Source: Thermoanaerobacter wiegelii Rt8.B1
GTDB taxonomy: Bacteria; Bacillota; Thermoanaerobacteria; Thermoanaerobacterales; Thermoanaerobacteraceae
NCBI RefSeq assembly: GCF_000147695.2
Contig: NC_015958.1
Location: 2,463,501-2,527,500 of the forward strand
Direction of reading: 5' to 3'
DNA: 64,000 nucleotides
Part shown: positions 1 to 64,000 of the stretch, one piece after another
Position numbering within the stretch: the stretch's first letter is position 1
How the letters are laid out: every line of letters begins with the position of its first letter
Translations under genes and position numbers: made by a program
The notes under the pieces: model-generated
Seen by the model: only the letters and a program-made list of their open reading frames with translations
Told to the model about the DNA's origin: nothing
The model's database searches: none

Positions 1-699
1 TCTTGCTGTATCTCTTATGAGGTCTCTTACTGCTGATTTTTCTGCTGTAAGCGCAAGCCTTTCTTTAGCGTATATTTCATTTAAAAATATCTTTTTTATG
101 TCTTTTATCTCACCTTTTGAAAGTTTTCCCCGACGCCTCTGGGGTGTTTTCTCCCACATTACAACATGTACATGTGGATGACCTTTTTTCTGATGAAAAG
201 CAGCGACCCACCTCAGATTTGACCCTGGTATACCCATTTTAGCTGCTGCATCTGATATTGTAGCTCTAAGAGCTTTCTCCCATGACTCTCTTGTTGTATA
301 TCCAAGTTTTACAGCGTCTTCTTCCTTAAGTGACAGAATAAACCGCCAAGCAATACCTGAATGCTTACTCAGCTCTTTCATTGTCTCTTTTAGACTAACT
401 TTATCTTCCGAGCTGAAAAGCCCATGGCTTCCCGGTCTTTCATCCATATACTTTACGTGTCCTGCAGGAGTACCGGCAGTATCTATCTCGAGATTATCAA
501 TAAAATCATCAATGCTGTCATATTTTGAAAGTATTTTCTCTGCATATCTTTTCCCTGCATCTAATTCTTCCAATTCATTAAATTCACCTTTATCTACACC
601 TGATCTGGTTCCTATATATAAAAGATGTGCGACGTTTTTTGCCTGATTTTCTTGTGTAGGTAGATAAAAACTTGCTATCATTACAAAGGGAGCTGTCAT
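1..699 (-). CDS. MobP-type relaxase, N-terminal part (cut by window edge)
   Basis: Reading the minus strand from an ATG at 699 gives an open frame running off the window start (233 codons seen). It begins MTAPFVMIASFYLPTQ and contains GHPHVHVVMWEKT near residue 180, the three-histidine metal-binding motif of HUH relaxases of the MobP/MobL kind in Firmicutes. A relaxase nicks oriT and pilots one DNA strand into a recipient. Its ATG overlaps the TGA of the accessory gene by four bases, so the two are translationally coupled. Family assignment rests on the histidine motif and the neighbour; the rest of the protein lies outside the window. Confidence 0.8.
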   Translation of the reverse strand, partial: MTAPFVMIASFYLPTQENQAKNVAHLLYIGTRSGVDKGEFNELEELDAGKRYAEKILSKYDSIDDFIDNLEIDTAGTPAGHVKYMDERPGSHGLFSSEDKVSLKETMKELSKHSGIAWRFILSLKEEDAVKLGYTTRESWEKALRATISDAAAKMGIPGSNLRWVAAFHQKKGHPHVHVVMWEKTPQRRRGKLSKGEIKDIKKIFLNEIYAKERLALTAEKSAVRDLIRDTAR

Positions 700-1070
700 T
701 CATTATCATCTCTTTCTTTAAGATAAGCTACAGCCTTAACTCTTGCTTCGTTGTAAATTTCAACGGCATTGTGCTTGCCTAAATCTGCTATAGTCTGCAC
801 ATTCATGTACATTGCTGTAGCTGCTGCAACGGCTGCCTTTGCCATGAGCTTGGCTAATCTGTCTTCTGTAGGTCTTAGTACATCCCGCATGGCTTTGCGG
901 ACAGCTTCGGTGACTGCGTCCATGCCATCCTTTGCGGATTCTTCTGTTAATCCTTTTTCAAGTATTTTTCTGGCAATCAATGATATAGATTCTTTTCTTC
1001 TGGAAGACAGATTATTCAGGACCTCATAAGTATCTTCTGAAAGATAAACTGTTACTTTTTTCAAAAGCAC
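696..1070 (-). CDS. Relaxosome accessory protein, ribbon-helix-helix-like
   Basis: A 124-residue protein. Its start, MLLKKVTVYLSEDTYEVLNNLS, followed by a basic helix SRRKESISLIARKILEKGL, looks like a ribbon-helix-helix DNA-binding fold. The remainder is helical and alanine-rich. It lies directly upstream of, and overlaps, the relaxase gene, the place where MobC-like oriT-binding helpers are usually encoded. A GGAGG-type site precedes the start. The role (binding oriT and recruiting the relaxase) is inferred from fold and position. Confidence 0.6.
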   Translation of the reverse strand: MLLKKVTVYLSEDTYEVLNNLSSRRKESISLIARKILEKGLTEESAKDGMDAVTEAVRKAMRDVLRPTEDRLAKLMAKAAVAAATAMYMNVQTIADLGKHNAVEIYNEARVKAVAYLKERDDNE

Positions 1071-1189
1071 ACCTCCTTTTTAACCTGGCTGTTTAAAAGC
1101 GTTGTTGATAAAATAAGCAATATCAATATTTTTGAGTATTTTGCACTGCGTTTTTACTGCTTTGTGTTCTTAAAAGCGGTGTGAAGTAC

Positions 1190-1260
1190 GTTTCTCTTAT
1201 TTACGGTATCCAACAGGCTCTGCCTGTTGTGTGTCGGCGTGGTGCGCAGTGCGCCTTATC
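1190..1260. other. Candidate origin of transfer (oriT)
   Basis: The non-coding stretch upstream of the mobilization genes holds a perfect 8-bp inverted repeat, CAACAGGC/GCCTGTTG (1211-1218 and 1222-1229, 3-base loop). A GC-richer imperfect palindrome, GGTGCGCAGTGCGCC, follows at about 1241-1255, close to a TATCCTGCATTA-like stretch. Inverted repeats next to a nick site just upstream of mob genes are typical of oriT. No nic consensus could be assigned, so this is a positional inference. Confidence 0.35.
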
Positions 1261-1299
1261 CTGCATTATAAAAACAAAGCATAAAAGCTCAGCAGGTTT

Positions 1300-1337
1300 T
1301 GAAAAATAGAAAAGCACCCTTGCATGCTGCAAAGGTG
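1300..1337 (-). terminator. Rho-independent terminator
   Basis: A 10-bp stem with one mismatch (1315-1324 with 1328-1337, loop TGC) is followed on the minus strand by CTTTTCTATTTTT. It closes the minus-strand operon that ends at 1341 and separates it from the mobilization genes. Confidence 0.65.
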
Positions 1338-1340
1338 GTT

Positions 1341-1604
1341 TTAGGTAGTATCCCTCTCAATATGATGTTTTATTTTTGAAATTTCATATATGACTCCTAT
1401 GCGGAAGTCCAGTAAATCATCTTCTAATTTCTGGTTCTTTAAATCCTCCCTAATTACATCTATTATGAAATCCAATATTTGAATCTTATCTTCTTTTGTT
1501 TTCTCATTTTCTAGGATCTGATGAGTAAATTCGAGGGCATATTTAAACTCATAAGACTGATTTATTCTCTCTAAAAAACCTTCCTTTTTAAAAAACTTTT
1601 TAAG
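1341..1604 (-). CDS. Small open frame without a standard start codon
   Basis: The minus-strand frame entered right after the stop of the 109-residue gene encodes an acidic, helical peptide of about 87 residues (…LDFIIDVIREDLKNQKLEDD…). It ends just before the terminator hairpin. No ATG or GTG lies at its head. It may start at CTG/ATT overlapping the previous stop, or internally at TTG (1475, 44 residues). Its composition looks coding and it is in the same operon, so it is probably a real or recently broken small protein of unknown function. Confidence 0.35.
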   Translation of the reverse strand, partial: LKKFFKKEGFLERINQSYEFKYALEFTHQILENEKTKEDKIQILDFIIDVIREDLKNQKLEDDLLDFRIGVIYEISKIKHHIERDTT

Positions 1605-1929
1605 CAGAATCCTGTATCACCTCTTTTTCTAAGAGCTTAAGGACGTTGTAGTAAATTCTTCCCTGCATGAAAGGTTCATAGTGCATTAGTGAAATTAGCT
1701 CGTTACATGCCCTCATATACTTTTTTTCGTCAAGAGCTTTCTTTATTCTAACGAGGTACAGAACGTATGCAAAATGAGCTATGCTTTTCTCATACTTTTT
1801 AGAAGGCCTTGACTTTTTCAGCTCTCTATAAAAGTCCTGTAAAGCCTTTTTTGCCTCCAAATTTTTCTCTTCTCCTTTGTCATTCCACCAGCTGTCATAA
1901 GGTTCTAAAATAGAATAAAGCTTCTCCAT
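1600..1929 (-). CDS. Hypothetical helical protein of the element
   Basis: A 109-residue, lysine- and glutamate-rich protein with no motif I recognise. It starts MEKLYSILEPYDSWWNDKGE and appears all-helical, with no membrane segment. It follows the ribbon-helix-helix gene (start 1929 against stop 1953) and shares its transcription unit. It could be a replication or partition accessory factor, but nothing in the sequence shows a function. Confidence 0.6.
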   Translation of the reverse strand: MEKLYSILEPYDSWWNDKGEEKNLEAKKALQDFYRELKKSRPSKKYEKSIAHFAYVLYLVRIKKALDEKKYMRACNELISLMHYEPFMQGRIYYNVLKLLEKEVIQDSA

Positions 1930-1952
1930 CTTTACACCTCCAGTAAGTTTAT

Positions 1953-2240
1953 CTAAAGGGATAAAATATCTTCTAGGCTTTCAAGGAGAATTTTTTCATC
2001 ATTGGGGGGTTCACTTTCCGCAGCTAGTTCAGGTTTTGAAGGTTGTGGTAGTTTTTGTGCTTGTATCCCTGACTGCTCTAACTTTTCTAATATGGCTTCA
2101 ATTTTTTCTATTTTGGCTCCAAAGTCTCTGTAGAAGCGCAGAGCATTTTTTATGTATTGGCTTCTGTCTTCCTTTAATGATTCAAGAAGCTCCTCAATAT
2201 CCTTATCTTCTTTGTTTGTGCGGAAGCTGTAGACTTTCAA
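1953..2240 (-). CDS. Putative ribbon-helix-helix DNA-binding protein (ParR-like candidate)
   Basis: A 95-residue protein. The N-terminus MKVYSFRTNKEDKDIEELL and the motif EDRSQYIKNALRFYRDF fit a short beta-strand plus two-helix DNA-binding unit. A coiled segment (AKIEKIEAILEKLEQ) and an acidic tail (EKILLESLEDILSL) follow. ParR adaptors combine a ribbon-helix-helix domain with a C-terminal tail that docks on ParM. The gene lies immediately downstream of the repeated region at 2260-2523 and close to parM, so a ParR role is plausible but not proven. Confidence 0.5.
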   Translation of the reverse strand: MKVYSFRTNKEDKDIEELLESLKEDRSQYIKNALRFYRDFGAKIEKIEAILEKLEQSGIQAQKLPQPSKPELAAESEPPNDEKILLESLEDILSL

Positions 2241-2259
2241 TTTACTTCACTCCCATTTA

Positions 2260-2523
2260 TGTTTACACTTTAAAAGGTAGTTAAAAGAGTAGGGGAGGGG
2301 AGATAAACTGCAAAATTGTATTACAATCCTGATTTTTAACTGTTTAAAGATGTAATACAAAATTGGAAATAAAGCTTTGTAAAAGCAGTTGTTTCAAGGA
2401 TTTAATGGTGTAAACATGTGTTTAATCAAAAGTGTAATACAAAGTATAAAAATAAAACCTTTGAAATTAGAATGCATAAGGCTTAGAAGGTGTAAACAGT
2501 GTTTTAAAGTGGTTGTAATACAA
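2260..2523. repeat. Centromere/iteron-like repeats (candidate parC)
   Basis: The gap between two gene groups carries four copies of the near-palindrome KTGTAATACAA: 2316-2326 (inverted orientation), 2350-2360, 2432-2442 and 2513-2523. GTGTAAACA occurs at 2408-2416 and 2490-2498, with an inverted copy at 2260-2268. Both motifs recur at about 82 bp, so the region is roughly two degenerate 82-bp units plus a partial third. Such arrays next to parM are bound by the adaptor protein as a plasmid centromere, or act as replication iterons. Which one applies here is inferred. Confidence 0.6.
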
Positions 2524-2541
2524 TTTTAAAAAATGATGGAC

Positions 2542-2811
2542 TCAAATATCTGTTTCTTCTGGGTTTGACTCTGTAAACATATCTTCATCAGCTTTGCTGG
2601 TATAGGTAAATCTTACTTCCTCAACTATGCTTTCTTTCGGAAGTTTCTTTTTTACAAGGTCTAAAGAGACTTCCTTTTCAGGCTCAATCGTAACAATGTA
2701 GCTTTTATCTTTCTGCTCTATGAGCATGTGTCCGGTAATCTTCAGTTCATCCCACATTTCATAAACTTTCTCTTTCATGCCCTTTTTCTTGGGAAGAGTT
2801 ATTTTTATCAT
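2542..2811 (-). CDS. Hypothetical protein of the parM operon
   Basis: An 89-residue protein (MIKITLPKKKGMKEKVYEMWDELK…) with an acidic tail. It has alternating strand/helix character and no recognised motif. It overlaps the upstream 62-residue gene by ATGA and is the last gene before the repeat region. Small DNA-binding adaptors are usual after parM, so it is an alternative candidate for the adaptor. Function unknown. Confidence 0.6.
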   Translation of the reverse strand: MIKITLPKKKGMKEKVYEMWDELKITGHMLIEQKDKSYIVTIEPEKEVSLDLVKKKLPKESIVEEVRFTYTSKADEDMFTESNPEETDI

Positions 2812-2996
2812 GTTTTTGCTCCTCCTTTGTTATCATCTATGATTTTAATAACTTTCTCATCTTTATTTTCGCACACTCGTATGATGTACTTTATTTCTCT
2901 CCTTGTGAGATATTTCTTTTCTCCCGTGTAGTAGTCAACCATCTGCTTCATTAATTCCCATGCGCCTTTGTAATCCAGCTCTTTTTCTTTTGTCAT
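2808..2996 (-). CDS. Hypothetical small protein overlapping parM
   Basis: A 62-residue charged protein, MTKEKELDYKGAWELMKQMVDYY…, whose start overlaps the parM stop by four bases, indicating coupled translation. It has the length of a small helical regulator (LTRREIKYIIRVCENKDEKVIKIID). No family is recognised. It could help filament regulation or DNA binding in the partition system. Confidence 0.55.
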   Translation of the reverse strand: MTKEKELDYKGAWELMKQMVDYYTGEKKYLTRREIKYIIRVCENKDEKVIKIIDDNKGGAKT

Positions 2997-4024
2997 CCTC
3001 TATCCCTCTCTTTTTTCTCCTCCAGTTCGGCTACTTTGAGAAATCCTTTTGCGTTGGCAAGCTGTGGATCTTTAACCATGACAGTATTTTCGTATATGTC
3101 TGTTAAAAACTCTTGGAGATCCTTTGCGCCTCCTCCCGCAAGAAAAACAGTGTTAAAAAAGTCAAGCTTACTTCCCCATACTGCTTTAAGCCTGTCCTTT
3201 ATTACCCTTGCAGTCTCAGCTTTAATACTTCTCAATTCCTCTCCAAAATCCAGCTGCCTGCCTTTAAAGAATATTCTACTATCGGTTGTGAGTCTCATGA
3301 GTTCCGGTATGTCAAGCTTGCTTCCGGTCTTTTGCGTAAAAACCTTATCAGCTGCATTGTAAACAGCTGATATGCCGGCATCAATAGTACCTGATAGGTC
3401 CTCTCTTAAGATTAGGCGGTCTTCCACTAAAAAGACTATAAAGTCAGTAGTTCGAAAACCTATATCCACTAGTCCTAAGTAACTGCCTTTTATTAAGTAC
3501 TTATGAATGTCCTCCATGACTGCATAATATACTGCTCCGGCTGCCTGAGGAAAAATAGTGATTTTATCAAATTTAATCCCTTTTACTTTTTCATCTCCCT
3601 TAAAATAGGCTAATGCTTTATAATCCTTAAGCATCTTCAAAAACTCATCTCTTTTGTGGATGTACTGCTCCAGCGGCAAACCGGTTACCAAGTGGACGGG
3701 CTTTCCGTCTTCCGGGAAAAGGAGAAGGCAAGAAGCAGCTATTAGCGCTCTCGTGTTCGGGTGATTTATCTTATCCTCATCAAAAGCATAGGAAACATTT
3801 CTGCTTTCCCTCCTTGCTAGCTCTCCTACAAAGCATTCATATTTTTCGCCGTTCGTAATTACAAGGTGCATATTATCGATTCTTTTCTCTAAGCTGTTTT
3901 CAAAAAGACTTTTAAGATTCCTTTCATAAGCATTTCCCACTAAGGAAGGGAAAACAACTAGTCTTCCAGCTTCATTTACCCCTTTTACATAACCGTACCC
4001 TAAGTCAAGCCCTATTTTAAACAC
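2993..4024 (-). CDS. ParM-like actin-family plasmid segregation ATPase
   Basis: A 343-residue actin-like ATPase. GLDLGYGYVKGV at the N-terminus is the phosphate-1 loop, LGLVDIGFRTTDFI (about residue 187) is phosphate-2, and VFLAGGGAKDL (about 294) is the adenosine motif. ParM/StbA proteins polymerise to push plasmid copies apart. The start is GTG with an AGGAGG site 11 bases upstream. A terminator-like hairpin at 4060-4082 separates it from upstream genes, so it likely has its own promoter. The downstream gene overlaps its stop. Confidence 0.85.
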   Translation of the reverse strand: MFKIGLDLGYGYVKGVNEAGRLVVFPSLVGNAYERNLKSLFENSLEKRIDNMHLVITNGEKYECFVGELARRESRNVSYAFDEDKINHPNTRALIAASCLLLFPEDGKPVHLVTGLPLEQYIHKRDEFLKMLKDYKALAYFKGDEKVKGIKFDKITIFPQAAGAVYYAVMEDIHKYLIKGSYLGLVDIGFRTTDFIVFLVEDRLILREDLSGTIDAGISAVYNAADKVFTQKTGSKLDIPELMRLTTDSRIFFKGRQLDFGEELRSIKAETARVIKDRLKAVWGSKLDFFNTVFLAGGGAKDLQEFLTDIYENTVMVKDPQLANAKGFLKVAELEEKKERDRG

Positions 4025-4059
4025 TGGAACTTCGCCTCCTTTGAATTTTTTTGCAAAAA

Positions 4060-4082
4060 TAAAAAACGCCTTAATCGGCGCA
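4060..4082 (-). terminator. Probable terminator
   Basis: On the minus strand a short stem CGCC/GGCG is followed by TTTTTTATTTTT. It lies between the UPF0175 gene and parM. The stem is short, so it may be leaky. Confidence 0.5.
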
Positions 4083-4106
4083 TTTATTTCTTTAAAGCCT
4101 TATTTT

Positions 4107-4364
4107 TTAGGCATTTTTTATATCCTCCAAAAATTCTTCTACGCTGTCAAAGGCAAAAATGCTTGTATTAAAATCTGTAAGATACTTGATAAATTCTTCT
4201 TTACTCATCTCAGCAAGTACTGCACACTGGCCAAGTGAGAGTTTCCTTTCCCAGTAGTACCTGACTGCTGCTGTTTTTTTCAGCTCAGCTATAAACTCAT
4301 CTTCACTTTTTCCAAGACTTATAAGTATTTCCTCAGGAATTTCTATCTTTTTTATAATTTTCAT
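4107..4364 (-). CDS. UPF0175-family small protein (antitoxin-like)
   Basis: An 85-residue protein. The segment RYYWERKLSLGQCAVLAEMSKEEFIKYL is characteristic of UPF0175 proteins, which carry a helix-turn-helix and are often annotated as VapB-like antitoxins. Its ATG overlaps the stop of the HD-domain gene by four bases. No obvious toxin gene follows; a terminator and parM do. It may regulate the element or be an orphan antitoxin. Confidence 0.65.
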   Translation of the reverse strand: MKIIKKIEIPEEILISLGKSEDEFIAELKKTAAVRYYWERKLSLGQCAVLAEMSKEEFIKYLTDFNTSIFAFDSVEEFLEDIKNA

Positions 4365-5065
4365 ACAACCATCTTCTTTCTACTCTTTGCGCTTTCATTA
4401 TACCATATTTGAATGAAGTTAGTTACCGCTCTTTCATCAAACTGAGTTCCTACTCCTTTTTTAAGTTCTTTAAGTGCTTCATCAACAGTTTTAGATACTT
4501 TATAGTGCCTTCCGCTTATCATTACCTCAAAAGCATCGCATACAGCTAAAACTCTTGCTAAAAAAGGTATTTCATCCCCTTTCAATCCATAAGGATAGCC
4601 TAAACTGTCTACTCTTTCATGATGGGCTTCAATAACAGCTGTAATTTCCTCAGTAAAGTCTCTTTCTCTAAGCCACTCCGCACCTTTTAAAGGGTGAAGC
4701 TGTATTATTCGCCTTTCAAAGGGTGATAGAGGACCATCTTTTGAGAGAATTTTAAAAGGTATCAGCAGTTTTCCTATGTCGTGCAGCAGTGCAGATTGAA
4801 TGAGAATTATTTTTTCGTCTTCATCAAGAGAAAGAGCCTCTGCTGCTTTTCTGCACAGTTCAGCAGTTCTTATTTGATGGTCTAAAACGTACTTCTGATA
4901 AAACTCTGCATTTTCTTCTCTAATGAGAGTAACGATGTTTCTGTTGTTTATACATTTTCTGCACACACTGCAGTTTCCATCACAGTAGCCGCCTGCAAGC
5001 TCTACTTTGTAGTACCCATCATCTAATACGAGAAGTGCAAATTCCACAAAAACACCTCTTTTCAT
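4361..5065 (-). CDS. HD (HD-GYP-like) phosphohydrolase
   Basis: A 234-residue protein with LLHDIGKLLIP (about residue 93) and HHERVDSLGYPYGLKGDEIP (about 151), the metal-binding HD pair and GYP-like motif of HD-GYP phosphodiesterases that cleave cyclic dinucleotides. The N-terminus has a cysteine cluster, CDGNCSVCRKC (residues 28-38), that could bind zinc or Fe-S. It is coupled by overlap to genes on both sides, so it belongs to the element's replication/partition operon, an unusual place for such an enzyme. The substrate is not known. Confidence 0.7.
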   Translation of the reverse strand: MKRGVFVEFALLVLDDGYYKVELAGGYCDGNCSVCRKCINNRNIVTLIREENAEFYQKYVLDHQIRTAELCRKAAEALSLDEDEKIILIQSALLHDIGKLLIPFKILSKDGPLSPFERRIIQLHPLKGAEWLRERDFTEEITAVIEAHHERVDSLGYPYGLKGDEIPFLARVLAVCDAFEVMISGRHYKVSKTVDEALKELKKGVGTQFDERAVTNFIQIWYNESAKSRKKMVV

Positions 5066-5346
5066 TAATGTTTTAGCTGTTTTATAAAGGCTCTATACTC
5101 TTCGTACTCTGGGAGTAAAAGCAGAACTAGAGCTGAAATGTATACACCTTTTAAAAATTTAGCCTCCTCACCAAAGTGTTTTTTTAGAGCTTCTAAGATT
5201 TCATTTGCGAGTTCAAAAGCATCTCCAACTTTATCCCTTTTTACTGTAGATTTCAATGCTGTTTTTATAAACTTTGCAAAATCTTCATCTTCATTGTTTT
5301 TTAAAAATTTTTTAAACTCCTTTGTTGTGATTATTTTCGTAATCAC
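5065..5346 (-). CDS. Hypothetical protein downstream of the replication initiator
   Basis: A 93-residue helical protein (MITKIITTKEFKKFLKNNEDEDFAKF…). The start is GTG with a strong AAGGAGG site. Its stop overlaps the start of the HD gene. There is no recognised domain; a hydrophobic stretch near the end (YISALVLLLLPEY) is too short for a clear membrane helix. Confidence 0.55.
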   Translation of the reverse strand: MITKIITTKEFKKFLKNNEDEDFAKFIKTALKSTVKRDKVGDAFELANEILEALKKHFGEEAKFLKGVYISALVLLLLPEYEEYRAFIKQLKH

Positions 5347-5390
5347 TCACCTCCTTCTGAAAATTTTTTACAGATTTTTTTAAAATTCCA

Positions 5391-6344
5391 TCACGAATCA
5401 TCAAATAACACTCTTTCATCTTCTAGTGATTCGTTATTAATAGAGAAAAAATTCCCCATACTGCGTTCAAGAAGTCTTCTCTCAAGCTCTTCTACATCGT
5501 AAGTTCTTTGCGTGTAGCTGTTGAAGTAGTTTCTGGGCGGTATAAACTCTTTCTTCAGCTTTTGCTCCTGTTCAAAAGGCTGTGTATCCCAATTTTCCTT
5601 AAGTGCAGAAATAACAAAACCTTCCGGGTTGTCAATTTTATTCCTTGACATTGCTTTCTCTAAATAAGCTACAGCGTTCATTACTTTTTCAGCAGGATAT
5701 ACTTCTAGGAGAGCAGCAAAAAAGAAGAGCTTATCTCTCCCTGTGATTTTTTTGTATTGTTCATTTATTTCAACAACAACCCCAGCCGAAGGCTGGGAAT
5801 CTGTTCCGCTTTGCGGGTTGTTGTTGTTTATATTTTTGTTGTTTATATTTGTTTGTTTATATTTGTTATTATAAGTACATTGGTGCAAAATGCTCTCATG
5901 CATTGGGTCATTTTGCACCATTCCATTGGTGCAATTTGCACCAATGCATTGGGCAGCACTTCTTTTTTCATACTCATCGTACAACAAATCTAATTTTTTA
6001 TAGTCTATTGTGTACCATTTTGTTTGGTCTAACTTATCGTCGTTGAATTTCGCAGAAATTAATAGTCCCATTTTTTCAAGTTTTTGAAAAGTCCTTTTAA
6101 CAGTATCATAACTCCAAAAATCAAAATACTGCTCATGCCACTCTTTTATACTGTTATAAGTCCAGTACCTGCCATCAATAAAGTTTATTTGGTTTCTTGA
6201 ATTATATACAAGCCAGTAATGCACTTGCTGAAGGACAATTGCTTCATTAAGACCAATAACTTTGGCTAATGTTTTATCAACTACTATCGGGTTTTCCTCG
6301 AAAAGAAGTTTACTCCTTACGGTGGAGTCTGTCATTTTTCTCAC
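5391..6344 (-). CDS. Replication initiator-like protein (phage/plasmid type)
   Basis: A 317-residue protein. Residues 1-110 resemble the winged-helix domain of Firmicute plasmid and phage replisome organisers (VIGLNEAIVLQQVHYWL…RYWTYNSIKEWHEQYF). A low-complexity, Asn/Gln-rich linker (about 150-185) follows, then a C-terminal helical DnaD-like part (ENWDTQPFEQEQ). The linker coincides with direct and inverted repeats and an AT-rich tract, as in genes that contain their own origin. It overlaps the upstream 131-residue gene by four bases. Confidence 0.65.
   Translation of the reverse strand: MRKMTDSTVRSKLLFEENPIVVDKTLAKVIGLNEAIVLQQVHYWLVYNSRNQINFIDGRYWTYNSIKEWHEQYFDFWSYDTVKRTFQKLEKMGLLISAKFNDDKLDQTKWYTIDYKKLDLLYDEYEKRSAAQCIGANCTNGMVQNDPMHESILHQCTYNNKYKQTNINNKNINNNNPQSGTDSQPSAGVVVEINEQYKKITGRDKLFFFAALLEVYPAEKVMNAVAYLEKAMSRNKIDNPEGFVISALKENWDTQPFEQEQKLKKEFIPPRNYFNSYTQRTYDVEELERRLLERSMGNFFSINNESLEDERVLFDDS
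5818..5946. other. Candidate replication origin inside the initiator gene
   Basis: Within the linker-coding part of the initiator, TGGTGCAAAATG (5881-5892) is answered by its complement CATTTTGCACCA (5909-5920). A 23-bp near-perfect palindrome built on the same TTGGTGCAA half-site spans 5924-5946. Immediately beside these lies 5818-5880, a run of TTGTTTATATT-like tandem repeats that would melt easily. Iterons plus an AT-rich unwinding tract inside a rep gene are a known arrangement in phages and plasmids. Confidence 0.55.
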
Positions 6345-6736
6345 TCTCCAATAATGTTATTAATATTTCTATCCTCTTTTACTTCAAGAAGTGATATAAT
6401 TTTTTCGAAAAGGCCAGTGAAGTCATAGTAGTTTGCTATTTGTCCACCACGTTCATTAGTACGACTGATGACACGAAGATAGCCTTTTTCGATAAGAGAG
6501 TTTTTGTAGTTGTGCAGAGTGCGCTCGGAAAGCCCAGTGTACTCTGCCATTTTTCTTAATGAAGGCCTTGGTAGTTCTGTGGACCACTTAAAGCGCAGTA
6601 TCTGGGCTATAAACCAGCACTCTCCAACAGAAAGCCCTAATTCTTTTTGAAAAGAAAAAACAGCATCCGGAATGCTGGCAATTCCACTTCTTACTATGAC
6701 CTCACCAAACCTTGCAGCAAAATTTGAGGAAAGCAT
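6341..6736 (-). CDS. Winged-helix replication-associated protein
   Basis: A 131-residue protein with a helix-turn-helix, PRPSLRKMAEYTGLSERTLHNYKNSLIEKGYLRV (residues 55-88), typical of small winged-helix DNA-binding proteins encoded beside plasmid and phage replication initiators. AAGGAGG precedes the start. Its stop overlaps the start of the initiator gene, so the two are made together. It may bind the origin repeats. Confidence 0.65.
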   Translation of the reverse strand: MLSSNFAARFGEVIVRSGIASIPDAVFSFQKELGLSVGECWFIAQILRFKWSTELPRPSLRKMAEYTGLSERTLHNYKNSLIEKGYLRVISRTNERGGQIANYYDFTGLFEKIISLLEVKEDRNINNIIGE

Positions 6737-6759
6737 AACATTAATACCTCCTTGTAACT

Positions 6760-6806
6760 GAAAAATTCCTGATAGGTTCCCGAAGGGGTTCTATCAGGAA
6801 TTTTTC
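6760..6806. terminator. Strong bidirectional hairpin terminator
   Basis: A perfect 16-bp inverted repeat (6760-6775 with 6791-6806) encloses a small CCC/GGG hairpin. Arms run GAAAAATTCCTGATAG and its complement, giving A/T tracts on both sides. It insulates the epimerase gene from the replication operon. The size and perfection would also allow a single-strand origin, but no rolling-circle genes are visible. Confidence 0.75.
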
Positions 6807-6842
6807 AGGGTGGTGTTTTATTATCATTTTTTGATTACGTTG

Positions 6843-7820
6843 CTAAAGTAAACTTCTTTCTTTAAGCCAAAGTACCGTATCATATATTGTTTCTTTTATA
6901 GGTCTTGGGTTATATCCTAATTCTTTTTTAGCTTTTTCATAAGTAAAGTTTGAATTACTGCTTAAACTATAAATAGCATAAGAAGTAAATGTAGGTTTTT
7001 CTTTAGTTATTTTATAGTAAATGTCAGCAAAATACGAAGAAAACTTGGCCATATTTCTATTAACAGTAACAGTAGGTTTTTTTATTCCTGTTATTTCTTC
7101 AAGAGAAGAAAACAGGTCTTCTATAGTAACTACTTCTCCCGAAAGAATATAATTTTCACCTGCCTTACCTTTTTCCCATGCAAGTATTATACCTTCTGCC
7201 ACATCTCTTACATCAACAAAATTGTACGCACCTTCTATTAAGAATTTATATTTTCCCCTTAAATAATTAATTATAACCTGATTCATAAAAGAAATTTTAT
7301 AATCATAAGGTCCGATAACTCCTGAAGGATGAACAATAATAGGTTGGATACCTAATTTTTGTGATTCTAAAACTTTTGCTGTAGCAATTGCTTTTGATTT
7401 TGCATAATCACCTTTTACGTAAGTCGGATTAAAATCTTTGTTTTCCTTAATTACTTTTCCTTTGGGTTCTTCTTTTAATGCATGAACCGAACTAACATAA
7501 ACAAGTTTCTTTATATCATTTTTTATGCACGCTTCTATTACATTTTCTGTCCCACCTACATTTACGTCATAAACTCTTTTATCTTTTGTAAAAATCGAAA
7601 TAAGGCTTGCAAGATGAAATACCGCTTCGGCTCCTTTAAAATAATTAACTAAGTGAGTTTTATTTCGAACATCTGCAAATTCAATTTCGATATCTAGACC
7701 AGATACAGGAGTCAAATCTTCACCTGGAGGTACTATTATTTTTACATTATGACCCTTCCTCAATAATTTCTTCACCAAAACATTTCCAATATGGCCTGTT
7801 CCTCCAGTGACTATAATCAT
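6843..7820 (-). CDS. NAD(P)-dependent epimerase/reductase (extended SDR)
   Basis: A 325-residue Rossmann-fold enzyme. VTGGTGHIG at residues 4-12 is the nucleotide-binding loop and YAKSKA (about 138) the catalytic Tyr-Lys pair; AVFHLASL is the usual central motif. It resembles dihydroflavonol-4-reductase-like SDRs that act on sugar nucleotides or small carbonyl compounds; the substrate cannot be told. It stands alone behind a terminator within the mobile element, so it is probably cargo. Confidence 0.75.
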   Translation of the reverse strand: MIIVTGGTGHIGNVLVKKLLRKGHNVKIIVPPGEDLTPVSGLDIEIEFADVRNKTHLVNYFKGAEAVFHLASLISIFTKDKRVYDVNVGGTENVIEACIKNDIKKLVYVSSVHALKEEPKGKVIKENKDFNPTYVKGDYAKSKAIATAKVLESQKLGIQPIIVHPSGVIGPYDYKISFMNQVIINYLRGKYKFLIEGAYNFVDVRDVAEGIILAWEKGKAGENYILSGEVVTIEDLFSSLEEITGIKKPTVTVNRNMAKFSSYFADIYYKITKEKPTFTSYAIYSLSSNSNFTYEKAKKELGYNPRPIKETIYDTVLWLKERSLL

Positions 7821-7900
7821 TATATTTCACTTCCTTCTCAAACCACCTTATTTTAAATTATTTTAGCATTTTACACTCTAATTTGTAAATATGTTAACTA

Positions 7901-8020
7901 AATATGTAAAAAGCGAGCTATTGCAGCAAAAGCAAGAGAAGAAAAAATGTTTGATTATCAAATCAAGTATGCTGAATATGTAAAAGCCGAACTATTGGGA
8001 CAAAATCACGAGAAGAAAAA
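7901..8020. repeat. Imperfect direct repeat at the end of a membrane-protein gene
   Basis: Two copies of a roughly 46-bp sequence (7901-7946 and 7975-8020; AATATGTAAAA…, ending AGAGAAGAAAAA or GAGAAGAAAAA) lie one after the other. The second overlaps the 3' end of the membrane-protein gene. This suggests duplication of that gene's tail, possibly left by loss of a second gene copy. Confidence 0.5.
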
Positions 8021-8341
8021 AGAGAATCATGAATATTATTAATCCTAAAATTGCCCAAAATGTGTGTGTTACCAACAACTCATAAAAGAGTAATGCTAAA
8101 CCTCCTGATGAAAATATGGAGATAAAAAAATAAAAAGGTGAAATATAGAAATTAGTCCCATTAATTAGAAGTATAAGGAATATGAAAACCAATTGGAACA
8201 CTGTAAATGCAATAATTGCTGGGACTATTTTTATATGAGGAAGTCCTTTGATATGGATATAAAAAATGTATCTAGTATCAAAGAAGTGAATAATATTAAC
8301 AATATAATACCTTTAAAATTAAAAGCTTTAAATTTTTTCAT
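7992..8341 (-). pseudogene. Small integral membrane protein, single-base frameshift
   Basis: A minus-strand ATG at 8341 with an AAAGGTG site opens MKKFKAFNFKGIILLILF…LDTF. The frame then stops early. One extra base in the A6 run at 8261-8266 (T on the coding strand) would join it to FYIHIKGLPHIKIVPA and the 69-residue downstream frame (about 115 residues in total, three or four membrane helices, ending LLVILSQ). I treat it as one gene with a homopolymer contraction, real or an assembly error. Function unknown. Confidence 0.6.
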
Positions 8342-8368
8342 TAAAAATCACACCTTTCTACAAAATTT

Positions 8369-8479
8369 TTAATTTTTATAGCTTTTTAAACTGATAAAAG
8401 TAGTAAAACTTATTACTAGCCCCAAAACTATCCCAAAGAAAATACCGGCAGCTAGGCCGGCAGTATAAAGAGTATTCAA
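8369..8479 (-). CDS. Small single-span membrane peptide
   Basis: A 36-residue frame starting at TTG with a strong GAAGGGAG site: MNTLYTAGLAAGIFFG followed by a hydrophobic helix and a basic end (KSYKN). It lies 28 bases upstream of the frameshifted membrane protein in the same direction. One hydrophobic helix with a lysine tail suggests a membrane microprotein; its role is unknown. Confidence 0.5.
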   Translation of the reverse strand: MNTLYTAGLAAGIFFGIVLGLVISFTTFISLKSYKN

Positions 8480-8518
8480 GTTTTCATCTCCCTTCATAAA
8501 AATCCTCAATAAAATAGA

Positions 8519-8547
8519 AAAACTGGGTTTATCATACACCCAGTTTT
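8519..8547. terminator. Rho-independent terminator
   Basis: A 10-bp perfect stem AAAACTGGGT/ACCCAGTTTT with a 9-base loop and T runs on both sides. It ends the coiled-coil gene at 8603 on the minus strand. Confidence 0.75.
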
Positions 8548-8602
8548 TTGCTTAACTCTTTTATGCGGTTATCATGGTATAATGTTTTAACTGTTAGGTT
8601 GT

Positions 8603-8923
8603 TTACATCCAGCTGTGGAGCATATCGATTTTTTCGTCTATCTTGTCAATCTTTTCGTGGAGAAGCTGTCTGTCATCAAATAAAGCTCTTACTTTGTCGG
8701 TAATTTCGGTATCTATCTTTATTCCTAATTTTTTCACTTCTTTTTCTACTACTTTTATCTTTTCTTCTATTCCCGTTATTTTACCTTCTACTCCTGATAT
8801 CCTTTTTTCTACTCCTGCTATTCTTTCTTCTATGTTATCAAATCTTTTGGCAAATTCATCAAATTTATTGCTAAACTCAGTATAAACTTTTTCTAACAAA
8901 TGAAGGATTTTATCCTCATTCAT
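8603..8923 (-). CDS. Coiled-coil protein of unknown function
   Basis: A 106-residue protein from ATG 8923, chosen because CTGGAGG precedes it; a longer frame begins at 8953. From residue 25 it is a run of heptads, with an 11-7 residue pattern of FDNIEERIAG, VEKRISG, VEGKITG, IEEKIKV, typical of trimeric or dimeric coiled coils. Similar short coiled-coil proteins occur in Thermoanaerobacter and in phage-like islands. No catalytic domain is present. Confidence 0.6.
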   Translation of the reverse strand: MNEDKILHLLEKVYTEFSNKFDEFAKRFDNIEERIAGVEKRISGVEGKITGIEEKIKVVEKEVKKLGIKIDTEITDKVRALFDDRQLLHEKIDKIDEKIDMLHSWM

Positions 8924-9113
8924 AAGAAAGCCTCCAGTCAGTTTTGCTTTCATTACGCTCTTGTTTCCATTCTATGATATTTTTAAGGACAATTCAAGGT
9001 TTAATTTAGTAATTCTTACATAATAAATTTCCAGTATTTTAAATTTTTTAGAGTATATGCCGATGTAAATATACGTATAAAATAAAATTGAATGGAAAGG
9101 AGACTTAAATAAC

Positions 9114-9920
9114 ATGAAAGGAAAAAGTTCTAAAATTTTTTGGTCCTTAGTAATGTTTTCTGTTATTTCGCTTTACGCAGTATTAAATATGATAGTTGAT
9201 TGGAGTAACTTCTTGGTCGTCAACTCAATTTTATTTCTCATTTTTAGAATCTATTTCCAATACAACCTTTATACTACAATTGTATTGCTCATTTTCATTC
9301 ATGGCATTTATTTGATAGCATTTTTTATAACTTCCATCTTCTATTTTAACAAAATACATCTTTCGACAACCTTTATAATGAAAAGGAGCCTATTCCGAAA
9401 AAATTCATATAAAATCAATGCCTCAATCCATCCAATAACCTTTTTGTGTATCAAAAAACACGAAAAGCAATTTGTGAGTAAAAAATTCAAATACAATAAA
9501 AATAAGTTCTTCTCTCAAATTATGGCAAAAGATTTTAATTTAGCAATACAAAATGCTGTAAAAATAATTCAAAAAAATAAAAACATAACAACAATAACTT
9601 TTAAAACACATAAAAGTTATATAACTTATATAATAAATCATATGAATGAAGTTCAAAATCTAATTAAAAAACTATTTGATTCAGAAATTCATGTACAGAT
9701 AACAAAAATAAGGGACAGTGAAAAATTTATTATTTATATTTATTATACCGATTCTACTCAATATGAGATTCATATAGATCAAAAAAAGCGTAATCGTCTG
9801 TATATAGAACCTTTCGCTTATTTATCGTTATGGCAGTCAATTGTACATATTCTAAAACATCCGAAATCCTTATGGGAACGCCGCCAAGTTTATAATGTAA
9901 TGATTAAAAAAGTTTTGTAA
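9114..9920 (+). CDS. Hypothetical membrane-anchored protein, very AT-rich
   Basis: A 268-residue protein with about three hydrophobic helices in the first 90 residues and a lysine/asparagine-rich soluble remainder with alternating strands and helices. AAAGGAG precedes the ATG. Base composition is more AT-rich than neighbouring core genes, suggesting recent acquisition with the element. It converges with the next gene, overlapping it by 17 bases. No family is recognised. Confidence 0.55.
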   Translation: MKGKSSKIFWSLVMFSVISLYAVLNMIVDWSNFLVVNSILFLIFRIYFQYNLYTTIVLLIFIHGIYLIAFFITSIFYFNKIHLSTTFIMKRSLFRKNSYKINASIHPITFLCIKKHEKQFVSKKFKYNKNKFFSQIMAKDFNLAIQNAVKIIQKNKNITTITFKTHKSYITYIINHMNEVQNLIKKLFDSEIHVQITKIRDSEKFIIYIYYTDSTQYEIHIDQKKRNRLYIEPFAYLSLWQSIVHILKHPKSLWERRQVYNVMIKKVL

Positions 9921-10245
9921 TAAGGAAAATAATAAAAGGTACTATAAAGTACAAACCGGAAAATACTAAGAAATCTGTAACATTAACTGTTTCAATCTCT
10001 TTTAAGGTGATTTTGTGCACTAGATAAGAAAATAATTCCGACACAGGTTCGATTGTAAAAATTCCAATAAGTGAAATAGTCATATATGTAATGAATAAGA
10101 ATCCCGTACCTTTTATAAAAGATAAATTTGAAATTATAACCTCGTAATCAACAAGAATAAACATCACATGAGATATAATAAAAAGTCCAACTGAAACTAA
10201 AGCTATTATAAAGTCCCATATAGAATTAATAATTCTATTTAACAT
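9904..10245 (-). CDS. Hypothetical three-helix membrane protein
   Basis: A 113-residue protein with hydrophobic segments near residues 10-30, 45-65 and 90-110. A TAGGAGG site stands 8 bases before ATG 10245. It overlaps the convergent 268-residue gene at its 3' end. No motif identifies a transport or enzymatic role. Confidence 0.5.
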   Translation of the reverse strand: MLNRIINSIWDFIIALVSVGLFIISHVMFILVDYEVIISNLSFIKGTGFLFITYMTISLIGIFTIEPVSELFSYLVHKITLKEIETVNVTDFLVFSGLYFIVPFIIFLITKLF

Positions 10246-10279
10246 TCCATTGTCCTCCTAAATTTATAAATTTTTAATA

Positions 10280-10774
10280 TTATAGTGTATATGATCTAAA
10301 CTGCTTCAGCACATCTTTATGTACATACACCGATCTGGGCAGGTCCGCAGGCCTTTTTCCGGCACTTTCGTTGAAGACAAGCCGCTCTTTTTGTTTGTTA
10401 TAGTCATAATGAAGGATGCATAATTTTATAAGAGCGTCATTGCTGAGTCTACCTTTTCTTGAGAGCGACATTGCAGCCTGCGCTTGCTCTCTTTTCATTG
10501 CTTCATATTCTTCATCGTACTGTTCTCTCTGCTGTTTTTTATACGCATTTCTCCACTGCCTAGCCTTTTCTTGATTTTCTTTTTTGCGGCGTTCTTTTTC
10601 TTGATGATATTCCGGGAATTGTTTTAACATTTTAGTAACAGCCGGCTGTGAAACGCCAAGCTGTTGTGCTATTTCTACTAATTTAAATCCTTCAAGATAT
10701 AACTTAAAGGCTTTAGCTTTTTTATCCACACTACCACTCCTCAGGTTATATTTTTTGTTCCAACTTTTGGGCAT
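10280..10774 (-). CDS. Helix-turn-helix DNA-binding protein
   Basis: A 164-residue basic protein. Residues 20-50 (KAFKLYLEGFKLVEIAQQLG VSQPAVTKML) form a resolvase/transposase-like helix-turn-helix. A long charged helix (about 55-100) rich in Lys, Glu and Gln follows, then a C-terminal part ending in KDVLKQFRSYTL. Such proteins occur in Firmicute mobile elements and may act as terminase-small-subunit-like or regulatory factors. It is not a complete transposase. Confidence 0.55.
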   Translation of the reverse strand: MPKSWNKKYNLRSGSVDKKAKAFKLYLEGFKLVEIAQQLGVSQPAVTKMLKQFPEYHQEKERRKKENQEKARQWRNAYKKQQREQYDEEYEAMKREQAQAAMSLSRKGRLSNDALIKLCILHYDYNKQKERLVFNESAGKRPADLPRSVYVHKDVLKQFRSYTL

Positions 10775-10788
10775 ACTCTGCCTATATA

Positions 10789-10917
10789 TTAGGTTTTTAT
10801 CATTAATTTCCAGCCTTCGCTGTTCTTTTCTATTCTAATTTGTGTTATTTTTATGAGAGCTTCAGCTACTTTTATAAGCAAATCTTTATTCTTTATTGGT
10901 TTGAACTCCACCCACAC
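10789..10917 (-). CDS. Small overlapping open frame
   Basis: A 42-residue frame with a GTG start and GAGGAGG nine bases upstream, overlapping the end of the 69-residue gene in another frame. The product is amphipathic and basic (…LLIKVAEALIKITQIRIEKN…). The ribosome site and compact overlap support translation, but no homologue is recognised. Confidence 0.4.
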   Translation of the reverse strand: MWVEFKPIKNKDLLIKVAEALIKITQIRIEKNSEGWKLMIKT

Positions 10918-11095
10918 CGTTTTTTTCCTCCTCGATGAACTTTTTTATTTTCGGGTATAAAAACTGTACAAGGGGTCTGTAGAATTCTTCTTCGTCTACT
11001 TCTTCATAGCCGATTATTTCTTCGCTGTCAGGAGTAAATTCTCCAGCTATGAGCTTTTCTCTTGATATTACTGTTTTTACAATTGCTACTTTCAT
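10886..11095 (-). CDS. Hypothetical small acidic protein
   Basis: A 69-residue protein (MKVAIVKTVISREKLIAGEF…) with a beta-rich first half and acidic second half. It follows the Xre gene in the same direction. No domain is recognised. Confidence 0.5.
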   Translation of the reverse strand: MKVAIVKTVISREKLIAGEFTPDSEEIIGYEEVDEEEFYRPLVQFLYPKIKKFIEEEKNGVGGVQTNKE

Positions 11096-11118
11096 AAAAT
11101 CACTTCCTTTTGGTGTTT

Positions 11119-11343
11119 TTATAATTGCTGTTTTGCGTTACCTTTTGGGACATTAATATTTAAAAAAATATCATCATTGTTTACCCCAAGAACTTTTTTA
11201 ATTTTAGTAGCTACATTAAAGGATGGATTTTTAATACCTAATTCGATATTAGTATAGCTAGTCCTTGCTATTCCAACCTTTTTAGCTATTTCTGCTTGTG
11301 TGAGACCAGCTTGTTTTCTTATCTTTTTTAGGTAGTATCTCAT
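11119..11343 (-). CDS. Xre-family transcriptional regulator (Cro-like)
   Basis: A 74-residue, single-domain helix-turn-helix protein: LKKIRKQAGLTQAEIAKKVG IARTSYTNIELGIKNPSF is the canonical Xre fold. It is transcribed divergently from a second Xre gene across a 166-bp control region, the layout of a Cro/CI-type switch in conjugative elements and prophages. It likely governs the minus-strand genes of the element. Confidence 0.75.
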   Translation of the reverse strand: MRYYLKKIRKQAGLTQAEIAKKVGIARTSYTNIELGIKNPSFNVATKIKKVLGVNNDDIFLNINVPKGNAKQQL

Positions 11344-11509
11344 TTTTATCCTCCTGCTTTATGTTCCGTTTAGCAACTCTACCTAATTTTATTATAGTTT
11401 CACTTAGAAACATTGTCAAGAGTTTTTTTAAAAAAATTTTCTTTTTGGGACACATTGTTTATTTTAGGGACATTTTTAGTTACAATAACATAAAAGGAGG
11501 TTTCGAAAA

Positions 11510-11902
11510 ATGACATTTTCAGATAGATTAAAAGAGTTGCGTAAAGAAAAAAATTTAACCCAAGAAGATCTTGCAAAAATATTAGGAATAAGTCGTTCCA
11601 CTATAGCGGGATATGAAACAGAAAGGAAAGAACCAGATTACGAAACCCTAAAGAAAATAGCTGATTTTTTTAACGTTTCCATAGATTATCTTCTTGGTAG
11701 GACAGATATTCGTTCTCCAGTTGATGAAATTACAGAAGCGGTTTCTGATGACCCGGAACTGCTGGAGTTTTGGAATGAGTTGAAAGATAGGGAAGATTTA
11801 AAGCTTTTATTTAAGCAGACTAAAAAGCTTTCTCCTAAAGAGATAAAGCAGATAATTCGAATAATAAAGGCTATAGAAGAGGAAGAAGATAAGGGGGAAT
11901 GA
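11510..11902 (+). CDS. Xre-family repressor (ImmR-like)
   Basis: A 130-residue protein with an N-terminal helix-turn-helix (LKELRKEKNLTQEDLAKILG ISRSTIAGYE) and an acidic helical C-terminus. AAAGGAGG precedes the ATG. It is followed after five bases by an ImmA-type protease gene and then by the recombinase. In ICEBs1-like elements ImmR represses excision and transfer genes until cleaved by ImmA; that pairing is the likely role here. Confidence 0.75.
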   Translation: MTFSDRLKELRKEKNLTQEDLAKILGISRSTIAGYETERKEPDYETLKKIADFFNVSIDYLLGRTDIRSPVDEITEAVSDDPELLEFWNELKDREDLKLLFKQTKKLSPKEIKQIIRIIKAIEEEEDKGE

Positions 11903-11907
11903 TTTAA

Positions 11908-12264
11908 TTGAGCAGTATTAACTTACTTAACACTTTTCTCATGAAAGCTTTATTAGATGAAACAATACCTTTTCATGAAGTTATGAATGCATTTGGTATA
12001 AGGACTCATATAGTGTTTAATTTGCCTGCATCGGTGCTGGGATTTACATATGTAAGCAGAAGAGGAAACTATCATTTACTGCTCAACGGAAATGTAAACT
12101 ACAGGGCGCAAGTTAAGACCTTTCTTCATGAAGTACAACACATATTAAATGATATGCCACAATATAGTTACATAATAGGTCTTAACATGGAGCATTTAAA
12201 GATGGAAGATACAGCAGATGAAATATCAGAGAAAATACTGAAACATCTTACAAAAGCTGAATAA
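11908..12264 (+). CDS. ImmA/IrrE-type metalloprotease
   Basis: A 118-residue protein starting at TTG after a GGGGG-rich ribosome site. HEVQHILND (about residue 70) supplies the HExxH zinc motif of DUF955/ImmA proteases. It directly follows the repressor gene it probably inactivates and precedes the recombinase, so it links an induction signal to excision. At the short end for the family, but the motif is complete. Confidence 0.75.
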   Translation: MSSINLLNTFLMKALLDETIPFHEVMNAFGIRTHIVFNLPASVLGFTYVSRRGNYHLLLNGNVNYRAQVKTFLHEVQHILNDMPQYSYIIGLNMEHLKMEDTADEISEKILKHLTKAE

Positions 12265-12284
12265 GATTTGGGAGGGGATTTTTT

Positions 12285-13802
12285 ATGGCTGAAACAGAAA
12301 TAAGAGCTGTTGCATATGCAAGATACTCCAGCGATAATCAAAGGGAGGAAAGTATCGAGGCTCAGCTGAGAGCTATAAAAGAGTACTGCGAAAAAAATAA
12401 CATACAGCTAGTAAAGATATACACCGATGAAGCAAAAAGCGCTACAACTGATGACAGACCGGCATTCCTTCAAATGATAAAAGACAGCTCGTTGGGGCTT
12501 TTTAATGCCGTTATTGTCCATAAATTGGACAGATTTGCCCGCAACAGATATGACAGCGCTTTTTACAGAAGGCAGTTAAAAAAGAATGGAGTAAAGCTTA
12601 TTTCAGTACTTGAACAGTTAGATGACAGCCCTGAAAGCATTATCTTGGAAAGTGTTTTAGAAGGAATGGCCGAGTACTATTCTAAAAACCTTGCGAGGGA
12701 GGTTATGAAGGGATTGAAAGAAAATGCTTTTCAGGCTAAGTTCAATGGAGGTATACCACCTCTTGGATACGACATTATAGACGGAAAATATGTAATAAAT
12801 GAAAAAGAAGCTGAAGCAGTAAGATTAATTTTTGAGCTGTATGCCCAAGGGTATGGATATAGACAAATAATTGATGAATTAAATTTAAGAGGTTACAGAA
12901 CTAAGAAAGGAAATACTTTCAGCAAAAACAGCATTCATGAAATTTTAAGAAATGAAAAATATACCGGCAAGTACATATTCAACAAAGGCACAAAGAAAAA
13001 TCACAGGATAGTAAAAGAAGACGTAATTATTATAGAGGATGCTGTACCTGCCATCATTGATGAAAACTTATTCAGAGAAGTACAGAAAAGGATAGAGAAA
13101 AACAAAAAGCAGCAGGCCAGCTACACAGCACAGAGAATTTACCTTCTTTCAGGGCTTATAGAGTGCGGTGTATGTGGTTCATCTATGGTGGGTACGCTCA
13201 GCAAGGGTCAGTATACATACTACCGCTGCAACAATAAAAGCAGGAAAAAAGCTTGTGACAACAAAGACGTAAACAAAGAAATGATAGAGAATTATGTCAT
13301 AGATGAACTTCTTCAAAAAGTTTTTTCTGAAGATGCATTACCAAAACTAGTCGAAAGATTAAATGAAGAAAATAAAAAGCTTGTTTCAGAAAGAGACGAA
13401 GAGAAGAAAAGGCTTTCAAGGCGGTATGAAGAAATCAAAAAAAGCATAAGCTCAATTGTAGATGTAATAGCAAAAGGTTACTTTCATCCAAGCCTCCATG
13501 AAAAATTAACAGAATTAGAACAGCAGAAAGCAGAAATAGAAGTGAGAATAAAAGAAATGAACAGCCTACCTGACACGTCCTTTATAACAGAAGAAAGAAT
13601 AAGACATTACCTTCTAAAAGACAAAGAAGTGTTGGAAGCGGGTGACCCACACAAAATTAAACAAATTTTGCCAACATATATCAATAAAATAATCGTCTAC
13701 CGTGATAGAATTGAAGTGCATTTCAAGCTATCGGTAGACGATACAGTTTGCGCATGGATGGTAGCGGCGAGTGGATTCGAACCACCGACACTACGGGTAT
13801 GA
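12285..13802 (+). CDS. Large serine recombinase (integrase) ending inside tRNA-Met
   Basis: A 505-residue large serine recombinase. The catalytic serine is in YARYSSDNQREES (residues 12-24). A resolvase domain, a recombinase domain (RGYRTKKGNTFSKNSIHEIL), a zinc ribbon (CGVCGSSM…CNNKSRKKAC, about 299-326) and a coiled coil (about 365-425) follow. The last 14 residues or so, including SGFEPPTLRV, are encoded by the antisense of the tRNA-Met gene (from 13759). The native end in the circular form is therefore probably different. This is the integrase that inserted the element. Confidence 0.9.
   Translation: MAETEIRAVAYARYSSDNQREESIEAQLRAIKEYCEKNNIQLVKIYTDEAKSATTDDRPAFLQMIKDSSLGLFNAVIVHKLDRFARNRYDSAFYRRQLKKNGVKLISVLEQLDDSPESIILESVLEGMAEYYSKNLAREVMKGLKENAFQAKFNGGIPPLGYDIIDGKYVINEKEAEAVRLIFELYAQGYGYRQIIDELNLRGYRTKKGNTFSKNSIHEILRNEKYTGKYIFNKGTKKNHRIVKEDVIIIEDAVPAIIDENLFREVQKRIEKNKKQQASYTAQRIYLLSGLIECGVCGSSMVGTLSKGQYTYYRCNNKSRKKACDNKDVNKEMIENYVIDELLQKVFSEDALPKLVERLNEENKKLVSERDEEKKRLSRRYEEIKKSISSIVDVIAKGYFHPSLHEKLTELEQQKAEIEVRIKEMNSLPDTSFITEERIRHYLLKDKEVLEAGDPHKIKQILPTYINKIIVYRDRIEVHFKLSVDDTVCAWMVAASGFEPPTLRV
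13692..13742. repeat. Inverted repeat near the element end
   Basis: ATCGTCTACCG (13692-13702) is repeated in inverse as CGGTAGACGAT (13732-13742), extendable inward with a two-base bulge. It lies within the final codons of the recombinase, 16 bp before the tRNA. It may be part of the attachment site or a weak terminator. Confidence 0.4.
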
Positions 13803-13835
13803 ACCGCATGCTCTGGCCAACTGAGCTACGCCGCC
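13759..13835 (-). tRNA. tRNA-Met (CAU), elongator
   Basis: A cloverleaf of 77 bases with encoded CCA: acceptor GGCGGCG, D arm GCTCAGTTGGCCAGAGC, anticodon loop with CAT, T arm with GTTCGAATCC. The sequence is of the elongator type. Its 3' end coincides with the end of the recombinase frame, making it the likely insertion target. Confidence 0.95.
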
Positions 13836-13842
13836 ATATTTT

Positions 13843-13919
<77 letters not shown>

Positions 13920-13923
13920 ACAT

Positions 13924-14013
13924 TGGTGCCGGAGACCGGACTCGAACCGGTACGGGCTTTTAGGGCCCGCAGGATTTTAAGTCCTGTGCGTCTGCCAGTT
14001 CCGCCACTCCGGC
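13924..14013 (-). tRNA. tRNA-Leu (UAA)
   Basis: A 90-base class II tRNA with encoded CCA: acceptor GCCGGAG, anticodon TAA in GGACTTAAAATCC, and a long variable arm GCGGGCCCTAAAAGCCCG. It is first in the minus-strand tRNA cluster. Confidence 0.95.
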
Positions 14014-14110
14014 GTCATCTTCTTGAGACAGTATTTATTATATTATATCTATACCTCTAAGTCAATAGTTTTTTTATCCACTTTTGCAACTTCAAATGAA
14101 AATTCCATTT

Positions 14111-15016
14111 TCATAATTTAAGTTTTCCAAATTTATACACGACTGCCCCTTCTAAATTATCCCACTCACTAACGGTTATTTCTTTGAAACTCAGCATTTC
14201 TAATATAGTCAGTAATATAGCAGTTCCCGCAATTATTATATCAGCCCTTTGTGGCTGCAATCCAAAAATTTTTTTTCGTTCTTCCAATGTAACAGACATA
14301 AATTTATCTAAAATCCTTTTAATTTCTTCTTTTTTTAGCTGATAGCCATGGACTTTTTCTTGAGAATAAATTTCTAATTGCTGAGAAACTGCGGCAAGAG
14401 TTGTTATCGTTCCTCCTATGCCGATAACATTTTCAACCTCTTTGTACTTATCAATGGAATTTACCATTGTATCTATTATATGCAACCTGATTTCATCATA
14501 TTCCTCAGTTGTAGGAGGATCGTTTTTAATAAATTTTTCAGTAAGCCTCACAGCCCCTATATCAAAACTTTCTTTTACAAATTCTCTACCTTTGTACGCT
14601 AATTCAGTACTTCCTCCTCCTATATCTAACACCAGAGCATCTTCCTTATTAACTCCCATCACCGCTCCGATGTATCCAAACAAGCTCTCTGTTTCCCCAT
14701 CTATAATTTCTACCTCTAGCCCAAGTTTTCCAATTTGCTCAAAAAAAGCATCTTTATTTTTAGCATCCCTCATCGCAGATGTTGCAAAAGCATATATAAC
14801 TTCTGCGCCTTCTTCTTGGGCCAATTTCACAAAGCGTTCAATCACTTCAATGCTTCTCTGTATCGCATTATTATTTAACTTCCCCGTTTTAGAAATTCCT
14901 TCCCCTAATCGAGTTATTTCAACGTCTTTTTGTATCTTGTTTATATTTTCATTATCTATGTCACATATAAGTTGGCGTATTGAATTTGTCCCTATATCAA
15001 TCGCACAAATTCTCAT
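14111..15016 (-). CDS. Ppx/GppA-family exopolyphosphatase/pppGpp phosphatase
   Basis: A 301-residue protein from ATG 15016, preferred over 15028 because GGGGG lies just before it. It has the actin/Hsp70-fold phosphate loops AIDIGTNSIRQL (residues 4-15) and LVLDIGGGSTELA (about 133) plus GIGGTITTLAA. Family members hydrolyse polyphosphate or pppGpp. About 300 residues is the short form lacking the C-terminal HD domain. It sits beside yabR and the tRNA cluster. Confidence 0.85.
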   Translation of the reverse strand: MRICAIDIGTNSIRQLICDIDNENINKIQKDVEITRLGEGISKTGKLNNNAIQRSIEVIERFVKLAQEEGAEVIYAFATSAMRDAKNKDAFFEQIGKLGLEVEIIDGETESLFGYIGAVMGVNKEDALVLDIGGGSTELAYKGREFVKESFDIGAVRLTEKFIKNDPPTTEEYDEIRLHIIDTMVNSIDKYKEVENVIGIGGTITTLAAVSQQLEIYSQEKVHGYQLKKEEIKRILDKFMSVTLEERKKIFGLQPQRADIIIAGTAILLTILEMLSFKEITVSEWDNLEGAVVYKFGKLKL

Positions 15017-15059
15017 AATAACCCCCAACTATCACAGGTAAAAACCCTTTATGAAAAAT

Positions 15060-15078
15060 CTTCGGGCATAGCCCGAAG
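15060..15078 (-). terminator. Hairpin terminator after the S1-domain gene
   Basis: CTTCGGGC/GCCCGAAG stem with a 3-base loop, followed on the minus strand by ATTTTTC. It directly abuts the stop of the S1-domain gene. Confidence 0.65.
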
Positions 15079-15513
15079 TTAATATCCATTGCTTCTTCTG
15101 TAGCCTGTGTTTCTTCTCTTGGAATCAAAATTCTTTCGCAGCTGTTGCTGTCTTTCGTCTGAATCCTTTAAAAACTTAAGCAATCTCTCTTCAAAAGAAC
15201 TATTAGTATTATAATTCCTATTGCTCTGCCATACAAAATCCTTTGGATCTCTTTCTTTATTATTATTATTATTATTTTTAGGCAAAGCCTTTTTGATTGA
15301 CAAACTTATTCTTCCATTAGCATCCATGGACAATATTTTTACTTTTACTTTATCATGCTCCTTCAAATGCTCCCTAATGTCTTTTACATAGGTATTAGCA
15401 ACTTCCGAAATATGCACCAACCCAGTTTTTCCCTCTGGTAGCTGAATAAATGCTCCAAAGTCTGTGATGTTTAACACAGTGCCCTCAACAACATCTCCAA
15501 CCTCAAATGGCAT
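15079..15513 (-). CDS. yabR: S1 RNA-binding domain protein (YabR-like)
   Basis: A 144-residue protein. Residues 1-75 form one S1 domain (VGDVVEGTVLNITDFGAFIQLPEGKTGLVHISEV…ISLSIKKA). An Asn/Lys-rich linker and a basic, Arg-rich tail follow. It matches YabR/GSP13-type general stress proteins that associate with RNA or ribosomes. It follows divIC in the same order as Bacillus yabR, just before tRNA genes, which supports the name. Confidence 0.8.
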   Translation of the reverse strand: MPFEVGDVVEGTVLNITDFGAFIQLPEGKTGLVHISEVANTYVKDIREHLKEHDKVKVKILSMDANGRISLSIKKALPKNNNNNNKERDPKDFVWQSNRNYNTNSSFEERLLKFLKDSDERQQQLRKNFDSKRRNTGYRRSNGY

Positions 15514-15600
15514 ATAAATAAAGATCCTCCCTCTAAAAATTTTATTAATGAGTTCATTATATATTAAAATACAAAATATTTCAAGATAAATTTTTCGAAA

Positions 15601-15888
15601 TCACTTTTTTGTCTCTTGTGTCTTAGTTTTTGAAATATCTACATAAATTATTTCTCCTTTTTTAACCAACCCCAATTTTTGCCTTGCCTCATTTTCAATA
15701 AAACTTTCACTATTTATCTGGTGAAGTAATTCATTTAAATACTTATTTTCTTTCATTACTGCAGCTTCTTTATTTTTCAAATCCCTATACCTATTATTAA
15801 GTTTCTCTAATGCAACTTGCTGCTGAAAAAAAGTAAATCCAATATATGCAATAAAGGCAAAAAACAATATCTTCTTTAGTTTTTTCAC
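15601..15888 (-). CDS. divIC: Septum formation initiator DivIC/FtsB family
   Basis: A 95-residue bitopic protein: a short cytoplasmic start, a membrane helix (ILFFAFIAYIGFTFF, residues 7-21), then an extracytoplasmic coiled coil (about 28-60) ending in the conserved EARQKLGLVKKGEIIY. With FtsL and DivIB it forms the divisome complex that activates septal cell-wall synthesis. It lies between yabQ and yabR, as in other spore formers. Confidence 0.85.
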   Translation of the reverse strand: MKKLKKILFFAFIAYIGFTFFQQQVALEKLNNRYRDLKNKEAAVMKENKYLNELLHQINSESFIENEARQKLGLVKKGEIIYVDISKTKTQETKK

Positions 15889-15956
15889 TCAAAACACCTA
15901 CTTTCACAATGCGGATTAATCTATTATTTTTATTCGACATCTCTTTAAAAAATCCT

Positions 15957-16433
15957 CTATTTTTTCCTCTTAAAAATCTTAAAATAGGTTAAATTATTTT
16001 TTAGAAAAGCACCAGGCAAAGTTAAAATTTTTCTTGTAAACCTATAAGGAACAATAAAAAAATTGACTACTATTTTAACAGGGTATATAATAATTTCTGC
16101 CATCTTTTTTAAAAACTTTATTGTAAATTCATAAATTCCAATTAAAGCTTGGGTGATGAAATAACTTAGTAACACATAATAAAGAATAACTCCAATTGCA
16201 AATCCTAAAAAACTATAAAACCTGATTTCAACGTAATTGCTTATATACATAAAATAAAGCATAGTAATTGTCCCAAAAAGCCAAAATATAATATCGGCAA
16301 TATTAGAAAAAGTTTTTTTAAGCCTAAAAACTTGCCTTGTCACTTTAAAAATATCGTATATAAATCCCAGCACAAAACCGCCATACACTGTAACTAAAAA
16401 TGCATAAATTTGACTTTGTATGGTTATTACCAT
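15957..16433 (-). CDS. yabQ: Spore cortex biosynthesis protein YabQ
   Basis: A 158-residue membrane protein with four hydrophobic segments, starting MVITIQSQIYAFLVTVYGGFVLG. The GFIYDIFKVTRQVFRLKK stretch is typical of YabQ, a mother-cell membrane protein needed for spore cortex formation. It precedes divIC. Its usual partner yabP lies 3 kb away here, because other genes have come between them. Confidence 0.85.
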   Translation of the reverse strand: MVITIQSQIYAFLVTVYGGFVLGFIYDIFKVTRQVFRLKKTFSNIADIIFWLFGTITMLYFMYISNYVEIRFYSFLGFAIGVILYYVLLSYFITQALIGIYEFTIKFLKKMAEIIIYPVKIVVNFFIVPYRFTRKILTLPGAFLKNNLTYFKIFKRKK

Positions 16434-16510
16434 TTACATACCCTCCTTTTCTTGTTATATTATATTTATCCACTGCAACAAGAATGAAACTAAAATAGGG
16501 GCGATGCATC

Positions 16511-18129
16511 ATGACAACAGTATATGTTTCCGGACATAAAAATCCAGATACCGATTCTATTTGCTCAGCTATTGCTTATGCCTATCTAAAGCGCATATCT
16601 GAAGGTATAAATGCTATACCTGTTAGATTAGGTCCTATAAACCGAGAGACAAAATTTGTATTAGACTATTTTGGAGTAGAAAAGCCTACTTTTATTGAAA
16701 ATGTATATACCCAAGTACAAGACATTAAATTTGATAAATCTCTTGTTTTTAAAGAAAACACCTCCATGTTTGAAGCATGGAACGCTATGATGGAAAAAAA
16801 CATTAGAACAATAGCAGTAGTAGATGAGGAGAACAAATTAATAGGAATTGCAACAGTAGGAGATTTGGCAAAGGCATATCTTTCCTCTTCTCATGAATTA
16901 TCTAAATATAAAATTCCTATTGACAATATATTAGCTACTTTGAAAGGAGAAGAAATTTTAAGATATGTAGATTATCTTGAAGGCGACATTTTAGTAGCTG
17001 CAATGTCCAAAGAAAATGTGTTAAAAAGAATAAAAAAGGAGATATCTTAATCGTTGGAGACAGAGATGATATACAGCAAGCTGCAATTCAACAAGGAATA
17101 AAAGCTCTCATAATTACTGGCAATAACGGAATTTCAGAAAAAATTTTTGAACTAGCTAAACAATACAAAGTAACAATTATAAAAGTTGAACCAGATACTT
17201 TTGACACTGTTAAATTATTAAACCAAAGTATACCATTATCATATGTAATAAAAAAAGAAGACCTAGTAACATTTAGAGTCAGCGATTATATTGATGATGT
17301 AAAAGAAGTAATGTTAAAATATAGATACCGCAACTTTCCAGTTGTCGATGAAGAAGGAAAAGTTGTAGGACTACTTGCAAGGCGACATATTTTAGACTAT
17401 GAAAGAAAAAATGTAATAATGGTAGACCACAATGAATTCTCTCAAGCAGTAGAAGGAATAGAACAAGCAAGAATATTAGAAATAATTGACCACCACAGGA
17501 TTGGGACGATAGAAACCGAGCAGCCAATACTATTTAGAAACCATCCAGTAGGCTCTACTGCTACAATTATAAATCGAATTTTTGAGGAAAAAGGGCTAAT
17601 CCCAGAATCGAAAATAGCGGGAATAATGTGCGCTGCTATTTTATCAGATACTCTTGTATTTAAATCCCCCACTTGCACACCAGAAGACGTAAGAGCAGCT
17701 AAGAAACTTGCAGAAATTGCTAACATAGACATAAATGAGTTTGGAACTGAAATGTTCAAAGCAGGTACCTCTTTAGAAGGGAAAACTGTTGAAGAAATAT
17801 TTTATACAGATTTTAAAGAATTTACAATAAATAATTATAAAATTGGCATAGGTCAGGTGAATACTCTCACAGATGCAGGAAAATTAAAACAAGACCTAAT
17901 AAATTTTATGGAAAAAGTAAAAAAAGATAAAGGTTATGATATTTTACTACTTATGCTTACAGACATAATAAACGAAGGATCTGAAATACTTTTTGTAGGA
18001 AATAATAAAGAATTGTTGGAAAGAGCCTTCAACGTACAAATAAAAAATAACAGTTTTTACCTCCCATATGTCATATCAAGAAAAAAACAAGTATTGCCAC
18101 CTATTATTAAAGCGATAAACTCCCAATAA
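16511..18129 (+). pseudogene. CBS/DRTGG-type manganese inorganic pyrophosphatase, frameshifted
   Basis: Two frames together make one family II pyrophosphatase of about 539 residues. The DHH part starts [13 protein letters not shown]; a CBS, a DRTGG-like and a second CBS region (YRNFPVVDEEGKVVG) follow, then DHH (LEIIDHHRIG) and the DHHA2 domain. The first frame stops at 17050. A -1 shift in the A run at 17032-17037 continues as [14 protein letters not shown]. The site reads A_AAA_AAG in frame, the classical -1 slippery heptamer. So it may be an error, a mutation or programmed frameshifting. Confidence 0.75.
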
Positions 18130-18141
18130 GTTTATCGCTTT
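18109..18141. terminator. Bidirectional terminator between convergent genes
   Basis: A perfect 12-bp stem AAAGCGATAAAC/GTTTATCGCTTT with a 9-base loop. It contains the pyrophosphatase stop codon in its loop region and overlaps the stop of the convergent HAD gene. Confidence 0.75.
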
Positions 18142-18761
18142 AACTTTTCTATTATATCGCCAAAATTTCTAAAAGAAATATATGGAATATCATTTTCTTT
18201 GCAATATTTTTCTAAAACACCCTTTGCAAAAACCTCATCAGCATATTTCACAACACAAATATCTGAATATCCATCTCCTATATATACTACATAATACTCC
18301 TCATTTTTGTATCTATTCAATACTTCCAGCTTACACATACCACATTTGTTGCAATCCTTGCTCTTATATGGAAAATCCACTTTTATTTCTCCCTTATCAA
18401 ACCAAAGCTTATTGCTATAAAACTCTACATTAAACCCATACTTGTCCATAATGGCCTTTATATTAAAGTCATATCCATCACTCACTATTACAACTTCATA
18501 ATTCTTGACTTTGCAAAAATTTAAAAACTCCAAGAAATAATCATCTATCTCAATAGTGTAAAGCAAATCCAAAAGTTTCTTCTCGTTCATTTCCATAAGC
18601 TTTAATGTCTCAACTGCGCATTCTTCAGTAGACATTTCCCCCTTTTCCCATAATTCCTCATAATACTGCCAACCATCCTTTGCAAACTTATTCACCATCA
18701 AATCAACAGTATCTACTTTAGTAACAGTACCGTCAAAATCTACTAAAAAGACTTTCTTCAA
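18132..18761 (-). CDS. HAD-family phosphatase (MtnX-like)
   Basis: A 209-residue HAD hydrolase. VDFDGTVT (residues 7-14) holds the nucleophile and acid/base aspartates, VIVSDGYD (about 92) is motif II and YIGDGYSDICVVKYAD (about 161) motif IV. A CxxCxxC cluster (CNKCGMCKLE, about 137) lies in the cap region. It resembles MtnX phosphatases of methionine salvage and phosphoserine-phosphatase relatives. No methionine-salvage genes are nearby, so the substrate is uncertain. Confidence 0.75.
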   Translation of the reverse strand: MKKVFLVDFDGTVTKVDTVDLMVNKFAKDGWQYYEELWEKGEMSTEECAVETLKLMEMNEKKLLDLLYTIEIDDYFLEFLNFCKVKNYEVVIVSDGYDFNIKAIMDKYGFNVEFYSNKLWFDKGEIKVDFPYKSKDCNKCGMCKLEVLNRYKNEEYYVVYIGDGYSDICVVKYADEVFAKGVLEKYCKENDIPYISFRNFGDIIEKLKR

Positions 18762-18777
18762 TTAAACTTCTCCCCCT

Positions 18778-19446
18778 TTATTTTATATTCAAAAGCCATT
18801 TTACAAATTTTATAGCCAAATCTTTGTGCTGTCCATTCGCAATAATTGTAACAATTTTATCATTATAGTCATATCCTAAATTTTTTAAATATTTATTATT
18901 CCATCCAACGTATATTCCGTAAGCACCTGGTTTTACCTCATTAGAGGGTTCCTCTACTTTTGCCACATTTAACCCTGATAAATTTAACTCCTTTATCTCA
19001 TCCAATCGCAAAAAAGCACCTTGACTTGCCAATATATCAAAATTATTTTTATCTAAAATAATGACATCTATATCTTGCGCTCCCATTCTGGCCATTAATT
19101 TTTGAGTTGAGGCAGGGTCAAGAGTAAAATTGCCATTTGGATTTTTTACAAGCCCATAAAAATCAATAGAAGCTTGTTTTTTGCCTGAAGGATCGCCAAT
19201 CAATTCTTTAGTAACCTCTTTGCTAAATTCATTTAACCTATCAAAGTCCATATATTTCCCCACGAAGGCAATATTCAATACATATTCTTTTCTATTTAAG
19301 ACACTGCCTGTAAAAGCGCCTAATAGATAAATCACCAATATGCCTGTGATAATATGAACTTTATAATAGTCCCATATATATTCCACTTTTTCTTTTGTAG
19401 TCATGTTTCTAAACCAATTTTTTCTCTCCTCACTCATTTGTTTCAC
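18778..19446 (-). CDS. Membrane-anchored protein of unknown function
   Basis: A 222-residue protein with a cytoplasmic start containing TKEKVEYIWDYYKVHII, one membrane helix (ITGILVIYLLGAFTGSVL, about residues 34-51) and a roughly 165-residue outside domain of mixed strands and helices. The YIWDYYK motif before a helix is common in Clostridia membrane proteins of unknown role. It lies between yabP and the HAD gene. Confidence 0.6.
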   Translation of the reverse strand: MKQMSEERKNWFRNMTTKEKVEYIWDYYKVHIITGILVIYLLGAFTGSVLNRKEYVLNIAFVGKYMDFDRLNEFSKEVTKELIGDPSGKKQASIDFYGLVKNPNGNFTLDPASTQKLMARMGAQDIDVIILDKNNFDILASQGAFLRLDEIKELNLSGLNVAKVEEPSNEVKPGAYGIYVGWNNKYLKNLGYDYNDKIVTIIANGQHKDLAIKFVKWLLNIK

Positions 19447-19526
19447 ACCTCTCTACTTCCTTTGCGCAAAAATATCCAAATTTATTATAGCAATTAAACT
19501 TTTTAAAATCGAGTATATAAAACAAA

Positions 19527-19550
19527 ATAAGCCGCAACATGCGACTTATC
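19527..19550 (-). terminator. Terminator after yabP
   Basis: An ATAAG-CGCA stem with one mismatch and TGCG-CTTAT on the other arm, followed on the minus strand by TTTTGTTTT, overlapping the end of yabP. Confidence 0.6.
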
Positions 19551-19842
19551 TAAACATTCTACTTATGAATCCCCCTGATTTTCCTATAAGGCCACTTTTG
19601 TCACTGTAATTTAAATTTACTATTTCTCCATCAATTGACACTTGTCCGTCATCAAGGTTCAATTTATTAATGTGAAGCCCTTGACCTCTTATTGTCAAAA
19701 TTCCCAAATCCGTCTCCAATATTACGGTTTCTTCGTCAAAGCTTACAACATTTGTTACCCCAGAAATACTGATTTTTTCTCTATTTTCAATTGTAATATT
19801 ATGAGGTTTCCCCGCTCTTAAAAAGTTCCTTTTATCTTCCAT
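19546..19842 (-). CDS. yabP: Sporulation protein YabP
   Basis: A 98-residue beta-rich protein whose core, ITIENREKISISGVTNVVSF DEETVILETDLGILTIRGQG, matches the YabP/YqfC family that acts in spore coat and cortex development. A terminator follows, so yabP is separated transcriptionally from yabQ. Its position in the rqcP-yabP-yabQ-divIC series supports the name. Confidence 0.85.
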   Translation of the reverse strand: MEDKRNFLRAGKPHNITIENREKISISGVTNVVSFDEETVILETDLGILTIRGQGLHINKLNLDDGQVSIDGEIVNLNYSDKSGLIGKSGGFISRMFR

Positions 19843-19907
19843 TTTAAACCTCCCCTCTTTTTAATTGACTATTATTATCTATGAATCTTGTACTCTTTTT
19901 AGAACAA

Positions 19908-19932
19908 AAAAATCCTCCAATAGGAGGACTTC
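19908..19932 (-). terminator. Terminator after the SpoIID-like gene
   Basis: An AATCCTCC/GGAGGACTT-type stem (core TCCTCC 19913-19918 with GGAGGA 19923-19928) followed on the minus strand by TTTTTTTGTTC. Confidence 0.7.
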
Positions 19933-20911
19933 AATCCCAAATCTTGACTATATTTATGCTTTTAAAGTAATAGTTTAGTATGTCTTTCGCCTTTTTCCCC
20001 TCTTTAGCCATTTGATAAGCTCCCCATTGAGACATTCCTACACCATGCCCAAACCCTCTTCCTTTTATCACTAATTTACTTCCATCATAGGAAACCTCAT
20101 CCATCATGGTAGATTTTAGTTTTTCACTTCCAATTGCCATTCTAAAATCGGGAGCATTTACAGGAATCTTATCGAAAAGAAGGTTTATCGTCCTGCCTGA
20201 AGCTCCTTTTGTTCCTATTTTGACAGTTTTAAAGTCATTTATTCCAAGCCCCATTTTCTTTAACGCATTAATCACTTCACTTTTTGTAAAAGTAGCTGTC
20301 CAATGCTTTACATTAGCCGGTGCATCAGGACTATCATTTGACTTTACACTTACAATGTAAGGAGGTTCCGCCTTTTTATAATTAAGGCCTTCTTTAGCTA
20401 AAGCAGTTTGTCCTGCTGCATGAGAGTGAAACCATGCATTTATAAATTTTCCGTCATAGACAGCAACTACACCTCTTGTATCTTTTACTGCTTCTTTTAT
20501 TTTAGAATTTATATTTGAAGGGTTCCAAGCTTGAGCCTCTTCAAAATCTGTTGATATATCAGCTCCTGGATATTTAGACTTTTTAGTGCTTACAAAATTT
20601 AAAACATATGTCCTTGCTAAAATCGCTTGTGCTTTTAAAGCCTCAATTGGCCAGTCATTCTTTATTTCTCCTGCCACCGTTCCTTCAACATACTTTTCTA
20701 GAGGCATTTTTTCTATTTTGCCCGTTTGCACAACATAAACTTTAAGAATAGGCTCTTTCTTCTCTCCTGCATTTATTTTGGCAGGTATTTTAGGTAGTTC
20801 CATTCGAGGCTTTTTTATTGGTTCAGGTTTTTTGACGGGCGGCTTGCAGGAAGTCATGGCAAATAACAAAGCTACTAACACCGCAATTAATTTCAGTATG
20901 TTCCTATACAA
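19931..20911 (-). CDS. SpoIID/LytB-domain lipoprotein
   Basis: A 326-residue protein with a lipobox signal (LLFAMTSC, cysteine about residue 22), a proline-rich linker, and the SpoIID domain from residue 65: KYVEGTVAGEIKNDWPIEALKAQAILARTY with the catalytic glutamate, and the C-terminal GRGFGHGVGMSQWGAYQMA. SpoIID is a lytic transglycosylase that works with SpoIIP in engulfment. The lipoprotein form and its yab-cluster location suggest a paralogue of classical spoIID. Confidence 0.8.
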   Translation of the reverse strand: MYRNILKLIAVLVALLFAMTSCKPPVKKPEPIKKPRMELPKIPAKINAGEKKEPILKVYVVQTGKIEKMPLEKYVEGTVAGEIKNDWPIEALKAQAILARTYVLNFVSTKKSKYPGADISTDFEEAQAWNPSNINSKIKEAVKDTRGVVAVYDGKFINAWFHSHAAGQTALAKEGLNYKKAEPPYIVSVKSNDSPDAPANVKHWTATFTKSEVINALKKMGLGINDFKTVKIGTKGASGRTINLLFDKIPVNAPDFRMAIGSEKLKSTMMDEVSYDGSKLVIKGRGFGHGVGMSQWGAYQMAKEGKKAKDILNYYFKSINIVKIWD

Positions 20912-20966
20912 TTAAAATCCCTCCTATACTTTTGTTTATAGTATTTGAGGGATTTTCACAAATCAT

Positions 20967-21212
20967 TCATTCTTCTATCAATTTATACATTTTGTAAGCC
21001 TCGTCTTTTAAAGCATGTTCCTTTACATCTATAACCTCTATTTTGACAATTTTATTTCCAAAGCTTATCTCTATTATATCATGTTCTTTTACTTCGTCAC
21101 TAGCTTTTGCCTGCTTGCCATTTATAAAAACTAATCCTTTGTCACAGGCCTCTTTTGCAATCGTACGCCTTTTGATAAGCCTTGAAACTTTCAAAAACTT
21201 ATCAACTCTCAT
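20967..21212 (-). CDS. rqcP: S4-domain RNA-binding protein RqcP (YabO)
   Basis: An 81-residue single S4 domain: MRVDKFLKVSRLIKRRTIAK EACDKGLVFINGKQ. RqcP binds the stalled 50S subunit and helps RqcH add alanine tails during ribosome quality control. It follows hup and precedes the spoIID-like and yabP genes, as YabO does in Bacillus. Confidence 0.85.
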   Translation of the reverse strand: MRVDKFLKVSRLIKRRTIAKEACDKGLVFINGKQAKASDEVKEHDIIEISFGNKIVKIEVIDVKEHALKDEAYKMYKLIEE

Positions 21213-21241
21213 GTGCTTTTTACCCCCCCATGCAAAAGTAA

Positions 21242-21270
21242 GAAAATCAGGTCATAAAGACCTGATTTTC
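21242..21270 (-). terminator. Terminator after hup
   Basis: A perfect 12-bp stem GAAAATCAGGTC/GACCTGATTTTC with a 5-base loop and T run on the minus strand, abutting the hup stop. Confidence 0.8.
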
Positions 21271-21546
21271 TTAAGAATTTACTAAATCCTTCAACGCTTT
21301 TCCTGCTTTGAAGATAGGAGCTTTTGAAGCAGGAATTGTTATTTCTTCTCTTGTCTGAGGATTTCTTCCTTTTCTTTCTGCTCTTTCTCTTACTTCAAAT
21401 GTACCAAATCCTACTAATTGAACTTTGTCACCGTTTTTCAATGCTTCTTCTACTGCCTCGATGAAAGCATTCAACGCCTTTTCAGCATCCTTTTTTGTTA
21501 ACTCACTTTTTTCTGCAATTTTCGCAACAAGATCTGCCTTATTCAC
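21271..21546 (-). CDS. hup: HU-family DNA-binding protein
   Basis: A 91-residue histone-like protein: [20 protein letters not shown] at the start and [20 protein letters not shown] with the DNA-intercalating arm. It compacts and bends DNA as a dimer. AGGAGG precedes the ATG. It lies between mazG and rqcP, and its own terminator follows. Confidence 0.95.
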
Positions 21547-21624
21547 AACAATACCTCCTTAGTTTTAAATATGTTTTACTCTTATTTATTCTTCACAAAA
21601 TCGAAAAATCCTGCTAATATACGC

Positions 21625-23112
21625 TTATTTTTCATTTTTTTTATCAAATTTATTCATCTTTGCTTCATTCCATAGCTTATCCATGTCATCTAATGTCATT
21701 TCATCCAATTTTTGTCCATTTTTTGCTGCAGTTTTTTCTATGTATTCAAATCGCTTTATAAATTTTTCCACTGTGTTGTGAGTTGCGCTTTCTGGTTCTA
21801 CATCTAAAAATCTAGCTACATTTACCACTGCAAAAATTAAATCTCCAACTTCCTCAATAATCTTTTCTTTATCTTTCCCTTTATACACCTCCTTTAATTC
21901 TTCTAACTCCTCATAAACTTTAGAAATTGCATCCTCAACCCTCTCCCAATCAAAACCCACCTTTGCTGCTTTTTCCTGGACCTTATAACTTCTGATAAGA
22001 GCAGGCATATGCTTTGGCACATCTTTTAAAACTTCCGTATAAGAATTTAAATCCTTCTCTTCTCTCTTCAACTCATCCCATTTTTCTAATACGGCTTTAG
22101 AAGTTTTTAATTCTACGGTCCCAAAAACGTGAGGATGCCTCCAAATCATCTTTTTGCATATGCCATCTACTACATCGCAAAAATTGAATGTTCCCCTCTC
22201 CTTTGCAATTTGTGAATGGAATACAACTTGTAAAAGCACATCTCCTAACTCTTCTGCCATCTTATCCTCAGATTCTTTCTCAATCGCATCAATTAACTCA
22301 TAACTCTCTTCCACCAAATATTTTTCAAGGCTTTGATGAGTCTGCTCTTTATCCCATGGACATCCCTTTTCACTTCTTAAAATTCTCATTATCTCTAAAA
22401 GGTCATATATGTCATACTTTTCTTGAAAAATTTTTTGAACAGGAGGAATATATAGCGAAGTAAGATAATCGATCCAATCAATTCTATCAATCATATAAAG
22501 TGGCATCGTTTCTATCACTTGTCTACCATTAATTCCTGCATTTTTTATTAAAATTACAAGATAATTATCGCCATATATTTCTGACAGCTTTAATTTCGCT
22601 TCTGAGGCGACAAATTTATCATATATTTGCACTACTATATTATGGCATCTTTTATCCGGCTTTTGAGTATCTAAAGATAAAGCGTCGATTATTTTCAACC
22701 CATAAATAGGGTCAATTTTTAAATCGCTTATAATTGCATCAATAAAAGAAACAGCTGGTATAACTTCTACTGATATATCGGCACAGTCTTTGCAAAAGTT
22801 TAATATGTACTCTACTGATTTTTCTGCAACATGGGGATGCCCCGGCACAGCATATACCACATTTCGATATTTTCTTGCTATATCTATTATTTCCCGAGCA
22901 ATATTTTCATAAACTTCCTCAAAAGTCATACTTTTTTCGTATATTTTATCAAAAGTTTCAAAAATAATTTCTTGCTCTTTAAGATATGAAACAATAGGAT
23001 GTTTTTCGGTCCTCAAAAAGACTTTATCAGCTCTTTTCATCTTTTCCAATACTCCTACTGTAATAGTATCTGGTGAGCCCGGTCCTAATCCTACAATAAA
23101 TAGTTTATTCAC
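21625..23112 (-). CDS. mazG: MazG nucleoside triphosphate pyrophosphohydrolase with tetrapyrrole-methylase domain (YabN)
   Basis: A 495-residue fusion from GTG 23112, which has GAGGTGG just upstream. Residues 1-220 are a SAM-dependent tetrapyrrole-methylase fold (LFIVGLGPGSPDTITVG, VYAVPGHPHVAE). Residues 235-480 hold two MazG domains (LRSEKGCPWDKEQTHQSLEKY and EELGDVLLQVVFHSQIAKE). MazG removes aberrant or signalling NTPs. This architecture is that of YabN and heads the yab cluster. Confidence 0.9.
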   Translation of the reverse strand: MNKLFIVGLGPGSPDTITVGVLEKMKRADKVFLRTEKHPIVSYLKEQEIIFETFDKIYEKSMTFEEVYENIAREIIDIARKYRNVVYAVPGHPHVAEKSVEYILNFCKDCADISVEVIPAVSFIDAIISDLKIDPIYGLKIIDALSLDTQKPDKRCHNIVVQIYDKFVASEAKLKLSEIYGDNYLVILIKNAGINGRQVIETMPLYMIDRIDWIDYLTSLYIPPVQKIFQEKYDIYDLLEIMRILRSEKGCPWDKEQTHQSLEKYLVEESYELIDAIEKESEDKMAEELGDVLLQVVFHSQIAKERGTFNFCDVVDGICKKMIWRHPHVFGTVELKTSKAVLEKWDELKREEKDLNSYTEVLKDVPKHMPALIRSYKVQEKAAKVGFDWERVEDAISKVYEELEELKEVYKGKDKEKIIEEVGDLIFAVVNVARFLDVEPESATHNTVEKFIKRFEYIEKTAAKNGQKLDEMTLDDMDKLWNEAKMNKFDKKNEK

Positions 23113-23264
23113 AAAAACCACCTCTAACATTAAAATGTACAAATAATATTATATCACTTATCATAATTTTTATATAATTAAATTTACTCTGTACAAATCT
23201 GTTGAAAAAGTTGCCAAATTAAATTATAATATATTTTAGCATCTGCATTAAGGAGTGGTATTAC

Positions 23265-24575
23265 ATGGATACGGTAGAATTAGGCAAAAGAATCAGGGAA
23301 GAAAGAAAAAGGCAATTTTTAAAACAAGGAGATTTATCAGGGGATGAATTTTCAAAGGGCTATATAAGTCTTATAGAAAAAGGTAAGATAAGCCCTTCCT
23401 TGAAAGCTTTAAATTTCATAGCTCAAAAGTTAAATAAGCCAGTTGTGTATTTTTTAGATGAGGATTATGTCGAAAAAGAAGAATTAAAAAAAGAACTTGC
23501 AAAATACAAAAATATTTTAGAAAAGTTCTTAACTGCTCAAAAAGCTTTTGATAACAAAAATTATGAGGAAGCTATTAAATTATACATCGATATTTTAGAC
23601 AATGCAATAGATGAGTATTCAACAAATTTGATAAATTTTTACCTAGCCAAATCTTATTTTGCTATCAAAGACTATACAAAAGTTCTTGAAATTTTAGATA
23701 AAATATCTCCATATTTTGAAAAAAGCTCATTGACTGAAATTATAGTAGAAATGCATTACATGAAAGGATTGTGTTTGGGCAATCTGCAAAAATTTCAATC
23801 ATCATTGGAAAATTATTTAAAAGCTTTAGATGGTTTTGAAAAATACTCTTTAAAACACACACAATTGAAATCCCGCATACTTTATAGTATAGCAAATTTA
23901 TACAGTAAAATGGGAGAATTTATTAAAGCAAGAGATTATTATATGAAATGCCTTGAATATTCTACTCAAATTAAAGCAGTAGATTTTATTGCTTTGTCAA
24001 ATAATGGACTAGGACTTGTAAATCACGAGCTTAAACAATATAAGGATGCTTTAAAATATATAAGGCGTGCTATTCTGATAAGTAAAACCCTAAACTTAAA
24101 AGAAGATATTGCTAATGAATACAATTATTTAGGTTTTGTATATACAGATTTAAAAAAGTATGATATTGCAGAAAAATATTTTGTAAAGAGCTATTCGATG
24201 TATAAAGATTTAGGAAATGAAAGAGGAATGGCATACAATCTCACAGAAATCGGAAGAATTTACTATTTAAAAGAAGATTATCCCAAAGCATTAGAATATT
24301 TAAATCAATCTTTAGAAATCGTAACAAAACTAGGGGAAGAAGAAGAAATGGGTAGAATTTATACGATATTAGGAAATTTACATTTAAAGCAAGGCCAGTT
24401 CGAATTAAGTGAAAAAGAACTTTTAAAATCTGTAGAAATACTCAAAACCCTTGGCCTTAAAAAGGACTTGTCCGAAGCCTATAAAGGATTGGGAAATCTA
24501 TATATTGCCCTAAATAATCCAGAAGAAGCTAAAAAATATTTTAATCAATCAATAGAGCTGTTATATGAAAATTAA
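23265..24575 (+). CDS. Xre-type regulator with tetratricopeptide repeats
   Basis: A 436-residue protein: an N-terminal helix-turn-helix (LGKRIREERKRQFLKQGDLS…SKGYISLIEKGKISPSLKAL, residues 6-50) followed by about eight tetratricopeptide repeats to the end (AYNLTEIGRIYYLKEDYPKA LEYLN is one). Architecture is that of peptide-responsive RRNPP-like regulators, although no peptide gene is visible here. It is 18 bases upstream of an MFS exporter in the same direction and may control it. Confidence 0.75.
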   Translation: MDTVELGKRIREERKRQFLKQGDLSGDEFSKGYISLIEKGKISPSLKALNFIAQKLNKPVVYFLDEDYVEKEELKKELAKYKNILEKFLTAQKAFDNKNYEEAIKLYIDILDNAIDEYSTNLINFYLAKSYFAIKDYTKVLEILDKISPYFEKSSLTEIIVEMHYMKGLCLGNLQKFQSSLENYLKALDGFEKYSLKHTQLKSRILYSIANLYSKMGEFIKARDYYMKCLEYSTQIKAVDFIALSNNGLGLVNHELKQYKDALKYIRRAILISKTLNLKEDIANEYNYLGFVYTDLKKYDIAEKYFVKSYSMYKDLGNERGMAYNLTEIGRIYYLKEDYPKALEYLNQSLEIVTKLGEEEEMGRIYTILGNLHLKQGQFELSEKELLKSVEILKTLGLKKDLSEAYKGLGNLYIALNNPEEAKKYFNQSIELLYEN

Positions 24576-24593
24576 TAGCAAGGAGAAAAATAA

Positions 24594-25826
24594 ATGAATA
24601 CAGTGGAAAAATTAGAATATTCTTTTCCTGCTCTTAAACACAGAAATTTTAGGCTCTTCTGGTTTGGACAAATGATTTCCCTTATAGGCACATGGATGCA
24701 AAATATAGGCCAAGGTTGGCTAGTTCTTAAACTGACAAATTCGTCTTTTTTATTGGGGCTAGTAAGTGCTGTTCAGTTTTTACCTGTGATGCTTTTTTCT
24801 CTATTCGCAGGCGTTGTAATAGATAGATTCCCAAAGAGAAAACTAATTTTATTTACACAGTCAAGTTTTGCAATTTCTGCCTTTATCTTGGCCACTTTGA
24901 CTGCTTTAAAGATAATAAATTATTGGGAAATCTTGGCTTTGGCTTTGTTTAATGGCTTTTTGAATACAATAGATATGCCAGCAAGGCAATCTTTCATCAT
25001 TGACTTAGTGGGCAAAAAAGATTTAATGAATGCCATTGCTTTAAACTCTGCAGTGTTTAACGCAGCAAGAATAGTAGGACCAGCAATTGCAGGAATATTA
25101 ATTGGCAAATTAGGATATGCTGTATGTTTTTATTTAAATTCTGCAAGCTTTATTGCTGTAATAATAGGACTCATATTAATTACCGTAGAAGGAATAACGC
25201 CAAAAACTAATGATGTCAAAGCAAAGATTTTTGATGACTTAAAGGACGGGTTAATATACATCAAAAATACTCCAATTATACTCACCACGATACTCATGAT
25301 TGCAATTTTAAGCACTTTCTCAATGAATTTCAATGTATTAGTTCCCGTTTTTACTAAAGATGTACTTCACAGAGAAGCTACTGGTTATGGTATGCTTATG
25401 TCAGCAATGGGAACAGGAGCACTAATTGGAGCATTGGTACTGGCTTCAATAAGCAGAAGAGGAGTAAAACCCGTTTATTTGTTTGGCGGTGGCATAGGTC
25501 TTGGAATTTTTCAAATCCTCATAGGAATACAGAGTAATTATCTATTAACAGCTTTGCTTTTAGCTTTAGCAGGGTGGTCTATGATAACTTTTAGTTCCTC
25601 CGCAAACACTACTATACAAATTAACTCTGCAGATGAATTCAGAGGAAGAGTAATGAGTGTTTATTCTTTGGTTTTTGGTGGAGTAACACCTATAGGCTCA
25701 TTGTATGCTGGTACATTATCTCAAAAGTTTGGCTCCCACATAACTTTTATAGTAAGTGGAATAATCGCCCTTTCGTATACACTTTATGTCTTAGTGTTTC
25801 AATATAAAAAAGTGTATAAAGTATAA
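24594..25826 (+). CDS. MFS exporter (EntS/DUF894-like)
   Basis: A 410-residue, 12-helix transporter with the MFS signature FAGVVIDRFPKRKLILFTQS between helices 2 and 3. The start NFRLFWFGQMISLIGTWMQN IGQGWLV is typical of enterobactin-exporter-like or macrolide-efflux-like MFS proteins. It follows the TPR regulator closely, so it is likely a regulated efflux pump. The substrate is unknown. Confidence 0.8.
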   Translation: MNTVEKLEYSFPALKHRNFRLFWFGQMISLIGTWMQNIGQGWLVLKLTNSSFLLGLVSAVQFLPVMLFSLFAGVVIDRFPKRKLILFTQSSFAISAFILATLTALKIINYWEILALALFNGFLNTIDMPARQSFIIDLVGKKDLMNAIALNSAVFNAARIVGPAIAGILIGKLGYAVCFYLNSASFIAVIIGLILITVEGITPKTNDVKAKIFDDLKDGLIYIKNTPIILTTILMIAILSTFSMNFNVLVPVFTKDVLHREATGYGMLMSAMGTGALIGALVLASISRRGVKPVYLFGGGIGLGIFQILIGIQSNYLLTALLLALAGWSMITFSSSANTTIQINSADEFRGRVMSVYSLVFGGVTPIGSLYAGTLSQKFGSHITFIVSGIIALSYTLYVLVFQYKKVYKV

Positions 25827-25850
25827 TGTTTTTCCCATTCTAATTTTTTT

Positions 25851-27074
25851 CTACTCTTCCTCATATATCCTTTTTGCCTCTTTAAATATTTCAATAGCCC
25901 TTGGAAGAAGCCCATTGACATAAGCAATTAAAATCCCATAATTTACGATAGGTATTTTTTTCTCTTTAGCGTAAGAAATCCTATAAAGCATCTCTCTTCT
26001 ATTTAGCATACAAGCTCCACAATGAACAATTAAACTGTAAGATTCCAAATCCGCAGGAAATGTCATACCACTAGACCAGCTAAATTGCAAATTCTTTCCT
26101 GTTTTTTGCCTTAGCCAACGAGGTATTTTAACTGTTCCTATATCATCTTCTTGTCTGTGGTGGGTACACCCTTCTGCAATTAAAACTTTATCGCCCTCCT
26201 TTAATTTTTCGATAACTCTTACCCCTTTTACAAGCTCCTCTAAATCTCCTTTATATCGGGCAAAAAGTATTGAAAATGAAGTGAGAGGTATGTCAGGAGG
26301 AACAATAGCACCAACCTTATTAAAAACTTGTGAATCTGTAATAACTAAAGAAGGCTTATTATTTATGCTTTTTAATGCTTTGTCCAATTCTGTATCTTTT
26401 ACTACTAGTGCTATACCGCCAGTGTCAAGAATGTCCCTTATAGTTTGTTGCTGGGGAAGTATAAGCCTCCCCTTTGGAGCTGCTTTATCAATAGGCACAA
26501 CTAAAATCACTAAATCACCAGTTTTTATCAAATCCCCTACCAATTTTATACTATCATCGCTTGGTGCTTTTTTTATTATCATCATTTTGAGTTCTTCTAT
26601 TCCTTCTTTGTTTCTAGCAGAAACTTCTATCAGTTTTAGATTTAATCTTTTTTCCCATTCTTTTTTTTGTAATTGTGAATAATTTGACAAATCTTTTTTA
26701 TTAATAACCCCTACAACTGGGATGTTTTTCTCCGTTATTATCTGTAAAATCTTTTCCTCAAATTCTGTAACTCCTTCTGTACCATCAATCACAAGAATAG
26801 CGAGGTCTGTTTTATTTAGAACTTCATAGGTCTTTTTTACTCTCAGCTCTCCAAGAGGCCCTACATCATCTAATCCTGCAGTATCAATAATTACCACTGG
26901 TCCGATTGGAAGTATCTCCATAGCTTTTGAGACAGGGTCAGTAGTAGTGCCTGCAATATCAGACACAAGAGCCACTTCTTGATTTGTTAAAGCATTAATG
27001 AGACTTGATTTTCCCGCATTTCTTCTACCGAAAAGCGCAATATGAAGTCTAGATGAGGTAGGCGTAGTATTCAT
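25851..27074 (-). CDS. hydF: [FeFe]-hydrogenase H-cluster maturation GTPase HydF
   Basis: A 407-residue protein from ATG 27074, with GGGAG upstream; a longer frame exists to 27122. Residues 10-175 form a GTPase domain: GRRNAGKSSLINAL (P-loop), DTAGLDD, INKKD. The C-terminus has the Fe-S site CTHHRQ…HCGACM. HydF is the scaffold that receives the 2Fe subcluster from HydE and HydG and hands it to the hydrogenase. No hydrogenase genes are in this window. Confidence 0.95.
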   Translation of the reverse strand: MNTTPTSSRLHIALFGRRNAGKSSLINALTNQEVALVSDIAGTTTDPVSKAMEILPIGPVVIIDTAGLDDVGPLGELRVKKTYEVLNKTDLAILVIDGTEGVTEFEEKILQIITEKNIPVVGVINKKDLSNYSQLQKKEWEKRLNLKLIEVSARNKEGIEELKMMIIKKAPSDDSIKLVGDLIKTGDLVILVVPIDKAAPKGRLILPQQQTIRDILDTGGIALVVKDTELDKALKSINNKPSLVITDSQVFNKVGAIVPPDIPLTSFSILFARYKGDLEELVKGVRVIEKLKEGDKVLIAEGCTHHRQEDDIGTVKIPRWLRQKTGKNLQFSWSSGMTFPADLESYSLIVHCGACMLNRREMLYRISYAKEKKIPIVNYGILIAYVNGLLPRAIEIFKEAKRIYEEE

Positions 27075-27143
27075 ATTTAAATCTCCCTTCATAAAAAATA
27101 ACCTATATAATGAATAATACAAATCAGGGAGTTTGTCAATAAT

Positions 27144-28529
27144 TTATCTATCTTTTAAAGGCAACTCAATAGTGAAAACACTACCTTTTCCTACCTCGCT
27201 TTCTACAGTAATAGTCCCTTTGTGTTCTTCAATTATCTTTTTAGAAATAGCAAGTCCCAATCCTGTGCCACTGTATTTATTATTTTTACCTCTATAAAAT
27301 TTATCAAATATATATTTTATTTCCTCTTGCGGAATTCCTTGTCCCTGGTCTTCAATCCTTATTACAGCTTTTTTGTCCTTTATGTCAAGAAACACCTTAA
27401 CATATTTTCCTCTACTACAAGCTTTTATTCCATTGTCAATTATATTCACTAATACTTGTTTTAATCGATTTACATCCCCATTTATGACAACCCTATCAAT
27501 CTTTTTTTTGCAAATTAAATTTACTCCATCATTGCTAGCATGAGGTCTTAAAATTGCGACTGTATCCTCTATCAATTTATCTAACTCTACTTCTTCAAAA
27601 CTTAGTTTAATCTTATTTAATTCTATCTTAGAAAAATCCAAAAGTTCATCCACTAAACGAGAAAGCCTATCTGTTTCTTCATCAATAATGTTCAAATACT
27701 CATATAGTTCACTATTTTTTTCTACCAAATCCATCGCAGTTATCGCGAATCCTTTTATGGAAGTAAGAGGTGTTTTTAATTCGTGAGAAATATTGCTTAT
27801 AAATTCATTTTTCATCTCTTCTAACTGTCCCAATTCTTCGGCCATTTTGTTAAAAGAATCCGCAAGTATTCCTATTTCGTCATTTGAAGTTTTCTCCGCT
27901 CTCACTTTAAAATTGCCCTTTGCCATTTCCTGAGTTGCCTTTTTTACCATTTCAAGAGGTTTTGTTAATTCATTTGCTATAAAAAATCCTATTATCAACG
28001 CAACTAAAGAAGACACTGTCAAAACAAGCGCTAAAAATAAAACCAGTCTTTTTATTATGTTGGAAACTTCCTCCAAAGAGGAAGAAAGCCTCAAAATTGC
28101 CACATAATTTAATTTGTTTTTTATAGGAACCGAAACGTGTAAAACTCTTTCATTATTGATTTTTTCTGTATAAACTCCACTTTCTCCAGAAATAGCTTGT
28201 ATGACATCCGGGGTGAGTATTTTGATAGGGACAGGAGTAGATGAAAGTGTGGAATCTCCTAAAAGCATACCTTCCATATTTAAAACCTGAACTTGAGCAT
28301 TAGTATCTGTAGCAAGCTTTTTAACTACATCTTGGCTTATTGTATATATATCTGCATCAATGTAGCTGTCAAACACACGAGAAAAAGAAGTGCCCTGAGA
28401 AGTTAATATCTCAATTATATTGTCAATATAATATTTTTCAAGAGTTAAAGTAGATATGACTCCGAAAAAAATTATTATCATTGTAATCAATAAAATATAT
28501 GAAATGGTAAGTTTAATCTTTATACTCAT
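27144..28529 (-). CDS. Sensor histidine kinase
   Basis: A 461-residue kinase: membrane helix (about residues 8-28), outside sensor domain, second helix (about 163-185), HAMP (KPLEMVKKATQEMAKGNF), HisKA with FISNISHELKTPLTSIKGF (phosphorylated His), and HATPase motifs NIIDNGIKA, IEDQGQGIP and GTGLGLAISKKIIEEHKG. It is adjacent to the response regulator and probably co-transcribed with it. The signal is unknown. Confidence 0.9.
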   Translation of the reverse strand: MSIKIKLTISYILLITMIIIFFGVISTLTLEKYYIDNIIEILTSQGTSFSRVFDSYIDADIYTISQDVVKKLATDTNAQVQVLNMEGMLLGDSTLSSTPVPIKILTPDVIQAISGESGVYTEKINNERVLHVSVPIKNKLNYVAILRLSSSLEEVSNIIKRLVLFLALVLTVSSLVALIIGFFIANELTKPLEMVKKATQEMAKGNFKVRAEKTSNDEIGILADSFNKMAEELGQLEEMKNEFISNISHELKTPLTSIKGFAITAMDLVEKNSELYEYLNIIDEETDRLSRLVDELLDFSKIELNKIKLSFEEVELDKLIEDTVAILRPHASNDGVNLICKKKIDRVVINGDVNRLKQVLVNIIDNGIKACSRGKYVKVFLDIKDKKAVIRIEDQGQGIPQEEIKYIFDKFYRGKNNKYSGTGLGLAISKKIIEEHKGTITVESEVGKGSVFTIELPLKDR

Positions 28530-29219
28530 TTAGTTTCCCCCAAAATAGTACCCAACTCCCCATTGGGTATGTATATATTTCGGCTGGTCAGGATTTACTT
28601 CAATTTTCTCCCTCAATCTTCGTATATGTACGTCCAAAGTTTTCGTATCTTCGATAAAAGAATCGCCCCATATAGAAGCAATAAGTTCCTCTCTCTTTAC
28701 AACTTTTTTCCTATTTGTCATCAACATCTTTAAAATCTGAAATTCTCTCGGAGTAAGAAAAACCTCCTTTCCTCTTACAAAAGCCTTATTCTGGATCAAG
28801 TCCAATTTTATTTCATCATATTCCAACAAATTGATGCTTTTACTTGAAGCATTAAATTCATAAACCCTTCTTATAACCGCTCTTACTCTGGCGACAAGTT
28901 CTCTCGGGTTAAAAGGTTTTGTTATATAGTCATCTGCTCCTAGCTCTAAACCCAAGATTTTATCCACATCCTGGCTTTTGGCTGTCAAGATAACTACTGG
29001 AGTATTCACTTTCATAGCTCTTATCTTTTTCAAAAGTTCAAAACCACTTATGTCTGGAAGCATTATGTCCAACACTATAACAGAAAACCTTTCCCTTTCT
29101 AATAAATAAAGTGCCCTCTCACCCTCATGCACTATTTCAGTCTCGTAGTATTTATCCAAATTTATTTTTACAAATTTAGCTATATTAACATCGTCTTCAA
29201 TTACCAATATTTTGTGCAT
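28530..29219 (-). CDS. OmpR/PhoB-family response regulator
   Basis: A 229-residue regulator. Its receiver domain has the acidic pocket EDD (residues 8-10), the phospho-acceptor in VIVLDIMLP and the conserved Lys in YITKPF. A winged-helix DNA-binding domain (LTPREFQILKMLMTNRKKVV…DVHIRRLREKIE) follows. Its stop directly precedes the kinase start. Regulators of this class bind tandem repeats about 11 bp apart; such repeats occur at 49649-49702 and 56678-56732, but no link is proven. Confidence 0.9.
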   Translation of the reverse strand: MHKILVIEDDVNIAKFVKINLDKYYETEIVHEGERALYLLERERFSVIVLDIMLPDISGFELLKKIRAMKVNTPVVILTAKSQDVDKILGLELGADDYITKPFNPRELVARVRAVIRRVYEFNASSKSINLLEYDEIKLDLIQNKAFVRGKEVFLTPREFQILKMLMTNRKKVVKREELIASIWGDSFIEDTKTLDVHIRRLREKIEVNPDQPKYIHTQWGVGYYFGGN

Positions 29220-29366
29220 TTTACCACCTCCTCACCATTATATTATCATACTTTTATAAAAATTAACAATTGTATTTTTCAATTGTCCGATATTTGTAAC
29301 TCAATTTATAAAAAATTTTTCCCTCCCTCTTGAAACTTAAAAAATTTTAATGTATTATAAATATAA

Positions 29367-29400
29367 AAGATAATATATTTCCGTTAAAATATATTATCTT
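29367..29400. promoter_or_regulatory. Inverted repeat upstream of superoxide reductase
   Basis: Arms AAGATAATATATTT and AAATATATTATCTT (29367-29380, 29387-29400) with a 6-base spacer lie about 50 bases before the gene. It could be an operator for an oxidative-stress repressor or a 5'-leader hairpin. There is no T run, so it is not a terminator. Confidence 0.5.
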
Positions 29401-29449
29401 CTGAAACTTAATTTTAATTTTACACTTTTACATAGAAGGAGGAATAAAA

Positions 29450-29827
29450 ATGGCTGATTTATATGGAGTTTACAAATGTGAAAAATGTGGAAATATAGTA
29501 GAAGTGCTTCACGAAGGGGTTGGCACTTTAGTCTGCTGTGGTGAACCAATGGTAAAAATGCAAGAAAAAACAGGAGATACAGGCACAGAAAAGCACACAC
29601 CTGTTATTGAAAGAAATGGAAATATTGTAACAGTAAAAGTAGGAAGTATACCTCACCCAATGGAAGAAAAGCATTGGATTGAATGGATTTCTCTCTTAGC
29701 TGATGGGGTATACATGAGAAAAGTATTAAAACCAGGTGAAAAGCCTGAAGCAGTTTTTGTAACAGATGCAAAAGATTTAAAAGCGTGGTCCTACTGCAAT
29801 TTGCACGGTCTATGGAAATCTGAATGA
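29450..29827 (+). CDS. dfx: Desulfoferrodoxin / superoxide reductase
   Basis: A 125-residue protein with both iron sites. The N-terminal rubredoxin-like centre has YKCEKCGN and VCCGEP (residues 9-31). The catalytic neelaredoxin centre has [19 protein letters not shown] and CNLHGLW, supplying four His and one Cys. It reduces superoxide to peroxide without making oxygen, a typical defence of anaerobes. AGAAGGAGG precedes the ATG. Confidence 0.95.
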
Positions 29828-30145
29828 AAATAAGGGCAAAAAGCCCTTATTTCAGTTTGTTGACAAAGTTAAAAAATATTCAAAGGAGATATTTTGCATC
29901 GTCGCTCCGATATTCCAAAGCGACAAAACTAAAGCTCGACCTTCGGGCTCCGGCAGGGTACCGGGCACAATCGGCCTCCTTGCCTCAGGTGCCCGCCTTC
30001 GCCATCCATGGCTTCGGCCCTGCCTCCACCCTCGGTCTTGCTAAGTTTTGTTACCGCTTTGTAACAAGTCGCTCCCTATGCAAAATATCTCCTTTACGAA
30101 AGTTTGTCTACAGTCTGAAATAAGGGCAAAAAGCCCTTATTTTTT
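29828..30145. mobile_element. MITE-like palindromic element in a duplicated terminator
   Basis: Identical hairpins with core ATAAGGGCAAAAAGCCCTTAT flank a roughly 265-bp insert (near 29830-29851 and 30119-30141). The insert has imperfect inverted ends starting TTTCAG, including a perfect 18-bp pair AAAGGAGATATTTTGCAT (29882-29899, complement 30078-30095). An inner pair near 29916-29930 and 30043-30061 follows. The core is GC-rich and strongly self-complementary, unlike the host. There is no open frame. It looks like a non-autonomous element that duplicated its target, or a structured RNA gene. Confidence 0.6.
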
Positions 30146-31456
30146 ACTCTCTAACTTATACCTCTCTAATTCTTTTTCTGTCAAAGAATATTTATTAAGC
30201 ACCATTAAGCTTAGTATAATTATAGCACCTGCTAAAGGCCCACAAAGCTGTAAACCAAGCGGATTTTCTGCATTATACCCAAAAATCTTAAATAAAAGTG
30301 GAGTTACAAGAGAAGAAATCCCTATTACTATTTTTATTATAAATCCCTGAGCTCCAAAAAACATTCCCTCTCTTCTTTGCCCTGTCTTAATCCCATCCAA
30401 TTCCGCTATATCAGCAATCATTGCATTAGGTACTACAAAGAATACAGAAAGCGGTATACCAGCTAATAAAATGATAATTATAGAAACTGTTTTATTAAAA
30501 ACAGTCCCAAAAAGTCCAGTAAGAGTTAAAATGAAAGCAAATATTATAGAAAACACCATAAGAAGTTTTTTCTTTCCGTATAATAGTGTAAGCTTCGGCA
30601 CAAAGAAGCTAAACAAAACTGCCACAACAAATGCACCTGCAATCATAAAGCCAGAATCTTCAGCCGGAGTCTTTAAAAGCACCTCAGTTATATAAGGCAT
30701 TGCTATAGTCAAGGTATTTATGCCAAACCACAAAGCTGTTGCTGCAGTAAGGTAATACATAAAATCTGCATTTGCCAAAGTCATCTTAATAGAAGTAAAC
30801 ATCCCCACTGTAGGTATATTTTCTTCCTCTATTTTTTCTTCTTTTACAAAAATAGGCGTAAGCATTAAAGTAATAAAAGCAAAGATTCCTAATATAATAC
30901 CCATAACTTTAAAATTAAAAATGCTAATTAAAATTCCTGACCCTGCTTCTGCTACCATAACACCTATAATCTGCGTTATCCCTTGCATCATAGTAAGTAT
31001 AATTCTTTCTTTTGCATCTTTAGTTATTTCAGGTATGAGAGCAAGATACGGCGCCACAACTGCAGTAAAAGACACAAAAAATAAACTTAATACAAAAGTG
31101 AGATAAACAAAATTTACTATTGACACCTCAGAAACAGGAGGAAACCATATCATTATAAAAGAAATCATCAAAACAGGTGAGCCAAATAGCACAAAAGGTA
31201 TTCTCCTGCCCATTTTGGTATTTAATTTGTCAGAATAATAAGCAACTATTGGGTCAGATATGCCGTCAAATATTCTCGCAACTATCATAGAAAAACCTAT
31301 AAGGCTTATTGGTACAAGCATTTTAAGCCCCTGTGTATTAAATGCTGGAGGAGTGTAATAGTATTGATACCATTTTACCGCAGTCTGTGTAAATATGGAA
31401 ATTCCTAAATACCCCAAAGAATACATAAAAAGCACAAAAAATCTATTATTTTTCAT
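30137..31456 (-). CDS. GPH-family sugar:cation symporter (MFS)
   Basis: A 439-residue, 12-helix transporter. GISDPIVAYYSDKLNTKMGR RIPFVLFGSP (about residues 64-93) is the glycoside-pentoside-hexuronide:cation symporter signature, and a long central loop follows helix 6. It is the last gene of an operon with nitrilases and a glycosidase and overlaps the nitrilase stop by 11 bases. It likely imports the glycoside or amide that those enzymes process. Confidence 0.8.
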   Translation of the reverse strand: MKNNRFFVLFMYSLGYLGISIFTQTAVKWYQYYYTPPAFNTQGLKMLVPISLIGFSMIVARIFDGISDPIVAYYSDKLNTKMGRRIPFVLFGSPVLMISFIMIWFPPVSEVSIVNFVYLTFVLSLFFVSFTAVVAPYLALIPEITKDAKERIILTMMQGITQIIGVMVAEAGSGILISIFNFKVMGIILGIFAFITLMLTPIFVKEEKIEEENIPTVGMFTSIKMTLANADFMYYLTAATALWFGINTLTIAMPYITEVLLKTPAEDSGFMIAGAFVVAVLFSFFVPKLTLLYGKKKLLMVFSIIFAFILTLTGLFGTVFNKTVSIIIILLAGIPLSVFFVVPNAMIADIAELDGIKTGQRREGMFFGAQGFIIKIVIGISSLVTPLLFKIFGYNAENPLGLQLCGPLAGAIIILSLMVLNKYSLTEKELERYKLESKK

Positions 31457-32534
31457 CTTTTACCCTCCTAAAATTCTCATACACCTTTTCATAATAATCC
31501 TTCTCAAATTCCTCATTCACATCTTTAAAGTATTCCGCTTTTTCCCTTACTTCATATAGCCTTTCAATGTCTAAATCGGAAGTTACGACATAATCACCTT
31601 CATAATGAGGCGCAATTGCAATTATTCCATCTTCATTTTCAGTCATATCAATGGGAGCAAAAATAGCTGCTTTACCTGTAAAGTGAATTCCTCCTATCCA
31701 TCCGTTTAAAGAAGCTTTTGCACCATAAACGTACGACTCCTGTACCCTTGGCCATATTCCCCTTAAAGCTCTCCAGAAATTGTACTCCTCCATATTGGCA
31801 ATAGGCAGTATTACAATTTCCGCCCCCTTTTCAAAAGCCATTCTAAAGGTCTCAAAATATGTGGCATCCATACAAACAGGGCATGCAATCTTACCTATAT
31901 CAAGAGAAAATACTTTAAGTTCCTCATCCCTCTTTATACCAATCTTCTCTTCAAAATCTGTCAAATGAATTTTCTTCTGCCTTCCTAAAATCTCCCCTTC
32001 TCTTGATATTAACGTGCCACCATTGTACAAATTGCCATTTTCAGTGATAATATAACTTCCTGTGTAAATATAAATTCCATACCTTTTAGCAAAATCCCTC
32101 ATTATCTTCTCATAAGCCTCTTGATAAGCTTTTGATATAGATTTAAATATAACTTTGAGTAATCCTTCTCCTCCACCACCTTCGCTATTTGAAACCTCTT
32201 CACTTTTTGCCTTTTTATTTAGAAAATTATTTAGCTTGCCAAATCCGGGAATAAGCCCTAACAAATCAAAAAAATTGTATTCAGGAAAGGCTACTATATC
32301 ACTTCCTTTTAATGCTGCCTCTTCTACAAATTTTCTCATCCTTTCGGCATATTCTTCAAAAGAATTTGTAACTTTTATTTCCCTCTCCACACATGCGACC
32401 CTTACTTTCCCTTTTTTCTTTAAAATAAAATTTCCTCTTGAAAACCCATGTAATCTTCTTAAATAGTTATTAACTTTTTTCTCAGACATTTTGCTTTCAA
32501 AAACAATCTCTAAAATGTTTTTCATATCAATCAC
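31446..32534 (-). CDS. Carbon-nitrogen hydrolase (nitrilase superfamily)
   Basis: A 362-residue enzyme with a complete catalytic triad: Glu in VAFPEYNFF (about residue 104), Lys in GRQKKIHLTDFEEK and Cys in ACPVCMDATYFE. Between the first two lies a Gly/Ser-rich insertion (SNSEGGGGEG). The family hydrolyses amides, nitriles or carbamoyl groups. It is the second nitrilase-fold gene of the operon; the one before it lacks the triad. The pair overlap by ATGA. The substrate is unknown. Confidence 0.8.
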   Translation of the reverse strand: MIDMKNILEIVFESKMSEKKVNNYLRRLHGFSRGNFILKKKGKVRVACVEREIKVTNSFEEYAERMRKFVEEAALKGSDIVAFPEYNFFDLLGLIPGFGKLNNFLNKKAKSEEVSNSEGGGGEGLLKVIFKSISKAYQEAYEKIMRDFAKRYGIYIYTGSYIITENGNLYNGGTLISREGEILGRQKKIHLTDFEEKIGIKRDEELKVFSLDIGKIACPVCMDATYFETFRMAFEKGAEIVILPIANMEEYNFWRALRGIWPRVQESYVYGAKASLNGWIGGIHFTGKAAIFAPIDMTENEDGIIAIAPHYEGDYVVTSDLDIERLYEVREKAEYFKDVNEEFEKDYYEKVYENFRRVKDEK

Positions 32535-33310
32535 CTAAAAATCCCTTTATAGGAGTTTATATTAAGTTGTTTTATCACATCAAATTTAGAAATAGCTTTT
32601 TGTCTCTCTACCTCATTAAGTTCCGCAATTATTATATTAGAATCTACTTCCTTGGCAAGAAAACCATCATCGTCTTTTGTCATCTCTAAAGGAGCATGTA
32701 TAGCTGCCTCTGAATAAAAGTTATTTTCTTTATACTCTCCTTTAAATCCACTTTCAATTGCAAAAAACAAATTTTGCTGCACATTTTGCCATACCCCTGC
32801 TATCTGCCTTGCAAAATTTCTCTGTCCTTTTATTGCAACAGGTGAAAGCACCAGATTGACACCTTTTAAAGCCGCATATCTTGAAACCTGAGGATAAAAC
32901 ACATCAGTAGAAAGAATTATGCTAATTTTATATCCCTTTATATCTGCAATTTTAAGAGCCGTATCTCTTGATAATCCTAATTCTCTCTCCCACCTTGCAA
33001 GGTATAACTGCCTTTGAAATAGTTTAATCTCTCCATTTAACATTACAAAAGAAGAATGATATACTTTTCCGTCGTGGTTTTCAAAATAACTTCCCGGATT
33101 TATAGCTATGTCTTTATACCTCAATGAAAAATCCCTAATTCTTTCTATAAAATCCCCTTCAAAATCACATACCTCTCCAGTAAGAGCGGGAAAAACCACA
33201 AGGTCAACTGCCTTTTCCTCGCATTCTCTTAAAACCTCCTCATATTTTCTTATACAGCTTCCGCTATCACCCCTTTTAAAAACTGCTGCAGCTACTCTCA
33301 TAAAACTCAC
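32531..33310 (-). CDS. Nitrilase-fold protein lacking the catalytic triad
   Basis: A 259-residue paralogue of the following gene, recognisable by LVVFPALTGEV, GEIKLFQRQLYLARWERELG and ISIILSTDVFYPQ. At the triad positions the Glu has become Ala, the Lys is lost in QLYL and the Cys is Ser, so it should be inactive. It overlaps both neighbours by four bases. It may be a regulatory or structural partner of the active nitrilase, or bind the same ligand. Confidence 0.65.
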   Translation of the reverse strand: MSFMRVAAAVFKRGDSGSCIRKYEEVLRECEEKAVDLVVFPALTGEVCDFEGDFIERIRDFSLRYKDIAINPGSYFENHDGKVYHSSFVMLNGEIKLFQRQLYLARWERELGLSRDTALKIADIKGYKISIILSTDVFYPQVSRYAALKGVNLVLSPVAIKGQRNFARQIAGVWQNVQQNLFFAIESGFKGEYKENNFYSEAAIHAPLEMTKDDDGFLAKEVDSNIIIAELNEVERQKAISKFDVIKQLNINSYKGIFR

Positions 33311-35085
33311 TCCTCAAAAAGTATTCTATAAAGAGCCATTGCAAGATATCCTGAACCAGTTGCAAAACCAACTCCTGTCTTTGCTTCCCCTGTATCTTTG
33401 TCAAAACTCTCTGCTAAAAGCCCATAATCCATATTTGCCATCTTAAGCCACTTCAAAGCTTCCTCCCTCATTAAGGGATTTAATAGGCTACCACAAAGCC
33501 CTAAACCTGAGGGTGTATTGGGATGATGGTCACAGGCAAGCTCTTTTATTTTTGCATCTTCAAAATAATATTTGTATTTTCGAGAGTAATAGTAATCAAT
33601 TGTATTTTTAAATACTTCATTTTGATAGTCTACAAAGTCATAATAATACATAAGCCCTAAATTGCCGGGTGGGTCATTGTAGAGTTTATGATTCCCTTCT
33701 CCATCAGTAGACCAAGCAAAAATCCTCTTACCTTCTACCTCTGTCACAAGGTATTTGTATATTCCATTGTAAATGCCGTCTATCTTTTTCTGAAGCATAT
33801 CCGCCTTTTTATACCAGTTAAGCTTTAAGTAAAGATTCTTTAAGTTTATAAACCCTCTCCAGAGTATTACATTGTCTATCGTAACAAAGGGGTACTCTGA
33901 AGGGTCGTCAGAGGGAAGCAAGAAAGTTTTATAAAGTCCTATCCTACTGTCATATTCTTCCTCAATTCGGCTGTATACAGCTTCTAATGCCTTTACAAGC
34001 TCTATATCATCTAAATCCACATCCATATTCTCAAGTAGTATAAAATAGCTGGCAGCCTCATCCAACTCAAATCCGGGATATAAAACCGTTCCATCTATAT
34101 AATGGGCATGTGCCCCTGCATTTTTACTGTGTCTTAAAATCATCTCCCTTGCAATGTAATCGTGAAAGCTTTTATCAATAATTTTTACAGCAGGAAAAGA
34201 CCATAAAAAACTATCCCTTTCCCAAAAGGCTCCTGAGACATAATATCTTGGACTTCTTGATGTTAATGCAATATAATTGTCGGATTCCATGTCTTTTCCT
34301 ATAGAGAAAAAGTAGTTAAAAAATAGGTTTTTGTTCAATAAACTTTCTAAATCATTATCTTGAGAATATTTTATATACTTATTTTTAAGCCAGTTGTAAA
34401 ACTCTTTATATATATTTTTAAATCCTTTTCTTTTTAAATGAATTAAAGTAGTTGAAGCCCCATCCATATCGGAGTTTACACTTATATAAAAACAGTTTGT
34501 CCCATTAGTTTTCGATTTAAGTAATATTTTTTCATTCTTTTCCTCATAATCAAAATCTTTTTCTCCACCAAAAGCAAGTGAAAAAGCTATATTATAAGAA
34601 TAAATGTTTAAAGCAGGGTTTTTAAGCCATTTGTCAATTTTAAATTCTTTTTTAAATTCTATTTCATGAGAGTTAAATCTTAAAAAGAACAGTTTATCAA
34701 GATTTACTTCTAAATAAACTTCTATTTCTTCAGAGCTTTCAAATTCATATACAAAGCCTTTTTCCTTGATATCTGCATAGATTTTTATTATTACAAAATC
34801 CCCGTTTGAAAAATACAGTTTAACATTAGGTATGTAATAAAGCTCTTCTGATACTTCACTTTTTACAATTTCAAGTTTTTCACCTTTTTTATAAAATACA
34901 GGTTTAAACAAAGCTTCTTCTCCAGAAAGCTCCACAAGTCCTTTATTTGAAAGAGAAACAATATTTAAATTTTTTATTGAAGCCTTCTCTACATCTATCT
35001 CAGGTAAACTTATATAGTGATTTCCCGCATACAGCACTCTAACATTTTTATCAATCTCATGAGGCCTTGTTATGATTTTATTCAC
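33307..35085 (-). CDS. GH125-like glycosidase (six-hairpin fold)
   Basis: A 592-residue cytoplasmic protein without signal peptide. Residues 1-230 are beta-rich. From about 275 comes an alpha/alpha-barrel with YYVSGAFWERDSFLWSFPAV, HAHYIDGTVLYPGFELDEAA, WSTDGEGNHKLYNDPPG and CDHHPNTPSGLG, resembling the GH125 metal-independent exo-alpha-mannosidases and other six-hairpin glycosidases. It heads the operon with two nitrilase-fold proteins and a sugar symporter, implying breakdown of an imported glycoside. Exact specificity is uncertain. Confidence 0.65.
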   Translation of the reverse strand: MNKIITRPHEIDKNVRVLYAGNHYISLPEIDVEKASIKNLNIVSLSNKGLVELSGEEALFKPVFYKKGEKLEIVKSEVSEELYYIPNVKLYFSNGDFVIIKIYADIKEKGFVYEFESSEEIEVYLEVNLDKLFFLRFNSHEIEFKKEFKIDKWLKNPALNIYSYNIAFSLAFGGEKDFDYEEKNEKILLKSKTNGTNCFYISVNSDMDGASTTLIHLKRKGFKNIYKEFYNWLKNKYIKYSQDNDLESLLNKNLFFNYFFSIGKDMESDNYIALTSRSPRYYVSGAFWERDSFLWSFPAVKIIDKSFHDYIAREMILRHSKNAGAHAHYIDGTVLYPGFELDEAASYFILLENMDVDLDDIELVKALEAVYSRIEEEYDSRIGLYKTFLLPSDDPSEYPFVTIDNVILWRGFINLKNLYLKLNWYKKADMLQKKIDGIYNGIYKYLVTEVEGKRIFAWSTDGEGNHKLYNDPPGNLGLMYYYDFVDYQNEVFKNTIDYYYSRKYKYYFEDAKIKELACDHHPNTPSGLGLCGSLLNPLMREEALKWLKMANMDYGLLAESFDKDTGEAKTGVGFATGSGYLAMALYRILFEE

Positions 35086-35215
35086 CCTAACCCCTCCTGC
35101 TAATTTTCTATTCTCTTAGAAAAAATTGTTTTCACCTTAATTGTACTATTTTTTCTAAAATAGGTAAATAAGAATGTAAATAAGAATATAAAAATAGGCG
35201 AATACTCTTCGCCCT

Positions 35216-35440
35216 TTATACCAAGCCACTGCGAATATTCAAGCCCTTATCAATAGCTTCCTGCACTATTTTATGGCAGCACTTGCCCAACGGATTTTTT
35301 CTTTGACAATCGGAATTGCTCATTGCACCCGTAAGTTTTAAAACTTCTTTCATAGTATTAGCGCCATATTCTACTACCGCCTTTATAATTTCTTCTTCTG
35401 TCACCCTGCTGCAATAACACGCATATTTAATACTGCAATA
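35216..35440 (-). pseudogene. BFD-like [2Fe-2S]/CopZ-type domain, 5' truncated
   Basis: The minus-strand frame reads YACYCSRVTEEEIIKAVVEYGANTMKEVLKLTGAM…CQRKNPLGKCCHKIVQEAI. This is a BFD-like Fe-S domain as found in CopZ-type metal proteins. The usual N-terminal part is missing: the frame opens directly from the 3' end of the broken ATPase, so a deletion has removed its start. A GTG at 35404 could still start translation of 62 residues. Confidence 0.55.
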
Positions 35441-36122
35441 ATCAATGCCAAAAAAACAACAATAGAAGTGTAATATTTCGCAAACTTTGTCATAAATTTT
35501 TCTGTAGGAGCTTTCTTACTGCTAGCCTCTTCAATAAGTTCTAGTATTTTTGAAACAGTGGTATTTTTTCGCCAGGCTTTACTATGATAACGTCTCCCGG
35601 TCTTACTTCTTGTGGTGAAACCCTCTTTATTTCATATCCAATTTTTAAGTTGGCATAATCGGGACGAATATTCATTAACTCTTTAATAGACCTTTTCGAA
35701 CGGTCAACAGCAATATCCTGCAGAAGTTCCCCAATTTGGTAAAAAAGCATTACGGCTACACTTTCAGGATACTCTCCAATAGCAAAAGCACCAATTGTCG
35801 CTATGTTCATTGAGAAAATACTCATCAAAAATCTGCCCTTTTAAAATATTTTTGGCAGCTTTTAAGACGACATCTCCTCCTGCGATTATATAACTTATAA
35901 AAAATAAGGTAAATTTGATATAAACCAATAAATTAAATAGCAATGCTATTGCAAACAAGATAGCAGAAATCCCATATTGAATGATTCTCCTGTATACTTT
36001 ATTAGAGTCATCATTCTCAAAAGAAAGCTTACAACTATCAAAATCACAATTCCTTTTGCTTCTGTAACACAACTTCCACAACCAAACCTCTCTAAAACAA
36101 AGGCCCTTTTATTATTTTGCAT
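35401..36122 (-). pseudogene. Heavy-metal P-type ATPase remnant
   Basis: An ATG at 36122 with AGGAGAGG opens MQNNKRAFVLERFGCGSCVTEAK, a metal-binding domain start. Pieces in different frames follow: FDSCKLSFENDDSNKVYRRI, helices, a phosphorylation-domain leader (RSKRSIKELMNIRPDYANLK…VRPGDVIIVKPGEKIP) and TVSKILELIEEASSKKAPTEKF. Sections between them and the whole catalytic C-terminus are missing. It is a decayed Cd/Zn/Cu exporter, adjacent to the BFD-like remnant. Confidence 0.75.
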
Positions 36123-36268
36123 AGTATTCACCTCTCCTGATTCATTCATTAATATGTATTTGTTGAACATTCTACTTCCTTTTAAAATTCTTGACCGAAT
36201 AGTTCAAATGTGTTATAAATAATTTTACCGCACAATTTTCGAGATTTGGTTCTACGGGGGTATCAAGA

Positions 36269-36463
36269 ATGACAGTAATATTTGTAGGAAAAGACAATCA
36301 AATTACAATAAAAGCTCCAAAAAATGTTGAAAAACTCGCGAAAGAGTTGGAGATAAATTTAGAATCACATGTCTTTATAAAAAATGGAGAAATAGTTACT
36401 CCAGATGAAATTCTTCAAGATGATGATGTAGTAGAGATAATATCGGTAGTTTCTGGAGGTTAG
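36269..36463 (+). CDS. ttuB: Ubiquitin-like sulfur carrier (TtuB/ThiS-like)
   Basis: A 64-residue beta-grasp protein ending in VVSGG, the diglycine that is adenylated and thiocarboxylated. It lies 19 bases before a TtuA-type tRNA thiolase and near a ThiF-type activating enzyme. It is therefore most likely TtuB, the sulfur donor for 2-thiolation of ribothymidine 54 in thermophile tRNA, rather than thiamine ThiS. Confidence 0.75.
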   Translation: MTVIFVGKDNQITIKAPKNVEKLAKELEINLESHVFIKNGEIVTPDEILQDDDVVEIISVVSGG

Positions 36464-36482
36464 TAGAAGGAGGCTTTACCAA

Positions 36483-37385
36483 TTGAAGTGCATAAGATGT
36501 AAGAAAAAAGCAGTTATCACTCTAAAAAGGCATAATGCAGCCTTCTGTGCTGAGTGTTTTTTACATTATTATAGAAACCAAGTCTTAAAAAACGTTCAAA
36601 AAAATAAAATGTTTAAAAAAGACGATAGAGTTTTAGTGGTAGTATCTGGCGGCAAAGATAGTATGGCTCTGTGGGACGTTCTAGCCAAGGAAGGTTATAA
36701 CGTTGTCGCAATGTATATAAACCTTGGAATTGGAGAGTATTCAAACAGGTCTCAAGAGGTGGTTGAAAATTTTGCAAAGAAAAATAATCTCCCACTCATT
36801 GTAAAAAATATTAAAGAAGAATTCGGGCTTGATATATACAAGCTTTCAAAGACTTTAAAACGAAGCCCCTGTTCCGTATGTGGAACAATTAAAAGATACT
36901 TGTTTAACAAAGTAGCTTACGACAATGGATTTTCAGTTATTGCAACAGGTCATAATTTAGATGACGAAGTAGCAACACTTTTAGGCAATATTTTGAATTG
37001 GGGAGAAAGCTATCTTGCAAGACAGGGACCTGTTTTACCTCAAACTCATCCGAAACTTATAAAAAAAGTAAAGCCTTTTTATACTTTAACAGAAAAAGAA
37101 AACATGTATTACGTACTTTTAAACAAAATTGAATTTTTACATGAAGAGTGTCCTTATTCAGTTGGAGCTCGTTCAATTCTTTATAAAGAATTGCTAAATG
37201 AACTGGAAGAAAAAAGTCCTGGCACAAAACAGCGTTTTTTGATTGGCTTCCTTGAAAAGGGCAAAAAACATTTTAAAGAGGTAGAAAATATTGAATTGAA
37301 GGAATGCAAAACTTGTGGCCATGTCACAACAATGGAAGAATGTTCTTTTTGCAGACTTACAAAAGTTTCTAATACCGTTGGCTAG
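36483..37385 (+). CDS. ttuA: tRNA-5-methyluridine-54 2-sulfurtransferase (TtuA-like)
   Basis: A 300-residue protein (TTG start, AGGAGG upstream). It has N-terminal (CIRCKKKA…CAEC) and C-terminal (CKTCGHVTTMEECSFC) zinc ribbons, the ATP PP-loop VVSGGKDSMAL (about residue 53) and cysteines in SPCSVCGTIKR and HEECPYS that in TtuA hold the [4Fe-4S] cluster. It would adenylate U54 and insert sulfur from TtuB. The modification stabilises tRNA at high temperature. Confidence 0.85.
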   Translation: MKCIRCKKKAVITLKRHNAAFCAECFLHYYRNQVLKNVQKNKMFKKDDRVLVVVSGGKDSMALWDVLAKEGYNVVAMYINLGIGEYSNRSQEVVENFAKKNNLPLIVKNIKEEFGLDIYKLSKTLKRSPCSVCGTIKRYLFNKVAYDNGFSVIATGHNLDDEVATLLGNILNWGESYLARQGPVLPQTHPKLIKKVKPFYTLTEKENMYYVLLNKIEFLHEECPYSVGARSILYKELLNELEEKSPGTKQRFLIGFLEKGKKHFKEVENIELKECKTCGHVTTMEECSFCRLTKVSNTVG

Positions 37386-37401
37386 TGTAGAGATTGTACC
37401 T

Positions 37402-37442
37402 AAGGCTGGTAGTATAAAAAATTTTTAAAACCAGCCTTTTTC
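37402..37442 (+). terminator. Terminator after ttuA
   Basis: AAGGCTGG/CCAGCCTT arms (37402-37409, 37431-37438) around an A/T loop, then TTTTC. thiF therefore has its own promoter or depends on read-through. Confidence 0.65.
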
Positions 37443-37497
37443 TTACACAAAAGTCAATATTTAAAATTACAAACAAAGTAAGGAGAGTGAAAAATGC

Positions 37498-38103
37498 ATG
37501 AATCTTTTTGATGTAATGCTTAAAAATTATTTTGATGAAAAGATGCTTGAGAAGCTTTCAAGAGTAAAAATTCTTCTCATTGGCTGTGGTGGACTTGGTT
37601 CAAATGTTGCAGTAATGCTTATAAGAAGTGGCATTAAAAACCTCACAATAGTTGATTTTGATGAGGTAGACATCTTAAATCTCAACCGACAAAATTACTT
37701 TTTACACCAGGTAGGAGAAAAAAAGGTATTAGCCCTTAAAGATACTCTCTTTAAAATCAACCCCCACGCAAACATAGCAGCCAAAAATATAAAAATTGAT
37801 GAGTCATATTTAGATGAGTTAATCCCTCAACATGATATAGTTGTGGAAGCTGTTGACAATGAATTTACCAAAACGCTGATTTTTAAAAAAGCCCAAAAAC
37901 ATAATAAAAAAGTGGTTTTGGCTTCAGGTGTCGCAGGATTTGGTGATTGCGAAAATATTAAAATAAAACGGGGTAAAAACTTTTCAATTGTGGGGGATTT
38001 TGTTACATCGATTAATGAAAAGAAACCTTTGGCACCCAAAGTCATGGCAGTCGCCGCAATACAAGCAGATGAAGTATTAAGGATGATAAATGAGCTGGAG
38101 TAA
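37498..38103 (+). CDS. ThiF/MoeB-family E1-like adenylyltransferase
   Basis: A 201-residue enzyme: ILLIGCGGLGSNVAVMLIRSG (ATP-binding loop), VDFDEVDILNLNRQ and DIVVEAVDNEFTK. It is the short ThiF type without rhodanese or zinc domains. Family members adenylate the C-terminal glycine of ThiS, MoaD or TtuB. Placement after ttuB-ttuA suggests the TtuC-like role. The ATG at 37498 is chosen because the preceding ATG soon meets a stop. Confidence 0.75.
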   Translation: MNLFDVMLKNYFDEKMLEKLSRVKILLIGCGGLGSNVAVMLIRSGIKNLTIVDFDEVDILNLNRQNYFLHQVGEKKVLALKDTLFKINPHANIAAKNIKIDESYLDELIPQHDIVVEAVDNEFTKTLIFKKAQKHNKKVVLASGVAGFGDCENIKIKRGKNFSIVGDFVTSINEKKPLAPKVMAVAAIQADEVLRMINELE

Positions 38104-38700
38104 AAATGATAATATAATTATTTTTTTTCAAGTATTTTTTTCTTTCAAGATATTCCTCTTCGCTTATTTCCCCTCTTGCATATCTTTCTTTTAAAATTTC
38201 TATCGCATCCCTCTCTTTGTTTCTATTTTTTGTGCCTCGAAATAATGATATAATAAAGTATATTGCAGCTGTGAGCTTAAATAGCTCTTCTTTAGGTATA
38301 TCATATACCTTTGCAGTAAAATCACCTTTTTCAAGCTTTTTAGCAACTTCCGTAATATTAACTAACGGTCTTGTAATATAATTTGACACATAAATACTTA
38401 TAATCAATGCCTATCACCGTTGCTATAACATTATATCTGCTAATGTCATATAAAAACTTAAAATCCAAGTCACTCATCATCATCGGCTCATAATAAATTA
38501 TATCCACATATCCCACTGTTTTTTCATCTACAATGATGGGAAGAGTTTTTTCAGAAATATTTTTCTTATTCCATTTTCCCATCATATTCATCATATATGA
38601 CATTGAAGAAAAATCCCATATAATCTTGCCATCTTTATCTCTAAGTCTTAATCCATATCCTTCCATCATAGCTGCATGACCAATTAGAATAAAAAAAGAA
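38042..38700 (-). pseudogene. Sensor-kinase fragment fused to a SHOCT-domain fragment
   Basis: Two overlapping minus-strand frames. Residues around GYGLRLRDKDGKIIWDFSSM…DEKTVGYVDIIYYEP are a kinase sensor domain; VSNYITRPLVNITEVAKKLEKGDF is a HAMP linker. Instead of a kinase core, the frame continues into FKLTAAIYFIISLFRGTK and DAIEILKERYARGEISEEEYLERKKYL, a SHOCT domain from another gene. The N-terminus is missing and a frameshift lies near 38400. The 3' end runs into thiF. Confidence 0.7.
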
Positions 38701-38879
38701 AATAAAGAACTATACCCTTTGTTGAAAAGCTACAAAAGCAGTAGTTGGAGAAGCCAGTGAAGTCTTAATTTTATCGTTAAAAAATTATTTTAGAAGTTCT
38801 TGTCAAAAATAAGAATTGACATTATAATGGAATCGTAATCAATATAAAATTGTAATGTGTATTAAGGAGGAAAAATAAA

Positions 38880-39056
38880 ATGGATGCCAAAGAGATAGTA
38901 TTAAAAACTTTAAGAGAATCTTCAAAGCCTCTGCGTCCTAGTGATATTGTAGAAAAATCCGGCCTTGACAAAAAAGAAGTTGAAAAGGCTATTAAAGAAT
39001 TAAAAAAAGAAGATTTAATAATGTCTCCTAAAAGATGCTATTACTCTGCAAAATAA
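38880..39056 (+). CDS. Small winged-helix protein
   Basis: A 58-residue frame with AAGGAGG eight bases before ATG: MDAKEIVLKTLRESSKPLRP SDIVEKSGLDKKEVEKAIKE LKKEDLIMSPKRCYYSAK. It reads as one compact winged-helix DNA-binding unit with a basic wing. A clear terminator follows. It may be a small stand-alone regulator. Confidence 0.7.
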   Translation: MDAKEIVLKTLRESSKPLRPSDIVEKSGLDKKEVEKAIKELKKEDLIMSPKRCYYSAK

Positions 39057-39067
39057 TTTGTAAAAAA

Positions 39068-39102
39068 AGAGAGTGCAGGTTTTACACTCTCTGATTTTTT
39101 AT
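39068..39102 (+). terminator. Terminator after the winged-helix gene
   Basis: AGAGAGTG/CACTCTCT arms (39068-39075, 39085-39092), then GATTTTTTATT. Confidence 0.75.
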
Positions 39103-39296
39103 TACCTTTTTCTATAGCCAAAACTTTTTGAAACTACTCTTCCAATACTATTTATTCTGGCAGTTATACAACTAAAGCAATGAGTCGGAGTATCAGCAAC
39201 ACAATTTTCCTCGGATAGAATGCATACAATTTTCTGTATTCTCCCTCTGTCATATTGGGTAGACTCCTCACAAAATTCACCCGCCCTAATGTTCAT
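39102..39296 (-). CDS. Small cysteine-containing hypothetical protein
   Basis: A 64-residue frame, MNIRAGEFCEESTQYDRGRIQKIVCILSEENC…HCFSCIT…YGYRKR-like tail, with five cysteines and a basic end. The ribosome site is weak (AAAAGCAG). It could bind metal through C-x2-C pairs. It converges with the winged-helix gene, sharing its terminator. Moderate doubt that it is real. Confidence 0.35.
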   Translation of the reverse strand: MNIRAGEFCEESTQYDRGRIQKIVCILSEENCVADTPTHCFSCITARINSIGRVVSKSFGYRKR

Positions 39297-39494
39297 TACT
39301 GCTTTTTCTAATTATGATTTTATTTTAAGATATCACAATCTCAGCAGATTTTCAACAGTTTAACAACTCTTTATAAGGCCTTTTAGATACAAAAATTCAT
39401 AAAAATTATTTAAATTTGTGATATACGTTACAGTAAAATTTTCAATACAGGGTAAAATATAATCAGGTATGTTAGAGAAAAGGAGGTATTTCCC

Positions 39495-40270
39495 ATGAGT
39501 GAACTTATTAATAATAGGGAATACAGAAGAAAACTTTTAAAAGAAGTTATAAAAGAACTTCATAGGGGTAAAAGCGTTGCGGAAGTTAAGGAAAAATTTA
39601 AAGATGTCATAAATGGAATAACTTCTACAGAATTGCCAGCAATAGAACAAGAACTAATAAACGAGGGACTGGACGTAAAAGAAGTACAGAGGCTATGTGA
39701 TGTCCATGCTGAAGTGTTTAGAGATTCATTAGAACAACTAAAAAAGTCCGAAACAATTCCGGGGCATCCAGTGCACACCTTTAAAGAAGAAAATAGAGCA
39801 ATAGAAAAGCACATTAATGAAAATATAAAACCTGCTCTTGAAAAGTTGAAAAACAGCGGAAGTTTTGAAGACGCTCAAAAGCTTTTAGAGCATATTAATC
39901 TTTTAATGGACATAGACAAGCATTATTCGAGAAAAGAAAACCTGCTTTTTCCGTACCTTGAAAAATACGGTATAACGGGACCTCCCTCTGTCATGTGAGA
40001 ATATTTGCAAGGACAAAATCCGTCATTGGCAGAAAAGTTCAATATTGTCACCCACCTACAAGTGTCCATATTGTTGAACAGCTGCTTCAGGACTTCAAGT
40101 CAGGCAAAAAAAGTCATGAAGACTTCTGGATAAAGTTGGGTGACAAATATGTATTTATAAGATATTTTGCTTTAAGGGACAAAAATGGTGAGTATATAGG
40201 TACTTTAGAGGTAACACAGGATATCGCTCCTATAAAAGCAATAGAAGGAGAAAAGAGGCTTATGTCTTAA
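39495..40270 (+). pseudogene. DUF438 / PAS-domain protein with internal deletion
   Basis: The first frame (39495-39998) is DUF438 plus the start of a hemerythrin-like part (IPGHPVHTFKEENRAIEKHI…HYSRKENLLFPYLEKYGITGPPSVM). The second (39995-40270) is the PAS-like end (IGRKVQYCHPPTSVHIVEQL…FIRYFALRDKNGEYIGTLEV). In complete family members these parts belong to one protein of roughly 400 residues or more. Here the middle is gone and the frames differ, so it is probably a deletion derivative. Confidence 0.65.
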
Positions 40271-40278
40271 TAAATTTT

Positions 40279-40312
40279 AAAGGGGTCAGCTTTAAAAACT
40301 GTCCCCTTTATT
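40279..40312. terminator. Hairpin terminator
   Basis: AAAGGGG-CAG and CTG-CCCCTTT arms (40279-40309) between the DUF438 remnant and pplA. The GGGG…CTGTCCCC core resembles the other GGGGACGGTT-type palindromes in the window. Confidence 0.6.
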
Positions 40313-40327
40313 TTCTCTACTCAAAAA

Positions 40328-40744
40328 TTACTTTGCACTCTTTAAAGCCTCTGTAGCTAATTCTTTAAAAGTTTTCGAAGTTTCTGTAGCCCCTGTTACT
40401 GTATCTACTTTAGCAGGATCTTGCTTTTCTATTAGTTGTTGCTCTAACTTTTCATCTGCTTCTTTTGGAGTAATATTAGTTTTTTCTTTCATCTTTTCGG
40501 CATATTGTTGATCATTTCTCTTAAATTGCCCATCTTTGTTAACTTCATTATAGGTTACAGATGCTATTTTGCCATCCTTTACAGTTATTTCTATTTGTCC
40601 CTTCCAGCCATGACTGTCAAAATTAGGCTGTTCTGCTTTGTAAGTACCATCTTTGTAACCACCGCTTGCTGTTTTTGAAGAACAGCCACTCAGTACAAAC
40701 AAAGCAAACACCCCTACCAACATAAGAACCAAAATCCTTTTCAT
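40328..40744 (-). CDS. pplA: FMN-binding lipoprotein (PplA-like)
   Basis: A 138-residue lipoprotein: signal peptide with lipobox FVLSGCSS (Cys 21) and one FMN-binding domain, with VDTVTGATETS near residue 116, where the second Thr of TGAT-type motifs receives covalent FMN from FmnB. In Listeria PplA passes electrons from the membrane to outside acceptors and has two such domains; here there is one. It is the last gene of the electron-transfer locus. Confidence 0.8.
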   Translation of the reverse strand: MKRILVLMLVGVFALFVLSGCSSKTASGGYKDGTYKAEQPNFDSHGWKGQIEITVKDGKIASVTYNEVNKDGQFKRNDQQYAEKMKEKTNITPKEADEKLEQQLIEKQDPAKVDTVTGATETSKTFKELATEALKSAK

Positions 40745-40867
40745 ACAATTACACCTCTCCTCAATATAAATTTTTATTTAAGAATATTATACCATTACGT
40801 TAAAATAATATCAAGATATATAAATTAAAAACGTTTCCTTTACAAAAAACTCCATCAATTTGTCTCA

Positions 40868-41803
40868 CTAAAATTTTGTTTTGGACAGCAATGAAGCTAA
40901 AATCATCATAATTCCTGTAATTTGATATATCTTTACAGTATTAGCATTCGCTTTTACTAACTGTGGTATATTGTCATAATATTTACGAGCAATATTTACA
41001 GATTGTACTGCTAATGGAATTGTTATAAAAGATAATAACCATAGTAAGTTTTTGGTAACAACAGCTATTACAATGAAAGAGAGATATGCTGCTCCATAAA
41101 GGGCTGCATATACCTTTACTCCTTTTTCTTTGCCTATCCTTACTAATAAATTGTATTTATGGCCTTTAAGGTCAGCCTCATAATCGGGATATTGATTTAT
41201 CCAAAGAACATTGGTTATTAAAAAGCCTATAGGCAAGGAAATCAGTAAAACATCTATACTTACGCGATGTGTCATCACCAAATACATCCCCATCACTATT
41301 AAAGGTCCAAATGTCACTCCCACAGCTATTTCTCCAAGTCCATTATAACTAAATTTAAAAGGAGGTAAACTATAAAAAATTGACATCAAAACTCCTAATA
41401 ATCCTACAATTAACACCAAAGGTTCCCTAAAGATTACAATAACCAATCCTATGATACAAGCGGCAAGCATTGTTATAATTGCAATAAGTATTGTCTCTTC
41501 AACTGTGAGTTTACCTTCGACTATGGTCTTTTTTCCACCGCTAAAAGGAGTCCTTTTATCTGGAGTTACAAAAGTGTCTACTCCAGACTTATAATCAATA
41601 AATTCATTAACTGCATTTTTGCCAATTTCAATAAAATAAATACCTATCAAAGATATAACAAACCATAAAAAGTTAAATTCTCCAGTTTTGCCATATGCAT
41701 AGGCAGCTGCAACAAACATAGGTACAGTAGATGCTACCCATATCTTAGGATCTGCCAATTGCCAAAATCCCTTCCAAGCCCTCAAAAATTCTGATTTGTT
41801 CAT
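40868..41803 (-). CDS. dmkA: UbiA-family prenyltransferase (DmkA-like)
   Basis: A 311-residue membrane protein from ATG 41803 (GGAGGGGAG upstream). It has 8-9 helices and the two Asp-rich motifs NEFIDYKSGVD (about residue 60) and YPDYEADLKGHK (about 190) that bind prenyl diphosphate with magnesium. It would attach the polyprenyl chain to a naphthoquinone precursor, making the quinone used by Ndh2. It is embedded in the electron-transfer locus and therefore named DmkA rather than menA. Confidence 0.8.
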   Translation of the reverse strand: MNKSEFLRAWKGFWQLADPKIWVASTVPMFVAAAYAYGKTGEFNFLWFVISLIGIYFIEIGKNAVNEFIDYKSGVDTFVTPDKRTPFSGGKKTIVEGKLTVEETILIAIITMLAACIIGLVIVIFREPLVLIVGLLGVLMSIFYSLPPFKFSYNGLGEIAVGVTFGPLIVMGMYLVMTHRVSIDVLLISLPIGFLITNVLWINQYPDYEADLKGHKYNLLVRIGKEKGVKVYAALYGAAYLSFIVIAVVTKNLLWLLSFITIPLAVQSVNIARKYYDNIPQLVKANANTVKIYQITGIMMILASLLSKTKF

Positions 41804-41829
41804 AAAATTTCTCCCCTCCAAAGCCAAAA

Positions 41830-42867
41830 TTATCTAGTCATTAAACTATACTCAGGGTCAGTAATTTTGAAATTGCCTTTTAATCCGGAAGTTATATATA
41901 CTTTTTTGTCATCTGTGACAAAAATAGCTTGTACTCCTGGTAAACTTTCTGCAAGTTTTAAACCTTCTTCTAATCCCATAACAAAAATTTTTGAAAGCGC
42001 ATCGCCATCAATAGAAGTGTCTGTTATTATTGTCACACTGTAGAGATGGTTATCTGCAGGATACCCTGTAAAAGGATTCAATATATGATGATATAATTTT
42101 CCATCTTTTTCAAAGTATCTTTCATAAACTCCAGAAGTAACAACTGCTTTATTTGAAACTTCTACTATACCTAAATATTCGCCTCTCGGTTTAAAAGGAG
42201 TTTGAATACCTATACGCCAGTTGCGACCATCAGGTTTTGTTCCGATTGTAAGAACATCACCTCCTAAATTTATTATGGCATGTTTTACACCTTCTTTTTT
42301 TAAAACTTGTGCAACTTTATCTGCCGCATATCCTTTGGCAATACCTCCTAAATCTATGCTCATACCTTTGTTTTTTAACATAATAGTCATATTTTTTTCA
42401 TCCAGTATTATATTTTTATAACTTACAAGAGGAAGTTTAGCTTTTATTTCTTCAGGTGAAGGTACTCTGGCTTTATCAGTGCCTATATTCCAAAGTTTTA
42501 CTATAGGTCCTACTGTAATATCAAAATACCCCTTTTCAACATCAGAAAAATGTACCGCTTTTTTTATCACATAAAAGGTGTCAGATGAAACCTTAACAGG
42601 TCTAACACCTGCATTCTCATTAATTTGATTCACTTCACTGCCTTTGATGGCAACACTCATCTTGTCCTCTACATCTCTTATAGCTTTAAATCCATCATCT
42701 AATACTTTTTTCGGAGCTTTATCGTATATGGTTATTGTGCAATAAGTATCTAAAGCAAATTGGGTATCAGATATAGGCTGTGAATTTTTATTTGAACATC
42801 CAGATAGTATAATGGCGGCATTAAATATTAGAAAAAAAATTACAAAAGAAGTTATGGATTTTTTCAT
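41830..42867 (-). CDS. fmnB: ApbE-family flavin transferase lipoprotein (FmnB-like)
   Basis: A 345-residue lipoprotein (lipobox ILSGCSN, Cys 23) with the ApbE fold: TQFALDTYCTITIY, FDITVGPIVKLW, IDLGGIAKGYAADKV, INLGGDVLTIG, HHILNPFTGYPAD and DALSKIFVMG. It transfers FMN from FAD onto Thr of FMN-binding proteins such as PplA outside the membrane. It lies between dmkB and dmkA with 2-33 base gaps. Confidence 0.85.
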   Translation of the reverse strand: MKKSITSFVIFFLIFNAAIILSGCSNKNSQPISDTQFALDTYCTITIYDKAPKKVLDDGFKAIRDVEDKMSVAIKGSEVNQINENAGVRPVKVSSDTFYVIKKAVHFSDVEKGYFDITVGPIVKLWNIGTDKARVPSPEEIKAKLPLVSYKNIILDEKNMTIMLKNKGMSIDLGGIAKGYAADKVAQVLKKEGVKHAIINLGGDVLTIGTKPDGRNWRIGIQTPFKPRGEYLGIVEVSNKAVVTSGVYERYFEKDGKLYHHILNPFTGYPADNHLYSVTIITDTSIDGDALSKIFVMGLEEGLKLAESLPGVQAIFVTDDKKVYITSGLKGNFKITDPEYSLMTR

Positions 42868-42900
42868 ATAATCTCCTCCAAAAATAGCTTTACATATTTT

Positions 42901-43869
42901 TTAATAATTCCTATATAAAAGCTTACTCGTAACTTCAATTAAAATTTGTTTAGGTGGAGAGTCTTTCAACATAGATATTTTATCAAAGGCTTTTTTAGTA
43001 TATTTTTCTGCCAGCATTTTTGACCGGTCTACACCACCATTTTCCTGAACGAATTCAACTATGCGTTTTATGTCTTCCTCACAATAACTCTCTTTTTTAA
43101 GTAATGCTATCATTTTTTCGTCTTTATTCTTTTCTAAAGAATATATTAAAGGCAGTGTAAAAACTCCTTGTCTTATATCATTGCACAAAGGTTTGCCAAC
43201 CACATTTTCTTCTCCAGTATAGTCCAGAACATCGTCTATAATTTGAAAAGCCATGCCAATATTGTATCCTATACTTCCCAATATTTTAGCCAACTTTTCT
43301 CCACAGTTGCTTTCATAAGCTCCCACGTAAAAACTTAAGGCAAAAAGGGCAGCAGTTTTTGCAGCTATCCGCTTCAAATAATCATTTATTGTGATATCTA
43401 TATTGTATCGGCTTTCAAATTGCCCAATTTCACCTTTGCATATTCTAGACACCACTTTTGACACTTTCTTAAGATTTTCAATAGTAATGTTATCGGATAA
43501 AAGCAAAAAGCATTCAGAAAAAAGAAAATCCCCTATAAATACCGCATAATTTTTCCCATATTCTGCTTGGATAGTAGGTTTACTGCGTCTTATTAAAGCA
43601 TTGTCAATTATATCATCGTGTACTAAAGTTGCCATGTGGAGCATCTCAACAGCAGCAGCTAAAGGTAATATCCTTCTTCTATCGTATTCTCCAAATTTCC
43701 CAGACAAGATTACAAAAGCAGGCCTAAGCATCTTTCCGCTGTTACGAATCATATCTAACAATATATTTCTAATTGACCTATTGGAGTTTTTTACACGTTT
43801 TTCCATTATTTTTATAACTTCATCAAGCTCATTTTTTATTTCTAAATTATTATTCCAAAACTTATCCAT
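42901..43869 (-). CDS. dmkB: Polyprenyl diphosphate synthase (DmkB-like)
   Basis: A 322-residue trans-prenyltransferase with the first Asp-rich motif LVHDDIIDNALIRR (about residue 82) and second AFQIIDDVLDYTG (about 207). It makes the long isoprenoid chain for the quinone. In this locus it pairs with dmkA to supply the dedicated demethylmenaquinone-like carrier. It lies 14 bases after eetB. Confidence 0.85.
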   Translation of the reverse strand: MDKFWNNNLEIKNELDEVIKIMEKRVKNSNRSIRNILLDMIRNSGKMLRPAFVILSGKFGEYDRRRILPLAAAVEMLHMATLVHDDIIDNALIRRSKPTIQAEYGKNYAVFIGDFLFSECFLLLSDNITIENLKKVSKVVSRICKGEIGQFESRYNIDITINDYLKRIAAKTAALFALSFYVGAYESNCGEKLAKILGSIGYNIGMAFQIIDDVLDYTGEENVVGKPLCNDIRQGVFTLPLIYSLEKNKDEKMIALLKKESYCEEDIKRIVEFVQENGGVDRSKMLAEKYTKKAFDKISMLKDSPPKQILIEVTSKLLYRNY

Positions 43870-43882
43870 CTAACCACCTTAA

Positions 43883-44437
43883 TCAATGTAAATTTAGATT
43901 TTTTAATCTCTTCCAATGTTTTAGAATAAATTTTGAAGACAATCCCACAAAAATGCCAGTCCCAACTCCAGCTATCATTAATACAGGTATATAAACCATT
44001 ATATTGATATTTTGCACTATAAGAGAAGCTACCAGCATCTGACCAATGTTGTGAAATACAGCACCTATAACACTGACCCCAACTTCAGTTATATTTTCTT
44101 TGCCTACTTTTTTTGCGAAAAACATGGCAAAAAGGCTTAATAAACCTCCGCCTATGCTATAAAAAAAGGAAGATGGTGAGGAAGCAAAAAATGTTGCTAG
44201 CAATATCCTTACAACAAGCACAATAAATGTATCAAAAAAGCCAAACAAATACAAAGATACGACTGTGATTATGTTAGCAAGTCCTAACTTAGCACCGGGA
44301 GCAATAAAAGGGACAGGTAACATTCCTTCTATAATGTATAAGACTAAAGAATTAGCAACTAATATAGCCAGAAAAACCATTCTCTGAGTCTTTGACATAG
44401 TTGTATGCTCAATAGACGACTTGGTCAACTTTGTCAT
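43883..44437 (-). CDS. eetB: Gx-transporter-like membrane protein (EetB-like)
   Basis: A 184-residue protein from ATG 44437 (GGGGTG upstream; an in-frame GTG lies at 44446). It has five or six hydrophobic segments and motifs KTQRMVFLAILVANSLVLYI and AKLGLANIITVVSLYLFG typical of the heptaprenyl-diphosphate-synthase-component-I/Gx family. EetB is needed for flavin-based extracellular electron transfer in Listeria but its biochemical task is unclear. It overlaps the eetA end. Confidence 0.75.
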   Translation of the reverse strand: MTKLTKSSIEHTTMSKTQRMVFLAILVANSLVLYIIEGMLPVPFIAPGAKLGLANIITVVSLYLFGFFDTFIVLVVRILLATFFASSPSSFFYSIGGGLLSLFAMFFAKKVGKENITEVGVSVIGAVFHNIGQMLVASLIVQNINIMVYIPVLMIAGVGTGIFVGLSSKFILKHWKRLKNLNLH

Positions 44438-44789
44438 TTTTAACACCCCGTATTTCTACAACTATCCTAAACGGCAAACATATTATACTTTGCCCCGGTT
44501 TATCAATAAATCCTTCTTTTATACAAATTTTATCTGGGCACTCAGCGTAAATAACCTTTACCCCACCATCTTCAACCAGCAATACATCTCTCCCATATTT
44601 TGTAACTATAGGTATCTCTTCTCGATAATTAACATCATCTAAGGACACCTCTTTATATATCTTACCGTCTACCATTATTGCCGCATATTTGTGGGGATAA
44701 TGTTGGGTTGTTGATACTTTGTAAAATATCAACAACCCGATAGACAAAATCGCCACAAAAAGTACTATGAGGATATCACCTTTTTTCAC
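44409..44789 (-). CDS. eetA: NusG-domain-II-like membrane-anchored protein (EetA-like)
   Basis: A 126-residue protein with one N-terminal helix (ILIVLFVAILSIGLLIFY) and an outside beta domain containing CPDKICIKEGFIDKPGQSIICLP, the cysteine pattern of NusG-II proteins. In Listeria EetA is required for assembly or function of the electron route. It lies 27 bases after ndh2 and overlaps eetB. Confidence 0.75.
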   Translation of the reverse strand: MKKGDILIVLFVAILSIGLLIFYKVSTTQHYPHKYAAIMVDGKIYKEVSLDDVNYREEIPIVTKYGRDVLLVEDGGVKVIYAECPDKICIKEGFIDKPGQSIICLPFRIVVEIRGVKNDKVDQVVY

Positions 44790-44815
44790 TATAAATAACC
44801 CTCTTTCATATTACA

Positions 44816-46605
44816 TCAGCTAACATAAAGATACGTTCTTCTGGCAAAAGAAGTCTTTTTCCACCAATTTTTTATCCACGGTATCACATAATAATCCAGT
44901 CCAAAAGCTCTCCCCGCTCCTCCCATAAGAGCTATAGCTGAAAAAATATACCACAATATAGACTTATCTGCCATCGCAGATAATATGAAGTTCAGTGCCA
45001 AGAATATAGAACCAGCTGATGCTAAGGCGGTAAACAAACCTGCTATTAAAGCCAGACCTATCGCTACTTCTGCAAGCACTACCATTGCTTGGAATAAGAA
45101 GGCATGTGGTACTACAAAAGTATCCATAAACCATTTGTAGAAAGCTGGAGGCTCTTTTAACAATGGCTGCAAGGCCTGCGCTGCAGTTGCAGCTTCGCCA
45201 GCTTTAGCTGTAGCACCGGATACATCAGAGGTAGTTATAATAAATATTTTTGAAGGGTCAAGCCATCCTTGCTGTATCTTATTTATGCCTTCTATAAGCC
45301 ACAATGCACCCACATATATTCTTAAAAGAACAAGCCAAAAGATAGGAATATGCGCGGCAATATGTCCTCCCAATATTGAGCGATTGCTTTTAACTTCAAA
45401 GAACTCATGGTAAATGTATGATAACACGGTATCAACGCCTGCTACTCCAAAAAGATAATGCATATTTACAAGGTGCTTCATAGCCATTGCTAAAAAGCCT
45501 GTCAAAGACACACCCATAAGTTCTGCTACTGCATATCTACTTCCTATAGAAACCATAAAACCATGGTATCTAGGTTTAAAAGGCTTTTTCTCTTCTCCTT
45601 TTATATCAGCCACTATATTGTATACTGCAGTTTCAGCTGACTGCAGTGCTGTCTCTACAACTTGAGGGATAGGTTTTCCATCTAACTCATAGTATGCTAA
45701 ATCGCCTATTACATAAATATTTTCTTTGCCTACTGCTTGCATGTATTCATTTGTCTGGACTCTACATCTTCTACCTAACTCTAAGCCAAAATTCTCAACG
45801 CATTTGTTACCTTGAACTCCACAGGTCCATATAAGCGTTTTTGTCTCAATCTTTCTTCCATCTTTTAAAACTATATAATCCTTTGCTACTTCCACTATAG
45901 GAGCATTAGTCAAAACTTCTACTCCTTTTCTGTTCAAAAACTTTTGAGCTTTGGCAGCTAATCTTGCATTTAAGTTAGGAAGTATGGTATTCAGCGCTTC
46001 TACCACCATAATTTTAACATCATTGCGATCTAAATGATATTTATCACACAAACTTTTTGTCCATTCCATTAATTCGCCTGCAGTTTCAATTCCTGTGAAA
46101 CCCGCGCCAGCTACCACAAAGGTAAGCATTTTTCTTTTTTCCCAGGGTCATTTTCAGCACTTGCTTTTCTAAACATTTCCTCAATATGTTCTTTTGTTTT
46201 AATAGCAGCTTCTAATGTTCCTACTGTAGACCCGTATTCAAATACACCAGGTATGCCAAAATCGCAAGGCTCACTTCCAATTCCTAAAATCAAATAATCA
46301 TAATTATACTCTCCGTCTTTTCCAATTACACTTTGCCTTTCATAATCAATTTTTTCCACTTCATCTGTTATGACTTTTACTTTTTTGTTTGCGAAAATTT
46401 TGTGTAAGTACACACGAACGCTATCAGGTTCTATTCTGGAACCAGCCACTTCATGTAAATCTGTTAACAATGTATGATAGGGTTTTTTGTCAATAAGAGT
46501 TATTTCTACAGTGCTGTCATTTTTAAATTTTTTGTTTAATAGTTTGGCGGCGTGTACGCCCCCATACCCGGCCCCAATGACAACAATTCTTTTATGACTA
46601 CTCAT
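44816..46605 (-). pseudogene. ndh2: Type II NADH dehydrogenase Ndh2 with membrane tail, frameshifted
   Basis: Two frames form one protein of about 596 residues from ATG 46605. IVVIGAGYGGVHAAKLL binds FAD; after a missing base in the T run at 46129-46133 (A on the coding strand), MLTFVVAGAGFTGIETAGEL binds NADH. VIGDLAYYE is the second FAD motif. The C-terminal 200 residues form a DoxX-like four-helix membrane domain, as in the extracellular electron-transfer Ndh2. It would pass electrons from NADH to the dedicated quinone. The shift could be real or an assembly error. Confidence 0.8.
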
Positions 46606-46614
46606 AAAAAACAC

Positions 46615-46856
46615 CTCTTATTTGATATAATTATAACAGTATTCCTTACATAAATTTTACTATATAAATTACGCTTTGTCTATAGTTTAACAACGAAAAC
46701 CTTATCTTATATTTTTTAAAAAAATTCATGGGGATATACCTTATCAAAAAAGCATACCCCCATACCGTATTTCCGCGATTTCGTTAAGTTTCCATAAGCA
46801 GAGCCATCGCTTTAAAAATGCCTAAATTTAAACAAACAACGAACCGTTTATTGCTG
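46615..46856. other. Intergenic region between ferritin and ndh2
   Basis: No open frame with a ribosome site. The region has AT-rich upstream DNA for the ndh2 operon and, near 46735-46776, GGGGATATACC and CATACCCCCATACC, which could pair as a weak hairpin after ferritin. No clear terminator is seen. Confidence 0.3.
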
Positions 46857-47372
46857 TCATTGAGCAAGTGGAGCAGGTAATACAAACGTCCTTTGAGCCA
46901 ATTCAGCATCAAGCATGAATATAGGCTGTATGTTGTCTCCTATAAGCTCTAACTTGTCAACAAGTCTCTGGAAGCTCTCTTCTTCTTCTACCTGCTCATT
47001 AACAAACCACTGCAAAAATGTATTTGTGGCATGGTCTTTTTCCTCAATTGCTATATCAACAAGCTTATGAATCCTTTCAGTTACAGTCTTTTCATGATTC
47101 AAAGCCTTTTTAAAAAGGTCTAAAATGCTATCAAAGTTTTCCTCAGGTTTTTCTATTGGGTACAAAGTCACTTTCCCATCCATACGGTATATGTACTCGT
47201 AAAGAATTCTCGCATGGGCAAGCTCTTCTTGTGTCTGAACTTTAAAAAAATTAGCAAAGCCTTCTAAGTTTTTCTCTTGAAAATAATTTTCCATTGCAAC
47301 ATATAGATATGCAGAATAAATTTCGTAATTCAACTGTTTATTTAATCCTTCTAACATCCTGTTACTCAACAT
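46857..47372 (-). CDS. ftn: Non-haem ferritin
   Basis: A 171-residue four-helix iron-storage protein from ATG 47372 (GAGAGG upstream; 47390 is the longest frame). Ferroxidase ligands are in EIYSAYLYVAMENYFQ, EELAHARILYEYI and NEQVEEEESFQRLVDKL. It oxidises Fe(II) and stores it in a 24-mer shell, limiting oxidative damage. It lies between ndh2 and gpmA. Confidence 0.9.
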   Translation of the reverse strand: MLSNRMLEGLNKQLNYEIYSAYLYVAMENYFQEKNLEGFANFFKVQTQEELAHARILYEYIYRMDGKVTLYPIEKPEENFDSILDLFKKALNHEKTVTERIHKLVDIAIEEKDHATNTFLQWFVNEQVEEEESFQRLVDKLELIGDNIQPIFMLDAELAQRTFVLPAPLAQ

Positions 47373-47467
47373 ACAAAACACACCTCTCATTCTATAGTAT
47401 TATTGTACTTCCTTATATTTCTATTGTACATTTTTAGGAGCCAAAAAACAAGTAATAAGCCAGTATT

Positions 47468-48223
47468 TTAAGAATTTCCTTGAATCTTCCCTTGTTTAGC
47501 TACTAATTCTTTTTTCTCTTTTACTTTCTCTTCATCGGCAAGATAATAATGCCTTATAGGCTTTAAATCATCATCAAGCTCATAAACTAAGGGAATTCCT
47601 GTAGGGATGTTTAGCTCCATTATCTCCTCATTTGAAAGATTGTCAAGGTATTTCACAAGCCCTCTCAAACTGTTGCCATGAGCGACTATAATGACCTTTT
47701 TACCAGATTTTATAGTTGGAGCAATTGTAGATTCCCAATAGAGAATAACTCTGTTAATTGTATCAATCAAGTTTTCAGTAAGGGGAATTTCCTCTTCAGA
47801 AAGGTCAGCATATCTAGGGTCAAAACCGGCATACCTTGGGTCATCTTTTGTCAATGCAGGAGGCCTTACATCAGCAGACCTTCTCCATATTTTTACCTGC
47901 TGTTCTCCGTATTTCTTGGCAGTCTCAGCTTTATTGAGCCCTTGAAGTGCTCCATAATGCCTTTCATTAAGCCTCCATGATTTGTAAACCGGTATCCACA
48001 TCCTGTCCAATTCATCAAGAACAATCCACAAAGTTCTTATAGCCCTTTTAAGTACAGAAGTAAAAGCACAATCAAAAGTGTATCCTTCTGCCTTTAAAGT
48101 TTTGCCACTCTCTCTTGCCTCTTCAATACCTCTCGGTGACAGATCCACATCCGTCCAGCCAGTAAATCTATTTTCCATATTCCACAGGCTTTCTCCATGC
48201 CGCAGTAAAACAACCTTATGCAT
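47468..48223 (-). CDS. gpmA: 2,3-bisphosphoglycerate-dependent phosphoglycerate mutase
   Basis: A 251-residue enzyme from ATG 48223 (GGTGGG upstream). [20 protein letters not shown] carries the phosphorylated histidine; [31 protein letters not shown] and [14 protein letters not shown] complete the active site. It interconverts 3- and 2-phosphoglycerate in glycolysis. Length is normal. Confidence 0.95.
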
Positions 48224-48283
48224 ACTTTTTCCCACCTTTCACATATTATATATCAAAAATTTATACAAAGATTTTCTGTCTTT

Positions 48284-49202
48284 TCATACTCTATCCTGTT
48301 TTCTTAATTATATCTCACTTAAAACTTAAATACAATAGTATTGATAATTATTCTTATTTAAGATTTATATGTATCCGAAAATCTATATTTATAAAATACT
48401 ATCTATTTACGCAATTTTTTGCAAAATAATGGGTATTGCCAGATTATTTTACTTTGACAATGCCATCTCCCGGTTTATCAACCATTATAACAAGCAAATA
48501 GATTTATTTAAATTATAGTTTTATTTCAAATTCAATTTCATGCAATATCGGTATATTATCATATCCATATAAAGGAATCTCGGGTTTTATCTTTCGTGCT
48601 TCCTGAACTGCATTTACATAAAGTGCAACCATATTGAATCCTCTTTTTTGGTAAAAACGAATCGCTCTTATATTATCATTGGTTGTAATAAGCCAAATTC
48701 TTTTACATCCTTGCTCCTTTGCCTTATGTATTACACACTCTAACAATTTACTACCGATACCTTGATTTTCAATTAAACTATCAAGGGATACTATTTCACA
48801 TTCCTCATTATCAATATTATAGGTTATTAAGCCATTTATATCATTATTTACAATAGCCACATACCCTGGTAATTTGTCCATTAAATGAACTTTACCTTTT
48901 GAAACCATTATTGGTGAACCCCAATTGCGTATTATAAAATCTATTGCTTTTTTCTTTAACTTTTCATCAATTGGCTTAATAACAAGCATGACATTTCACC
49001 TCTACTATCTTCTTGAATCTTTTCATCGGAAAATTATATCTTTTTTGCGCTATTAATTTCAACTGTTGCTTCCTTTCTCTCGCATTTTCACTATTACTAA
49101 TTCTCAACACATAGTCTCTGCTTACTATACCCTATCCTGTTTTCTAAATTATATCTCAATTATTCTCCTGGTTCCAACAATATTGATAATTATTCTTATT
49201 AG
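48284..49202. repeat. Direct repeats flanking the acetyltransferase gene
   Basis: Copies of an imperfect sequence of about 70 bp (48290-48360 and 49131-49200) share CTATCCTGTTTTCT, AATTATATCTCA and ATTGATAATTATTCTTATT. They flank the GNAT gene and are 840 bp apart. The last block resembles a Fur/PerR-type box (TGATAAT-T-ATTCTTA). They could reflect insertion by duplication or shared regulation. Confidence 0.5.
48513..48989 (-). CDS. GNAT-family N-acetyltransferase
   Basis: A 158-residue protein with the acetyl-CoA loop ENQGIGSKLLECVIHKAKEQ (about residue 75) and the following strand/helix RIWLITTNDNIRAIRFYQKRGF. The substrate is unknown. It is a single gene between direct repeats. Confidence 0.8.
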   Translation of the reverse strand: MLVIKPIDEKLKKKAIDFIIRNWGSPIMVSKGKVHLMDKLPGYVAIVNNDINGLITYNIDNEECEIVSLDSLIENQGIGSKLLECVIHKAKEQGCKRIWLITTNDNIRAIRFYQKRGFNMVALYVNAVQEARKIKPEIPLYGYDNIPILHEIEFEIKL

Positions 49203-49212
49203 GTGAATTTAT

Positions 49213-49296
49213 AATGAGAAAAGCCAATTTTAAGGAATGTATTGATAAAATTGATAAAATAAAATCAAAAAAAGAAATAATTTTTAAAAACATTTA
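49213..49296 (+). CDS. Possible 27-residue peptide or gene remnant
   Basis: A short lysine-rich frame (MRKANFKECIDKIDKIKSKK…) preceded by AGGTG, right after the second direct repeat. It could be a broken gene start. Weak evidence. Confidence 0.2.
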
Positions 49297-49604
49297 AATT
49301 CTAAAGGAAAACGTCTTTTTTCTGCATATCCATACCCTTTTTCAGCAGTATATTTTCTTCTAAAAGTTAATTCCTTTAATGCTGTAACTTTATTATGATT
49401 CTGTATTCTCGACATATCTAAATAGGGGGTTATATCTATATACTCCATTTTCAAGTAAGCTTTATACTGTGTATCGTAAAATCTCTCAATTGTATTTTTG
49501 ATTAAATCCTTATCATCTTTAAGAATATAAGAACAACCAGATAGCAAATTAATTAAGACAAATAGAATAACTGCCAATTTGAGAAATTTTTCAAGCCAAC
49601 TCAT
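49284..49604 (-). CDS. Small lipoprotein, probably C-terminally truncated
   Basis: A 106-residue protein from ATG 49604 (GGGAGGG upstream). Lipobox LINLLSGCSY puts Cys near residue 25; then KNTIERFYDTQYKAYLKMEY IDITPYLDMS. The end YAEKRRFPLEFKCF stops abruptly in the middle of what looks like a domain. It shares its upstream control region almost exactly with the gene at 55763. Function unknown. Confidence 0.55.
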   Translation of the reverse strand: MSWLEKFLKLAVILFVLINLLSGCSYILKDDKDLIKNTIERFYDTQYKAYLKMEYIDITPYLDMSRIQNHNKVTALKELTFRRKYTAEKGYGYAEKRRFPLEFKCF

Positions 49605-49648
49605 CTTTTCCCTCCCATCTCCTTCTTCCTTTTCCATTATAACTTCTT

Positions 49649-49702
49649 AAATGTTAAAATTTATTAAAAAACTATTAAGTTTTGATTACAAAATGGTTAC
49701 AG
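49649..49702 (-). promoter_or_regulatory. Tandem 11-bp Pho-box-like repeats, copy 1
   Basis: On the minus strand five units at 11-bp spacing read TGTAACC, TGTAATC, TTAATA, TTAATA and TTAACA, then a TATAAT-type -10 (AGTTATAATGG). It lies just before the lipoprotein gene. The pattern fits a PhoP/OmpR-type activator site (TTAACA-N5 repeats). The same block stands before the gene at 55763. Confidence 0.55.
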
Positions 49703-49742
49703 TATAAATTTTTATTTAAGAAATATAAAATTCCATTCTCCC

Positions 49743-49775
49743 TTGACTTAAAAGATTAAGTGTATTACAATACAC
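49743..49775 (+). promoter_or_regulatory. vapBC promoter with overlapping operator
   Basis: TTGACT (49743-49748), 17-base spacer, TACAAT (49766-49771) form a good sigma-A promoter. The -10 lies inside the inverted repeat GTGTATT-AC-AATACAC (49760-49775), the probable VapB-VapC autoregulatory operator. Confidence 0.7.
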
Positions 49776-49792
49776 ATTAGGAGGTGTATGTG

Positions 49793-49993
49793 ATGAGAAC
49801 AAATATAGTCATAGATGAAAATCTCATCAAAGAAGCGTTAAAAATCTCAGGATTAAAAACTAAAAAAGAAGTTGTCAATTTGGCTTTAAAAGAATTTGTA
49901 GAAAATCGCAGAAGAAAAAATTTAATGGAGATAAAAGGAAAAATACAGTTTGATGAAAATTATGATTACAAAAAAATGAGGGAAGGCAAATGA
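49793..49993 (+). CDS. vapB: VapB-type antitoxin
   Basis: A 66-residue protein from ATG 49793 (AGGAGG upstream; 49784 is the longest frame). MRTNIVIDENLIKEALKISG LKTKKEVVNLALKEFVENRR is a VapB/ribbon-helix-helix DNA-binding unit and the C-terminal tail (FDENYDYKKMREGK) would wrap the toxin. Its stop overlaps the vapC start by four bases. Confidence 0.85.
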   Translation: MRTNIVIDENLIKEALKISGLKTKKEVVNLALKEFVENRRRKNLMEIKGKIQFDENYDYKKMREGK

Positions 49994-50388
49994 TTTTGGT
50001 AGATACATCTGTTCTAATATCTTTTCTGAAAGGCATAGAAAATGAAAAAGTAAAAAAATTTGAAGAAATAATACAGAATAATATCCCCTTTGGAATAAAC
50101 AATTTTATCTATCAAGAATTATTACAAGGAGCAAAAACTGAAAATGAATTTAACTTAATTAAAGAATATTTAGACACACAAAAATTCTATGACCTAAAAT
50201 ATGGCACCAAATCTTATGAAAACGCTGCAAAATTGTATTTCAAGTGTAAGAAAAAAGGAATCACTATTCGCAGCACCATAGATTTACTTATAGCAGAAAC
50301 AGCCATTGAAAATAATTTATATTTGTTACACGATGATAAAGATTTTTCTTTAATTGCACAAGTTGATGAAAGATTAAAAGAGTATTGA
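49990..50388 (+). CDS. vapC: VapC-type PIN-domain ribonuclease toxin
   Basis: A 132-residue PIN domain: MILVDTSVLISFLKG holds the first acidic residue, with YQELLQGA and STIDLLIAETAIEN, NLYLLHDDKDFSLIA supplying the others. VapC toxins cleave tRNA or rRNA when VapB is lost. A terminator follows. A second copy of its 3' end lies at 55583-55718. Confidence 0.85.
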   Translation: MILVDTSVLISFLKGIENEKVKKFEEIIQNNIPFGINNFIYQELLQGAKTENEFNLIKEYLDTQKFYDLKYGTKSYENAAKLYFKCKKKGITIRSTIDLLIAETAIENNLYLLHDDKDFSLIAQVDERLKEY

Positions 50389-50391
50389 TAA

Positions 50392-50425
50392 GGGCTGTCT
50401 TTTTTATTGACAGCCCATTTTTCTT
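50392..50425 (+). terminator. Terminator after vapC
   Basis: GGGCTGTC/GACAGCCC arms (50392-50399, 50409-50416), followed by ATTTTTCTTC. Confidence 0.8.
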
Positions 50426-50517
50426 CAAACTATTGTTTATTACGCACCCAAGCATAAAAGCAAAAGACTTTAAATTACTCGCAAAAAGGTTTGTCAATAA
50501 CCTGTTCCTAAATAAAT

Positions 50518-52020
50518 TTAATAGCTTTCTCCAAAAATCTTTTTATACAAATCTTCACCATAGCTTGTTTGAAGTGGTTTGCCTTCGGTTATTTTAAAAG
50601 TACGTTTTCCGTCGTTTCGTCTTTCGGCTCGTAAAAAAATAACATTCTCCAGTTTTTTATTATAAAAACTATAGGCAAATTCAAACAAATGTGTCACAAA
50701 GAAAACTTTGATGCGTTTTTCAATCAATGCAGTAATTATTTGCCTTGCAATTTCCGAACCTTCTCTTTCATTTGTCGCAGCAAATGATTCATTAAACAGT
50801 ACCATGGAATTTGGCTTTATATTGTCTACTATATCACTCATCCTGCTAAGCTCTTCATCAAGCTTTCCACTTTTCATGGTAGCATCTTCTTTCCGTTTAT
50901 AGTGGGTAAAAATCCCATCACATATGTTAGCAGAAAAATACTCGGCTGGCACAAACATACCACATTGCATCATCAACTGAGCCAAACCTATGCTTCGCAA
51001 AAAGGTAGATTTACCCCCTTGGTTAGCACCTGTAATTATTGCCAGATCTTTATTATCAGCATTTAAATCGTTGCCCACGATTTTTTGTTCCATTGTCAAA
51101 GCCAAACAGACATCGTATAATCCTTTAAAAGAATGCCTACGTTCACTGGATGCTACCGGAATAGGAAAAGACACCGGCTCTCCAATTTGGGCAAGTTTCT
51201 CATATAAATTCAAACAGCCAATGTAAAAAGCCAATTCAGTCCGTAATATGTTAAAAAAACTGAGAATATGATCAGCAGACTGAGCAAGTGCATTTGCCAC
51301 GAGGTTGATTCCTCTGTCTTTTAAGTCAGATAAAGCTCTTGCCCCGCTTTCATCGCGCTCACTTATATAAAAAGTATAAGCATCCGGTCTTTTTGAAAAA
51401 ATCCTGTCTATTAGACTTTGTTTTTTATCCTCCTGTTTGCGAAGAATATAATTGACGCCTTTATTGCCTTTACCCAACTCAGCACTGATCAAAATTCCAT
51501 CGCGAAATTCCAGTTCTTTTAAATGATTTTGGATACTTTCAAAATATTCATCATCAAGTTCTTTTTTGAGCATTGTAAAAAACCTTTTAAAGCCCTCTGA
51601 TTCGAATTTATCAGCATGTTGGTCGGCAATACTCTTTAGTTTTTTCAGCATTTCCATAAACATATGCAATACATCCATTGAGCTATGAAGTATAGCTGCA
51701 GGGTACCTGGTGAAAATGCTAAAATAATACTTTTTCTCGTTTTCAATTGCTTCTACTGCTATATTATAGATATTCCTAACAATGGAAGAATTTTTTAGAG
51801 AATCCTTCAGAACATCTTGGCGATATAATATTGTATCCAGATCACTATACACGCTGGATAAAACAGATTTTTTGGCTACTTCAAATAAAAAATTATCACC
51901 AAGGGACATAGCATTGAACAAAGTGTTTAATTCTAAATCCTGTATCAATGCTTCTTCGTTTGAGGGCAATTTTTGTTGCAGGTCAAAATCATGATCTCTA
52001 TACATAAGTAAAACTTTCAT
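50518..52020 (-). CDS. MutS-family ATPase, second of a pair
   Basis: A 500-residue protein with the MutS core and ATPase but no N-terminal mismatch-recognition domain. ITGANQGGKSTFLRSIGLAQ (about residue 331) is Walker A, VLFNESFAATNEREGSEIAR Walker B and signature, and FFVTHLFEFAYSF the switch. Its start overlaps the preceding paralogue by ATGA. Likely forms a heterodimer with it. It is controlled by the fluoride riboswitch upstream of the pair. Cellular role unknown. Confidence 0.8.
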   Translation of the reverse strand: MKVLLMYRDHDFDLQQKLPSNEEALIQDLELNTLFNAMSLGDNFLFEVAKKSVLSSVYSDLDTILYRQDVLKDSLKNSSIVRNIYNIAVEAIENEKKYYFSIFTRYPAAILHSSMDVLHMFMEMLKKLKSIADQHADKFESEGFKRFFTMLKKELDDEYFESIQNHLKELEFRDGILISAELGKGNKGVNYILRKQEDKKQSLIDRIFSKRPDAYTFYISERDESGARALSDLKDRGINLVANALAQSADHILSFFNILRTELAFYIGCLNLYEKLAQIGEPVSFPIPVASSERRHSFKGLYDVCLALTMEQKIVGNDLNADNKDLAIITGANQGGKSTFLRSIGLAQLMMQCGMFVPAEYFSANICDGIFTHYKRKEDATMKSGKLDEELSRMSDIVDNIKPNSMVLFNESFAATNEREGSEIARQIITALIEKRIKVFFVTHLFEFAYSFYNKKLENVIFLRAERRNDGKRTFKITEGKPLQTSYGEDLYKKIFGESY

Positions 52021-53552
52021 GATTTTATCCTCTCCTTTAAGCAGTTATACGTAAGCCTATATTTTTCAGCAATTGATATGGCGTATGAAAGCCCATCAGG
52101 AGGTCTTCTAACAATTTTATATGTGCGTAATGCCGGATTCTCAGGAACTACCGTACTGACCATACTTACAATTTTTTCGCTTAAGAATGCCAATTCATCT
52201 ATAAATGTTACCCAGACGCACAGCACATCTAATTGCATTATTTTTCCCATTATCTTCTTACTTAAAAATAATGCGTCTTTTGCTGTGGTAGATGTAAAAA
52301 TTTCATTCATTATTATAATACTGTTTGATGTGGCCTGGGCAAGAATATTGTAAATTCTAAGCAATTCATCTTCCAGTTTTCCACGAAGATCTTTAATATT
52401 TTCTTCCTTTTCAAAATGTGTAAATAGTTTATCAAAAAGAAAGAGTTGCGCTTCCTTTCCGGGAACAGGGCAGCCTATACTGGCCAAATAATGCAATTGT
52501 CCAAAAGTGCGTGCAAATGTTGTTTTGCCTCCCTGGTTCGGACCGGTAATTACAAATATACGCTCTTTACCTTTTAAATAAAAATCATTACAAACAACAG
52601 CCGAATTTTCGTTGATGAGTTTATAAGCCAGAGCTAAATCAAATCCTTCGTAATTATAAACTTCCTTGCATTTACTAGATATTTGCGGATAACAAAATTT
52701 TAGTCCAGCGCGCTTGAATAGTGCCATATATTCCAAATAAGCAATATAAAATTGTACTTCCCTATCAAAAGTAGCTATTGTCTCATCTAAATAATCACTA
52801 TTTTTCATACAATAATTATCAAGATTAGAAAATATATCATGATATAACTGAGCTACTAAATCCAATATTTTTGCTTCGACATGGTTCATATCTGGCCAAT
52901 CAGAAAATTTGACTTTATAATCCTTTGCTGCTTCCTGTTTGAATTTTTCAAACGTTTTTTCTACTTCTATACTGTAATCAATTTCAGATTCATATTTACG
53001 AACCGTCACACGGTTACCTTTTATTAACAAGCAATATTTTACTGTAGACAAATCAGCTTTAAGTTTTTTCGTTTCACTCAGTAGCAGCTGAAAACGGTCA
53101 GAATTAATATAATCTATCAAATATTGACGAAATGCTAAAAAACCACGAGATTTTAACTCTACAGAAGACAAGTCTTCTACTAAATCAGTAATTGCATCAC
53201 AGTAGATTTCTACAGCATCCAAAAACCATCTTTCTTTCTGGTATTTGTAGTAAAGTTTGTCTGCTTGAGCAAGGTGTTTGCGCATTTCTTGCATTTTTTC
53301 CGCAAATGATTTTATATCCTCAAGCAAAACTTCATTTTCAAGATCTTGCATTATTTCATGGCGATACTTGATAGTATCAATATCGTTTAAAGGAGTGTAA
53401 AAAAACAGTTTTAAATTATATTCTTCTTTGCCTCTTGTTATGACATCTATAATTTGATCAAGATTTAAGTCAACAAAAAAATCAGGCGCTTCGAATGTTT
53501 CTTTTTTTACTCCATCTTCGTTTTTTTCAAATAATATGCTATGGAAAGGCAT
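52017..53552 (-). CDS. MutS-family ATPase, first of a pair
   Basis: A 511-residue paralogue of the downstream gene, from ATG 53552 (GGGAGGT upstream). The longer frame to 53612 starts inside the riboswitch terminator and is rejected. VITGPNQGGKTTFARTFGQL is Walker A, IIIMNEIFTSTTAKDALFLS Walker B, and WVTFIDELAFLSE the switch. There is no mismatch-binding or endonuclease domain. It is first in the transcript after the fluoride switch. Confidence 0.8.
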   Translation of the reverse strand: MPFHSILFEKNEDGVKKETFEAPDFFVDLNLDQIIDVITRGKEEYNLKLFFYTPLNDIDTIKYRHEIMQDLENEVLLEDIKSFAEKMQEMRKHLAQADKLYYKYQKERWFLDAVEIYCDAITDLVEDLSSVELKSRGFLAFRQYLIDYINSDRFQLLLSETKKLKADLSTVKYCLLIKGNRVTVRKYESEIDYSIEVEKTFEKFKQEAAKDYKVKFSDWPDMNHVEAKILDLVAQLYHDIFSNLDNYCMKNSDYLDETIATFDREVQFYIAYLEYMALFKRAGLKFCYPQISSKCKEVYNYEGFDLALAYKLINENSAVVCNDFYLKGKERIFVITGPNQGGKTTFARTFGQLHYLASIGCPVPGKEAQLFLFDKLFTHFEKEENIKDLRGKLEDELLRIYNILAQATSNSIIIMNEIFTSTTAKDALFLSKKIMGKIMQLDVLCVWVTFIDELAFLSEKIVSMVSTVVPENPALRTYKIVRRPPDGLSYAISIAEKYRLTYNCLKERIKS

Positions 53553-53597
53553 AAGAAAGTACCTCCCTTTCAAAGTTGCAGGCAAATGCACTAAATA

Positions 53598-53690
53598 TAA
53601 AAAAGCTGACAACCCCTACGTTTTTACCGTAGAAGCCATCAGCTGTTTATCAGCAGTTCGGATTTTCCAAAAGGGGGCTTCATCCCTTTT
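53598..53690 (-). ncRNA. Fluoride (crcB-motif) riboswitch with terminator
   Basis: The minus-strand leader reads GGGATGAAGCCCCC, then CCGAACTGCTG, ATAAA, CAGCTGATGGCTTCTACGG. It matches the fluoride riboswitch core known from Thermotoga (GATGAGGCC…AACTGCC…GGCTGATGGCCTCTAC). P1 pairs AAAAGGG with CCCTTTT, and a GCTG/CAGC stem follows. A hairpin with CTACG/CGTAG and a TTTTTT run lies right after, giving an on-switch: fluoride binding should prevent termination. It sits 46 bases before the MutS-like gene start. Confidence 0.88.
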
Positions 53691-53940
53691 TGAATATTAT
53701 ATCACTTTTTTATGAAGCCTGCAAGAATATGTGAAAATTTACTTCAAAGCATAATGTTTATGTTTATTTGTTTAAAATAAAAAGATTTTTGTATTGTTTT
53801 ATATCCAAATTTTGTAATACTGCTTATTATTCTATAAGTAAACTTAACAATATAAAATACTTGATATCATTATTTTGTAGTATAATGATAATATGAGAAA
53901 AATAAATATTCATTCATTTTATGTTTTGGGAGGGATCTTA
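53691..53940. other. Divergent promoter region
   Basis: AT-rich DNA between the fluoride riboswitch (minus) and the ClC gene (plus). It should contain both promoters; a TATAAT-type -10 lies near 53881-53886 for the ClC gene. No further gene is seen. Confidence 0.35.
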
Positions 53941-55506
53941 TTGAATAAAGGTAAAAGTATAACATTCAATACTTTAATACATTGGGAAGAATTTCGCAAG
54001 CGTATTATAGTTGAAGGCATTATAACAGGTTTCTTTGTTGGATTGATTATTGCTATTTTAAGATATATTCTTGAAAAAACAAATATTCTTGTAATAAGTG
54101 TATACAAAATTCTTCATACAAATCCTTACTTGTTAATTGGCTGGATAATTTTCCTTTCTCTAATAGGCTTATTATTGGGTATAATAGTGAAAAAAGAACC
54201 TATGATAAGCGGTAGCGGTATACCTCAAGTTGAAGGCATGATTATCGGTTATATAAAAGTTAATTGGTTTCGAGTTTTATTGTTAAAGCTCATAGGTACT
54301 ATTTTAGCGATAGGTGCAGGACTTTCTTTAGGGCGTGAAGGTCCATGTGTGCAAATTGGTTCTTCAATCGGACAAGGAATAAGTAGGTTGTTTGGTAGAT
54401 TTAGAGTTGAAGAAAAATACCTTCTTACATGCGGAGCTAGTGCAGGGCTTGCAGCAGCTTTTAATGCACCACTCGCAGGAGTTATTTTTGCTCTTGAAGA
54501 ACTGCATAAAAATTTCTCACCATTGGTACTTGTATCTAGTATGGTTTCATCACTTACATCAACTTTTGTAGCTGGTGAATTATTAGGAATCAAACCTATT
54601 TTTAATCTGAAAAATCTAGCAGTAATGCCGCTTAATAATTATCTTTATCTTATTTTACTTGGAATTATCGTTGGTTTATGTGGAATCGTATTTAATAAAA
54701 CTCTTTTAAAGACTCAAGATATATACAACATGTTAAAAATAAAATCACATGTGAAACCAATAATACCTCTTATTATATCTGTTGCAGTTGGACTATGGGT
54801 ACCTATGGCGCTTGGCGGCGGTGAAGGTCTTGTCGATACATTAAGCAATAATAGTTTTAGTTTAAAATTTTTAATTTTGCTATTAATTGTTAAATTTTTA
54901 TTTACTATGGTAAGCTATGGCTCAGGTGTACCAGGAGGTATTTTTATGCCTCTCCTTATAATAGGTTCACTGATTGGCAACATATACGGAACTGTAATAA
55001 TCAACATAATGCATATAAACCCTATTTATATCAAAAATTTTATTGTATTTGCTATGGCAGGATATTTTGCTGCTATAGTTAGGGCACCGATAACAGGTAG
55101 TTTGCTCGTAACTGAAATGACCGGTTCATTTTCTCATTTGTTGGCCCTAAGCACTGTCTCTATAACAGCATACCTTTCATCAGATTTGTTCTCAAATATG
55201 CCGATTTATGAATCTTTGTTAGAACGTCTGCCAATAAAGAAAGGACAAAAATCTATTACCGCCAATAAAAAAAGAAAGACGATTTTCGAAATGCCTGTTT
55301 GTGTAGGCTCAAGTTTAGATGGCAAAAAATTAAAGGATATTAGTTTGCCCCAAAGTTGCTTACTTGTTGGCATAAAGAGGGGAACGCATGAATTAATACC
55401 AAAGGGAAATACGAAAATTCTAGCCGGCGATTATCTAGTAGTCCTTGCAGATGAAGATAAAGCTACAGAAATTAGAGAAATTTTGTTGAATATGACACAG
55501 AAGTGA
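53941..55506 (+). CDS. ClC-family chloride/proton antiporter with RCK_C tail
   Basis: A 521-residue protein from TTG 53941 (GGGAGGG upstream; ATG 53893 lacks a site). Selectivity motifs are canonical: GSGIPQVEG, GREGPCVQIG (gating Glu), the EE pair in FALEELHKNF, and GSGVPGGIFMP. A TrkA-C/RCK_C domain ends the protein (SLPQSCLLVGIKRGTHELIPKG). It likely exchanges chloride for protons. The motifs do not look like the fluoride-specific ClC-F group, despite the riboswitch next door. Confidence 0.85.
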   Translation: MNKGKSITFNTLIHWEEFRKRIIVEGIITGFFVGLIIAILRYILEKTNILVISVYKILHTNPYLLIGWIIFLSLIGLLLGIIVKKEPMISGSGIPQVEGMIIGYIKVNWFRVLLLKLIGTILAIGAGLSLGREGPCVQIGSSIGQGISRLFGRFRVEEKYLLTCGASAGLAAAFNAPLAGVIFALEELHKNFSPLVLVSSMVSSLTSTFVAGELLGIKPIFNLKNLAVMPLNNYLYLILLGIIVGLCGIVFNKTLLKTQDIYNMLKIKSHVKPIIPLIISVAVGLWVPMALGGGEGLVDTLSNNSFSLKFLILLLIVKFLFTMVSYGSGVPGGIFMPLLIIGSLIGNIYGTVIINIMHINPIYIKNFIVFAMAGYFAAIVRAPITGSLLVTEMTGSFSHLLALSTVSITAYLSSDLFSNMPIYESLLERLPIKKGQKSITANKKRKTIFEMPVCVGSSLDGKKLKDISLPQSCLLVGIKRGTHELIPKGNTKILAGDYLVVLADEDKATEIREILLNMTQK

Positions 55507-55516
55507 ACAAATCTTA

Positions 55517-55577
55517 AATAAACACGGGGACGGTTTCTTTGTCCGAGTCGGACAAATGAACCGTCCCCGTGTTTATT
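55517..55577. repeat. Long GGGGACGGTT palindrome
   Basis: Two arms of about 29 bases beginning AATAAACACGGGGACGGTT pair almost perfectly around TTTGTCCGA-G-TCGGACAAA. The GGGGACGG…CCGTCCCC core is typical of short palindromic repeats scattered in Firmicute genomes. It ends where a vapC fragment begins. Confidence 0.7.
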
Positions 55578-55582
55578 GGGAA

Positions 55583-55718
55583 AAAGGGAATCACCATTCG
55601 CAGCACTATAGATTTACTCATAGCACAAACAGCCATTGAAAACAATTTATATTTGTTGCACGATGATAAAACTTTTTCTTTAATTGCACAAGTTGATGAA
55701 AGATTAAAAGAGTACTAA
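55583..55718 (+). pseudogene. 3' fragment of a second vapC
   Basis: It encodes KKGITIRSTIDLLIAQTAIE NNLYLLHDDKTFSLIAQVDE RLKEY and a stop, nearly identical to the end of vapC at 50255-50388. There is no start codon or upstream half; the fragment joins directly to the palindrome. It is a duplication remnant or the edge of a rearrangement. Confidence 0.8.
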
Positions 55719-55762
55719 AAAGAAGTCTGTATAAAAAAGTGGCAGCCTTTTTTATTATGTAT

Positions 55763-56632
55763 TTATTGCACTGGAAGAACTTCAGCAGCACGTTCCAATT
55801 CGTAACCTTCCGGAGTAACCATTCGAAAAAGCATTATTCGGCTCTTTGTTTCTTTATCCACCATTATCCCAGCATCACTATAGTTTATCCTCACCGTTTG
55901 GTAACCTTGAAGTTGAGGTTCAACTACCACCAACCATTCATCATCCAATCGGTAGATTTCTTTAACCTTATGAGATAATAGCCATAGTTCAAAAGAATGT
56001 GATGAATTAAAAGAACTGCCGACTGGTTTTTCCCAGTCTTCTGAAAATCCAATCATGTAATACAACCCTGCTCCTTCAGAAAGTCCTCCGGTATAAATGA
56101 AAAAGTTGCGTTGAGCACAACTAATAAGTTGTGTTATGTCACTATATTTTCCTCCCATAAAGGTACTATGCCAAGCTTTAGAGTAAATAGGTCGAATCCA
56201 GCTATCATCTTCGCTGGTAATTTCAAAAGGAACTTTACAACCAAGCGAACGGATATCTTGAATAGAATGAATCTTATTTTGTTCTAAGAACTGTTTAATT
56301 TGTTCTCTGTTCCAATCGTTCACTATTGTGTTAGGTTGTTCTGGCTCAATGGCATGTAACCTCTCCAACAGCTTTGAAGTTATTTTTACTGTATAACCTT
56401 CACTGCTCTGTTCCAACTGGACATCAGCACCTAATGCTTTAGCAATCCACTTTACAGGGACCATAGTTCTTCCGTTAATAATTTGCGGTGGAACGTCTGG
56501 TTTGATTTCTTGGCCGTTAACAATAATCTTAATATGATTAGAAATCTTAATATTATTAGATGCGAAAACACCTGCAGCAAAGGCTAGTAGTAACATAACA
56601 ACACCTGTAACTACTGACCACTTTTTCATCAC
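55763..56632 (-). CDS. Secreted copper-amine-oxidase-N-domain protein
   Basis: A 289-residue protein: signal peptide (VVTGVVMLLLAFAAGVFASN), then a Cu_amine_oxidN1 domain (IKIIVNGQEIKPDVPPQIIN GRTMVPVKWIAKALGADVQL, residues 32-75) that in Firmicutes binds cell-wall material or is structural. The rest is a roughly 190-residue unassigned domain. Its promoter carries the same Pho-box-like repeats as the lipoprotein gene at 49284. Confidence 0.65.
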   Translation of the reverse strand: MMKKWSVVTGVVMLLLAFAAGVFASNNIKISNHIKIIVNGQEIKPDVPPQIINGRTMVPVKWIAKALGADVQLEQSSEGYTVKITSKLLERLHAIEPEQPNTIVNDWNREQIKQFLEQNKIHSIQDIRSLGCKVPFEITSEDDSWIRPIYSKAWHSTFMGGKYSDITQLISCAQRNFFIYTGGLSEGAGLYYMIGFSEDWEKPVGSSFNSSHSFELWLLSHKVKEIYRLDDEWLVVVEPQLQGYQTVRINYSDAGIMVDKETKSRIMLFRMVTPEGYELERAAEVLPVQ

Positions 56633-56677
56633 TGGTAAAATCCCCCTGCTTTTATTTTTTATTTCATTATACCACTT

Positions 56678-56732
56678 TAAATGTTAAAATTTATTAAAAA
56701 ATTATTAAGTTTTGGTTACAAAATGGTTACAG
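56678..56732 (-). promoter_or_regulatory. Tandem 11-bp Pho-box-like repeats, copy 2
   Basis: A minus-strand block nearly identical to 49649-49702: TGTAACC, TGTAACC, TTAATA, TTAATA, TTAACA at 11-bp spacing, followed by GGTATAATG as -10. About 45 bases lie before the gene start at 56632. Confidence 0.55.
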
Positions 56733-56873
56733 AGTAAATTGTTCCTTCCCTAGTATCCTTAGTATAAAGTACATAGGTATACTTGTATCATTCTAAAAAC
56801 AATCACTTATCCAACAAGATATAATCTTATCCGAGAACCAAACTCTTTCCACAATCATCTATAAAGTGAGAAG

Positions 56874-56887
56874 GTCATCCGGATGAC
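56874..56887. promoter_or_regulatory. Palindrome before the sigma-factor gene
   Basis: GTCATCCGGATGAC, a perfect 14-bp palindrome, stands 30 bases before the TTG start of the ECF sigma gene. It could be an operator; no T run follows. Confidence 0.35.
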
Positions 56888-56917
56888 TCATCTCATCGCA
56901 AAATAGGAGGTGTAAGA

Positions 56918-57451
56918 TTGGAAATCATACAAGAAGTAAAGAAAGCCAAGCAAGGAGACAAGTCTTCCTTTGCAAAACTCATATACCATTTTGAAAAAGA
57001 CATGTATATAGTGGCAAAAAGCATATTGCAGGACGACAATGACTGTGCTGATGCCGTATCTGAAACTGTACTAAAAGCTTATGAGTCTATTTCTCAATTA
57101 AAACATCCAAAGTATTTTAAAACATGGCTTATGAAAATTTTAGTAAACAATTGCTACCAAATAAAACGCCTCCAGAAAAGAGTAATAACAGTAGATGACT
57201 TCCCTGATATTCCTGTACCCCAGGAAGAATACAACAACACAGAATTGTATCAAGTGTTAAACAAATTAGAAGATGATTTAAAAGTAATAGTGGTAATGTA
57301 TTATTTACAAGACATGTCAGTTAAAGAAATTTCTAAAATATTGGATATTCCGGCGGGTACTGTAAAGTCACGACTTTCAAGGGCACGAAAGCGAATGAGA
57401 GAAATATTAAGTTTGGAGGGAGGTAATGTATCCTATGAACCGAAAATTTGA
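56918..57451 (+). CDS. ECF-type RNA polymerase sigma factor
   Basis: A 177-residue protein (TTG start, TAGGAGGTG upstream). Region 2 has GDKSSFAKLIYHFEKDMYIV and DCADAVSETVLKAYESI; region 4 has LPEDLKVIVVMYYLQDMSVK-like residues, with EISKILDIPAGTVKSRLSRA RKRM as the -35 binding helix-turn-helix. Its stop overlaps the anti-sigma gene, so the pair is stoichiometric. Confidence 0.9.
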   Translation: MEIIQEVKKAKQGDKSSFAKLIYHFEKDMYIVAKSILQDDNDCADAVSETVLKAYESISQLKHPKYFKTWLMKILVNNCYQIKRLQKRVITVDDFPDIPVPQEEYNNTELYQVLNKLEDDLKVIVVMYYLQDMSVKEISKILDIPAGTVKSRLSRARKRMREILSLEGGNVSYEPKI

Positions 57452-58523
57452 CAGACAAATACGTGACCTTTTGCAAAAGAGCAATATTGAAGTGCCTGAA
57501 AACTTTCATAAAAGAATAGAAAATACCTTAAATATGATAAAAGAAAGGAAAGGAGACAACAAAGTGCCAAAAAATACTACTTCTAAGAAAATCACCTTAG
57601 GAGCACTTTTAAAAGTAGCTTCACTGTTAATCGTAACAATACTAACAATAGGAATAATAGACCCTGCTATAGGAAAAAACATACCTATAATCGATTCAGT
57701 ATTTGAATATCTTTCAAATAGAGGTATAGAAAAGACTGAATATCAAAAATATACTGTAGGAATAGGTGCTTCACAAATCTCTAAAGGCGTTGAAGTGACA
57801 CTGAATGAAGCGGCTTTTGATGGATCCAGATTGGTGGTGGGATATATAATAAAAGCTAACCATCTCCCAAAAAAAATAGAAAAAGATAAAATTTTTGTTG
57901 ATAGCAGTGCTGAAACAGCAATAAATAATGAAAATTTATCTGCTGGTAGTAACACTGTTTCAGGAATCTTAACTAATGACAATACTTTTATAGCATCGGC
58001 AAAATATGAACTTGTAAGAGGATATCTCGATAAAATCCCTTCTTCTATAGATGTAAAAATAAACATAAGAGAAATAACTTTTTATGAAGGAACAAATAGA
58101 CACACTATTAAAGGCAATTGGAATTTCAATTTTACAATTCCTGCCTCCAAAACTAAAGTAGATTTAAAAATACTCGAACCAAAAATTGTAATCAATGACA
58201 AGTTAGGTAAAATCAAATTTAATAAAATAATTCTTTCACCTTTCTCCACCAGCATAGAAATTGAAGCTCCACAAGACCCTGTAGTAGGTTGGTACGAATA
58301 CACAGACGAATATCAATATATGCAGCCAAGTCTATGGACTGTAACTGATGATAAAGGCAATATCCTAAAGTGGGAAGCAGAGTATAATCTTTTTGATATA
58401 AATGGCAAAGTAGAAAAAGACAAAGCCTATCCCAGATTAATAAAATTCTCTCCTGTCAGCTCCGATACTGCATATATAAATATCAAATCCAGTAAATTTG
58501 AAGTAAAATTGCCTGTAAAATAA
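57426..58523 (+). CDS. DUF4179-type anti-sigma factor
   Basis: A 365-residue protein. Residues 1-50 are cytoplasmic and would bind the sigma factor; one membrane helix (LKVASLLIVTILTIGIID, about 62-79) is followed by an outside DUF4179 domain (EKTEYQKYTVGIGASQISKG VEVTLNEAAFDGSRLVVGYI). It overlaps the sigma gene by 26 bases. An inner ATG at 57435 is an alternative start. Confidence 0.8.
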   Translation: MYPMNRKFDRQIRDLLQKSNIEVPENFHKRIENTLNMIKERKGDNKVPKNTTSKKITLGALLKVASLLIVTILTIGIIDPAIGKNIPIIDSVFEYLSNRGIEKTEYQKYTVGIGASQISKGVEVTLNEAAFDGSRLVVGYIIKANHLPKKIEKDKIFVDSSAETAINNENLSAGSNTVSGILTNDNTFIASAKYELVRGYLDKIPSSIDVKINIREITFYEGTNRHTIKGNWNFNFTIPASKTKVDLKILEPKIVINDKLGKIKFNKIILSPFSTSIEIEAPQDPVVGWYEYTDEYQYMQPSLWTVTDDKGNILKWEAEYNLFDINGKVEKDKAYPRLIKFSPVSSDTAYINIKSSKFEVKLPVK

Positions 58524-58530
58524 CACTTAA

Positions 58531-58567
58531 ATAGGGGGCCGGTTCTTTTAACAAAGAACTGCCCCTA
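58531..58567. terminator. Terminator between convergent operons
   Basis: An ATAGGGG-GGTTCTTT / AAAGAAC-GCCCCTAT imperfect stem around TAAC. It serves the anti-sigma gene and the convergent ABC operon. Related to the GGGGACGGTTCTTT palindrome family. Confidence 0.6.
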
Positions 58568-58576
58568 TCTATATTA

Positions 58577-59218
58577 TTAAAACTCCCTATTTTTATAAAA
58601 CTTAACAGATAATAAACATGAAACCGTCAGTATAATAAGCGCTAAAGCAGTTATAAACAACATTTTCGCTGTATCTGATTGATTCATTATAAAAGATACA
58701 ATATTTTGAAACCAATCATATTTTCCAAAAAGTCTTATAACATAAGATATGCCATAAGAAAACCCAAAAATCAAAATAATGTACATAATCCCAGAAAAAC
58801 CATGTCCAAATTTAAACATTAAAGGAAGGTATATGCCATTTAGAAAACTCACCGCCAGTATGCCGTAAATTACAGCTTTAAAATTGATAGGATATACATG
58901 AATAGGAAAGCCTAGTACTTTTGTGGCTGCTGCAACTAACAAATAAATAGCTATGCCTATTGCTGAATAGACAAATATAGACAGGTATTTTGCCAATACA
59001 ATTTCATGCCTTCTTAGAGGCAAACTATTTAACAAAATATCAGCTTTGTTTGTCTCATCAGCTGAGCTTGCAATTATCATTCCCATGTATGTCATACCTG
59101 CCATTATTCCTACCGCTGCGAAATTTCGGAAAGTCGGCACCCATACCATAAGAAAAGCAGCAGTAAGCAGTAAAATTTTTTTGCTTATCAGTATATCCTT
59201 TAAAATCAAACTGAACAT
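58577..59218 (-). CDS. ABC-2 transporter permease
   Basis: A 213-residue membrane protein with six helices, a YhcI/ABC2-like start (MFSLILKDILISKKILLLTA AFLMVWVP) and the loop ADILLNSLPLRRHEIVLAKYLS common in this permease type. It overlaps the ATPase gene by 13 bases. It likely works with it in export of a peptide, lipid or cell-envelope stress agent. Confidence 0.8.
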   Translation of the reverse strand: MFSLILKDILISKKILLLTAAFLMVWVPTFRNFAAVGIMAGMTYMGMIIASSADETNKADILLNSLPLRRHEIVLAKYLSIFVYSAIGIAIYLLVAAATKVLGFPIHVYPINFKAVIYGILAVSFLNGIYLPLMFKFGHGFSGIMYIILIFGFSYGISYVIRLFGKYDWFQNIVSFIMNQSDTAKMLFITALALIILTVSCLLSVKFYKNREF

Positions 59219-60078
59219 TTAAACTCCTCCTTTGTAAAATATAACATCACATCTTCTAAAGTAGGTTTCTCAACAATGACAGTATCTTTTAAAAGCTTTT
59301 TTATTTGCTTTTTATCCTTCACTAATCCTTCAAACCCAAACTTATTTTCCTTAATTCCTACGAAATATTTTTTAGTATCCTCATTTAAAACGTCTTTGCT
59401 GCCCTTGACAATGCCGTAATTTTCTACAATTTCATCTTTTGTGGTGCTAAATATTATTTCACCTCTATTAATCAAAGTAATGTAATCGGCAACTTTGTCT
59501 AAGTCAGAGGTTATATGAGTTGAAAAGAAAATACTTTTGTTTTCATCTTGTATTAAAGAAGAAAAAATGTCCAAAAGCTCACTTCTTATCAAAGGATCCA
59601 GCCCTGAAGTCGGCTCATCCATAATGAGAAGTTCAGCCCTATGGGACAACGCTATGGCAAGGGCAAATTTTATTTTCATTCCCCTGGATAAACTCTTTAT
59701 TTTTCTTTTAGCTGGCAAATCAAATTCTTTTAAATACTTCATAAAAGCTTCCTCATCCCAGTTTTTATATAGGTGGGCTATAACTCGTTTCATTTCAGAA
59801 ATAGTTAAGTCCCCATAAAAATAACTCTCTTCATATACAAAACCAATTTTCTCCTTTATTTCCCTTTCATGTTTTATATTATCCAACCCAAAAACTTTGA
59901 TTTCCCCTCCATCTCTTTTTAGCAAATTCATAATAAGCTTAATAGTCGTACTTTTCCCTGCCCCATTAGGTCCAATGAAGCCCATAATAAACCCTCTTGG
60001 CAATGAAAAACTGACATCTTTTAATGTAAACCCTTTAAAACTTTTTCTTAAATTCCTAACCTCCAAAATTGGCTCCAC
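59206..60078 (-). CDS. ABC transporter ATP-binding protein
   Basis: A 290-residue ATPase: Walker A GPNGAGKSTTIKLI (about residue 35), signature LSRGMKIKFALAIAL, Walker B LLIMDEPTSGLDP and the switch STHITSDLD. The C-terminal extension after residue 210 is of the YtrB type. Its start is 3 bases after the GntR gene stop. Confidence 0.9.
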   Translation of the reverse strand: MEPILEVRNLRKSFKGFTLKDVSFSLPRGFIMGFIGPNGAGKSTTIKLIMNLLKRDGGEIKVFGLDNIKHEREIKEKIGFVYEESYFYGDLTISEMKRVIAHLYKNWDEEAFMKYLKEFDLPAKRKIKSLSRGMKIKFALAIALSHRAELLIMDEPTSGLDPLIRSELLDIFSSLIQDENKSIFFSTHITSDLDKVADYITLINRGEIIFSTTKDEIVENYGIVKGSKDVLNEDTKKYFVGIKENKFGFEGLVKDKKQIKKLLKDTVIVEKPTLEDVMLYFTKEEFKCSV

Positions 60079-60081
60079 CTT

Positions 60082-60456
60082 TTAGACCTCCTTATACAAA
60101 ATCTCTAACATCTCTCTTATCTCTTCTAAGGATAAGTTTACTGCTTTTGCAGCTATAATCGCTTCTACTAATTTTTCTTCTACAATTTTTAGCCGTTTCT
60201 CACGCATTAATTCTTTGTTTTGCGTTGCTACGTAAGTGCCCTTTCCGGGAATTGTAGCAATGAATCCTTCTTTTTCAAGTTCATCATAAGCCCTTTTTGT
60301 CGTAATTACGCTTATCTGCAGCTCTTTTGCTAAATTCCTGATAGATGGAAGCAGTTCTCCCTCCTCCAACTCTCCTTTCAAAATTGCTTCTTTGATTTGC
60401 CTGACAATTTGCTCATATATAGGCTCATCCGCTGAATTTGAAATGATAATATTCAT
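60082..60456 (-). CDS. GntR-family regulator, YtrA subfamily
   Basis: A 124-residue protein: a GntR winged helix (EPIYEQIVRQIKEAILKGEL EEGELLPSIRNLAKELQIS…KGTYVA) with the short C-terminal two-helix dimer part of YtrA. It heads the ABC operon and very probably represses it through the palindrome overlapping the promoter. Confidence 0.85.
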   Translation of the reverse strand: MNIIISNSADEPIYEQIVRQIKEAILKGELEEGELLPSIRNLAKELQISVITTKRAYDELEKEGFIATIPGKGTYVATQNKELMREKRLKIVEEKLVEAIIAAKAVNLSLEEIREMLEILYKEV

Positions 60457-60480
60457 CTATTACAACCTTCCCCTTTATGT

Positions 60481-60526
60481 TATTACTGTATATGAACATT
60501 ATATACAGTAATAACGTTTTTGTCAA
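60481..60526 (-). promoter_or_regulatory. Promoter and YtrA operator of the ABC operon
   Basis: On the minus strand TTGACA (60526-60521), a 17-base spacer and TATAAT (60503-60498) form a near-consensus promoter. The palindrome ATTACTGTATAT…ATATACAGTAAT (about 60482-60512) covers the -10 and spacer, so a bound repressor would block polymerase. Confidence 0.75.
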
Positions 60527-60737
60527 TATTTTATTGTGAAAATTTACCTCAGAGCGTGATACAGCAGCTATTAAAAATAAAATAGCATATTCTTTAAAAA
60601 GAGGAACATAATAAAACGCTCAAAAATCCTTAAAAAAGCAATATTGACCAGTTTGTTAATCTTACAATTTGACTTCTTTTTTGAATTGGTTTACAATCAA
60701 ATTGATAAAAATTATATAAAAATGGGGGAAAAGTAAA

Positions 60738-62501
60738 ATGAGATGGTCATTAGAAAAGCTTTATACCTCCTTTGACAGCGAAGAATTTAAAAAAGACAAC
60801 GAAAAGATACTTTCATCAATTGAACACATAAAAAAGTGGTGCGAGGAAAACCTCCAAACAGGTGAAAATGCAAAAGAAAAGCTTGAGTACTACATAAAGT
60901 TTAAAAATGAACTGGGAGACCTTTTAGTAAAAGTGAGGGGCTTTTCTTTGCTCTCTTTAAGTGTAGATGTTAAAAATGAAAAAGCCCTCAAAGCAGTTGA
61001 AACCCTTGAAAATGTTACAACAATGCTGGCAGAGCCTGAAACAAAATTCAAAAGGTGGCTTTTAAACCTCAAAAACGTAGATGAAATAATAGAATCCTCT
61101 TCATACCTTAAATCTCATGAGTTTTACGTAAAAGAAACAATAAAGGAAGCCGAACACCTCCTATCAGAAAAAGAAGAAATAATACTGGCAAAAATGAAAA
61201 ACACGGGTTCAGAAGCATGGGCAAAGTTACATGAGTTTTTAACCTCCACACTACTTGTAGATATAAACATAAATGGAGAAGAAAAAAAACTGCCTCTTTC
61301 AGTTGTCAGAAACATGGCTTATGACAAGGACCCTTACATAAGGAAGACTGCCTACTTTGCAGAGTTAAATTCCTACAAAAAGATAGAAGAAGCCTCAGCC
61401 GCCTGTCTAAACGGAATAAAAGGTGAAGTCCTCACTGTAACAGAATTGAGAAAATACTCTTCTCCCCTCGAAATGACGTTACAGCGCTCTCGTATGGATT
61501 TTGAAACCCTTGATGCAATGTTAAAAGCCATAGAAGAATATTTACCAGTATTTAGAAAGTATTTAAAAGAAAAAGCAAAGCTTTTAGGTCACAAAGAAGG
61601 ACTTCCTTTCTATGATCTCTTTGCCCCTGTAGGAAAACTGGACAAAAAACTTACCTTTGAAGAGGCTAGAGAATTCATTGTAGAAAACTTCAAGTCTTTC
61701 AGTGAAGACCTGGCAGAATTTGCAGATAACGCTTTTAGAAATAATTGGATTGATGCAGAACCTAGAGAAGGCAAGAGAGGAGGAGCCTTTTGCTTTAACC
61801 TGCATCCAATAAAAGAAAGCAGAATTCTCGCAAACTTTGATGGAAGTTTTTCTAATGTTTTGACATTAGCCCACGAATTAGGACATGGATACCACGGCCA
61901 TCTACTGGCAGATGAAACATTAATCAACTCAAGGTACCCTATGCCCATAGCTGAAACTGCCTCTATCTTTAATGAGCACATAATAGTAAACTCCGCATTA
62001 AAAACGGCAACTAAAGAAGAAAAACTGTCAATTATAGAAAATTCTCTCCAGCGCTCCACTCAAACCATAGTCGATATTTACTCAAGATTTTTATTTGAAG
62101 ATGAACTCCTAAAAAGGCGAAAAGACCATTCCTTATCTGTGGAAGAACTAAAACAAATGATGATAGATGCTCAGAAAAAAACTTATGGAGATGGACTTGA
62201 CCAAAATTATATACACCCTTACATGTGGATAAATAAACCCCACTATTACGATGCTGACTTAAACTATTACAATTTCCCTTACGCTTTTGGTGAACTATTT
62301 GTAAAAGGCCTAATTTGCAAGTACAATCAAGAAGGAGAAAAATTCGTAGAGGAGTACAAAGAACTTTTATCCCAAACAGGTAAGAAAAATCTTTACGAAT
62401 TAGGAAAAATCGTGGGATTTGACATACATTCTGTCGACTTCTGGAGAAAATCTCTCGATGTCATAAAAGAAGAAATAGAACAATTTATTTCACTGATATG
62501 A
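60738..62501 (+). CDS. pepF: Oligoendopeptidase F (M3 family)
   Basis: A 587-residue zinc peptidase: LAHELGHGYHGHLLADETL (about residue 377) gives HExxH, and the downstream Glu lies in ETASIFNEHIIVNSALK. Full-length PepF/M3B. It degrades short peptides in the cytoplasm, with no signal peptide. GGGGG precedes the ATG. Monocistronic, followed by a strong hairpin. Confidence 0.92.
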   Translation: MRWSLEKLYTSFDSEEFKKDNEKILSSIEHIKKWCEENLQTGENAKEKLEYYIKFKNELGDLLVKVRGFSLLSLSVDVKNEKALKAVETLENVTTMLAEPETKFKRWLLNLKNVDEIIESSSYLKSHEFYVKETIKEAEHLLSEKEEIILAKMKNTGSEAWAKLHEFLTSTLLVDININGEEKKLPLSVVRNMAYDKDPYIRKTAYFAELNSYKKIEEASAACLNGIKGEVLTVTELRKYSSPLEMTLQRSRMDFETLDAMLKAIEEYLPVFRKYLKEKAKLLGHKEGLPFYDLFAPVGKLDKKLTFEEAREFIVENFKSFSEDLAEFADNAFRNNWIDAEPREGKRGGAFCFNLHPIKESRILANFDGSFSNVLTLAHELGHGYHGHLLADETLINSRYPMPIAETASIFNEHIIVNSALKTATKEEKLSIIENSLQRSTQTIVDIYSRFLFEDELLKRRKDHSLSVEELKQMMIDAQKKTYGDGLDQNYIHPYMWINKPHYYDADLNYYNFPYAFGELFVKGLICKYNQEGEKFVEEYKELLSQTGKKNLYELGKIVGFDIHSVDFWRKSLDVIKEEIEQFISLI

Positions 62502-62506
62502 CCCCA

Positions 62507-62543
62507 AACCCAAACAAAAGGGATGGTTTCTTTTGTTTGGGTT
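62507..62543. terminator. Perfect hairpin after pepF
   Basis: A 14-bp perfect stem (AACCCAAACAAAAG and its complement, 62507-62520 and 62530-62543) with a 9-base loop GGATGGTTT. Further repeats of TTTGTTTGGG follow to 62565. It may serve as terminator for both converging genes. Part of the GGGGACTGTTC-like repeat family. Confidence 0.6.
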
Positions 62544-62578
62544 CTGAACTGTCCCCTTTGTTTGGGAGGGCTAAGTTT

Positions 62579-63895
62579 TTATATCTTTGGTGCACCTATA
62601 GTTTTTCTTTTCTTCAATATATTTTTAAGATCTATCGCCCCATATACATCTTTTTCTATTACATCGCTGAATTTTTTAAGTTCTTCAAGTGATAACTCTT
62701 CAATTGGTAAGTTTCGTTCTATCGCATATAAGACAACTTTGCCTGCAATTTCATGGGCGGTCCTAAAAGGAATACCTTTTTGTACAAGATAGTCTGCAAA
62801 ATCTGTAGCATTCATGTAACCATATTTTGCAGCTTTTTCCATCTTCTCAGTCTTTACTTTAATTGTCTTTATCATTTCTGTAAAAACTCTTAAAGACATT
62901 TTTAAAGTGTCTATTCCATCAAACAAAGCCTCTTTATCCTCCTGCATGTCTTTGTTATATGCAAGAGGAAGTCCTTTCATCACAGTAAGTATTGTAATCA
63001 AATCGCCGTAAACCCTGCCGGTTTTGCCCCTTATTAATTCTGCTGCATCGGGGTTTTTCTTTTGCGGCATCATACTGCTTCCTGTTGAAAATCTGTCGTC
63101 CATCTCAATAAAATCAAATTCTTTGGTGGACCACAAAATTAATTCCTCTGAGAACCTACTTAAATGCATCATTGTTATAGAGGCAAAGCTTAAAAATTCT
63201 ATTACAAAGTCTCTATCGCTTACACCATCCATGCTGTTTAAAGTTATATCATCGAATCCTAAAAGAGATGCCACGTATTTTCTATCAATATCAAAGGTGG
63301 TACCCGCAAGTGCACCAGAGCCTAAAGGCATTACATTGACTCTTTTCACCATATCCTCAAGCCTTGATAAATCTCTTTTAAACATTTCAACATAGGCAAG
63401 AAGATAATGGCCAAAAGTCACAGGCTGTGCCCTTTGCAGATGCGTATATCCCGGCATAATCGCCTTTTTATAAGTTTCAGCCATTTCTTTTAATGTATCT
63501 ATAAGTTTTATTAAATCCTCTTTTATTTTGTCTATCTCTTCTCTCAAATAAAGCCTTTCATCTGTCGCAACCTGGTCGTTTCGACTTCTTCCTGTGTGAA
63601 GTTTACGCCCTGTATCGCCTATTTTCTCAGTTAAAAGCCTTTCAACATAAGAATGAACATCTTCATCATTTGGTATCTCTCCTACATTGGTTTCATCAAG
63701 AATTTCCTTTAACCCTTTTTCTATTAAATTGAGCTCATCTTCTGTCAGCACTCCAGCTTTATAAAGCCCTTTGGAATGGGCGATTGAACCTAATATGTCG
63801 TGCTTTAGAAGCCTAATATCAAAAGAAATGGAGGAATTAAACTCCTCCATTAGTTTGTCCGTCTCGCTTTTAAACCTACCTCCCCACAGCTTCAT
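62579..63895 (-). CDS. argH: Argininosuccinate lyase
   Basis: A 438-residue fumarase-superfamily enzyme: [23 protein letters not shown] at the start, [26 protein letters not shown]-like [20 protein letters not shown] and the signature loop [12 protein letters not shown]. It splits argininosuccinate to arginine and fumarate. Its start overlaps argG by 20 bases. Confidence 0.95.
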
Positions 63896-64000
63896 CCATA
63901 TCCTTCCTCTCCATTTCCATCAACGCCTTAATTTTTAAAGAAAGTCCAAAGAGATTTATGAATCCTTCTGCATCTTTTTGATTATAAACCTCATCTTTAC
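63876..64000 (-). CDS. argG: Argininosuccinate synthase, C-terminal end (cut by window edge)
   Basis: The minus-strand frame from the edge reads [40 protein letters not shown] and stops at 63876. [19 protein letters not shown]-type ends are typical of ArgG, which makes argininosuccinate from citrulline and aspartate. The stop lies inside argH, coupling the two. Confidence 0.9.

Follow-up and report, generated by a model that had tools for sequence, protein, structure and literature searches.

The genome of Thermoanaerobacter wiegelii Rt8.B1 (a single contig of 2,785,056 bases) carries what its sequence identifies as a genuine FLEET-type locus for flavin-based electron export, in which only one of the eight genes known from Listeria is missing. 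The seven genes lie on the minus strand at 46605-40328 of the window, i.e., the whole stretch of 64,000 nucleotides that was analysed, and their order ndh2-eetA-eetB-dmkB-fmnB-dmkA-pplA and their place, as given in the original prediction, were borne out by open reading frames (ORFs), Pfam and NCBIfam. The same prediction had seen every component of the Listeria set, which goes too far: fmnA is absent from the locus and ndh2 is split in the assembly. The locus is thus FLEET-type, yet not a complete Listeria-type one given the missing FmnA. As eetB clusters have already been surveyed across 31,910 genomes (PMC9973259), the kind of system is already known, and the present locus is a fresh example of it; our literature search found no description of a FLEET locus in Thermoanaerobacter. 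The reading that we consider probable, in which all activities are inferred, is that of a FLEET-type locus that would work with imported DHNA and with housekeeping EcfT/EcfA for FmnA, the split of ndh2 being an assembly error.

Gene content of the locus

The features of the locus are the following (window coordinates):

46727..46764, minus strand: terminator-like hairpin in the gap that separates ndh2 from the ferritin gene upstream of it (consensus scan only)
46682-46654, minus strand: promoter-like site after the hairpin and before ndh2 (consensus scan only)
44816..46605, minus strand: ndh2, type II NADH dehydrogenase with a C-terminal DoxD-like membrane region (ORFs 46614-46111 and 46129-44816)
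46135-46140, plus strand: A6 tract, frameshift site in ndh2 (gene on the minus strand); A7 in relative G006 by alignment
44409..44789, minus strand: eetA, small membrane protein with a NusG_II domain (PF07009, 1.2e-30)
43883..44446, minus strand: eetB, ECF-S-like FAD-exporter subunit (PF07456, 5.1e-47)
42901..43869, minus strand: dmkB, long-chain polyprenyl diphosphate synthase, HepT-like (PF00348, 6.3e-67)
41830..42867, minus strand: fmnB, lipoprotein FAD:protein FMN transferase, ApbE (PF02424, 3.6e-97)
40868..41803, minus strand: dmkA, MenA-type prenyltransferase of the UbiA superfamily (PF01040, 1.6e-32)
40786..40814, minus strand: promoter-like site upstream of pplA, TTGATA-17-TATAAT with extended -10 (consensus scan only)
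40328..40744, minus strand: pplA, lipoprotein with one FMN_bind domain (PF04205, 2.2e-9) and one DTVTGAT flavinylation motif

The assignment to FLEET is carried by FmnB, which among PDB entries matches the Listeria flavin transferase best (7esa, 1e-95; next match 2.5e-56) and is 47% identical to Listeria FmnB over 319 columns, and by PplA, which matches the NCBIfam PplA model (NF041941, 1.6e-30, under the cut-off of this two-domain model). The lipobox of PplA was read from the sequence, and the single FMN domain that had been predicted for this protein is indeed the only one it has. The genes fmnB, dmkA and pplA are the sole ApbE, UbiA and FMN_bind matches in the whole genome; with one ApbE and one FMN_bind protein, FmnB and PplA constitute a dedicated enzyme-substrate pair. 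DmkA lies barely above the cut-off of the menA model TIGR00751 (103.6 versus 102.15 bits), while DmkB matches TIGR02748 at 1.5e-79, under the model's cut-off, and has a weaker second homolog elsewhere in the genome. The genes eetA and eetB are adjacent (PF07009, PF07456), and the function of eetB is assigned from Listeria EetB (PMC9973259). Since the same gene order recurs in the main copies of relatives at 73-100% identity per gene, the locus is real and not a product of chance. The predicted promoter at 40786..40814 possibly allows a separate transcription of pplA.

In Listeria monocytogenes, the FLEET locus corresponds to lmo2634-lmo2641 (Light et al. 2018, as cited in PMC8837199 and PMC9973259), and homologs of Ndh2, DmkA, DmkB, EetA, EetB, FmnB and PplA are likewise found in one cluster. 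The present system differs in the lack of fmnA in the cluster, of recognised DHNA synthesis and of an unbroken ndh2 in this assembly, as well as in PplA, which has two FMN domains and flavinylation sites in Listeria and one here. Single-domain forms of PplA occur in Caldicoprobacter too. The loci of Clostridium drakei, Lutispora and Caldicoprobacter also have ndh2, eetA, eetB, dmkB and fmnB homologs close together, but no dmkA was matched there; the Caldicoprobacter dmkA copy lies elsewhere, in one genome beside an acetolactate synthase-like gene.

Several other features of the window were recorded. A fluoride riboswitch (RF01734, 44.6 bits) lies at 53623-53696 (minus strand). Relative to the same-species genome G001, a DUF438-hemerythrin gene (39495-40270, plus strand) misses about 439 bases, G001's own copy having a one-base difference near window position 40106, and a HAMP-domain sensor gene (38042-38669, minus strand) is split by two differences, one of 11 bases and one of a single base.

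The split ndh2 and the state of the locus in the genus

The predicted NADH dehydrogenase with a membrane tail is present as far as its domains are concerned (Pyr_redox_2, split at profile positions 130/145, and DoxD at the C-end; Pfam), but its reading frame is divided into two overlapping ORFs, since the A6 tract at 46135-46140 is one A short. By contrast with these, ndh2 forms a single frame of 600-609 aa in G001, G006 and G007, with the full Pfam domain set in the 600-aa homolog of G001, and in G001, G006 and the first of the two G007 copies none of the seven genes is broken. The segment around the frameshift is nearer to G006 than to G001, and may therefore have been exchanged by recombination.

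As a control for homopolymers, 278 kb elsewhere in the genome (within contig positions 1-400000) were aligned with G001, and single-base differences standing alone in A/T runs of at least 6 were counted: this assembly was the shorter one 21 times, G001 twice. The gene for release factor 1, prfA, is among those split by such a shortfall in this assembly. This gene is generally essential. In the window itself, ppaC (16511-18126, plus strand), identified by its CBS-DRTGG-DHH-DHHA2 domains as a family II inorganic pyrophosphatase, is split at an A-run that is one A short compared with G001. Given the shortfall of 21 versus 2, prfA included, the split of ndh2 is most likely a homopolymer under-call, as judged from the bias elsewhere in the assembly, and the organism therefore probably has an intact Ndh2 enzyme. 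Pairwise dN/dS values, below 0.5 throughout and mostly below 0.2, speak for the main reading; the comparison with G001 was discarded as a test for decay, being uninformative at so small a divergence.

Within the genus the distribution of the locus is uneven: ndh2 has only weak, distant matches in four of the ten genomes. The draft genome G008 has frameshifts in ndh2 and fmnB, and a second copy of the locus in G007 has broken dmkA, dmkB and eetA. In G003, the alignment reveals a 5-bp deletion in ndh2, dmkB is frameshifted, and dmkA was not found in the gap between fmnB and pplA (L113 11520-12920), which looks as if it holds transposase-like or insertion-element-like sequence; these changes in ndh2 and dmkA differ from one-base shortfalls. 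Yet fmnB, eetB and pplA remain open in G003, which encodes one ApbE and a six-gene Rnf-like operon (L115 1492-6427) followed by an eetA paralog. Its RnfG-like protein matches FMN_bind (Pfam, which was run on this protein and on the EetA-like one), and it is plausible that the flavin transferase has been kept for Rnf in this one genome.

These observations leave room for other readings of ndh2 and of the locus. The frameshift could be real and recent, so that the electron entry point is lost and the locus has begun to degrade, as happened elsewhere in the genus. The single missing base relative to intact relatives, the truly degraded locus of G003, the decayed second copy in G007, the absence of ndh2 from four genomes, and the neighbouring DUF438 and HAMP-sensor genes, which carry deletions rather than homopolymer errors, would all agree with such a loss. 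However, the same one-base A/T shortfall is found assembly-wide and hits prfA, which is expected to be essential, no break is seen in the remaining six genes, and the divergence from G001 is too small for a test of relaxed selection; real decay, set aside as the main reading after the assembly-wide control, hence appears rather unlikely. Nor do we see much in favor of programmed frameshifting or of phase switching by slippage in the A-rich tract: two of the six aligned genus copies are frameshifted within the same short A-rich stretch, but by different lengths (-1 versus -5 bases) that would need opposite corrections, intact relatives read the gene in one frame, inspection of the window found no canonical in-frame slippery heptamer, the linker DNA is less A-rich in more distant relatives, and the window case is explained by assembly bias. 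We judged both mechanisms weak and regard them as very improbable. Nevertheless, the break that G003 carries in this tract is real, which makes the tract a mutation hotspot where true loss is possible.

It is also conceivable that eetB and fmnB mainly serve another flavinylated system, e.g., Rnf, with the export via Ndh2 and PplA secondary or lost. G003 invites this idea, as its ndh2, dmkB and dmkA are broken while fmnB, eetB and pplA stay open beside a single ApbE and an Rnf-like operon with an FMN_bind match in its RnfG-like protein. In the window's genome, however, PplA is the only FMN_bind protein, so that a role in Rnf fits G003 but hardly the window, and we hold it to be improbable here. 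For the window, the reading of an assembly error in an otherwise intact FLEET-type locus is thus retained. Accordingly, a one-base frameshift in an A/T tract is not to be taken as the sign of a pseudogene in this genome, whose frameshifted genes are suspect.

Supply of the quinone ring and export of flavin

Dedicated quinone synthesis, another part of the original prediction, holds for prenylation (DmkA, DmkB) and fails for the synthesis of DHNA, for which no recognised genes were found. Our search for the quinone ring comprised MenD, MenB and MqnC, and none of the three exceeded its cut-off in any of the ten genus genomes, the window's included, whereas the positive-control genomes passed; weak matches lay far under cut-off and were taken as relatives with other functions. 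DHNA is thus without a recognised source, and DmkA and DmkB, by their sequence, can add a tail to a ring of which the same holds. By analogy with Lactiplantibacillus plantarum, a quinone auxotroph that performs extracellular electron transfer with exogenous DHNA (PMC10746273, PMC9888254), DHNA is likely scavenged. Both organisms are fermenters with FLEET genes and without quinone synthesis; the host of the window differs as a thermophilic clostridium, whose dependence on exogenous DHNA we infer.

The same pattern extends to nine further FLEET-bearing genomes found via related ndh2 genes, in which MenD and MqnC were not found over cut-off (including those of Clostridium drakei, Lutispora and Caldicoprobacter) and which carry UbiA-family genes, those of Caldicoprobacter being 60-62% identical to the window's DmkA. 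The MenD-like gene beside a Caldicoprobacter dmkA was rejected as a quinone gene, as it is acetolactate synthase-like and under the MenD cut-off. Since prenylating enzymes have been kept although MenD and MqnC are absent in all genomes tested, FLEET-bearing Clostridia might make a naphthoquinone-like ring by a route not yet described, or might prenylate another aromatic acceptor, an idea to which we give little credence.

As to flavin, fmnA (ECF-T) is not among the locus genes and the window has no CbiQ match. Two CbiQ matches lie elsewhere in the genome, and one EcfT adjoins two ATPase genes; a 1900-aa open frame over one of the matches was dismissed as masked N sequence. Listeria needs EetB together with FmnA (ECF-T) to export FAD for flavinylation, and ECF subunits are partly interchangeable (PMC9973259). 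A housekeeping EcfT may thus substitute for FmnA.

Predicted electron export

From the examples of Listeria and L. plantarum, electron export by the window locus is predicted to proceed as follows. Ndh2 would oxidise NADH and pass electrons to a membrane naphthoquinone or flavin; DmkB would build the isoprenoid tail and DmkA join it to DHNA, whose import would be required as the genome has no recognised ring synthesis. EetB, probably with housekeeping EcfT/EcfA in FmnA's stead, would supply FAD outside the membrane. FmnB would attach FMN to PplA, from which the electrons would reach an acceptor such as ferric iron or flavins, in what may be a redox overflow for a fermenter. Against a functional system stands that ndh2 is broken as deposited, though Ndh2 is the only FLEET gene needed in every route of L. 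plantarum (PplA, EetA and quinone are needed depending on the acceptor; PMC9888254), and that fmnA is absent and four of the ten genus genomes are without ndh2.

The lack of ring synthesis predicts an electron export that would depend on quinone from neighbours or from the medium. Fe(III) reduction occurs among members of the genus; for T. wiegelii Rt8.B1, metal reduction is entered as "not reported" (PMC4595116). As Thermoanaerobacter species are cited as lacking the pathways based on multihaem cytochromes that other metal reducers have (PMC6497744), the flavin route represents a candidate mechanism of iron reduction for those Thermoanaerobacter that bear the locus.
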